Positions 1-36,008 of a stretch of DNA of 36,008 nucleotides are shown here, piece by piece. Under the pieces are notes generated by a model. It was not told where the DNA came from. It did not search any database and saw only the letters and a program-made list of their open reading frames with translations. How positions within the stretch are numbered: the stretch's first letter is position 1; each line of letters opens with the position of its first letter. Location of the stretch: NCBI GenBank assembly GCA_017539645.1, contig JAFYCM010000062.1:1-36008 (forward strand), in the 5' to 3' direction. Origin of the DNA: Bacteroidales bacterium. Its GTDB lineage: Bacteria; Bacteroidota; Bacteroidia; Bacteroidales; Marinilabiliaceae. Made by a program: the position numbers and the translations under genes.

Positions 1-297
1 AGGGAAACGGCAGTTTCAGTATCATTTACAGTATCATTTACAGTATCATTTACAGTATCATTTACAGTATCATTTACAGTATCATTTACAGTATCATTTA
101 CAGTATCATTTACAGTATCATTTACAGTATCATTTACAGTATCATTTAGTATTATTCCATTAGAAAACGATTCCTCCCTCGTGATAATTCAAGAAAGCAA
201 CAATCTCTTTTTCCAAATCGAGCTCATCATTCAATTCTCGTTTGAATTCAATTCTGTTTGACTCACTGCGCGGTATATTTCTATTTATGATTGACAT
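1..297 (-). pseudogene. AlbA_2 (Schlafen-like) gene remnant, frameshifted, runs off window edge
   Basis: Reading on the minus strand from an ATG at 297-295, 45 codons encode a product beginning MSIINRNIPRSESNRIEF and continuing through DLEKEIVAFLN to GGIVF before a TAA at 162-160. This is the N-terminus of the AlbA_2 (divergent AAA-4/Schlafen-like) domain, where the E-x-x-x-I-E-F-K start and the EIVAFLN..GG segment are typical. The family normally continues with a G-I-D segment. Here a one-base shift gives FNGIIL and then goes straight into 11 NDTV tetrapeptides, followed by NDTETAVS, open to the window edge. From memory, some Bacteroidetes AlbA_2 proteins carry NDTV-rich linkers before a C-terminal winged helix, so the middle of the gene (several hundred residues) seems to be deleted and the two ends joined out of frame. 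A TAAATTTG motif at 341-334 could be its old -7 element. The domain call is by motif recognition; the deletion is inference. Confidence 0.6.
17..148. repeat. 12-bp tandem repeat, 11 perfect copies
   Basis: The unit cagtatcattta is repeated 11 times without a mismatch. Being 12 bp it keeps reading frame; on the minus strand one frame is open and codes for NDTV repeated, the other two contain stops. Copy-number change would lengthen or shorten a linker by four residues rather than switch a frame. The lack of divergence between copies points to recent expansion or active slippage. Confidence 0.95.
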
Positions 298-342
298 ATC
301 AGATAGTGTAGTTCGTATGATAATCATCACACGCAAATTTAC

Positions 343-370
343 AAAAAAAGGACAGTCGAGCTGACTGTCC
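343..370 (-). terminator. Rho-independent terminator of purM
   Basis: A perfect 8-bp stem (350-357 with 363-370, 5-nt loop) is followed on the minus strand by seven T (349-343). It lies 31 nt past the purM stop codon. The same T-run overlaps the possible -7 box of the AlbA_2 remnant. Confidence 0.85.
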
Positions 371-400
371 CTTCGTATTATGTATTTGAGTTTTATGTAC

Positions 401-1579
401 TTACGCCAAATATCTGAACTCGCCGAACTGTGAGCGGATGTTGAGCTCGCGGCCGTCTTCGCCTTGCTCTACGTGGCCAATGATGCGTGCATCTACGCCA
501 AACGAACGTGAGATATTTATCACCTGAAGCGCATGTTGCTTTGGCAAATAAATCTCGAAGCGGTGACCCATGTTGAATACTTTGTACATCTCGCGCCAAG
601 CGGTGCCCGACTGTTCGTGGATGAGGCGGAAAAGCGGTGGAATAGGGAACAAATCGTCCTTCACCACATTTATATTGTCGCCGATGAAGTTGAGTACCTT
701 GGTCTGCGCACCGCCCGAGCAGTGTATCATACCATGTATCTCGGGGCGAAGCACATCGAGAATTGCCTTGATGATAGGCGCGTAAGTACGCGTAGGAGAA
801 AGAACCAACTTGCCTGCATCGAGAGGTGAATCTTGAACGGCATCTGTAAGGTTCACTTTGCCGCTGTATGCAAGGTCGTTAGGAATGTTCGCATCGAAAC
901 TCTCTGGATATTTTTTTGCCAAATACTTAGCAAAAACGTCATGACGAGCCGATGTGAGGCCATTGGAGCCCATACCACCGTTGTATTCTTGCTCGTAAGT
1001 AGCCTTACCCGACGATGCGAGACCAACAATCACGTCGCCAACCTGAATCTTTGCGTTATCGATGACGTCTGAACGTTTCATTCGACATGTAACAGTGGAG
1101 TCTACTACGATTGTACGCACAAGATCGCCCACATCAGCAGTTTCGCCGCCTGTTGCATAAACGCCGATGCCGAGTTTGCGCAATTCGGCAAGAAGTTCGT
1201 CTGTACCATTTATGATAGCCGAAATTACTTCGCCAGGAACGAGCATCTTGTTGCGCCCTATTGTGCTCGAAACGAGGATGTTATCCACCGCACCAACGCA
1301 CAATAAGTCGTCGATATTCATAATGAGAGAATCTTGAGCAATGCCTTTCCATACGCTCATGTCGCCAGTCTCTTTCCAATATACGTATGCGAGGCTCGAC
1401 TTGGTGCCAGCGCCATCGGCGTGCATAATATTGCAATACTCTGGATCGCCGCCCAAAATATCGGGAATGATTTTGCAGAATGCATGCGGAAATATGCCCT
1501 TGTCGATATTTTTTATGGCATTATGTACGTCCTCTTTCGAAGCCGACACTCCACGTTGATTATAACGATCGGTACTCAT
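401..1579 (-). CDS. purM: Phosphoribosylformylglycinamidine cyclo-ligase (AIR synthase), Bacteroidetes type
   Basis: The 392-residue product is a PurM-family ATP-dependent ligase that closes the imidazole ring of aminoimidazole ribotide in purine synthesis (FGAM + ATP to AIR). Visible family features are MHADGAGTKSSLAY near residue 55 (counterpart of the DGVGTK loop), NIDDLLCVGA, the GEVISAIINGTDELL helix, GGETADVGDLVRT and GLASSGKATYE..NGGMGSNGLTSARHD. The protein is about 45 residues longer than E. coli PurM, as is usual in Bacteroidetes. The open frame extends 14 codons further upstream, but that extension lies in the preceding terminator hairpin, so I choose the ATG at 1579 giving MSTDRYNQRGVSASKEDV. 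It follows the FKBP unit on the same strand but is separated from it by a terminator. Function is by family recognition. Confidence 0.88.
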   Translation of the reverse strand: MSTDRYNQRGVSASKEDVHNAIKNIDKGIFPHAFCKIIPDILGGDPEYCNIMHADGAGTKSSLAYVYWKETGDMSVWKGIAQDSLIMNIDDLLCVGAVDNILVSSTIGRNKMLVPGEVISAIINGTDELLAELRKLGIGVYATGGETADVGDLVRTIVVDSTVTCRMKRSDVIDNAKIQVGDVIVGLASSGKATYEQEYNGGMGSNGLTSARHDVFAKYLAKKYPESFDANIPNDLAYSGKVNLTDAVQDSPLDAGKLVLSPTRTYAPIIKAILDVLRPEIHGMIHCSGGAQTKVLNFIGDNINVVKDDLFPIPPLFRLIHEQSGTAWREMYKVFNMGHRFEIYLPKQHALQVINISRSFGVDARIIGHVEQGEDGRELNIRSQFGEFRYLA

Positions 1580-1592
1580 AAATAAGTATTTA

Positions 1593-1644
1593 TAAAAAAG
1601 AAAGCGACCGCCGGAATGCATAATAAGAGATGCACCCGTCGGTC
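1593..1644 (-). terminator. Terminator of the FKBP operon
   Basis: Imperfect hairpin with arms 1606-1620 and 1631-1644 (gaccg, cgg and tgca blocks pair, 10-nt loop), followed on the minus strand by a T-rich tract (1604-1592). It sits between the FKBP lipoprotein stop and the purM start and supports the downstream choice of purM start. Confidence 0.7.
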
Positions 1645-1666
1645 AACTCTATGTTAAACTTTTCTA

Positions 1667-2488
1667 TTATTTCTTAGCGTTATCGATGATCTCGAGAAGC
1701 TCGATTTCAAAGATAAGTGTTTCGTTAGGGCCAATCTTGTCGCCGCCGCCACGCTCGCCGTAAGCGAGTTCAGCTGGTATGTAAACTTCCCATTTTGAAC
1801 CAACAGGCATAAGCTTGAGAACTTCGAGCCAACCTTTGATTACGCCGCCGTGAGTAGAGCAGGTGAAAGGCTCGCCACGCTCAACTGAGCTATCGAATAC
1901 GGTGCCATCGAGAAGGCGACCAGTGTAGTGAACTTTCACGCGGTCGTTGTCGCCTGGTTTAGCGCCCTTGCCAGCGGTGAGAACTTTGTATTGCAAGCCG
2001 CTTTCGAGAGCTACAACGCCATCTTTCTTTGCATTTTCAGCGAGGAAAGCTTCGCCTTTTGCTTGGTTAGCCTCGGCTAAAGCACGGCGTTCTGCATCGC
2101 GTTTGTGGCGAACTTCTTCATATTTACCATTAACGATAGCCTCAGCAATAGGTTCGTCAATCTTTATGCGACCATAAGTAAGTTGATGAGCAAAACCTGC
2201 GCGGAAGGCGTCGAGCATGATGGTGTCGAACTGAGCGGTGCGTTGCTGTAAATATTGTTCGTTTAATACCGATGCATCGAATGATTTTGCAAGAATCTTG
2301 AAATCAACGGTGTCGAATGGCATGCGCGCCATAACACTCATAAGACCTTTAGCCTCCATAGAACCGAGACAATAGCTTACAGTGTCGTCGTGTGATACGA
2401 GGTCGACTTTAGATGCAAATTTGCTCTTCTGAGAGCATGAACAGAGCGTAGTACCAACTGCTATAAAAGCAATAACTAAGCGTTTCAT
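1667..2488 (-). CDS. FKBP-type peptidyl-prolyl isomerase, lipoprotein (Mip/FkpA-like)
   Basis: A 273-residue protein. Residues 1-18 form a lipoprotein signal with a lipobox ending L-C-S-C (likely lipidated Cys18), so it should sit in an envelope membrane facing the periplasm. Residues about 30-150 form an FKBP_N-type helical dimerisation region with a KR/E-rich helix. The FKBP domain runs from about 158 to 268, with VKVHYTGRLLDGTVFDSS, GVIKGWLEVLKLMPVGSKW, YIPAELAYGERG and the final LIFEIELLEI strand intact. It catalyses cis-trans isomerisation of X-Pro bonds in exported proteins. It lies 24 bp behind the cytoplasmic FKBP gene on the same strand, so the two are likely co-transcribed and probably arose by duplication. 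The exact substrate is unknown. Confidence 0.88.
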   Translation of the reverse strand: MKRLVIAFIAVGTTLCSCSQKSKFASKVDLVSHDDTVSYCLGSMEAKGLMSVMARMPFDTVDFKILAKSFDASVLNEQYLQQRTAQFDTIMLDAFRAGFAHQLTYGRIKIDEPIAEAIVNGKYEEVRHKRDAERRALAEANQAKGEAFLAENAKKDGVVALESGLQYKVLTAGKGAKPGDNDRVKVHYTGRLLDGTVFDSSVERGEPFTCSTHGGVIKGWLEVLKLMPVGSKWEVYIPAELAYGERGGGDKIGPNETLIFEIELLEIIDNAKK

Positions 2489-2512
2489 TTTATGTTTTTT
2501 GATTTTTATGGT

Positions 2513-3097
2513 TTATAAAATATCGAGCAATTCTACTTCGAAAATCAATGTAGCGTAGGGTGGGATAGAGCTTCCTGCGCCGCGTGCGCCATAACCGAGG
2601 TTGTAAGGAATGTAGAGTTTCCACTTAGAACCTATAGGCATAAGTTGAAGAGCCTCAACCCAACCTTGGATAACGCCATTCACGGGGAATGTTGCAGGTT
2701 CGCCGCGCTCCACAGAGCTGTCGAATACGGTGCCATCGATGAGTGTACCGTGATAGTGGCAACTTACGCTGTCGGTAGCTTTAGGCTTGCGGCCATTGCC
2801 TTCGCGCAAGATTTCGTATTGCAAACCGCTCTTGAGTACGGTAACCTCTTTGCGTTCGCCATTGGCAGCTAAGAAGGCTTTGCCGTCTTCTATTATGCGA
2901 GCATTTGCACTTTCCTCCAGTTCGGTGAAATATTTCTGAAGCAACTGACCAGCTTCTTTTCCAGTGATTTCGGTCGGCTTGCCTTCGAGCACAGCCTTCA
3001 TGCCATCAACAACAGCTTGTGCGTCAATATCTTTTGCACCTTGTTGTTTCAAATTGGCTGCGATATTCATACCTATCGCGTAGCTAATTTTTCTCAT
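2513..3097 (-). CDS. FKBP-type peptidyl-prolyl isomerase, cytoplasmic (FklB-like)
   Basis: A 194-residue protein without a signal peptide. An N-terminal FKBP_N segment (about 1-75; begins MRKISYAIGMNIAANLKQQG) precedes an FKBP domain (about 85-194) with VSCHYHGTLIDGTVFDSS, GVIQGWVEALQLMPIGSKW, YIPYNLGYGARG and the terminal LIFEVELLDI strand. The position usually occupied by Tyr in HYTG is His (HYHG). It is the first gene of a two-gene unit with the lipoprotein FKBP. Upstream on the minus strand, TACTTTCG at 3129-3122 differs from the Bacteroidetes -7 consensus TAnnTTTG by one base and is a plausible promoter. Its location beside groESL fits a folding role, which is inference. Confidence 0.87.
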   Translation of the reverse strand: MRKISYAIGMNIAANLKQQGAKDIDAQAVVDGMKAVLEGKPTEITGKEAGQLLQKYFTELEESANARIIEDGKAFLAANGERKEVTVLKSGLQYEILREGNGRKPKATDSVSCHYHGTLIDGTVFDSSVERGEPATFPVNGVIQGWVEALQLMPIGSKWKLYIPYNLGYGARGAGSSIPPYATLIFEVELLDIL

Positions 3098-3216
3098 TAA
3101 TATTATTGATATTATTTCCCGCGAAAGTACACACTATTTAGCAAATGCGAGAATGTTTTTTAGTGTAAAACTTATCGTATGAATTATCAGTTTTTCAATC
3201 GCTTTGGCATTCAAAC

Positions 3217-3253
3217 ACAAAAAACGCCGAACGATTTTTCATCGTCCGGCGTT
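3217..3253 (-). terminator. Terminator of groESL
   Basis: Hairpin with arms 3223-3235 and 3241-3253 (12 of 13 positions pair, 5-nt loop), followed on the minus strand by a T-run at 3224-3217. It lies 29 nt after the groEL stop. Confidence 0.85.
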
Positions 3254-3282
3254 GAATTATGGCTAATCTAATTATTAACTAA

Positions 3283-4944
<1,662 letters not shown>

Positions 4945-4952
4945 TCAGATTA

Positions 4953-5231
4953 TTATTCGATGTAGAGAACATCGCTTTGAGAAATAAGCAAGTAGGTCTC
5001 GTCGTTGATAGTGAGTTCAGTGCCTGAATACTTACCATAGAGAACAACATCGCCAACTTTTACTTCTACTGGCTCGTCTTTTTTAGCTGCACCTACGAGT
5101 ACAACACTGCCTTTTAGGGGTTTCTCTTTTGCAGAGTCGGGTATTATAATGCCGCCTGCGGTTTTAGCCTCGGCCTCTTGTGGTTTTACCAGCACTTTAC
5201 CTGCGAGAATTTTTCCTTTTAGTTCTGACAT
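4953..5231 (-). CDS. groES: Co-chaperonin GroES (Hsp10)
   Basis: A 92-residue Cpn10 subunit that forms the heptameric lid of GroEL. The family pattern is intact: [28 protein letters not shown] (mobile loop around residues 17-33), [15 protein letters not shown], and the C-terminal SDVLYI strand. It is the first gene of groES-groEL. No CIRCE element is present upstream. Instead the leader contains paired inverted repeats and a sigma-54-like motif described separately. Confidence 0.97.
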
Positions 5232-5291
5232 TTTGGTATGATTTAGAAATTATTAATTCAACTTATCTGTGGCTGCTAGCTTAGCATTTTC

Positions 5292-5306
5292 GCAGCCGAC
5301 GTGCCA
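5292..5306 (-). promoter_or_regulatory. Sigma-54-like -24/-12 motif upstream of groES
   Basis: On the minus strand the sequence TGGCACGTCGGCTGC matches the sigma-54 consensus TGGCAC-N5-TTGC at nine of ten defined positions, with the required GG-N10-GC spacing. It would start transcription near 5280, about 50 nt before groES. A second TGGCACG lies 19 bp upstream (5325-5319) but lacks a -12 partner. The arm 5291-5300 also pairs with 5348-5359 in a long inverted repeat. No sigma-54 activator is visible here; this is a motif match only. Confidence 0.3.
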
Positions 5307-5420
5307 CTTGTCACTTTGCGTGCCAAAGAGGTTTTTCGGACATTTTTGTCGGCTGTGCGCTCTCTTTTGTGACGCAAAAAGTATTTATGATTTTGTGTGG
5401 TGACATTTTTGTCGCGATAT

Positions 5421-5462
5421 AAAAAATAAAAGAGTTTGTCTTCAAAACAAAGACAAACCCTC
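5421..5462 (-). terminator. Terminator of the 5513-6373 gene
   Basis: A perfect 9-bp stem (5434-5442 with 5450-5458, 7-nt loop) is followed on the minus strand by a T-rich tract (5431-5421). It lies about 50 nt past the stop codon at 5513 and separates that gene from the groES leader. Confidence 0.75.
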
Positions 5463-5512
5463 TTTCTCATTTTATACTACAACTAAGTAGTGCTTCTATG
5501 TTGGTCGTATTA

Positions 5513-6373
5513 TTAGCTTTTTATGAACTCTTCATAACAACTCTTTCTATATTTCTGCATTAGGTCAAAGGCTCGACCTAGACCTTGAGATGGGAAAGTA
5601 CGTGCTATAAGTGCTTTTTGAGTTTTTCCATTATAATGAATTTCAATAACCTTGAAACTAGCATAAGTGCTCTTCAATAGAACTTTCTTTGTTTCACGTG
5701 GTATTACGAAGGTTTGAGAATTCTTGCTTGTGTTGTAGAATTTGAAAAGTTCTTCAAATTTGGCCGAAGCAAATATTACATACAATCTTGGTTTAGCAAA
5801 AATCTCGTCAAGAAGTGTGTCTATGAATGGTAAAAACAGACGTTTTTCCTCATCGCCTCTAATGTTGTCAAACGTGGAAGATGCATAAGGTATCAACTCT
5901 AATTGAAGCTTTTGACATAAAACATTCTTTTTCGCTTCAAGACGAGTGTTCTTGTCATGCCAATTAGGCTCTTGTGGTAGATCAATCCCGCAATCCTTCC
6001 ATGGCGTTAGAAATGCTGCTTGTTTTTCATCAAATGAGTCAGAGCGGTCTTTATCCAACAAACCATAGTTTTTGCTCCGTTCGATTAGGCCTTTTATGAA
6101 TGATTCCGAAGAAGACTGGTCGAATTTGTATTTCTCTATATCTTTTGACCAATTATTATCTGCATCTTCTTTATCCCTTCCTGGGTTGAGGTTAACAAAA
6201 ACGGTTCTTGCATTTCTATTACCAGTAAAGTATAACGGTAAGCCTTTGGCCGAAAAACCAAATTTGGCAAGTGCTTTTGCTGCGGAAATTTCTTTTCCAC
6301 TCAATCTTTCTTCAATGTCAGTGCGAATTCTTTCGTCTAGTGTCATATTATGAATGACGATTTCCCTATACAT
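5513..6373 (-). CDS. Unknown protein with uracil-DNA-glycosylase-like motifs
   Basis: A 286-residue, apparently cytoplasmic protein that I do not recognise as a named family. Residues 58-65 read VFVNLNPG, preceded by a hydrophobic strand and followed by RD. This resembles the G-x-N-P-G motif of MUG-like members of the uracil-DNA glycosylase superfamily. A segment LQLELIPYASSTF at 156-168 and a strand-helix LYVIFASAKFEELF at 197-210 sit where such proteins carry their second and third motifs. If correct, it would recognise damaged or modified bases, but the catalytic residues cannot be assigned by eye. Met10 (6346) is an alternative start. It follows the AAA+ ATPase gene on the same strand after 156 bp and has its own terminator. 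Confidence 0.55.
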   Translation of the reverse strand: MYREIVIHNMTLDERIRTDIEERLSGKEISAAKALAKFGFSAKGLPLYFTGNRNARTVFVNLNPGRDKEDADNNWSKDIEKYKFDQSSSESFIKGLIERSKNYGLLDKDRSDSFDEKQAAFLTPWKDCGIDLPQEPNWHDKNTRLEAKKNVLCQKLQLELIPYASSTFDNIRGDEEKRLFLPFIDTLLDEIFAKPRLYVIFASAKFEELFKFYNTSKNSQTFVIPRETKKVLLKSTYASFKVIEIHYNGKTQKALIARTFPSQGLGRAFDLMQKYRKSCYEEFIKS

Positions 6374-6529
6374 CGTGAGGTTCTAATTGCAATGTACAAA
6401 ATATAAAAATACTTATTTTCTAATAATAGTCAAGCGTTAAGTGCTTCTTTGTGAGATAACTAAGAGCGCGTGGTGTATGTTGCCTATACATAAAATTATA
6501 ATTTTTACTACTGCCACACAATTCATTGT

Positions 6530-8173
6530 TTACACAAATCCTACTTTACGGGGAGTGCTATGATTTACAATTCGCTCTTCGTTGCAATAGTCGATAAGAC
6601 TCGACAGAGTGTTGCTCTCTTCGCCATGGAGAATTGCATTGATAGATGCTTTGCGACTGATGTTTTCAATTTGTCCGCCACTGAAATCGTATATATCAGC
6701 AAGTTTTTGAGCATCAGATTCGGGAATTGTAGGCATCATAGTTAGCCATAAGTTTTGACGCACATGAGCATCGGGTTTGTCGAAACGTATTTTGTAGAGG
6801 AAGCGGCGCTCGAAGGCATTATCCATATTTTGCGTAAGATTCGTTGTGGCTATAAGTATGCCGTCGAGGGTCTCCATTTCCTGCAGAATAATATTTTGAA
6901 TGGTATTCTCCATTTTGTCCACGGCGCTATTGCAGCCTTCGTTGCGTTTGCTAATTATGCCATCGGCTTCGTTGAATAGCAGTATTGGCGTGCGTTCGCA
7001 TTGCTTTACATACGCCAGATAATTATCGAACAGCAGTTTGATGTTTTTCTCGCTTTCGCCAACCCACTTGCTTTTTATTTCAGCAAGATTCACTTGAAGG
7101 ATGTCGCGACCAGTTTGACGAGCCAATTGAAGCGCCGTTTCGGTTTTGCCAGTGCCCGGTTCACCGTAGAATAAGCATGTAAAACCGCATCGAAAGCCTT
7201 TCTCCTTCATTCGCTCGCGTATTTGCTTGTACTTAGTGTCGTCCAAAAGGTCGTTCAGTTCAGTCACCTGCTTGCTAACCTTATCGTTATAGAACAGCTT
7301 TTTGCATACAATAGCATCAGCTTTGAGTATGTCCTCACGTTTGACTTGCGTCAAAGAAAAGTTGAGTTCGCGCAACAATGCGTTTTTAGTTTCGGTTGTC
7401 AAACGGATGGTTCCGCCATTTGCCAAACCGTCTTCGATGCTAAATTCAATCAATCCGCGTTTTAGCAGTTCGCTCGAAGCACTCTTGATGGCGTTTCTTA
7501 TAATGGTAAATTGACGGGTGTTGTCGAAAAGATCCTCAAGTTCTCTAATATTTACGAAGTCGAATCGTGTATTTATAAGTTCGTGCGACATGAAGACAAT
7601 CAGTATTTTGTCTTCGTCGCTAAGGTTGAAGCTTTTCAACTTTTGTACGTATTCGAGATGCTTATTAGCCTCAAACAAATCGTTTATTCTTTGCATCGTG
7701 GCACTATACGATAGTTCGTCTCTGTCGCGCATATCAAAAATATTTTCAAGTACGCCAAACATATCCACGCAAGAGAGCCCCGAAATGTTTGGTAGCTCAT
7801 ATTTTTCGTTTTTCTGAAAGGCATCAACCACCTCTCGCGGCACTCTGTACGTTATGCATAGCTCACCTTTACAGCATCTGATAAAGCCACGCTTTTCGAG
7901 TTCGTTGAGATCTTCCACATATCTAAGCATTCGAGTGGGGCGGCAGTCTACACATTCTGCCAATTCGCTGATAGTTATGTGATCATCTTCATACTTATCC
8001 ATAAAAAGCGCTAATAATACGCTCTGATTATCCGTAATATCCTGCTTTTTAGATACATACTTGATATAGCAATCGACCTGGCTAAAGAATTCGCTACTAA
8101 GTTTCGAATCTTTTGCCAAGTCGACGATATGCTCCACTGACGTGATTAAATCCAATTTTGTTATAGTAGTCAT
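6530..8173 (-). CDS. AAA+ family ATPase with winged-helix-like N-terminal region
   Basis: A 547-residue protein. Residues 1-270 are helical, with segments such as ISELAECVDCRPTRMLRYVEDLNELEKRGFI (about 68-98) and a second similar part at 205-258, both compatible with winged-helix DNA- or protein-binding modules. The AAA+ core spans about 320-510: Walker A GEPGTGKT (337-344), a pore-loop-like KSKWVGESEKNI, Walker B ILLFNEAD (397-404), sensor-1 IATTN (441-445), arginine finger ERR (455-457) and a sensor-2-like GGQIENISRKA helix. The first acidic residue of Walker B is Asn, though the catalytic Glu402 is kept; I recall the same substitution in related Bacteroidetes proteins, so it may be a family trait. 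It is likely an ATP-driven remodelling enzyme of unknown client. It stands alone on its strand between two unknown genes. Confidence 0.8.
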   Translation of the reverse strand: MTTITKLDLITSVEHIVDLAKDSKLSSEFFSQVDCYIKYVSKKQDITDNQSVLLALFMDKYEDDHITISELAECVDCRPTRMLRYVEDLNELEKRGFIRCCKGELCITYRVPREVVDAFQKNEKYELPNISGLSCVDMFGVLENIFDMRDRDELSYSATMQRINDLFEANKHLEYVQKLKSFNLSDEDKILIVFMSHELINTRFDFVNIRELEDLFDNTRQFTIIRNAIKSASSELLKRGLIEFSIEDGLANGGTIRLTTETKNALLRELNFSLTQVKREDILKADAIVCKKLFYNDKVSKQVTELNDLLDDTKYKQIRERMKEKGFRCGFTCLFYGEPGTGKTETALQLARQTGRDILQVNLAEIKSKWVGESEKNIKLLFDNYLAYVKQCERTPILLFNEADGIISKRNEGCNSAVDKMENTIQNIILQEMETLDGILIATTNLTQNMDNAFERRFLYKIRFDKPDAHVRQNLWLTMMPTIPESDAQKLADIYDFSGGQIENISRKASINAILHGEESNTLSSLIDYCNEERIVNHSTPRKVGFV

Positions 8174-8195
8174 AATAAAGTGGTTTTGTTATAAA

Positions 8196-8285
8196 ATGAA
8201 TCAATACAGAATATTCGAACGCCGATTTACTAGTTATATTATGAATCATTATAAAATGTTTGGGCGCCGATTCACTCAAGAAGCG
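8196..8285. repeat. Imperfect 45-bp tandem duplication
   Basis: Two adjacent copies begin atgaatca and share the core cgccgatt; similarity also extends a few bases upstream (gttata before each copy). The first 36 positions match at 28. It sits immediately upstream of the minus-strand ATPase gene, so it could hold paired operator sites. Confidence 0.7.
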
Positions 8286-8321
8286 ATATTTCTAACAAAT
8301 ACCCTTATCACAAATGATTGA
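8196..8321 (+). CDS. Possible 41-residue peptide built from a duplicated 15-residue unit
   Basis: An ATG-initiated frame of 41 codons reads MNQYRIFERRFTSYI then MNHYKMFGRRFTQEA then IFLTNTLITND and stops at TGA. The two 45-bp units match at 28 of the first 36 bases, and five of the eight differences fall at third codon positions in this frame (TAC/TAT, TTC/TTT and TTT/TTC are silent). That bias hints at coding selection but the sample is tiny. It lies divergent from and directly upstream of the AAA+ ATPase start. It may equally be a duplicated regulatory site. Confidence 0.2.
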   Translation: MNQYRIFERRFTSYIMNHYKMFGRRFTQEAIFLTNTLITND

Positions 8322-8588
8322 AACTATCGCCTATGTCGCATTAGGAGATGAGCGTAAAGGAAATAATCGGAGCGTAACGCTCGAAACAATTTCTTGTTTG
8401 TGCGCAGCGAGTTAGGACATTGTTTAGTGGAGCGCAGATAATTTTTAGCGAATCGACGAGCGACGAGTTCTCTTTTGTTTTACTTTTCTCTGTCGGTTCA
8501 GAGAAAAATAAAGAAGTTATGCACAATGAGATTCTTCGCTTCGTTCAGAATGACAACAAGGTCGCATTTGATTGCGATAGTTAAGTAC

Positions 8589-8963
8589 CTATTCTTCTAT
8601 AGTTCTCTCCTTCGTACCTAATTCTACGCGCTCGATGAGGTTATCATCTTTATCGTATATAAGGTCGTAGCCTTTTACCACAACGTGAGTTTTGTCAATC
8701 CTCTTCACTTCGTGGTGGGTCTCTTTGCGACCATCTTTATTATATTCAATGCGAACTGTTGCAGTATCGAAATCAGGATTATTACAGACATAATGGCGAA
8801 CCATCACGCCTCCTTCGCGTTTTATTTTCTCTTCTGCCTCGCGAAACTCTTTTGCAAGTTTTTCTTGGCGTTTTCGAAATATTTCCAATTGCGCTTCGGT
8901 TGGAATATTGGATTTGATTTCGTCAAGAAGTTTTTGGACGCTCTCTTTGGTGTAATTACTCAT
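8589..8963 (-). CDS. Unknown small charged protein
   Basis: A 124-residue soluble protein I do not recognise. Residues about 1-50 are a Lys/Glu-rich helix likely to form a coiled coil (KLLDEIKSNIPTEAQLEIF, then RKRQEKLAKEFREAEEKIKR). Residues 55-124 alternate as beta-strands (VMVRHYVCNNPDFDTATVRI, THVVVKGYDLIYDKDDNLI). There is no signal peptide or membrane segment. The gene is 223 bp from the divergent helicase-nuclease gene and about 415 bp ahead of the AAA+ ATPase. The intact frame and tidy strand pattern favour a real gene. Confidence 0.6.
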   Translation of the reverse strand: MSNYTKESVQKLLDEIKSNIPTEAQLEIFRKRQEKLAKEFREAEEKIKREGGVMVRHYVCNNPDFDTATVRIEYNKDGRKETHHEVKRIDKTHVVVKGYDLIYDKDDNLIERVELGTKERTIEE

Positions 8964-9154
8964 AACGGTATAGTATTTATGGTTTGAGTCAATATAACAA
9001 GTCCGAGTGTGGATTTACTACAATACGTCGCGTCCTACATTATGACTCGTTGCTTAGCAAACTATTTTTCAATGTGCGAGTAAATTTTTATCGCATCATT
9101 TTATAGTAGGAATATCAAGTATCTAAACAGGTATTTAGAGCTGAAATTATTCGC

Positions 9155-9162
9155 TAACTTTG
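9155..9162 (+). promoter_or_regulatory. Bacteroidetes -7 box for the helicase-nuclease gene
   Basis: TAACTTTG is an exact match to TAnnTTTG, 24 nt before the ATG at 9187. The -33 region has only a loose TTTA match, so this rests on the -7 box and its position. Confidence 0.45.
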
Positions 9163-9186
9163 CTATGTTTTAGCAAATAACTCTCT

Positions 9187-12075
9187 ATGAAGAATACACC
9201 ATCATTTCTCAACGGATTGAACTCTGAGCAGCTCGAAGTCGCCACCACTATCGAAGGCCCAGTTCTTTGCATTGCTGGCCCTGGTTCTGGCAAAACAAAA
9301 ACACTTGTCGACCGTGTTGTCTATCTCATTTCTAAAGGTAACGCACCCGAAAATATTCTCGTTTCTACCTTTACAGAAAAGGCTGCTAAAGAGCTACTTA
9401 CTCGTATCTCTAACCGCCTTATCGAATTGAAGATAGATGTCAATCCGAACGAGCTTTATATCGGCACTCTTCACTCAATCTTCTTGCACTTCCTCGAAGA
9501 CTATTCGCAATACACTCGTCTCAAGCGTTTTTATAGATTACTCGACCCTTTCGAGCAAGCATTCATCATATATAGGAACTACAACAGCTTTGCTGCTATT
9601 GATAACATTGATTCGATTATTGACCTAGAACACGGTAAATGGTCAAATACTCAAACTCTTGTCAGTCGCATCAATAATATTTCTGAAGAAGACCTCGATG
9701 TAAAAGCACTTGCCAATTCTAATGATGCGGCCATCGTCGCGCTATCTGAATGTTACGCTCGTTATTGTGAGATTCTCGAAGAAGAGAATGCTATCGACTT
9801 CTCTTCTATTCAAACCGAGATTCTCCGCATGATTACCGACCACCCAGAAGCCCTTGCTGGAATCCAAGAAAAGGTCAAGTATTTCATGATTGACGAGTAT
9901 CAAGATACCAACCGCATACAAGAAAAAATATTGCTTCGCCTCGCCTCGCAGAATAATAACATCTGCGTTGTCGGCGATGATGACCAAGGTCTCTACCGCT
10001 TCCGTGGTGCATCTATCCGCAATATCTTACAATTCGCATCCAATTTCAATAAAGGCGAATGTCGAGAAATCTACCTTACTACTAACTACCGTTCATATCC
10101 AGGCATTGTCCAATTCTACGACACTTACATGGCCTCACAGAAATGGACCGATGGCACTAATAAATTTCGTTTCGATAAAACAATTGAGCCTTACCGCTCG
10201 TCTTGTGGCACTTCTTCCGTAGTTCGCCTTTCCTCCACCGATTCTTTCGAAGATTACCGCAAACGCGTTTTAGACTTCATCACCATCTTACGAGATAAGC
10301 ACATAATCACCGACTACAATCAGATATGTTTCCTCTACAAGTCTGTAAAAAGTGACAAGGCTTTAGAGCTCATGCAGTATCTCGAAGAAAACGGCATCCC
10401 CGTATTCTCACCTCGTTCTGGTCTATTCTTCAAGCGTCCAGAAGTAAAGCTCCTCATCGGTGCTCTCTTCAATCTATTCCCGCAACTCTTAGAAAAAGGC
10501 ACCGTCTCAAACTTGAATGCCGAGTATCTTGAGGATTGCAACAAGTCTCTACTACAAGAACTAGAACAAAATGCTGCAGCAAACAAAGACCTCATCGCTT
10601 GGATATGGGACAAAAAGCGCATCCACGCCAATTTGAAAAAGAATACCGACTACGCTTTCAGTGGCCTTGTTTACCAGCTCTTTCAGTTTCCTCTCTTTGC
10701 AAAATACCTTCAAACAGAGCTAACCGCCTCCAAGCAAGATTTGCGCCCAGCTTACAACATCGGCATTCTCGTCTCGCTTATCTGCAAATTCGAGTATTTA
10801 TATAACATCGACATCTTCTCACCTAAAAGAATAGACTCTATCCTAAAACTATTCTTCAACGTCTATCTCTACTTTGTTCTCGATGGTGGCCTTGAAGAGT
10901 TTGAAGACTTCGATGAGATAACACCTTCTGGAAACATCTCTTTCATGACCATACACCAGTCCAAAGGCCTCGAATTTCCTATCACTGTCGTTGGCTCTAT
11001 GGGTGACATCCCAAGAAAACGCTACAACGACTTCGATAAACTCCTTCAAGAGCAGTACTACGACCGTCCTGCTTTCGAGCCTATCGAAGAAACTAAGATG
11101 TTCGATTTCTACCGTCTCTACTATACAGCCTTCTCTCGCGCCGAAAATCTTCTCGTCCTTACTGGGTGGGAACACAAGCAGAGAGGCCATGGCTCTGTCC
11201 CTTCTAAATTTCATAAAGGCATTTGGCAAAACACCCCCGAATGGGATTCTCCTTCTGCTAACTTCGACCTCTCGAAACTCAAACTCGATGAGGTCAAACC
11301 AGTCAACATAAAACACGAATATTCATTCACCTCTCACGTTCTTCTCTACGAACGTTGTCCGCTTCAATACAAGTTCTTCAAGGAACTTGGCTTCGCTGCT
11401 GTTCGTGTCGGTGCCACAATTGCCGGCACTCTCTTGCATAACACCATCGAAGACATCCACAAAGCCGTTCTAAGAGGCGAATCAAATACTCTAACCCAAG
11501 AGAACATTGAACGCTGGTTCGACACAAATTATCGCCTGCTCGTCAAGTCAGAGCATGCCTATCTCGCCGAGCCCCAGCGCAATGCTATTCTCTCTTACGT
11601 ATTCAACTATACCGAACAGCAAGCTGGCCATTGGGATAGAATAAAAGAAGCCGAAGTCGATGTCTCTCTCGTCAAACAAGAATACATCCTCAAAGGCACT
11701 ATCGACCTCATCGAAGGAGAAAACGGCAAAATAGACATAATAGACTTCAAATCTGGCAACAAGCCCGATGTCAACTCTTTCGATCCTCATGAAAAACAAA
11801 TTCTCAGCCAATACAAACGCCAACTCGAAGTCTACGCTCACATTCTCGAGGGCAAAGGCTACAAGATAAACGACCTACGTCTCTACTATCCTAAGGAGAC
11901 AAACGGCAATCCTTGCATCACCTTCCACTACGATCCAAAAAACGTGGCCGAAACCATAAAGACTTTCGACAGCGTAGTAGCCAAGATAGAAAGCAAGGAC
12001 TTCTCAATGAAAAACGTGAAGTGCAACCCAAAGCAATGTCTCGAATGCGATATGCGCCACTTCTGCCATAAATAA
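9187..12075 (+). CDS. UvrD/Rep-type helicase fused to Fe-S PD-(D/E)XK nuclease (AdnA/AddB-like)
   Basis: A 962-residue superfamily-1A DNA helicase with a RecB-type nuclease at the C-terminus. Helicase motifs: Q-motif LNSEQLEVA, Walker A GPGSGKT (31-37), STFTEKAAKEL, Walker B MIDEYQD (234-240), GDDDQGLYRFRGA (263-275), TTNYRS, motif V TIHQSKGLEFP (588-598) and motif VI YYTAFSRAENLL (645-656). Nuclease motifs: GTLLHNTIE (747-755), GTID (837-840), IDFKSG (852-857, Asp853/Lys855) and QLEVYA. Cys724 plus C-x2-C-x5-C (951, 954, 960) is the Fe-S pattern of AddB, AdnAB and Cas4 nucleases. It should unwind and cut DNA, in recombinational repair or defence. No partner subunit is adjacent, so it may act alone. 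It is monocistronic and divergent from the unknown 8589-8963 gene. Confidence 0.9.
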   Translation: MKNTPSFLNGLNSEQLEVATTIEGPVLCIAGPGSGKTKTLVDRVVYLISKGNAPENILVSTFTEKAAKELLTRISNRLIELKIDVNPNELYIGTLHSIFLHFLEDYSQYTRLKRFYRLLDPFEQAFIIYRNYNSFAAIDNIDSIIDLEHGKWSNTQTLVSRINNISEEDLDVKALANSNDAAIVALSECYARYCEILEEENAIDFSSIQTEILRMITDHPEALAGIQEKVKYFMIDEYQDTNRIQEKILLRLASQNNNICVVGDDDQGLYRFRGASIRNILQFASNFNKGECREIYLTTNYRSYPGIVQFYDTYMASQKWTDGTNKFRFDKTIEPYRSSCGTSSVVRLSSTDSFEDYRKRVLDFITILRDKHIITDYNQICFLYKSVKSDKALELMQYLEENGIPVFSPRSGLFFKRPEVKLLIGALFNLFPQLLEKGTVSNLNAEYLEDCNKSLLQELEQNAAANKDLIAWIWDKKRIHANLKKNTDYAFSGLVYQLFQFPLFAKYLQTELTASKQDLRPAYNIGILVSLICKFEYLYNIDIFSPKRIDSILKLFFNVYLYFVLDGGLEEFEDFDEITPSGNISFMTIHQSKGLEFPITVVGSMGDIPRKRYNDFDKLLQEQYYDRPAFEPIEETKMFDFYRLYYTAFSRAENLLVLTGWEHKQRGHGSVPSKFHKGIWQNTPEWDSPSANFDLSKLKLDEVKPVNIKHEYSFTSHVLLYERCPLQYKFFKELGFAAVRVGATIAGTLLHNTIEDIHKAVLRGESNTLTQENIERWFDTNYRLLVKSEHAYLAEPQRNAILSYVFNYTEQQAGHWDRIKEAEVDVSLVKQEYILKGTIDLIEGENGKIDIIDFKSGNKPDVNSFDPHEKQILSQYKRQLEVYAHILEGKGYKINDLRLYYPKETNGNPCITFHYDPKNVAETIKTFDSVVAKIESKDFSMKNVKCNPKQCLECDMRHFCHK

Positions 12076-12241
12076 CCATCAGTAGAAACAAGAAAAGCTA
12101 CAATATCATATCTGAATTTCCGCTTGAAGTGATTACTAAGATTGTAATCTATCTCAGAAATAGATAAATTTATAATCTCTGATATGTTCTCGATTAGTGG
12201 AAGAATCGTTGTTGATATTTTTGATATTTAGAGATATACAC

Positions 12242-12270
12242 AAAAGGCCACTGTTCACACAGCAGCCTTC
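12242..12270 (-). terminator. Possible terminator of dapA
   Basis: Arms 12244-12248 and 12265-12269 pair (aaggc with gcctt), with a further 3-bp stem inside a mismatched region, followed on the minus strand by TTTTG. The rest of the 231-bp gap between the convergent helicase and dapA genes is AT-rich and shows only weak inverted repeats near 12146-12165. Confidence 0.4.
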
Positions 12271-12306
12271 ATGTTAACTAAATTATCAAAATATGAAAAA
12301 GAAAAA

Positions 12307-13200
12307 TCAAATGATATTCAGCGATTTGAGTTCGTCGATGAGAAGTTTTTTGTTGGCTGGCTCCATCGGACAGAGCGGTGCGCGGTAAACTTCGTTTATC
12401 ATTCCCATTGCGGCTAAAGTAGCCTTCACTGGTATTGGGTTCGACTCGATGAAGAGCAGATCCATCAATCGGCGATAGCGATAGAAGAGTTTGCGAGCCT
12501 CAGTAACATTGCCCTCAATAGAGAGTTTCATCAACTTGGCAAAATCTTTCGGGAATACGTTGGCAGCTACCGAGATACAGCCATCGGCGCCAAGGAAGTT
12601 GCAAAGCATCGAGAGGTTGTCGTCGCCACTATAAACGCGAAAACCTTCTGGACGGCGGGCTACGAGTTCGGCCGTAGCGTTTATGTTGCCGCTTGCCTCC
12701 TTTATACCTACGATGTTCTCAAAATCGTTGGCAAGGCGTATCACCGTGTCTGGCTTGATGGCAGAACCTGTGCGTCCAGGAACGTTGTACAATATTATAG
12801 GAAGTTCGGGCGTATTCTGTGCAACTTGCGAGAAGTGCAGATACATACCTTGCTGTGTAGGTTTATTGTAGTACGGACCAACAACGAGTGCAGCGTCTAC
12901 ACCGGCATCGGCTGCGTTGCGCGTATATTTTTTACAACTTTCGGTGGAATTGCTTCCAGTACCAGCAATAAGTGTAATTTTGCCACCGACACGCTTAACG
13001 GTGTATTCAAACATGCGCGCGTCTTCCTCTTCGGTGAGCGTAGGCGTTTCTCCTGAAGTGCCGCAAACAACTATGCCGTTTGTGCCATTCTCAAGATGAA
13101 AGTCGAGGATTTTATCGAGAGCTGCGTAGTCGATGGATCCGTTAGATTTGAACGGCGTAACCATTGCAGCTATTGAACCCTGAAGGGCAAATTTTTTCAT
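12307..13200 (-). CDS. dapA: 4-hydroxy-tetrahydrodipicolinate synthase
   Basis: A 297-residue class I aldolase that condenses pyruvate with aspartate semialdehyde in the lysine/meso-diaminopimelate pathway, feeding peptidoglycan synthesis. The TIM-barrel signature residues are present: GTSGETPTL (47-55), the GPYYNKPTQQG segment with Tyr110/111, YNVPGRTG with catalytic Tyr138 and Arg143, and the Schiff-base lysine in GIKEASG (Lys167). The length is normal. It is a single-gene unit divergent from ssb, with an exact TAnnTTTG box upstream. Confidence 0.95.
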   Translation of the reverse strand: MKKFALQGSIAAMVTPFKSNGSIDYAALDKILDFHLENGTNGIVVCGTSGETPTLTEEEDARMFEYTVKRVGGKITLIAGTGSNSTESCKKYTRNAADAGVDAALVVGPYYNKPTQQGMYLHFSQVAQNTPELPIILYNVPGRTGSAIKPDTVIRLANDFENIVGIKEASGNINATAELVARRPEGFRVYSGDDNLSMLCNFLGADGCISVAANVFPKDFAKLMKLSIEGNVTEARKLFYRYRRLMDLLFIESNPIPVKATLAAMGMINEVYRAPLCPMEPANKKLLIDELKSLNII

Positions 13201-13223
13201 TTTTCGTTTCGTTTTTTACATCG

Positions 13224-13231
13224 CAAATGTA
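13224..13231 (-). promoter_or_regulatory. -7 box for dapA
   Basis: On the minus strand TACATTTG matches TAnnTTTG exactly, 23 nt before the dapA ATG. A TTTG further upstream is about 25 bp away rather than the usual 19-21, so the -33 element is uncertain. Confidence 0.45.
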
Positions 13232-13335
13232 ACACAATAAGAATGAAAAATTCTAACAAATAATTACAAAATTAACAGAATTGCGAATTGTAAATTATTG
13301 TTGACCTTTTATTACAGAAAATCAATTGAATAAAA

Positions 13336-13343
13336 TAAATTTG
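13336..13343 (+). promoter_or_regulatory. -7 box for ssb
   Basis: TAAATTTG matches TAnnTTTG exactly, 31 nt before the chosen ssb ATG at 13375. It also argues against the earlier in-frame start at 13348, which would leave almost no leader. Confidence 0.4.
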
Positions 13344-13374
13344 CCATTTGTCAGAAAAAACAAAGACGATACGT

Positions 13375-13782
13375 ATGTCAGTAAACAAAGTAATTCTATT
13401 AGGTAATGTGGGCAAAGAGCCTGACATTCGCTATTTTGATCGTCAACGCGGTGTGGCTAACTTTTCACTTGCAACCAACGAGCGTACGGCTTCGGGCGAA
13501 GTGACAGAGTGGCATAATATTACGGCTTTCGATCGCTTGGCTACTGTGACCGAAAAAATGGTTCACAAGGGCACTAAACTATACATAGAAGGTCGATTGC
13601 GTACGCGCCAGTTTACCGACAGAGAAAACCGCTTACATTCTGTTACAGAGATTATTGCGGACGTGATGGAGATTCTTTCGCCACGTTCGGTCGACAACGA
13701 TGACAAACATCAAGAATCGACTTCTACGCTTGGTGAACCTCCAGCGAAACCCGAAGATGAAGGTGCTTTCGACGCAAAATAA
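13375..13782 (+). CDS. ssb: Single-stranded DNA-binding protein
   Basis: A 135-residue SSB that coats single-stranded DNA in replication and repair. The OB fold occupies about residues 1-105, with the typical start MSVNKVILLGNVGKEPDIRY, WHNITAFDRLA, YIEGRLRTRQF and the closing VTEIIADVMEIL strand. A 30-residue flexible acidic tail follows. The usual terminal D-D-x-P-F tip that recruits repair partners is absent: the protein ends EDEGAFDAK, with an acidic-F motif three residues before the end. The open frame continues nine codons upstream, but the ATG at 13375 fits the family N-terminus. It heads the gldE-gldD cluster, a conserved arrangement in Bacteroidetes. Confidence 0.92.
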   Translation: MSVNKVILLGNVGKEPDIRYFDRQRGVANFSLATNERTASGEVTEWHNITAFDRLATVTEKMVHKGTKLYIEGRLRTRQFTDRENRLHSVTEIIADVMEILSPRSVDNDDKHQESTSTLGEPPAKPEDEGAFDAK

Positions 13783-13853
13783 TTACGTGGCACACTTCTC
13801 ATTAGTATTAACCAAACAGACTCCAATTGGAATCAGATTCATACCATAGTATT

Positions 13854-15143
13854 ATGACCGCCTTGAGTGACATTGCAGTCAGGGCGGTCACACCAAAAAC
13901 TATATTGATGTTGGCTGCGCTTGTCGTTCTACTTACGATAAGTGCGCTGGTATCGGCGAGCGAAGTGGCGTTCTTCTCGCTCTCGCCGCAGATGACCGAA
14001 AAACTCAAAGAGGGCAAAACAAAACGCGACATAGCCACAACCAAACTTCTTGGTCAGCCGCAATTGCTACTTGCTACTATACTTATACTCAATAATTTGG
14101 TGAACGTATCTATAGTTATGCTCTCGGCATTGCTCGGCAAGACGGCTATAGATTTCGGCACACACACGACGCTGAAATTCGTCTTCGAATCGGTAATAAT
14201 TACGACACTCATACTCTTCTTCGGCGAGATTATGCCTAAGATTTATGCCAAGCAGCGCAACTATAGTTTCTCGCGTTTCATGGCCTTTCCGCTCACCGCA
14301 GCTGAGAAGATTCTTTGGCCGGCAAGCCGTCTACTTATGAAGTCTACTTCGGTGATGAACAGCCGCATGTCGCGCTATCAGCCAGAAGTTTCTATCGACG
14401 ATTTGTCGCAAGCGCTCGAACTGACGGGCAACGACATCAAAGAAGAAAAAGAAATTCTTGAAGGCATTGTGAACTTTACGGAGCTGAGTGCCAGCGATAT
14501 AATGACGCCTCGCATGGACGTTGTGAGCGTAGATATTCACGACAAATTCAGCAAGGTGCTGCAAGTGGTGCTCGACTCGGGCTACTCGCGCATACCTGCC
14601 TACGACGAGCGCCCCGACGAGATAAAAGGCATTTTGTACGTAAAAGACCTGTTGCCACATTTGGAGGAGAAAAATTTCAATTGGTCGAAAATACTTCGCA
14701 AACCATTCTATATACCTGAAACAAAGAAGATTAACGACTTGCTTGAAGAGTTCCAACTCAGCAAGACGCACATGGCTATTGTGGTTGACGAATATGGTGA
14801 CATGTCGGGCATAGTTACGCTCGAAGATGTGCTAGAAGAGATTGTGGGCGACATAAAAGACGAGTTCGACGACGAGGACAAAGCGTGGACGCGCCAAGCC
14901 GATGGCTCGATAATATTCGAGGGGAAGATTTCGCTCAACGACTTTTTCAAGGTTATAGATGTCGACCCAGATGAATTCAAAGATAAGCGTGGCGATGCCG
15001 AGACGCTTGCTGGTTTTTTGCTCGAAATCAACGGTTTGATTCCGCAGAAAGGTGATAAATTGGCGTTCGAGAAATACAAATTTGAGATTATCTCAGCCGA
15101 TGCGCGAAGAATAAAAAAGGTGAAATTTTCTGTCAAAAATTAA
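13854..15143 (+). CDS. gldE: Gliding-motility-associated protein GldE (CorC/HlyC family, CBS domains)
   Basis: A 429-residue inner-membrane protein of the CNNM/CorC-HlyC family. The N-terminal DUF21 part has hydrophobic segments at about 15-35, 75-97 and 113-135, including SASEVAFFSLSP and FFGEIMPKIYAK. Two CBS domains follow (about 200-320; MTPRMDVVSVD, SRIPAYDERPDEIKGILYVKD, MAIVVDEYGDMSGIVTLEDV), then a C-terminal CorC_HlyC domain (about 340-425; GDAETLAGFLLEINGLIPQKG). Relatives transport or sense divalent ions; in Flavobacterium GldE is linked to gliding together with GldD. In a Bacteroidales organism an envelope role is likelier than surface gliding. I use the ATG at 13854; an in-frame TTG lies at 13827. 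gldD begins 1 bp after the stop. Confidence 0.88.
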   Translation: MTALSDIAVRAVTPKTILMLAALVVLLTISALVSASEVAFFSLSPQMTEKLKEGKTKRDIATTKLLGQPQLLLATILILNNLVNVSIVMLSALLGKTAIDFGTHTTLKFVFESVIITTLILFFGEIMPKIYAKQRNYSFSRFMAFPLTAAEKILWPASRLLMKSTSVMNSRMSRYQPEVSIDDLSQALELTGNDIKEEKEILEGIVNFTELSASDIMTPRMDVVSVDIHDKFSKVLQVVLDSGYSRIPAYDERPDEIKGILYVKDLLPHLEEKNFNWSKILRKPFYIPETKKINDLLEEFQLSKTHMAIVVDEYGDMSGIVTLEDVLEEIVGDIKDEFDDEDKAWTRQADGSIIFEGKISLNDFFKVIDVDPDEFKDKRGDAETLAGFLLEINGLIPQKGDKLAFEKYKFEIISADARRIKKVKFSVKN

Positions 15144-15144
15144 T

Positions 15145-15723
15145 ATGCGCCGAATAGCTATCATCATACTTATAATTACAACGACAGTGCTGACGAGCTG
15201 CAAGGAGGCCAAAGTGCCCAAGCCGCGCGGCTATTTCCGCATAGAGTTGCCCGAGCACGAATACGTAAGATTCGACAGCGCTGCATTGCCATACACTTTT
15301 GAGGTTCCTACTTATGCGCGCGTTGAGCCTGACCATTCGTATGATGCCGAACCACATTGGATAAACATAAAATTTCCTCGATTCAAAAGTCAGATTCACG
15401 TTACGTATCGCGACATCCGCGGCATTGTGGACGCTGCGCTTGAGGATAGTCGCAAACTCGTATACAAGCATACCGTTAAGGCCGATGCCATTGGTGAAAA
15501 TTTCTACGAATGCGACAGTCTGCGAGTGTTTGGCGAACTATACCAAATAAAAGGCAACGCAGCAACGCCCGTTCAGTTCGCATTGACCGACAGTACAAGA
15601 CACCTCTTCAGAGGTTCGCTATATTTCTACTGCGTGCCCAACAAAGACAGCTTGGCGCCCGTTGACGAATTTCTCGAAGAGGACGTTGCACACCTTATAG
15701 AAACCTTTAGTTGGAAATACTGA
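15145..15723 (+). CDS. gldD: GldD-like lipoprotein
   Basis: A 192-residue lipoprotein: signal peptide with lipobox V-L-T-S-C (Cys19), then the family segment KVPKPRGYFRIELPEHEY. The remainder is a beta-rich domain (PHWINIKFPRFKSQIHVTY, FALTDSTRHLFRGSLYFY) ending FSWKY. GldD is one of the Flavobacterium gliding/type IX secretion-associated lipoproteins of unknown biochemical role, and is paired with gldE across Bacteroidetes. Stop and next start overlap as TGATG, so translation of the downstream gene is probably coupled. Confidence 0.88.
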   Translation: MRRIAIIILIITTTVLTSCKEAKVPKPRGYFRIELPEHEYVRFDSAALPYTFEVPTYARVEPDHSYDAEPHWINIKFPRFKSQIHVTYRDIRGIVDAALEDSRKLVYKHTVKADAIGENFYECDSLRVFGELYQIKGNAATPVQFALTDSTRHLFRGSLYFYCVPNKDSLAPVDEFLEEDVAHLIETFSWKY

Positions 15724-16346
15724 TGCCGCTACTCAAGAAAATAGAGCACTCCGGAGCCATAATGGGCATTTGGAAACAGACAGAATCGCTCGCCGAATTG
15801 GAAGCGCAATACACTATTCACGAGAACGAACGCGAGATGTATCAAGGTTTTCGCAACGACCGCCGCCGCAAAGAGTGGCTCACTGCGCGCATCTTGCTCG
15901 AAACGCTCATTGGCAACGACGCTGAAATTTGCTATCGCGACTCTGGTAAACCATATTTGCGCGATGGTAGATACTGCATAAGTATAACGCATACAATAGG
16001 TTACGTAGGTATACGCTTGGCTGCTCATCCTGTGGCTCTCGATATGGAATACTATTCCGATCGCGTGCTGCACCTTATCCCACGATATGTGTCGCATAGC
16101 GAGATGCAATACGTAAGTATGGGCGATAAAATAACCTCGGCGCTGATTATTTGGAGTGCAAAGGAGACGTTGTATAAACTCTTTGATTTTCAGGATGTTT
16201 TGTTCGATGAGCATATCTTTGTGAGCGAACTTGATCCAACTCAGCCCAACGGCCATTTCAAGGGTACGATTCAGAAAGAGAGTTTCCATGCCGATGTGAA
16301 TTTGACGTATGTGGTTTTGGGAGAATTGATATTGGTATATTGCTAA
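15723..16346 (+). CDS. 4'-phosphopantetheinyl transferase superfamily protein
   Basis: A 207-residue Sfp/HetI-like enzyme that moves the phosphopantetheine arm of CoA onto a serine of a carrier protein. Visible motifs: RRRKEWLTARILLETLIG (about 47-64), SITHT (87-91, counterpart of the S-x-S-H segment), the Mg-binding ALDMEY with Asp107 and Glu109, and WSAKETLYKL with Lys147, Glu148 and Lys152. The canonical W-S-x-K-E-A has Thr in place of Ala. The ATG overlaps the gldD stop. The carrier-protein target is unknown; an earlier TTG at 15711 is less likely. Confidence 0.87.
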   Translation: MPLLKKIEHSGAIMGIWKQTESLAELEAQYTIHENEREMYQGFRNDRRRKEWLTARILLETLIGNDAEICYRDSGKPYLRDGRYCISITHTIGYVGIRLAAHPVALDMEYYSDRVLHLIPRYVSHSEMQYVSMGDKITSALIIWSAKETLYKLFDFQDVLFDEHIFVSELDPTQPNGHFKGTIQKESFHADVNLTYVVLGELILVYC

Positions 16347-16348
16347 AG

Positions 16349-17050
16349 ATGAGTGATTTATATACATATATACAACGTCGGCGAGAACAGCAAAAGCACT
16401 CGCTTGCCGTGCTCATCGACCCAGACAAAACGGCAAGTTTGGAGCGGACTATAGAAATTGTATCCCGAAGCAAAGCCGACATGATATTCGTTGGTGGTAG
16501 CCTTGTAAGTGCCAATACAGCCGATGTTGTGGCGCGAATCAAACAGCAGACGAAGTTGCCGGTAGTGCTGTTCCCGGGAAACGCTTCGCAGCTCGCACCC
16601 AATGCCGACGCACTGCTACTTCTTTCGCTCATCTCGGGACGTAATGCCGAATTTCTAATTGGTCAGCATGTGAACGCGGCGCTACAGATAGCTAAGTCGC
16701 AACTCGAAGTGATACCTACGGGCTACATACTTATAGATGGTGGTGTGGCTACGTCGGTGCAATATATGAGCGCTACGCAGCCCATACCAGCTGACAAAAC
16801 CGACATAGCCGTTGCTACGGCGCTTGCCGGCGAATTGCTTGGGCTGAAGATGGTCTACCTCGAAGCTGGCAGCGGCGCTAAAAATCCTGTCTCTACGGAG
16901 ATTGTAGGCGCGGTGCGAAGTGCCATACATATACCTATTATTGTAGGCGGAGGTTTGCGCAGCATTGCCGATGTGGAGCGTGCGTGGAGCGCTGGCGCCG
17001 ATATTGTTGTGGTAGGCACAGCTATAGAAAAAGGCGAATTTCAGATGTAA
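16349..17050 (+). CDS. Geranylgeranylglyceryl phosphate synthase family protein (PcrB/GGGPS-like)
   Basis: A 233-residue TIM-barrel prenyltransferase that joins glycerol-1-phosphate to a polyprenyl diphosphate, forming an ether-linked lipid precursor. Family features: LIDPDK (22-27), GGSLVSAN, LPVVLFPGNASQ, the active-site YLEAGSGA near residue 170, IPIIVGGGLRS and the phosphate-binding VVVGTAIEKG at the C-terminus. Archaea use this enzyme for membrane lipids; related Bacteroidetes proteins have been assigned to the GGGPS family, with the physiological product unclear. I use ATG 16349, 2 bp after the PPTase stop; an in-frame TTG at 16340 would overlap it. Confidence 0.87.
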   Translation: MSDLYTYIQRRREQQKHSLAVLIDPDKTASLERTIEIVSRSKADMIFVGGSLVSANTADVVARIKQQTKLPVVLFPGNASQLAPNADALLLLSLISGRNAEFLIGQHVNAALQIAKSQLEVIPTGYILIDGGVATSVQYMSATQPIPADKTDIAVATALAGELLGLKMVYLEAGSGAKNPVSTEIVGAVRSAIHIPIIVGGGLRSIADVERAWSAGADIVVVGTAIEKGEFQM

Positions 17051-17082
17051 ATAATTATAAATAATAGAATATATAAACAATT

Positions 17083-17580
17083 ATGAATAAGACTATTAAG
17101 CCTCTAATTGGCATAGATAAAGTGAAGTTCGGTATGACGCGCGAACAAGTTATTGCGGCGCTCGGTCAGCCCGACGAGATTGATGAAGATCAACAGTATG
17201 GCGATACGCCCGACGACACCACAACGGTGTTCTATTACGATAATGGTATTTCGTGCTCGTTCGAAAAATCGGAAAAATATCGCTTGATGGAAATTTCGTT
17301 CGAGGATGACGAGGAGTTCAATATAGCTGGCAAGATTAAGTTGGGAATGAGTATGAAAGATGCTCTTGCAACGGCCGTGGAACTCTTTGGCGAAGAGGAG
17401 ACCGAAGACGATCTTACCGACGACATTGAAGAGGGTAGCTTGCTGCGCTCATTCACCTTCTACAACAACAATGTAAGCCTTTGGTTCGATGGCGAGAAGA
17501 AGGGCGAAGAGGTGCTTGAGACTATTCAAATTGGTCCGCAATGGTCCGAAGATGGCAACACGGTTATTTGGCCAAAATAA
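17083..17580 (+). CDS. Acidic protein with two BamE/SmpA-like repeats
   Basis: A 165-residue acidic, soluble protein of unknown role. Two halves start with similar motifs: DKVKFGMTREQVIAALGQPD (12-31) and KIKLGMSMKDALATAVELFG (about 84-103). The K-G-M-T-x-x-x-V-x-x-x-L-G-x-P pattern is typical of the BamE/SmpA-like fold, each followed by strands rich in aromatic residues (TVFYYDNGISCSFE; FTFYNNNVSLWFDGE). There is no signal peptide or lipobox, unlike BamE itself. It lies 32 bp after the GGGPS-like gene and probably ends the operon begun at ssb. Confidence 0.7.
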   Translation: MNKTIKPLIGIDKVKFGMTREQVIAALGQPDEIDEDQQYGDTPDDTTTVFYYDNGISCSFEKSEKYRLMEISFEDDEEFNIAGKIKLGMSMKDALATAVELFGEEETEDDLTDDIEEGSLLRSFTFYNNNVSLWFDGEKKGEEVLETIQIGPQWSEDGNTVIWPK

Positions 17581-17703
17581 TTACAAGTTACGAGTTTTGA
17601 AGAACGCAGATTGAAAAGATTTTCGGGGGCGTATTTCTCTGATAATCAGTTTTATCCGTGTTGTCTGTGTTCATAATTACGAATAACATTACAGAAAACA
17701 ATA

Positions 17704-18819
17704 ATGAAGACAAGATTATTTACCGTTTTGGGCATAGCTGCCTTGACGTTTACTGCAGCAAGTGCGCAGATAAAAGTCGCAACAGAATCTGGCGATTTGT
17801 CGATACGCTTCATGGGTCGTACGAACTTCGATCTTGGTGTGCAACTTGGTGCGCCCGACTCGCTCAGCAATACTAATGGCGTGCAGATGAACGACACTCG
17901 TCTCGGCGTTCAGGCTACGTTCGATGAGAAGTACTCGGCTAAGATTGAGATTTGCTACGCGTCATCCAAGATTTCGTTCCGCGACCTTTGGATTGGTTAT
18001 AAACTCAACGACAACAACTCAATTCAAGTTGGTCACTTCTTCATGCCTTATGGCGCGAAGATTCTTGGCTTGGGATACAAATTCGTAGAGGACGCCTCTA
18101 TCGACTTTGCACTCTGTCCTTCGCGTAAGATTGGTGCTGCGCTCTTCCACACCTCGGACAATTTCAACTTCACTGCTGGTGTTTTTAGCGATGGCACACT
18201 CGACAACGGCGCACAGCTCAAGCAAGGTTGGACGCTCTCGGGTAAAGCTATCGTTCGCCCAATAATCAACGACCGCACGGTGCTCCACTTCGGTGCAGCT
18301 CCTATGTTCACTCACTCGCCTAACGACCCTTCATTCACGTTCAAAGTGCCTACGCCTATGATGACAGAAGGCAACGGCATTGGCAAGGTTAGCTCGGGTT
18401 ATAACTATAATTATGGTCGCTACGAAGTTGAGGCGCTTTTCATCACGGGCCGTTTCTACAGCGAGTTCCACTATATGGGCGTTAACGCAAATACTCCGGG
18501 CGATGAAAACTTCAAGATTAACGGTTTCTATGGTCAGGCTTCGTTCCTCGTTATTGGCGACCAAGCTAAGTACAATAAGAAAACCGGTCTTGCAGCAGCT
18601 CCAGCACCTAAGAGCCTCGAAGTGCTTGCTCGCGTAAGCCGCTCGAATATCCAAGAGGATCTTCACATGACCGACGTTACCATAGGTGCTAACTATTTCA
18701 TAAACAAGAATTTGAATTTCAAACTCAACTTCATTCACTCTAAATCGACAGCTGACATCGCTGGCGCAGAGGATCAGAAATACAATTGGCTACAAGGTCG
18801 TTTGCAGTTCTCGTTCTAA
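17704..18819 (+). CDS. Outer-membrane porin, phosphate-selective porin (OprO/OprP)-like
   Basis: A 371-residue protein with a signal peptide (MKTRLFTVLGIAALTFTAAS, cleavage likely after SAQ or ASA) and many amphipathic beta-strands, ending in phenylalanine (RLQFSF), the usual signal for beta-barrel insertion. The pattern (IRFMGRTNFDLGVQ, DTRLGVQATFDEKYSAKIEI, IQVGHFFMPYGAK, and a final ANYFINKNLNFKLNFIHSK) is that of the OprO/P porin family. Substrate selectivity cannot be read from sequence. It stands alone, with a strong terminator after it. Confidence 0.82.
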   Translation: MKTRLFTVLGIAALTFTAASAQIKVATESGDLSIRFMGRTNFDLGVQLGAPDSLSNTNGVQMNDTRLGVQATFDEKYSAKIEICYASSKISFRDLWIGYKLNDNNSIQVGHFFMPYGAKILGLGYKFVEDASIDFALCPSRKIGAALFHTSDNFNFTAGVFSDGTLDNGAQLKQGWTLSGKAIVRPIINDRTVLHFGAAPMFTHSPNDPSFTFKVPTPMMTEGNGIGKVSSGYNYNYGRYEVEALFITGRFYSEFHYMGVNANTPGDENFKINGFYGQASFLVIGDQAKYNKKTGLAAAPAPKSLEVLARVSRSNIQEDLHMTDVTIGANYFINKNLNFKLNFIHSKSTADIAGAEDQKYNWLQGRLQFSF

Positions 18820-18866
18820 AAAAATTAGCGTAAAGGGTAACGCCTAAGTAGTATCTAAACTAAAAC

Positions 18867-18907
18867 AAAACGGCTGTCCTTTGGGGCGGCCGTTTTGGCT
18901 TTTTATT
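18867..18907 (+). terminator. Strong terminator of the porin gene
   Basis: A 13-bp stem (18867-18879 with 18884-18896, two G-T pairs, tttg loop) followed by ggcTTTTTATT. About 48 nt after the porin stop. Confidence 0.9.
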
Positions 18908-19042
18908 CTACGTACATAATATGAAAAAGCTTAACTGTAAATATGTTATAAGTACCTATGTATAAGTAATAGGCGAGAGGAGTGATGAATAAAAGGATAT
19001 AAACGCTAAGATATTCGCGCAAAAACGCTAAATTCACGGCGC

Positions 19043-19050
19043 TAATTTTG
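19043..19050 (+). promoter_or_regulatory. -7 box for the GH16-like repeat protein gene
   Basis: TAATTTTG matches TAnnTTTG exactly and predicts a start near 19057. This supports translation from ATG 19072 and rules against the in-frame TTG at 19048, which would overlap the box. Confidence 0.5.
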
Positions 19051-19071
19051 GCTAAAATTATCACACTGAAA

Positions 19072-20736
19072 ATGGGATTATTCAACTTATTTGGTGGACG
19101 TTATCCATCGACAAAAAAATATGAAGCGCAGCAGCAGCGACTCGTTAGCGACTATGAGCGTTATAAAGAGTTGGCTGTGTCTGAGCAAGTTAAGCGCTTC
19201 GATGAACTGAATAAGATTGTCAATTCGCCGGAATTCAAGAAGCGTGTTGATGAGCTGAAAAATCAGAAGTTTAGCTCTACTGAGGCATATCAGAAAGAGA
19301 GCGAATACAAACGTATGGGTGGCTCGCGCGACATAAAGAGCTACAACAAGTTTGTAGGTAAAGGCAACGACAAAAAGATGGCTGCCATATTGGCATCGCA
19401 GGAATATGCTCGTTACGAGGAACTAAAAGCGCTAGTCAACTCGGCTGAGTTCAAGCAGAAACAGAAGGTGAAGGCTTTCGAAGATACGCCAGATTACAAG
19501 ACGTGGCGTAAGTATCAGAAACTTTCGCAAAATAGCACCGTTCAATTCGCATTGCAGAATAAGGATGTGCAATCGGAAGATCCGAAAATGGCTAAGAAGA
19601 TTGCCGAGGCTCTTCGCTCATCTAAGTATACAACATACGTATCGCTCGTAAAGATTGTAAATACGCCTGAATTCGAGAAAAAACGCGAAGTGAAGGCTTT
19701 CAAAGATACTCCCGACTACGCCTTGTTGAAGGAGTACGAGCAATTGCAGAAGTCGAGCGATATTAAGTATGTAGTGAAGACTGCCGACTCTGACGAGTAT
19801 AAAAATTACAAGCAGCTCAACGGTTCTGAACGTTTGCAGAAATATGAGGCTTTGGCTGCATACGTTGCAAGCCCCGACTTCATCAACTATAAAGCAGAAA
19901 TAGAAGATCCGAAGCGCTACAAGAAGAGCGACGAATGCAAACTTGTAGAGGAATTTGAGGCTCTCTCGAAAAATGCCGATGTGGTTTGGTATAAGAAGAG
20001 TTTGGCTGCAAATGCCTTTGCTGAGGTGAAGAAGTGGAAACTCGTTTTTGAGGATAACTTTGATAGCCTTAACCTCGATACCAACAAGTGGCAGAGCGGT
20101 TACTATTGGGGTAATCAGTTGCTCGGCGATAGCTATTCGCCGATTGGCGAGTTGCAAGCATACAAAAAAGAGAATATCCATATTGCCAACTCAGTAGCTA
20201 CGCTCCAAACCACACTTCAACCTACCAAAGGTAAAGTTTGGGATCCTGCACAAGGCTTCGTAGATGGTGATTTCGATTACACCTCAGCGCTCATCAATAC
20301 TGGTGCAGCGTTCCGCCAGCAGTATGGTAGATTCGAATTCAAAGTTAAGATGTCGAAATCGGCGCCCGTTACTCATAATATCTGGATGGTAGGCAAGACG
20401 AGCGCTCCGCATATCAATGTGGTTAACTTCGGTCTTTGGCGCAAGAAAGTTGCTCTCGGCTTGATTACCAACGAGCACAAGAAAATGGTCGAAGTCGATG
20501 GCGCAAACTTCAGCTCAGATTTCTACATATTCTCGCTCCTCTGGACGCCAGAAAAACTCGTTTGGTCAATCAACGGCGTTGAAGTTCAGACAATCACGAC
20601 CGATGTTCCGCGTCAGGAGATGTATATCGTGCTGAGTAGCAATGTAAATGCTAAGTCGAATGTTCAGAATGCAACGATGGACATCGATTGGGTTCGCTGC
20701 TACACTTGGAACAACGATAATGAGGCAAAAGCGTAA
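19072..20736 (+). CDS. Repeat protein with C-terminal GH16-like domain lacking catalytic residues
   Basis: A 554-residue protein with no signal peptide. Residues about 20-310 hold four related helical units with a recurring pattern: Y-x-x-L..-hVNSPEF (IVNSPEF, LVNSAEF, IVNTPEF, YVASPDF), then F-x-DTPDYK in the middle two, then YxxLxxxS/N. Residues about 320-547 resemble a GH16 concanavalin-like domain: KLVFEDNFDSLNLDTNKWQ, the YGRFEFKVKMSK strand, IWMVGK, YIFSLLWTPEKLVWSINGVEV and MDIDWVRCYTW. GH16 enzymes need E-x-D-x-x-E at the active site. Here the matching segment APHINVVNF (445-453) has His447, Asn449 and Asn452 in those positions, so beta-glucanase activity is unlikely. It may bind a glycan or serve as a scaffold; location is probably cytoplasmic unless exported by an unusual route. 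Confidence 0.8.
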   Translation: MGLFNLFGGRYPSTKKYEAQQQRLVSDYERYKELAVSEQVKRFDELNKIVNSPEFKKRVDELKNQKFSSTEAYQKESEYKRMGGSRDIKSYNKFVGKGNDKKMAAILASQEYARYEELKALVNSAEFKQKQKVKAFEDTPDYKTWRKYQKLSQNSTVQFALQNKDVQSEDPKMAKKIAEALRSSKYTTYVSLVKIVNTPEFEKKREVKAFKDTPDYALLKEYEQLQKSSDIKYVVKTADSDEYKNYKQLNGSERLQKYEALAAYVASPDFINYKAEIEDPKRYKKSDECKLVEEFEALSKNADVVWYKKSLAANAFAEVKKWKLVFEDNFDSLNLDTNKWQSGYYWGNQLLGDSYSPIGELQAYKKENIHIANSVATLQTTLQPTKGKVWDPAQGFVDGDFDYTSALINTGAAFRQQYGRFEFKVKMSKSAPVTHNIWMVGKTSAPHINVVNFGLWRKKVALGLITNEHKKMVEVDGANFSSDFYIFSLLWTPEKLVWSINGVEVQTITTDVPRQEMYIVLSSNVNAKSNVQNATMDIDWVRCYTWNNDNEAKA

Positions 20737-20767
20737 TTGATAGTAATTTTTTAGTTTCATAAGTCAG

Positions 20768-20797
20768 AAGGCGTCGAACCGTTGTGTTTGGCGCCTT
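20768..20797 (+). terminator. 12-bp hairpin after the GH16-like gene
   Basis: Arms 20768-20779 and 20786-20797 pair fully (two or three G-T pairs, 6-nt loop). Only TTTGC follows instead of a full U-tract, so it may attenuate, or protect the upstream mRNA, rather than fully terminate. It lies 20 nt before the next gene. Confidence 0.5.
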
Positions 20798-20816
20798 TGC
20801 TATAATATAAATAGTA

Positions 20817-21410
20817 ATGAAGAAGCGGTATTTGATATTGGTAGTGCTCGTTGCATCATTGATGGTGGCGTGCACGTCGATGAACGAATTGGTGGCGTTT
20901 TCGAAATGCGATTTCAATTTCAAGAGTGTTACTGATGTGCGTTTGGCAAATCTCGATGTGTCGCGTCTGCGTAACTATTCAGAGATGTCGCCCATAGATG
21001 CTATTCAGCTTGTGTCGGCGCTTGGCTCGGGCAAACTCAACCTCGACCTCACGGTTAACGTGAATGCGCGTAATAATAATCCAACTAAGGCGAGTCTCAG
21101 CGGATTCGACTACATACTCTGGATTGACGATGTGCAGATGCTCGATGGCTCTATGGAACAGCAATTCGACATTCAGCCGGGTGCTTCAGTGAATATGCCT
21201 ATGCGTTTTTCGATAGACCTTTGGAAAGTTCTGCGTAGCGAATCGCGCGACAAAATATTGAACTTTGGCTTTGGCCTTGCTACTAAAAATGCCGATGTCT
21301 CGCGTGTGAAACTCTCGCTCAAACCATATTTACGCGTTGGCGATACTGTGACTAAATTTCCATCGTACATAACTATTGGCGGCGATAAGATTATGCCTAA
21401 GAAGAAGTGA
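20817..21410 (+). CDS. LEA14-like lipoprotein
   Basis: A 197-residue lipoprotein: signal with lipobox L-M-V-A-C (Cys19), followed by a beta-sandwich region resembling the LEA14/WHy-type domain (LDLTVNVNARNNNPTKASLS, GFDYILWIDDVQMLDG, MEQQFDIQPGASVNMPMRF), in which NNP is the characteristic turn. The C-terminus is strand-rich (VKLSLKPYLRVGDTVTKFPS) and ends with four lysines within its last six residues. Relatives are small beta-sandwich proteins of unclear function. It follows the GH16-like gene on the same strand after 80 bp containing a hairpin. Confidence 0.72.
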   Translation: MKKRYLILVVLVASLMVACTSMNELVAFSKCDFNFKSVTDVRLANLDVSRLRNYSEMSPIDAIQLVSALGSGKLNLDLTVNVNARNNNPTKASLSGFDYILWIDDVQMLDGSMEQQFDIQPGASVNMPMRFSIDLWKVLRSESRDKILNFGFGLATKNADVSRVKLSLKPYLRVGDTVTKFPSYITIGGDKIMPKKK

Positions 21411-21504
21411 ATGCGGTAAGTTATAAGTGATGACGCCAAGGAACTTCTTGCTACATACTTTTCGCATATTACTTACAATGGCGTAATTTCGCGACTCATA
21501 TTGT

Positions 21505-22563
21505 ATGATAATGACAAACCCTTGCAATAGCGAGCTCAAACAACTCATAGATAGTGTTTTACGGATAAATTTGACGGCGGCGTTTTTCCGCTATCCGCAC
21601 GAGACAGAAGTGCACGTTGTGGCACAAAAATCGGCTGAAGAAAGCACTTTTCATACTCTTGACGATATTGATACTTACGGCTTTGTGGTAGCGCCGTTCA
21701 ACTCTTCTGCCGATGGACTGCCCACCGTAGTTATCCGTCCAGATATTACAGATTTCACGGCGCTCAAATGCTTTTTGAACGAGACGAAAACCACGTTTGC
21801 GCCTTCTAAAAGCATCCAAACTGTAGATGTAGATAAGCAGGGATACTTACGTATGTTCCAAGATGTTACATCGCAATTTGGAGCGGATGTGCAGAAGGTT
21901 GTGCTTGCGCGTAGTATTACTAAAAAGCTGCAATGTTCTGTGCCTGAGTTGTTTATGGAGCTTCTTGGTGATTGTGCCGACCGTATGGTTTGCCTTGTGC
22001 ATACGCCATCGACTGGAACGTGGCTGTGCGCGACCCCCGAATTGCTGCTTAGTGGCGACAATGGTAATTATGCCACGATGGCGCTTGCTGGTACGCGACG
22101 AAACGAGGGCTCTGCCGCATGGGATAATAAGAATATAGCTGAACATGAGGTCGTTTGCCTCCATTTCGACGAGCGTTTGAGCGGTTGTAGCAATGTGCAG
22201 CATAGCGCACACTATACCATCGATTTCGGCATTTTGCAGCACCTTCGCACCGATTATACTTTCCACGCCGACAACATTGCTCCACAGCGCTTGGCAGCCA
22301 ATCTTCATCCGACGCCTGCCGTTTGTGGTCGCCCTGTCGATAAGACAATGAAAGTTATTGATACATACGAACTTACCAATCGTGCATATTACTCCGGCAT
22401 TATAGGTATGCTCAGCGAAAAATCGTGCCGCTTGTTTATCAATCTGCGTTGTGCGTATGTGCACGACGGACAGATTACTACATTTGCCGGTGGTGGCCTA
22501 ATGCCTGATTCTGAGGCAGAAAGCGAATGGCGAGAAACAGAAATGAAAATGTTATTTGGTTGA
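21505..22563 (+). CDS. menF: Isochorismate synthase
   Basis: A 352-residue chorismate-utilising enzyme making isochorismate, the entry to menaquinone synthesis. The catalytic domain (about 110-350) has QKVVLARS (Lys131), WLCATPELLL, ALAGTRR, NIAEHEVV, LHPTPAVCG, RAYYSGIIG, INLRCA and FAGGGL.. SEWRETEMK with the Mg-binding glutamates. The length fits short Bacteroidetes MenF proteins. Its pairing with menD makes the menaquinone role firmer than a siderophore (EntC) role. ATG 21511 is an alternative start. The menD frame overlaps its last bases if a TTG start is used. Confidence 0.9.
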   Translation: MIMTNPCNSELKQLIDSVLRINLTAAFFRYPHETEVHVVAQKSAEESTFHTLDDIDTYGFVVAPFNSSADGLPTVVIRPDITDFTALKCFLNETKTTFAPSKSIQTVDVDKQGYLRMFQDVTSQFGADVQKVVLARSITKKLQCSVPELFMELLGDCADRMVCLVHTPSTGTWLCATPELLLSGDNGNYATMALAGTRRNEGSAAWDNKNIAEHEVVCLHFDERLSGCSNVQHSAHYTIDFGILQHLRTDYTFHADNIAPQRLAANLHPTPAVCGRPVDKTMKVIDTYELTNRAYYSGIIGMLSEKSCRLFINLRCAYVHDGQITTFAGGGLMPDSEAESEWRETEMKMLFG

Positions 22564-22576
22564 TATTCAGACTACT

Positions 22577-24166
22577 ATGATAACGCAATTGCTCACGTTG
22601 ATGAAGTGCTACGGCATAAAGCACGTTGTGGTGTGCCCAGGTTCGCGTAATGCTCCGCTTGTTCATGCTTTTGCTTCGCGTCCCGATAGCTTCATAGTGC
22701 ATCCAATTACCGATGAACGCAGTGCTGGCTTTGTGGCTATTGGTATGGCTGATGCGTTGCAAAGTCCTGTTGCAGTGTGCGTTACGTCTGGCTCGGCGGT
22801 GCTGAATGTTGCCCCAGCTGTGTCGGAAGCGTACTATCGTCGTGTGCCGTTGCTTGTTGTCTCAGCCGACCGCCCGCCGCAATGGATAGGTCAGATGGAT
22901 GGGCAGACGCTGCCGCAGAATGGCTGTTTTGGCTCGCTTGCTCGTTCGTATCAACTGCCTAACGATGGTAATGAGGCTAAATGGTGGCGTAATAGACTTA
23001 TCAATGAGGCTCTGAATGCGCTAAAATGCTGTAGACCAGTGCATATAAACGTGCCGCTCGCCGAACCGCTCTTCAATTTCCCTTCGCCCGATAGTTATAT
23101 TGATAACGATGAGCGTGTAGTGAATTTTGAGCGCAATAGTAATGTGCAACTTTCTCAAAGTGCTAAAGATGAGTGGATTAATGCTCATCGCAGAATGATT
23201 ATTGTTGGACAACATTATCCGAGCGACGAGTTGCGCAAACTGATGTATGAAATCAAGCAACGCGGTCTTGCCGTAATTATTGCTGAGACTCTCTCTAATT
23301 TGCCAAATAGCTCTATTTCAAATAGCTACAATACATATACAAACGATGATGCGCCAGATTTTGTGCTATATCTTGGCGGTCATATTATCATGAAGCAGCT
23401 GAAGAAATATCTGCGAACATCTTCAGTGCAAACTGTTTGGCGCATCGAAAATGCCGACGAAACAACGTTTATAGACACATTCCAACATACTACTCGCGTA
23501 ATAAGTACCGACGATGAATGCTCTGTGCTTTCGCAATTGCTTGATTTGAAGGCAGAAAAGTCGGATGACTCTTTCGTGGGAAATTGGACTTGCGATAAGT
23601 TTGAAGAATCGGTAAATAATGCGCAAACTCTTGATGCTAAGCTTGTTACTGCGTATGCATTGAAACAAATGGCAGCGCGGCGTGAGTCCTCGGCTGTAGC
23701 TTTGGCAAATAGTTCCACGGTTCGTTATGCGCAGAGTGTTTGCGGCGATTATGTGACGAATTGCACGGTGCTGTGTAATAGAGGCGTGAATGGTATCGAA
23801 GGAACTCTCTCTGCTGCAGTTGGTTATGCTACTATTAAGCGCAACGAGTTGGTGCTATGCATAATTGGCGATTTGAGCTTTTTCTACGACCATAATGCCT
23901 TATGGAATAATAATTTACCGCAGAATCTGCGCATCTTATTACTCAACGACGGAGGTGGTAAGATATTCAGCAATCTGCAAGGACTTGAAGCTTCGCCATT
24001 CCGCGATACTCTGATCTCTGCAAATCACGATTTTCATACTGAAGGTTGGGCGAGAGATTGTGGTGTAACATATTATAAGTCAGATAATAGTGCTGATAAA
24101 TGTTATGCTGCTATAGAAAAATTGCTCAACTCCGATGGCATAGCGCTTCTCGAAGTTGAGTTCTGA
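22577..24166 (+). CDS. menD: 2-succinyl-5-enolpyruvyl-6-hydroxy-3-cyclohexene-1-carboxylate synthase
   Basis: A 529-residue thiamine-diphosphate enzyme that joins isochorismate and 2-oxoglutarate in menaquinone synthesis. Motifs: CPGSRNAPL near the N-terminus, ITDERSAGFVAIGMADAL with the TPP-activating glutamate, CVTSGSAVLNVAPAVSEAYY, ADRPPQWIGQMDGQTLPQNG, the cofactor-binding GDLSFFYDHNALWNN and LRILLLNDGGGKIFSNL. I give the ATG at 22577. A TTG at 22556, overlapping the menF stop by 8 bp, would add MVDIQTT and match the usual N-terminal length of Bacteroidetes MenD slightly better, so the start is open. The operon ends here; menB, menC and menE are not in this window. Confidence 0.92.
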   Translation: MITQLLTLMKCYGIKHVVVCPGSRNAPLVHAFASRPDSFIVHPITDERSAGFVAIGMADALQSPVAVCVTSGSAVLNVAPAVSEAYYRRVPLLVVSADRPPQWIGQMDGQTLPQNGCFGSLARSYQLPNDGNEAKWWRNRLINEALNALKCCRPVHINVPLAEPLFNFPSPDSYIDNDERVVNFERNSNVQLSQSAKDEWINAHRRMIIVGQHYPSDELRKLMYEIKQRGLAVIIAETLSNLPNSSISNSYNTYTNDDAPDFVLYLGGHIIMKQLKKYLRTSSVQTVWRIENADETTFIDTFQHTTRVISTDDECSVLSQLLDLKAEKSDDSFVGNWTCDKFEESVNNAQTLDAKLVTAYALKQMAARRESSAVALANSSTVRYAQSVCGDYVTNCTVLCNRGVNGIEGTLSAAVGYATIKRNELVLCIIGDLSFFYDHNALWNNNLPQNLRILLLNDGGGKIFSNLQGLEASPFRDTLISANHDFHTEGWARDCGVTYYKSDNSADKCYAAIEKLLNSDGIALLEVEF

Positions 24167-24180
24167 TGTATGTAGCTATA

Positions 24181-25446
24181 TTACTTAGCTCTCACGGCAG
24201 AATAATATTGTTTGAAAGATTTCCATGAATAGTATGGAAAACTCTCCGTTTGCAGTGGCAGATGGGCTTCCTTGCCGTTTAGTAATACTTTGAATAGAAT
24301 TTCTTTATTGCTTTTGCTGCGATATAACACGAAATGCAGATTCGCGCCCATTGGCACGCGGTGCGGCTGACACCAAACTGGAATATCGTCGGGATTAGTC
24401 ACGTCGTGACCGAAGCCTTCGACGTCGAGCGTCATAAGTAGCGGAAGAAATGTGTAGTCATGGCCAAAACGAAGATCGGCACCAACATCGCCTGAAGCAA
24501 TATGCGCATCGGCACACGCGATTATGTCGTCGACTATGGGACGATAGCCAAGGTGCGTAGGCCAAGCATTTGCATAGAACTGAAATGCATCGATTTTCCA
24601 CAGTGCCACGCGCTCTTCGTGCGTAAATATGTCGAAGAACGAAAGTTCGGTGTCGAGGCTATACATACCATTGGCGAAAAAATATAGGTATGATACCAAA
24701 TCCCATTGTTTCTTGGCTGGTACGGTGCGTTCTACATTGCGGAAAAGGCGTTGCAAAATGGCGCGATAATCCACCGTTCGGCGTATGTAGTGCTCCCACG
24801 ACTCGTTGAATTTGAGTGGAGTTTTTGTGAATTGCTCTTCGCTAAATGGGTTGCTTTTGTCAAGTGGCAATATGGCTGGCAAGAAACTGACGCCGAATTT
24901 CTCGAAAATGTCGAGGTGAGGATTTTGCCCTTTCAGACCAAGACAAAACGCCGACATAGTCATCACACAGCGCGTAGATGTTGACGTGCGAGCCTCAACG
25001 TGAGCATCTTTAGTAAAGATTTCGGGGTAATTATCGTACATAAGCGAGGCGAGTTCCTGCTGCTGTTGCCAACCTTTGCGCGAGAGGTCGCCCACGCGAT
25101 AGCGCACCGAGGGGTAAAGCTTGTCGAAACGCTGCTTGAACGACTTGCCAAGTTCTGTCAGATTGTCTGCTTTGGCAGCCTCGCCGAAGATGGTGTTCAG
25201 TCGTTCATACATATCGTGCTGCCAAGCGTAACGCGCTCCGTGGCGTCCGTAGTGGCTGAGGTAGAAGGGCTCGTAGCCTTCGGGCGCAGGCGTAAGTTCT
25301 ACATGAGTGGTAGGACATAAGTAATCTGTACCAGCAAGAAATTCAGAGTTTTCGTCGAGTTGGGTGTAGATGTCGTGTTGCTGAGCGCTAAGGCTGAGCA
25401 ACGTCGCGAACAATAGAGTTGCGATGGTGATTAATCGTAGAGTCAT
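24181..25446 (-). CDS. Histidine acid phosphatase (phytase/MINPP-like branch)
   Basis: A 421-residue exported phosphatase: signal peptide to about LSLSA (cleavage near residue 21), then a histidine-phosphatase fold. The nucleophile motif is RHGAR (68-72, in SHYGRHGARY) and the distal proton-donor motif is HD (329-330, in RFGHDYTFLP). HD is the acid-phosphatase/phytase form, not the HAE form of MINPP enzymes. Likely substrates are sugar phosphates or inositol phosphates in the periplasm; specificity cannot be read by eye. Its ATG overlaps the stop of the XylR-type regulator gene by 4 bp (ATGA), so it is the last gene of the GH20-regulator-phosphatase operon. It converges on menD with a 14-bp gap. 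Confidence 0.85.
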   Translation of the reverse strand: MTLRLITIATLLFATLLSLSAQQHDIYTQLDENSEFLAGTDYLCPTTHVELTPAPEGYEPFYLSHYGRHGARYAWQHDMYERLNTIFGEAAKADNLTELGKSFKQRFDKLYPSVRYRVGDLSRKGWQQQQELASLMYDNYPEIFTKDAHVEARTSTSTRCVMTMSAFCLGLKGQNPHLDIFEKFGVSFLPAILPLDKSNPFSEEQFTKTPLKFNESWEHYIRRTVDYRAILQRLFRNVERTVPAKKQWDLVSYLYFFANGMYSLDTELSFFDIFTHEERVALWKIDAFQFYANAWPTHLGYRPIVDDIIACADAHIASGDVGADLRFGHDYTFLPLLMTLDVEGFGHDVTNPDDIPVWCQPHRVPMGANLHFVLYRSKSNKEILFKVLLNGKEAHLPLQTESFPYYSWKSFKQYYSAVRAK

Positions 25447-26612
25447 TTGGATGATTTTTTATGATTTTTTTCTCGCCATTCGTTTGGTGTGCAGCCGTAA
25501 ATCTGCTTGAATCGTCTCGAGATGCTTTTTGTGTCGTTCTCGCCAAGCGATAGGGCAATGCTCACAACTTGTTCGTCGGTGTCGAGTAGGAGTTCGGCGA
25601 ATCGCTTGATTTTTAGGTCGGTAATATATTCATAGAGCGTGCTTCCAGTCACCTCTTTGAAACGTCGTTCGAGCAAGCGCCGCGACAGAGCCACCTCGGC
25701 AATAACGTCCTTGACGGCAATCTTTTTCTGGTAGTTTTGGTGGATAAACTGCACTGCCTTCTGTATCTGCACATCGTCGGTGGCAAAGGCCGCTGTAGAT
25801 ATGCGTCCCACAATTTTTATGGGTTTCAGCACAATGTCGGTAATGGGTAAATTGGGGTTTGCTACGCGCCTTTCTATAAGTTCTGCTGTGCGGTAGCCTC
25901 CATCTTCAATATTTATATAAATACTTGATAATGAAGGGAAACTCAAGTCGCAAAGCAATTCGTCGTTATCTACACCCATCACCGACACCTCCGACGGAAT
26001 CTTCACGCCAGCCGAGTGGCACGCTTCGATGAGATTGTTGCCTTGGTTGTCGTCGCATGCCATGATGCCGATGGGCTTGGGTATCTTCTTTATCCACTCC
26101 GACAGACGGTTGCGCTCGTAGTACCACATGCGGTCAATTTCTTGCATGTTGTATTCATAGAACGAATCGCCAAAGCCAGCCGCTTCAATCTCCCTACGAA
26201 AACCCTCGCAGCGCTCGTTGGACCAGCAGACGTCGCGAAATCCGAAAAAACCGAAGTTGCGAAATCCACGATCGATGTAGAAACGTGCTGCCATGCGCCC
26301 TGTGCCTATGTAGTCGGCGGTAATGTTGGGTATGGAGGGAAAACGCTGCTTGAAATCTTGCGCCACTGCTACAATGCCATTTTTAGCAAAAAGGCTGACA
26401 TCGTCGGTTGGCTCAAACTGCCCAATCACGGCATCGGCGCGCCACTCCTTGGCCATACGTATGACACCTTCGATGCCAATTTGCGCCTTGTAGGCTGTTG
26501 GCATACGTCGTATTATCCATTGTTCTTTGAGGCGCGAATAGGTAACTATGCCTTTGAGCAACTTATTGGCAAACGATTCGGTGAAGTCGGTGATTATAAG
26601 CAGTCGAAGCAT
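25443..26612 (-). CDS. XylR-type regulator: LacI-like sensor plus AraC DNA-binding domain
   Basis: A 389-residue regulator. Residues 1-270 form a periplasmic-binding-protein-like sensor as in LacI/XylR (FTESFANKLLKGIVTYSR, NITADYIGTGRMAARFYIDRG, GIMACDDNQGNNLIEACHSAG, VSVMGVDNDELLCDLSFPSL). Residues about 285-385 are an AraC double helix-turn-helix (IQKAVQFIHQNYQKKIAVKD, LSRRLLERRFKEVTG, and SISRRFKQIYGCTPNEWREK). Family members bind a sugar and activate or repress neighbouring glycan genes, so the hexosaminidase gene directly upstream is the natural target. The start lies 1 bp after the GH20 stop and the end overlaps the phosphatase start, so it is co-transcribed and probably autoregulated. 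Ligand is unknown. Confidence 0.88.
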   Translation of the reverse strand: MLRLLIITDFTESFANKLLKGIVTYSRLKEQWIIRRMPTAYKAQIGIEGVIRMAKEWRADAVIGQFEPTDDVSLFAKNGIVAVAQDFKQRFPSIPNITADYIGTGRMAARFYIDRGFRNFGFFGFRDVCWSNERCEGFRREIEAAGFGDSFYEYNMQEIDRMWYYERNRLSEWIKKIPKPIGIMACDDNQGNNLIEACHSAGVKIPSEVSVMGVDNDELLCDLSFPSLSSIYINIEDGGYRTAELIERRVANPNLPITDIVLKPIKIVGRISTAAFATDDVQIQKAVQFIHQNYQKKIAVKDVIAEVALSRRLLERRFKEVTGSTLYEYITDLKIKRFAELLLDTDEQVVSIALSLGENDTKSISRRFKQIYGCTPNEWREKNHKKSSK

Positions 26613-26613
26613 A

Positions 26614-28692
26614 CTAATTACGATGATAGTCGATACCTAAAGCATCATAATATGGATATTCGTGGTCGACAACGATGCTGAAGAAGTGGTCGAAATCTGC
26701 CATGAACGCCGAATCGTCGGGTGCGATGGTTCCTGCCCACGATGGTGTAGCATTCCAGCCGCGCTCGAAAAGTCCGAGGCCTTTCGGGAATATGTAATAT
26801 GTAACATGGTTGAAGTTGCGAATTGTCTCTGCCCAGAGCTGACCTTGCACGCCAATAATACTCTCGCGTGCGTTGGCTTGCAACGCTGGTTTGCCATTGC
26901 CTGCATTGGTAAGGTCAATCGGGTTACGATGGTCATCGAAGCGGACAGAGCGGTACATGTCGTATGGTTGAAGGCTGAAAGTGCGGCGCTCATCTACAAG
27001 ACCTCCCCACGAATGCCCACGCTCCGTTTTGTTATCGTTGTATGCAAAGTCGAGATAACAGTTTGGTGCACTTGATATTACTACAGGTATACCGTCGTTG
27101 GCAAATTCGTATGGCAGCGCATCTTGTCCGTGCGAAACGGTCCAAAGATTAGTGAGAAAAAGGCTACGTTTCAGGCGGGCGAGCGTGGCTGGTTCGAGGT
27201 GCTGGCAAATGTCCTGCCAGCCAGCTATTTTCACACCACGTGCTTCGGCAATGTCGAGCACTCTATTGAGGTAGTAGTCTTTGAGCCAAGTCACATCGCT
27301 ATGTTCAGAAGCTTTGAGCAGTGCGAGGCACGCTGGTGAGCCCTCCCAAGCGCCTTCGGGAACTTCGTCGCCGCCAATATGTATGGCATCGAGTGGCACA
27401 TTAGCCTCTTTATACATATTTATGAGGCCATCGAAAACGGTCTCGATAAATTTATACGTACTCGGCAGTGCCACGTTGAGAGCGTTGTCGGAGTAGTCTT
27501 GTACAGACATATATACCGAGGTGTCGCCCGCTTCGGATAGTAGGTATGCAGTGTCGCCTGTGCGAGCCGCGCGAACCTCCATCGACTTGATGGCAGCGCG
27601 TGAATGACCAGGTGTGTCGAATTCTGGGATAATGCGTATATGACGCTCGTATGCATAGCGCAGAATATCAACAAAATCGGCGTGCGAGTAGAATCCGTTA
27701 CCCGACGAAGTGGTGTCGTTGCGGTCGGCTGCAATGCAATATGTAGGTTGAAGAGCATCGGGCTCACTTATAGTGCCATCGGCGTTGAGTGTAGGTATGC
27801 AGCGCGCTGCACCGTAGGTGGTTAGCTCGGGTAGGGCGTCGATGGCTATGCGCCAACCTTCGTCGTCGCCAAAGTGCAAATGGAAATAGTTGATTTTGTA
27901 GTGTGCGAGAATATCTATAAGACGAAGCAAATCAGCTTTTTTGGTGAAATCGCGACTAACATCGAGCATCAATCCGCGATACGTCAAGTCGGGCCAATCG
28001 GTGATTATGGCATTGGGTATGGCATTGCCAACGGCATTTCGGCGCAGATTGTCGAGCGTGACAGACGCGTAGTATGCACCATCTTTATCGGCAGCATCGA
28101 TACGCACCGAACCATCGAGCGTAATCTTGTACCAGCCAGCTCTTTGCCCCGAAACGATGTATGTTTTTGCCTCCTGATTCAAGTCGGTTGTTCCTTCAGT
28201 TGCTTCTACTTGTTTTAGGCGCGGAATCATGTCGAAGACGTTTGTATTTACATGATTATAAGCAAACGACGGAATCTCTTGGCTTGGTTGGTATACATAT
28301 TTACACTCCACAGCCACAGGAATCTGACCTCTCTTCTGTAGATAGAAACCTTCGGGTGCACGGCACTGATTTTCAAGGGCGCGGGCTTTGTAGCGAAGTG
28401 TCAAGACGTTGCCTTGAGCCTCAGCAGACGGAACAGCGCGGTAGAGCGTGCCACCAACGAAGATAATTTCGCCAGGTGCGTTGGCTTCCATTGCCACGGG
28501 TGTGCGAAATTGGCTGAACCACAGTGTCCAATCCGTTCCAGCGGGCGGGTTCTGTATCTCGAGCGTATGTATGGCCATGCCATCGTCGTCGGTAGTGCCT
28601 TCAGTCCAAACTACTTGGCAAAGATTTTCATTGCTACATGCCGAGCATAATATGTATGCCGCAAGCATCATAAGGAGGTGTTTCGCGTTCAC
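26614..28692 (-). CDS. Glycoside hydrolase family 20 beta-N-acetylhexosaminidase, lipoprotein
   Basis: A 692-residue exo-hexosaminidase releasing terminal GlcNAc/GalNAc from host or bacterial glycans. The signal ends with lipobox L-C-S-A-C (Cys19). Residues about 25-140 form an N-terminal beta domain, about 150-230 the GH20b domain, and 235-600 the TIM barrel, with YRGLMLDVSRDFTKKADLLR, YFHLHFGDDEGWRI, RIIPEFDTPGHSRA and the catalytic HIGGDEVPEGAW (Asp442, Glu443). Start choice: the frame opens with TTG at 28698, but the GTG at 28692 gives MNAKHLLMM with a normal basic n-region; the first ATG (28671) would leave too short a signal. It is the first gene of the three-gene operon. Confidence 0.9.
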   Translation of the reverse strand: MNAKHLLMMLAAYILCSACSNENLCQVVWTEGTTDDDGMAIHTLEIQNPPAGTDWTLWFSQFRTPVAMEANAPGEIIFVGGTLYRAVPSAEAQGNVLTLRYKARALENQCRAPEGFYLQKRGQIPVAVECKYVYQPSQEIPSFAYNHVNTNVFDMIPRLKQVEATEGTTDLNQEAKTYIVSGQRAGWYKITLDGSVRIDAADKDGAYYASVTLDNLRRNAVGNAIPNAIITDWPDLTYRGLMLDVSRDFTKKADLLRLIDILAHYKINYFHLHFGDDEGWRIAIDALPELTTYGAARCIPTLNADGTISEPDALQPTYCIAADRNDTTSSGNGFYSHADFVDILRYAYERHIRIIPEFDTPGHSRAAIKSMEVRAARTGDTAYLLSEAGDTSVYMSVQDYSDNALNVALPSTYKFIETVFDGLINMYKEANVPLDAIHIGGDEVPEGAWEGSPACLALLKASEHSDVTWLKDYYLNRVLDIAEARGVKIAGWQDICQHLEPATLARLKRSLFLTNLWTVSHGQDALPYEFANDGIPVVISSAPNCYLDFAYNDNKTERGHSWGGLVDERRTFSLQPYDMYRSVRFDDHRNPIDLTNAGNGKPALQANARESIIGVQGQLWAETIRNFNHVTYYIFPKGLGLFERGWNATPSWAGTIAPDDSAFMADFDHFFSIVVDHEYPYYDALGIDYHRN

Positions 28693-28714
28693 TGTCAATA
28701 AGTTTTAGAGTTAA

Positions 28715-28783
28715 CCAATACAAATATTGGAAAAATAACTCACGTCTAAAACGCGCATTCGCAAATTGTGTATTGAAATGCGC
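28715..28783. promoter_or_regulatory. Inverted repeats between divergent GH20 operon and hsdM
   Basis: Two palindromic elements lie in the 177-bp divergent gap: ccaata-caaa-tattgg at 28715-28730, and gcgcatt (28753-28759) facing aatgcgc (28777-28783) across 17 bp. The block aatattgg recurs near 28784. These are candidate operators for the XylR-type regulator or for the restriction operon; no evidence distinguishes them. Confidence 0.3.
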
Positions 28784-28840
28784 AATATTGGTTGTGTATG
28801 GTGGCACATTTCACATAATTATAGAAACGCTAAAAACATC

Positions 28841-28848
28841 TACTTTTG
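28841..28848 (+). promoter_or_regulatory. -7 box for the hsd operon
   Basis: TACTTTTG matches TAnnTTTG exactly, 21 nt before ATG 28870. It overlaps the in-frame TTG at 28846, which argues that translation begins at 28870. Confidence 0.5.
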
Positions 28849-28869
28849 AACATCAATATTTACGTACTT

Positions 28870-30363
28870 ATGATTACAGGCGAGATTAAGAATCAAATCG
28901 ACTCGATTTGGGATGCCTTCTGGACGGGCGGCATTACCAATTCCATTACCATATTGGAGCAGATGACATATCTCTTCTTCATGAAGATGCTCGACGATGC
29001 GCAAACCACCAAGGAGGCCAACGCAAGCATTATGGGCGTGGCGGTGAAAGAGCCCACTTTCAAAGATGGCGCGTGGCACAACCCCGACACCGACCGCGAC
29101 GTGCCTTACAGCAGCCTTCGGTGGAATACTTTCAAGAATATGGAAGCCGAACAGATGTTCCGCACAATCAGCAAAGATGTGTTTGTCTTCATAAAGAACC
29201 TTAACAGTGGACGCGAATCGGCATACAGCAAGTTTATGGCCAACGCCACATTCCTTATACAAAGCCCGCGCACGCTGGTGAAGATTGTGGAAGGCATTGA
29301 CCACCTTGATATGAACAACCGCGACACAATGGGCGACGTCTATGAGTATGTGTTGGGAAAGATGGCCGCTTCGGGCAATAACGGACAGTTCCGCACGCCA
29401 AGGCACATTATACGTATGATGGTGGATATTATGCAACCCACACTGAAAGACACCATTTGCGACCCTGCGATGGGTAGCGCGGGTTTCATTGTAGAGTCGG
29501 CGAAATATGTGCAGAACCACTACAAGAGCGAACTGCTGAAGAAAGAGAACGCCGAGCACTACAAAAACGGTATGCTGCATGGCTTCGACACCGACGCCAC
29601 TATGTTGCGCATTGGCGCTATGAACCTGATGCTGCACGGCGTTGACAACCCTGACATTCAGTATCAGGACAGCCTTTCGACCGACAACACCGACGCCGAC
29701 CGATACACTCTCTGTCTTGCCAATCCGCCCTTCACGGGAAGTCTCGACAACGAAGCGGTGAGCAAGAACCTGCTGGCCATTACCAAGACCAAAAAGACCG
29801 AACTGCTCTTTCTGGCCCTGTTTGTGCGTATGCTGCAGATTGGCGGCCGCTGTGCAAGCATTGTGCCCGACGGCGTTTTGTTCGGCAACAGCACGGGGCA
29901 CAAATCCATTCGCAAGGAGTTGATTGACAACCAACGCCTGCAAGCCGTCATTTCGATGCCTTCGGGCGTGTTCAAGCCATACGCGGGTGTATCGACCGCC
30001 ATTCTTGTCTTCACCAAGACCAACGCTGGCGGCACCGACAAGGTGTGGTTCTACGATATGAAAGCCGACGGCTTCAGTCTCGACGACAAGCGCTCGCCCG
30101 TTGCCGAAAACGACATTCCCGACGTGGTGGCTCGCTTCCATAACCTTGCCGCCGAAGAGAGCCGCACGCGCAAAGAGCAGAGTTTCCTTGTGCCTGTCGA
30201 TGAAATTCGCGCCAACGACTACGACCTGTCCATAAATAAATACAAGGAAGTGGAGAAGGTGAAGGTGGAATACGAAGCGCCCGAGGTGGTGCTTGGCCGA
30301 ATTGAGGCGTTGCAGGGCGAGATAACGGCGGCCATAAAAGAGTTCAAAGAGCAATTTCTATAA
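28870..30363 (+). CDS. hsdM: Type I restriction-modification system, DNA methyltransferase subunit
   Basis: A 497-residue N6-adenine methyltransferase subunit. The HsdM N-terminal helical domain (about 5-130, with FWTGGITNSITILEQMTYLFFMKMLDD) is followed by the SAM-binding fold: VYEYVLGKMAA, GQFRTPRHIIRMM, motif I DPAMGSAGF (198-206) and catalytic motif IV LANPPFTGS (NPPF at 285-288). The C-terminal helix (AALQ-like: VLGRIEALQGEITAAIKEF) would contact HsdS. With two M and one S subunit it methylates the target set by HsdS; with HsdR it forms the restriction complex. First gene of the operon; base composition is visibly more GC-rich than the flanking GH20 region. Confidence 0.96.
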   Translation: MITGEIKNQIDSIWDAFWTGGITNSITILEQMTYLFFMKMLDDAQTTKEANASIMGVAVKEPTFKDGAWHNPDTDRDVPYSSLRWNTFKNMEAEQMFRTISKDVFVFIKNLNSGRESAYSKFMANATFLIQSPRTLVKIVEGIDHLDMNNRDTMGDVYEYVLGKMAASGNNGQFRTPRHIIRMMVDIMQPTLKDTICDPAMGSAGFIVESAKYVQNHYKSELLKKENAEHYKNGMLHGFDTDATMLRIGAMNLMLHGVDNPDIQYQDSLSTDNTDADRYTLCLANPPFTGSLDNEAVSKNLLAITKTKKTELLFLALFVRMLQIGGRCASIVPDGVLFGNSTGHKSIRKELIDNQRLQAVISMPSGVFKPYAGVSTAILVFTKTNAGGTDKVWFYDMKADGFSLDDKRSPVAENDIPDVVARFHNLAAEESRTRKEQSFLVPVDEIRANDYDLSINKYKEVEKVKVEYEAPEVVLGRIEALQGEITAAIKEFKEQFL

Positions 30364-30377
30364 GCAAAGGCACAAAT

Positions 30378-31532
30378 ATGGTTACCGCTTCCTATCGACC
30401 GCGAAACCCTGGCCACGACTACTACGGCAAAGGCACCTATCTTATCACACTGGTGGTGAACGGGCGCGAGCCATTGCTTGGCCGTTTAGCAGGCGATGCC
30501 GCCCACCCCGACGTGCAACTGTCGCCTTTGGGAAAGGTGGTGAGCGAAAAGTGGGGCCGCATACCGCAGTTGCAAGCCAAACACGGCAACCGTGTGGCAG
30601 TGCACGCCTGCGTCTGTATGCCCGACCACTTTCACGGCGTGATAGAAGTGCTGGAGCCTATGCAATGGTGCCTGGGCGATATAATGCAGGCGTTTAAGTC
30701 GGCCTGCACAAGTTGGTGGCAGCAGGCGCAGGGGCTGGGTGCGTCTGTAAATCGACCGATATTGGTCGATTGCCACGGCCCGAATGCCCCCGCTTGGCTG
30801 CGAGAAAAAGCAAAGCGCTTTCAGGACGAGGGCTCACTTGTTAACAACCTTTCCAAAAAGCAGCGACAAGAATACTACACCCTTGTGGGCCGCGAGCACA
30901 GGCCGCTGTTCGACGACAACTACGACGACACCGTGTGCCTTGACGAGCGCCACCGACAGGCGATGATTGCCTACGTGCACGACAACCCGCGCCGCGCCAT
31001 TCTGCGACGCACGCTGCCCGATGTGATGCGCCGATGCCTGCACGTGCAGATTGGCAACCGCACCTTCGGCACCTTTGGCAACCTTTTCCTGCTGCGATGG
31101 GCCAACCGACTGCAGGTGCAGTGCCACCGACGACACCCCGACTCTGGCCTGCCCTTCGAAACCACACCCGACTACGCACGACTGCACGACGCCTGGGTTG
31201 CCGCCATTTTGGGCGGCGCCACCGTGATTGTAACACCTGGTGTCTCGCGCGGCGAACTGCTGATGAAAAACGAGTGCCTTGAACGCGGCTTCCCGCTCAT
31301 TCACCTGCAGAAAGAACCCATTGGACCCTTCTGGAAACCCGAGCAACGCCGCTTCGACGCCTGCGCCGCGGGAAGCCTGCTCATTCTCGCACCCTGGCAA
31401 CTCGACGATATGCAGCCCGTGAACAACGTGCCCGCCGACACCAACTACAGCCGTTTCCACAACCTGAACGCACTCGCCAATGAAATCTGCAACTTCTGCG
31501 GAAACGCCAAAATTTTATCTACTTTGCATTGA
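30378..31532 (+). CDS. Y1/HUH (RAYT-like) nuclease fused to a DprA/LOG-like domain, inside the type I R-M operon
   Basis: A 384-residue protein. Residues 1-212 match the Y1 transposase domain of REP-associated tyrosine transposases: NPGHDYYGKGTYLITLVV at the start, the HUH metal site MPDHFHGVIEV (His84, His86), and the helix AMIAYVHDNPRRAILRR carrying the candidate nucleophile Tyr199. Residues about 265-370 form a second domain, ILGGATVIVTPGVSRGE then ECLERGFPLIHL, and FDACAAGSLLILAPW (326-340). Its strand-turn-helix-strand order and S-R-G-E turn resemble the SGxARGxD segment of DprA/LOG (SLOG) folds. The domain assignment is inference. It starts 14 bp after hsdM and ends 10 bp before hsdS, in the same direction, with no terminal repeats. 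It is therefore probably a functional operon member acting on single-stranded or modified DNA, or sensing a nucleotide signal. A resident transposase is the alternative. Confidence 0.75.
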   Translation: MVTASYRPRNPGHDYYGKGTYLITLVVNGREPLLGRLAGDAAHPDVQLSPLGKVVSEKWGRIPQLQAKHGNRVAVHACVCMPDHFHGVIEVLEPMQWCLGDIMQAFKSACTSWWQQAQGLGASVNRPILVDCHGPNAPAWLREKAKRFQDEGSLVNNLSKKQRQEYYTLVGREHRPLFDDNYDDTVCLDERHRQAMIAYVHDNPRRAILRRTLPDVMRRCLHVQIGNRTFGTFGNLFLLRWANRLQVQCHRRHPDSGLPFETTPDYARLHDAWVAAILGGATVIVTPGVSRGELLMKNECLERGFPLIHLQKEPIGPFWKPEQRRFDACAAGSLLILAPWQLDDMQPVNNVPADTNYSRFHNLNALANEICNFCGNAKILSTLH

Positions 31533-31542
31533 TGTTTATACT

Positions 31543-32667
31543 ATGAATCATAACTGGACATATAAGAAACTTGGAGAGGTTTGCGATGTTTTGGATAGCA
31601 AACGCAAACCCATTACCAAATGCGACCGCCAATCAGGCAACATTCCATATTATGGAGCAACAGGCATACAAGATTATGTGAAAGATTACATTTTTGATGG
31701 TCGCTATCTTCTTGTTGGTGAGGATGGTGCAAAATGGGGAAAGAACGACAATACAGCATACATAATTGAAGGGAAATCGTGGGTTAATAACCACGCTCAC
31801 ATTCTAAAAATGCACGATGATGCAATTGATGCCTATGTAAGATATTTTCTAAACGGGAAAGACCTAAACTGTTATATAACAGGAGCAATTGTTCAAAAAC
31901 TTACGCAAGCAGCATTGGTAAATATCCCCATTCCCCTTCCCCCGCTCGAAACCCAATCCCGCATTGTGGCCGAACTCGACCTGCTGCAAGCCATTATCGA
32001 CAAGCAGAAAGCACAACTCGCCGAACTCGACAACCTTGCCCAATGTATTTTCTACGATATGTTCGGCGACCCTGTCGAAAATGATAAGGGCTGGGAGGTG
32101 AAGAAGTTGTGGGAAATTGTTTCAGAAGACTGCCCAATTTCCTATGGCATTGTTCAACCTGGAGACGGTGTAGATAACGGCATTCCTGTGGTTAGGCCTG
32201 TGGATATGACACACACATTTGTATATCGCCAAGGTCTAAAGCAAACCACAAAAGAAATATCCAATTCATACAAAAGAACAATATTGAAAGGAAATGAGAT
32301 TTTGTTATGCGTGCGAGGTACAACAGGATTGGTGTCATTGGCTACCGATGAACTAAAAGGGTGTAATGTTACTCGTGGTGTGACACCAATAGAATGCAAT
32401 GTTCAAAATGACCGTTGGTTCGTGTATTTCCAATTCTTGACAAATGCCGTACAACAACATATTGCTGAATACACAAAAGGAATTGCACTCAAACAAATAA
32501 ATATGAAAGATGTGAGAGAAATACCATTCATAGTTCCCCCACTATCCCTTCAGCAATCGTTCGCCGCGAAAATCGAATCGATAGAAAAACAAAAAGCAGC
32601 CATAAGCAAGAGCATAGCGGAAACGGAGAAGTTGTTTGAATATTCGATGGATAAATATATTGGGTAA
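31543..32667 (+). CDS. hsdS: Type I restriction-modification system, specificity subunit
   Basis: A 374-residue HsdS with two target-recognition domains. TRD1 spans about 5-140 (WTYKKLGEVCDVLDSKRKPI to TQAALVNIPIPLPPLETQ), then the first conserved helix (RIVAELDLLQAIIDKQKAQL), TRD2 about 190-335 (WEVKKLWEIVSEDC to MKDVREIPFIVPPLSLQQ), and the second helix (AAKIESIEKQKAAISKSIAE). The two halves mirror each other, as expected for a bipartite target. TRD-coding parts are AT-rich compared with hsdM and hsdR, consistent with TRD exchange. The frame extends 21 codons upstream inside the preceding gene; ATG 31543 fits the family start. No inverted half-gene copies are nearby, so phase-variable shuffling is not indicated. 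Confidence 0.94.
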   Translation: MNHNWTYKKLGEVCDVLDSKRKPITKCDRQSGNIPYYGATGIQDYVKDYIFDGRYLLVGEDGAKWGKNDNTAYIIEGKSWVNNHAHILKMHDDAIDAYVRYFLNGKDLNCYITGAIVQKLTQAALVNIPIPLPPLETQSRIVAELDLLQAIIDKQKAQLAELDNLAQCIFYDMFGDPVENDKGWEVKKLWEIVSEDCPISYGIVQPGDGVDNGIPVVRPVDMTHTFVYRQGLKQTTKEISNSYKRTILKGNEILLCVRGTTGLVSLATDELKGCNVTRGVTPIECNVQNDRWFVYFQFLTNAVQQHIAEYTKGIALKQINMKDVREIPFIVPPLSLQQSFAAKIESIEKQKAAISKSIAETEKLFEYSMDKYIG

Positions 32668-32679
32668 TTTTGGATAGTT

Positions 32680-35600
32680 ATGCGCAACTTCGACTACATA
32701 AAAGACCTTGGACTGACCGACCTCTACCGCTACTGTTCGGCGGCCGAGGAGCACCAAGTGGCCGATCCCGAATATTCAGCTGTGAATGCACGGCGCGCGT
32801 TGGAATACATAGTGCGTGCATTGTATTATATGAAAAACGTGGCAGTGCCCGAGCGCGCGTCGCTCTTCGAATTGGTGGATGGCGAGCCGTTCAAGAGTTT
32901 CATTGCCGACGACCGCGTGATGATGGCCGTGCACTATGTGCGCAAGGTGGGCAACTTAGGCGCGCACACGGGCAGCGTGTCGAAGAAAGAGTCGTTTTTT
33001 GCATTGCTAAATATATACAATGTGGTGGGCGCTATATTGCTGAAGCTGAAAGTGGTGCCCGAGGTGCGCCCGTTCGACAGCACGCTCATACCCAGCGCAG
33101 GTGCTAAACACACGTCGGTAGTGCCAACGCCCGTTGAGGTTAAGCCTACAGACGTAATAGTAACTACACCCGAACCATCGGCCATAGAGTCGTTAGCTCC
33201 CGTAGCCGAACTGCCCATCGACATCAGCGAAGCCGAGACGCGCCGCCTCTTCATCGACCTCATGTTGCGCGAGGCTGGCTGGCAGGTGCTCGAAACCGAA
33301 GGATTTGTGCAGCCGCTCAAAGCTTGCATTGAGGTCGAAGTCAGCGGAATGCCCAACGACGAAGGCGTAGGCTACGCCGATTACGTTCTTTTCGGCGGCA
33401 ACGGAATGCCGCTTGCCGTGGTCGAGGCCAAGCGCACAAGCGTGTCGCCCATCAAAGGCAAACATCAGGCGGAACTCTACGCCGACTGTTTTGAGCATAA
33501 GTATGGCGTGCGCCCCGTGATATACTACACCAACGGATTTGAAACCTATATTATCGACGGCCTTGGCTATCCGCCACGTCGCCTCTATGGATTTCATACG
33601 GCAAGCGACCTCGAACTCATCATTCAGCAGCGCAGCCGCCACGACATCACCGACTTTGCGGTGAAAGAGAGCATTACCGACCGCCACTATCAGAAGATGG
33701 CCATAAAAGCCGTGTGCGAGCACTACAACGCTAAGCATCGTCGTGGACTCCTGGTCATGGCCACTGGCACTGGCAAAACGCGCGTATCCATATCGTTTGT
33801 TGACGTACTTATGCGCAACGGATGGGTGAAGAACGTGCTCTTCCTTGCCGATCGTACCAGCCTCGTGACGCAAGCGCATAAGAACTTTGTGAAACTTATG
33901 CCCAGCACCACCACCTGCGTGCTCAACGATAGCAACGCCGACCACGACATCAATGCCCGCATCATCTTCTCTACATATCAGACGATGATAAACTACATCG
34001 ACACCGACGAGAAACGCTTCTCCGTTGGTCGGTTCGACTTGATAATCATCGACGAAGCGCACCGCAGCATCTTTGGTAAGTATGGCGCCATATTCAACTA
34101 CTTCGACTCGCTTATGCTTGGCCTCACCGCTACGCCGCGCAACGAGGTGGATAAGAGTACGTACGACATATTCGAGATGGAACAAGGCGCGCCTAACTAT
34201 GCCTACGAACTCGAAGACGCTGTGGCCGATGGCTTCTTGGTGAACTATCGAGGCTTCAAATGCGGTTCGCTCATACTGAAGGAGGGCATAAAATACAGCG
34301 CCCTTAGCCCAGAAGAGAGGGAACAGATGGAGGCCGTTTGGGAATATGAAAAGACCCGCAAAGCCCTCGATTCGGCCGACGACTACCATCGCGACATAGA
34401 GAGCAGCGAAATCTTCAAGTACATATTCAACATAAGTACTATCGACAATGTGCTGCAAGATCTTATGGCGCGAGGTCTAAAGGTGCAGAGCGGCGAACGC
34501 ATAGGCAAAAGCATCGTCTTCGCCTACAACCACCGTCACGCCGAGCTTATAGTGGAGCGCTTCAATACGCTGTTTCCCGAATATGGCGCGGGATTCTGTG
34601 TGCTTATAGATAATTATGTTACGTATGCGCAAGACCTTATCGACAAATTTGAGGTCCGCGACGCCGAACCGCAGATAGCCGTTTCGGTAGATATGCTCGA
34701 CACGGGCATTGACGTGCCCGATGTGCTGAATTTGGTGTTCTTCAAGATAGTGAAGAGCAAAATAAAGTTCATGCAGATGATAGGTCGCGGCACACGCTTG
34801 AGCCCGAATATCTATGGTGCAGGTGGCGACAAGAAAGAGTTCTACATATTCGATTGGTGCCGCAATTTTGAATATTTCGAGAAGAATGCCGATGGCAAGG
34901 CTGTGCCACAAGCGCCATCGCTCACCGAGCGCATCTTTGGTCTACGCACCGATATTGCTTTCCATCTGCAACATCAGCAATATCAAGAAGATGCCTATTG
35001 CAAAGCGTTGCACGATGAACTAAAATCGCTCTTGCACGACCAAGTGTGCGCACTTTCCGATAGCCACATCTCCGTGCGTGCCATGTGGGAGCAGGTGAGC
35101 CATTTCAAAGCCGCCGAAGCGTGGACATACATATCGGATGTTGACGTCTTGTCGCTCAAGACCGACATTGCGCCGCTGCTGCCCAAAAGCACCTACGACG
35201 AGAATGCCAAGAAATTCGATGTACTTATGCTATGCATAGAGCTCAGCCTCGTTGCCGACGATGTGAACGCATCGCGTAGCGAAAAAAGTGTGCGCCTCCT
35301 TGCAGAGAAGCTGCAAGAGAAAGCCTCCATTCCGCAAGTGCAAGCAAAGATGGAGACCATAGTGGAAGTGCTCAATCCTGCGTCGTGGGAGAATGTCACA
35401 TTGTCATGGCTCGAGAAGGTCCGCCTCGACTTGCGCGACCTAATAAAATTCCTTGTCGGTTCAGATAAATGGTTCAAAGTAGATATTGAGGATACCATCT
35501 CGTACGATGGCGAGAGCGAAGGCGTGCAGATGCGCGTGAGCTACAAGCAGCGCATTATGGATTTCTTGGCTGCCCACCGCCATCTGCCCGTGTTGGATAA

Positions 35601-35994
35601 AATATATAATATCGAACAACTCACCTCGGCCGATGTGTGCGAATTGGAGCGCATCTTATGGCAAGAGTTGGGCAATAGAGAAGAGTACGACAAATACACA
35701 AGTGGAAAGATGTGCGGCTCCAACGTGGCAATGTTCATCCGTTCGATGATAGGCGTCGACCGCAAGAAAGCCATGCAGCGCTTCAGCGAATTTCTGTCGG
35801 ACACAAAACTTAACGCCGAACAAGAAGAGTTCTTGAGCACCATAATTACTTACGTCTGCGAAAATGGTGACATCACCAAAGAGATTATTGTCAACGAGTC
35901 GCCCTTCGACGAGCAGTTAGACATTTTTCAAGCCTATATGATGCCTTTGGCTAAATATGTAGAAAACATACACGGCGTGGTGTCGGTGGGGTAG
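32680..35994 (+). CDS. hsdR: Type I restriction-modification system, endonuclease/translocase subunit
   Basis: A 1104-residue HsdR that translocates and cuts unmodified DNA. Residues about 1-130 form a DUF4145-like helical domain (RRALEYIVRALYYM, VHYVRKVGNLGAHTG). A linker rich in Pro, Thr and Val (135-180) follows. The PD-(D/E)XK nuclease is at about 185-300, with ADYVLFGGNG (Asp234) and AVVEAKRT (Glu249, Lys251). The SF2 motor has Walker A MATGTGKTR (360-368), IIIDEAHRS (DEAH 458-461), GLTATP (481-486), DMLDTGIDVPDVLN and MIGRGTRLS. A C-terminal helical region (about 840-1104) should dock on HsdM/HsdS. The architecture is that of the EcoEI-like (type IB) group. The stop codon lies 14 bp before the window end, so the gene is complete. 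Confidence 0.96.
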   Translation: MRNFDYIKDLGLTDLYRYCSAAEEHQVADPEYSAVNARRALEYIVRALYYMKNVAVPERASLFELVDGEPFKSFIADDRVMMAVHYVRKVGNLGAHTGSVSKKESFFALLNIYNVVGAILLKLKVVPEVRPFDSTLIPSAGAKHTSVVPTPVEVKPTDVIVTTPEPSAIESLAPVAELPIDISEAETRRLFIDLMLREAGWQVLETEGFVQPLKACIEVEVSGMPNDEGVGYADYVLFGGNGMPLAVVEAKRTSVSPIKGKHQAELYADCFEHKYGVRPVIYYTNGFETYIIDGLGYPPRRLYGFHTASDLELIIQQRSRHDITDFAVKESITDRHYQKMAIKAVCEHYNAKHRRGLLVMATGTGKTRVSISFVDVLMRNGWVKNVLFLADRTSLVTQAHKNFVKLMPSTTTCVLNDSNADHDINARIIFSTYQTMINYIDTDEKRFSVGRFDLIIIDEAHRSIFGKYGAIFNYFDSLMLGLTATPRNEVDKSTYDIFEMEQGAPNYAYELEDAVADGFLVNYRGFKCGSLILKEGIKYSALSPEEREQMEAVWEYEKTRKALDSADDYHRDIESSEIFKYIFNISTIDNVLQDLMARGLKVQSGERIGKSIVFAYNHRHAELIVERFNTLFPEYGAGFCVLIDNYVTYAQDLIDKFEVRDAEPQIAVSVDMLDTGIDVPDVLNLVFFKIVKSKIKFMQMIGRGTRLSPNIYGAGGDKKEFYIFDWCRNFEYFEKNADGKAVPQAPSLTERIFGLRTDIAFHLQHQQYQEDAYCKALHDELKSLLHDQVCALSDSHISVRAMWEQVSHFKAAEAWTYISDVDVLSLKTDIAPLLPKSTYDENAKKFDVLMLCIELSLVADDVNASRSEKSVRLLAEKLQEKASIPQVQAKMETIVEVLNPASWENVTLSWLEKVRLDLRDLIKFLVGSDKWFKVDIEDTISYDGESEGVQMRVSYKQRIMDFLAAHRHLPVLDKIYNIEQLTSADVCELERILWQELGNREEYDKYTSGKMCGSNVAMFIRSMIGVDRKKAMQRFSEFLSDTKLNAEQEEFLSTIITYVCENGDITKEIIVNESPFDEQLDIFQAYMMPLAKYVENIHGVVSVG

Positions 35995-36008
35995 TGTAGA
36001 GAGTAGAG

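Follow-up and report, generated by a model that had tools for sequence, protein, structure and literature searches.

What does a gene for an HUH/Tyr nuclease do between hsdM and hsdS of a type I restriction-modification (R-M) operon, and is it a part of the restriction machinery or a guest of it? In the window (the whole 36,008-nucleotide stretch of a Bacteroidales contig that was analysed), four co-directional genes on the plus strand are separated by gaps of 14, 10 and 12 bp. The hsdM gene (28870..30363, ATG at 28870) encodes the type I N6-adenine methyltransferase subunit, with the Pfam domains N6_Mtase (PF02384, 2.1e-67) and HsdM_N (PF12161) and a match to MTase_I. It is followed by the HUH/Tyr gene of 384 codons (30378..31532), by hsdS for the specificity subunit (31543..32667, ATG at 31543), which has two Methylase_S stretches, and by hsdR for the restriction subunit (32680..35994), with ResIII, EcoEI_R_C and HSDR_N domains and a match to REase_I. 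The M, S and R subunits are all present with their expected domains, and the operon described in the first-pass annotation was borne out in gene order, spacing and domain content. The GC3 values of hsdM (0.70), the HUH gene (0.71) and hsdR (0.65) were similar, and that of hsdS was low (0.39); the overall GC content was 0.45 in a 377-kb sample consisting of 341 kb of other contigs and the window. In a pattern search, the only TAnnTTTG on the plus strand between 28700 and 31700 was found at 28841..28848 (TACTTTTG), ahead of hsdM. We take this to be the Bacteroidetes promoter motif and a candidate promoter, and the HUH gene is probably expressed from this candidate hsdM promoter.

The 384-residue protein matched no Pfam or PADLOC family at an E value of 0.1 or below. 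However, the HUH motif His84-Phe85-His86 (30627..30635) and a single catalytic-type tyrosine in a Y..NP context (Tyr199 of YVHDNP, 30972..30974), which characterize RAYT/TnpA_REP and HUH-Y1 proteins, are both present. His84, His86 and the presumed catalytic Tyr199 were invariant in 75 of 75 rows of an alignment (A1) of the window with 74 of 80 related loci, excluding L063, L084, L087 and L088 (in-frame stop) and L091 and L093 (short). In the structure model, residues 5-241 fit REP-associated and IS200-type transposases and have the Y1 transposase fold. None of the curated RAYT/TnpA_REP profiles tried on the protein passed its cutoff: NCBIfam REP_Tyr_transpos (NF047646) scored 40.1 bits against 80 and Y1_Tnp 13.2 bits against 23, and 67 of the 75 members matched Y1_Tnp at an E value of 1 or below. 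The invariant residues and the model support the Y1 nuclease identity that had been read from the motifs. The gene is under purifying selection, with dN/dS ratios of 0.07 to 0.22 in the 10 pairs tried (0.146 for the window and L014).

The C-terminal part had been guessed to be SLOG-like, and structure prediction agreed. Residues 218-373 (31029..31496) were modeled as a DprA-type Rossmann-like fold, for which the best matching chain was ShosA and the next was Helicobacter pylori DprA. The fold is shared with both proteins, but here the DprA-type part is fused to a nuclease and shows no profile-level similarity to DprA. By sequence, no Pfam family was matched. The hhalign probability was about 0.1 against a rough DprA set, for which 10 of 12 ORFs were recovered and some of these were doubtful; the DprA link through sequence profiles was negative on that set. 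Judging from the modeled fold, the domain probably binds single-stranded DNA (ssDNA).

When one genome per species was scanned, 143 relatives were confirmed, and the locus counts rest on 80 from Bacteroidota metagenome assemblies that were full-length or nearly so, with the other 63 outside the sample. Many of the relatives were ruminant derived according to their record titles. Of 393 genomes from the order, 27 matched the family profile at an E value of 1e-10 or below, including the genome of the window and some matches to the nuclease part only. In a phylum-wide draw, 2 of 296 genomes matched, one being the same genome. No match was found on plasmids or phages, and none of seven pattern matches in viral contigs was confirmed. 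Among the genomes of 28 of the 80 loci, a close copy was single in 27, and G074 had two; more distant paralogues with the same two-part make-up (about 28 to 46% identical) were frequent in these 28 genomes. Five of the 80 copies were apparently broken, four by an in-frame stop (L063, L084, L087 and L088) and one by a frameshift (L091). The L028 copy showed an in-frame stop at its very end in one search and was open in A1.

The R-M context of the relatives was then compared with that of the window. The hsdM gene lay directly upstream of the HUH gene in 10 of the 80 loci (L014, L016, L017, L019, L024, L025, L027, L035, L082 and L091), and a separate search found the same arrangement in L096 of genome G281. 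In nine of the 80 loci, hsdS was also found downstream, in four of them with other genes between the HUH gene and hsdS; in L019, the contig ended before hsdS could appear. Other R-M modules were found beside the HUH gene as well. L082 belongs to a different type I lineage, with hsdM 27% identical and the HUH gene in the same slot; in L020 the HUH gene follows hsdR, outside the hsdM-hsdS slot; L062 has an Eco57I/TaqI_C-type enzyme 12 bp upstream; L057 and L088 have type I-like modules nearby; and L067, L076 and L084 have a cluster of PLD-helicase, Schlafen and MTase genes nearby. With simple MTase, specificity and R/helicase profiles, R-M-like neighbors were detected in 18 of the 75 loci (of 80) that were indexed, and no MTase-, S- or R-like gene was present in the other 57 among the genes in the stretch around the HUH gene. 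At position -1, R-M-like genes accounted for 12 of 72, and at +1 for 9 of 73; further out, there were none among 145 genes at -5 to -8 and one among 86 between +6 and +9. These counts are nonindependent because operons are multigene. These profiles were built from HUH neighbors and are biased accordingly; the same profiles detected 0 of 166 ORFs near HUH paralogues (20 regions, with 19 paralogues counted in) and 1 of 313 ORFs in the sample of the window's own genome. With hsdM upstream and hsdS downstream in nine of the 80 loci, the arrangement is more than a chance occurrence. The association recurs in further genomes and also next to R-M modules of other kinds, in support of the first-pass interpretation. 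The first-pass annotation had asked how often homologues sit between hsdM and hsdS, and had regarded mostly solitary homologues or an insertion in a single genome as evidence against a recruited subunit. Apart from the 10 loci with hsdM directly upstream, most homologues were indeed solitary, a few of them behind hsdM remnants, but a single-genome insertion was ruled out by the further loci with the hsdM-HUH arrangement.

The age of the association was estimated from synonymous divergence. The dS values of hsdM, the HUH gene and hsdR were broadly alike in most of 16 pairs, for example in the clade at the Der locus (0.41, 0.49 and 0.46, respectively, for L024-L025; 0.33, 0.31 and 0.42 for L016-L024; and 0.43, 0.53 and 0.46 for L035-L025). 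This divergence in step with hsdM and hsdR, together with purifying selection, indicates that the HUH gene is not a recent insertion, as the close spacing in the operon had suggested. In some pairs, HUH dS was below that of the neighbors (0.11 versus 0.21 and 0.24 for L024-L027; 0.26 versus 0.39 and 0.52 for L025-L026; also L020-L024; and 1.05 versus 1.74 and 1.93, near saturation, for the window and L014), so the HUH gene does not share the history of the operon in full. In protein sequence, HUH evolved faster than hsdM in the same pairs. The R-M-embedded rows did not form one clade in the HUH tree, where this label requires seven changes, four of them forced by well-supported branches; most branches of a small hsdM tree were weak.

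The HUH gene and the R-M genes also occur without each other. In L018, the HUH gene lies behind an hsdM tail, which scored 68 against a control maximum of 27, and in L022 it lies behind an hsdM gene of which the two ends are left (51 against 31). Read from their junctions, L026 and L028 carry the HUH gene directly behind the hsdM leader sequence, with an R-M operon further downstream in L026, and L029 and L030 carry it at the Der locus without R-M genes. An hsdM remnant before every solitary copy was rejected, with L018 and L022 alone being clear by score among rows without an embedded hsdM; the candidates in L031 (score 43, control maximum 27), L056 (43, 31), L068 (34, 28), L087 (33, 26) and L045 (29, 28) exceeded their control maxima and were judged by eye not to be hsdM. 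Conversely, the slot of L095, whose hsdM is 89% identical, holds a different gene of 240 aa with no Pfam match, the slot gene of L098 is weakly similar to 23S_rRNA_IVP, and hsdS adjoins hsdM without an HUH gene in L097, L099, L101 and L104. L091 retains all three R-M genes (hsdM, hsdS and hsdR), but its HUH gene appears frameshifted, possibly through an assembly error. The HUH gene thus survives R-M loss, and R-M operons are found with a different gene in the slot or with an HUH gene that seems broken. The first-pass interpretation is partly supported, in the nuclease-DprA fusion and in the recurrent and old adjacency, with an accessory subunit as a possible role; an obligate R-M component is not supported, given the 57 of 75 loci without an R-M-like gene, HUH genes kept after hsdM loss, and L095 and L091.

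The HUH gene contains a feature that had not been described in the first pass, a covarying palindrome kept by compensatory substitutions. The palindrome AATCGACCGATATTGGTCGATT (30750..30771, plus strand) covers about codons 125 to 132, between the HUH and Tyr codons. Over the 75 rows, the best placement gave about 9.4 of 11 pairs, compared with 5.6 when synonymous codons were redrawn. The pairing profile over the scanned part of the gene peaked at residues 127-129 (9.4; mean, 5.15; standard deviation, 0.63; next-highest value, 6.65). A palindrome at P < 0.01 was found in all 10 R-M-embedded rows and in 44 of the 65 other rows, and this level was not reached in the remaining 21. Covariation was examined in alignment A2, which comprised 66 of 68 ungapped rows (L038 and L092 omitted; gapped rows such as L014 are outside A2). 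In A2, 89.5% of the cells pair, and 30 cells were changed on both sides, compared with 6.0 in shuffles and 4 to 15 in slid controls. Pairs with a change on both sides numbered six, a value matched in the +1 slide and in 7 of 500 shuffles; this was one of five covariation measures. Some compensatory substitutions alter the protein; for example, SVD has become SDD in L020 and SGD in L028. Among 122 mismatches, GT/TG (24) and AC/CA (27) were equally common, which suggests a constraint on DNA rather than RNA, and this absence of wobble bias argued against an RNA hairpin. The palindrome is probably the cognate DNA hairpin of the HUH protein.

Typical RAYTs have cognate REPs that flank the gene or are dispersed in many copies, and this was not observed in the window's own genome or in 37 other genomes belonging to the 80 loci. 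In the own genome, no second copy was found at up to three mismatches, and the site in the HUH gene stands alone. Of the 37 other genomes, 34 matched the palindrome at the place of the HUH gene itself, 30 of them there only, and G079 and G499 had no match. Five (G071, G077, G095, G491 and G494) had one extra site with one or two mismatches outside HUH-family ORFs, and the extra sites in G491 and G494 were themselves palindromic. Rare copies outside HUH genes therefore exist, and a dispersed population is ruled out in the own genome, with at most one extra site in each of the other 37. Since dispersed REPs are typical of RAYTs and none were found here, the role of the hairpin is uncertain.

Next, we compared the protein with known systems. 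In the parts of Quentin et al. 2018 (PMC6006769) that describe RAYT/TnpA_REP subclass 2.4, which occurs in Bacteroidetes, a REP-like palindrome likewise lies within the gene between HUH and Y. However, the motifs here are DHFH and YVHDNP instead of NH[IFV]H and YIxNNP in the table of that paper, the length is 384 aa instead of 194, and there is an additional C-terminal domain of the DprA type, about 170 residues long. The palindrome here also lacks dispersed copies, and a minority of genomes carry the gene at an R-M locus; in the available text of PMC6006769, no DprA-type domain or R-M link was found, and the word "restriction" is absent from its main text. Literature searches showed, among the matches listed, no description of a RAYT or HUH gene residing within a type I R-M operon. 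The known case of a type I operon with an extra gene embedded in it is PrrC of EcoprrI, which works with its own operon according to passages in PMC3874165 and PMC12707154. The HUH protein is unrelated to PrrC, and, in contrast to a toxin kept latent by an R-M enzyme, HUH copies live without an R-M gene in the stretch covered. These free-living open copies speak against an R-M-held toxin.

The reading that we favor, with moderate confidence, is a domesticated, low-copy RAYT-like nuclease that acts on its own intragenic hairpin and is carried as cargo of R-M loci. It draws on the computed fold, the invariant presumed catalytic residues, purifying selection, the covarying nondispersed palindrome, old coinheritance with R-M genes, recurrent R-M adjacency and persistence after R-M loss. 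The protein would bind and nick its hairpin when the locus is single stranded, as on the lagging strand; its DprA-type part may hold the ssDNA or pass it to recombination proteins. It may act in cis on its own locus, through autoregulation or promotion of local recombination, while the gene rides in a permissive hsdM-hsdS cargo slot; R-M and HUH would be linked traveling partners, each able to work without the other. The gene has the look of a long-standing, recurrent guest of restriction systems and not of a proven component of their machinery. The recurrent linkage to several R-M kinds counts against a guest and better fits a functional tie to restriction, and it is possible, though less than probable, that the HUH-DprA protein cooperates with the type I enzyme as a coupled accessory effector or PrrC-like guard, for example by cutting ssDNA exposed by HsdR translocation, by dealing with ssDNA invaders that are not open to R-M cleavage or by sensing R-M inhibition. 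Operon coinheritance under purifying selection and the presence of the gene next to R-M systems of unrelated kinds (those of the main type I lineage, L082, L062, L057/L088 and L067/L076/L084) argue for such a role, as does ShosA, the best C-terminal fold match, which by its name presumably belongs to shosTA. In that system, a DprA homologue acts as an antitoxin, as stated in part of PMC9122126. However, related hsdM genes occur without an HUH gene in the stretch at hand (L095, L097, L098, L099, L101 and L104), L020 places it outside the slot, and solitary copies persist after R-M loss, so that it is not a toxin needing R-M restraint.

A neutral passenger, that is, a mobile RAYT-like gene that landed in, or is tolerated by, R-M operons and variable spots and is functionless there, is improbable. 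Its solitary copies in many loci, some adjoining housekeeping genes (e.g., those for Der, SAM synthetase and transketolase), the occurrence of the gene, together with its 5' leader, at three chromosomal places in a clade including Paludibacteraceae, and the 5 of 80 apparently broken copies are consistent with a passenger, but the low dN/dS ratios with motif residues kept in 75 rows, the single close copy in 27 of 28 genomes, the old residence and a clustering beside R-M genes that is absent for paralogues are not. We consider it very doubtful that the gene is a homing-like device, in which the enzyme would nick its own hairpin and the DprA-type domain would feed ssDNA to RecA, so that the locus is copied or exchanged with relatives and neighboring R-M genes are carried along. 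The hairpin inside the gene, the union of a nuclease and a DprA-like fold in one protein, the R-M state that varies around a stable HUH gene at the Der locus, the differing base composition of hsdS and the low HUH dS in L024-L027, L025-L026 and window-L014 would fit; however, HUH dS equals that of the neighbors in most pairs of the Der-locus clade. There is a low probability that a RAYT-derived nickase with a DprA-like ssDNA-handling domain targets the hairpin within the reading frame that encodes it, thereby driving recombination of its own locus, with R-M genes as recurrent cargo; if true, such a single-gene, single-hairpin "self-nicking" device would explain the swapping of R-M modules around a stable gene.

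TnpA_REP has been termed a domesticated transposase in the abstract of PMC8266576. The group described here offers a simple test case for such proteins: a single protein with a single hairpin, a recurrent genetic partner and no dispersed population of REPs. Its covarying hairpin, which lies in the coding sequence, is a defined candidate substrate, and the repeated R-M link suggests a tie between ssDNA processing and defense-gene turnover.

Compared with IS200/IS605 TnpA elements such as IS608 and ISDra2, for which left and right ends and several copies are expected, the group has a single close copy in 27 of the 28 genomes; the search for insertion ends covered flank repeats. In a scan of 98 loci with controls of up to 12 bp, repeats on both sides of the HUH gene exceeded the controls in the close group in L032 (44), L044 (29), L047 (20) and L020 (16), and L045 was a contig-end artifact. 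A short AAATACCTGTA precedes the Paludibacteraceae-type copies and may be either an hsdM tail or a leader. In many HUH paralogues, a different palindrome occupies roughly the equivalent position, and several of these paralogues (e.g., L165, L167, L168, L171 and L173) have their own palindrome also upstream of the gene. Within the close group, L044 has a different hairpin on both flanks.

The palindrome GTTGCGTTGNCAACGCAAC was intragenic in eight of the more distant paralogues that share the HUH-DprA architecture (loci L157, L165, L167, L168, L169, L171, L172, and L173), and in most of these eight it was additionally located upstream of or close to the gene start. In the L157 paralogue, it was present as several consecutive copies. 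Copies of the palindrome that lies within the HUH gene were also found outside HUH-family ORFs, at L188:1985 (G491:C364) and L189:1554 (G494:C6), where they fall in other reading frames or genes.

Repeats flanking the gene were observed at two solitary loci. The HUH gene of L032 was flanked on both sides by a 44-bp direct repeat (L032:7881 and 9188), and that of L044 was bracketed by an identical 29-bp hairpin-forming sequence (L044:7927 and 9209). The flanking hairpins of L044 form a REPtron-like layout inside the close group.

In the sample of the own genome, a recurrent hairpin with the stem GCAAGGCT was associated with the repeated 16-mer CTAAAAGCAAGGCTCC and was located at L139:16220, L146:6935, and L149:6709; this hairpin is REP- or MITE-like. 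The commonest 16-mers of the sample (L135 to L154 plus the window), with 10 copies, came from a short tandem-like repeat containing ACTGTAAATGATACTG.

Two other genes recurred beside the HUH gene, each in seven loci. An AAA_25 ATPase gene was located downstream, inside or adjoining the R-M operon, in L016 (L016:2582-3667) and, as the same cluster, in L019, L024, L025, L026, L029, and L035. A GH92 glycosidase gene preceded the HUH gene in L057, L064, L067, L071, L076, L084, and L088, with a gap of 8 bp in six of the seven; the downstream genes at these loci differed and were R-M or defense-like in five.
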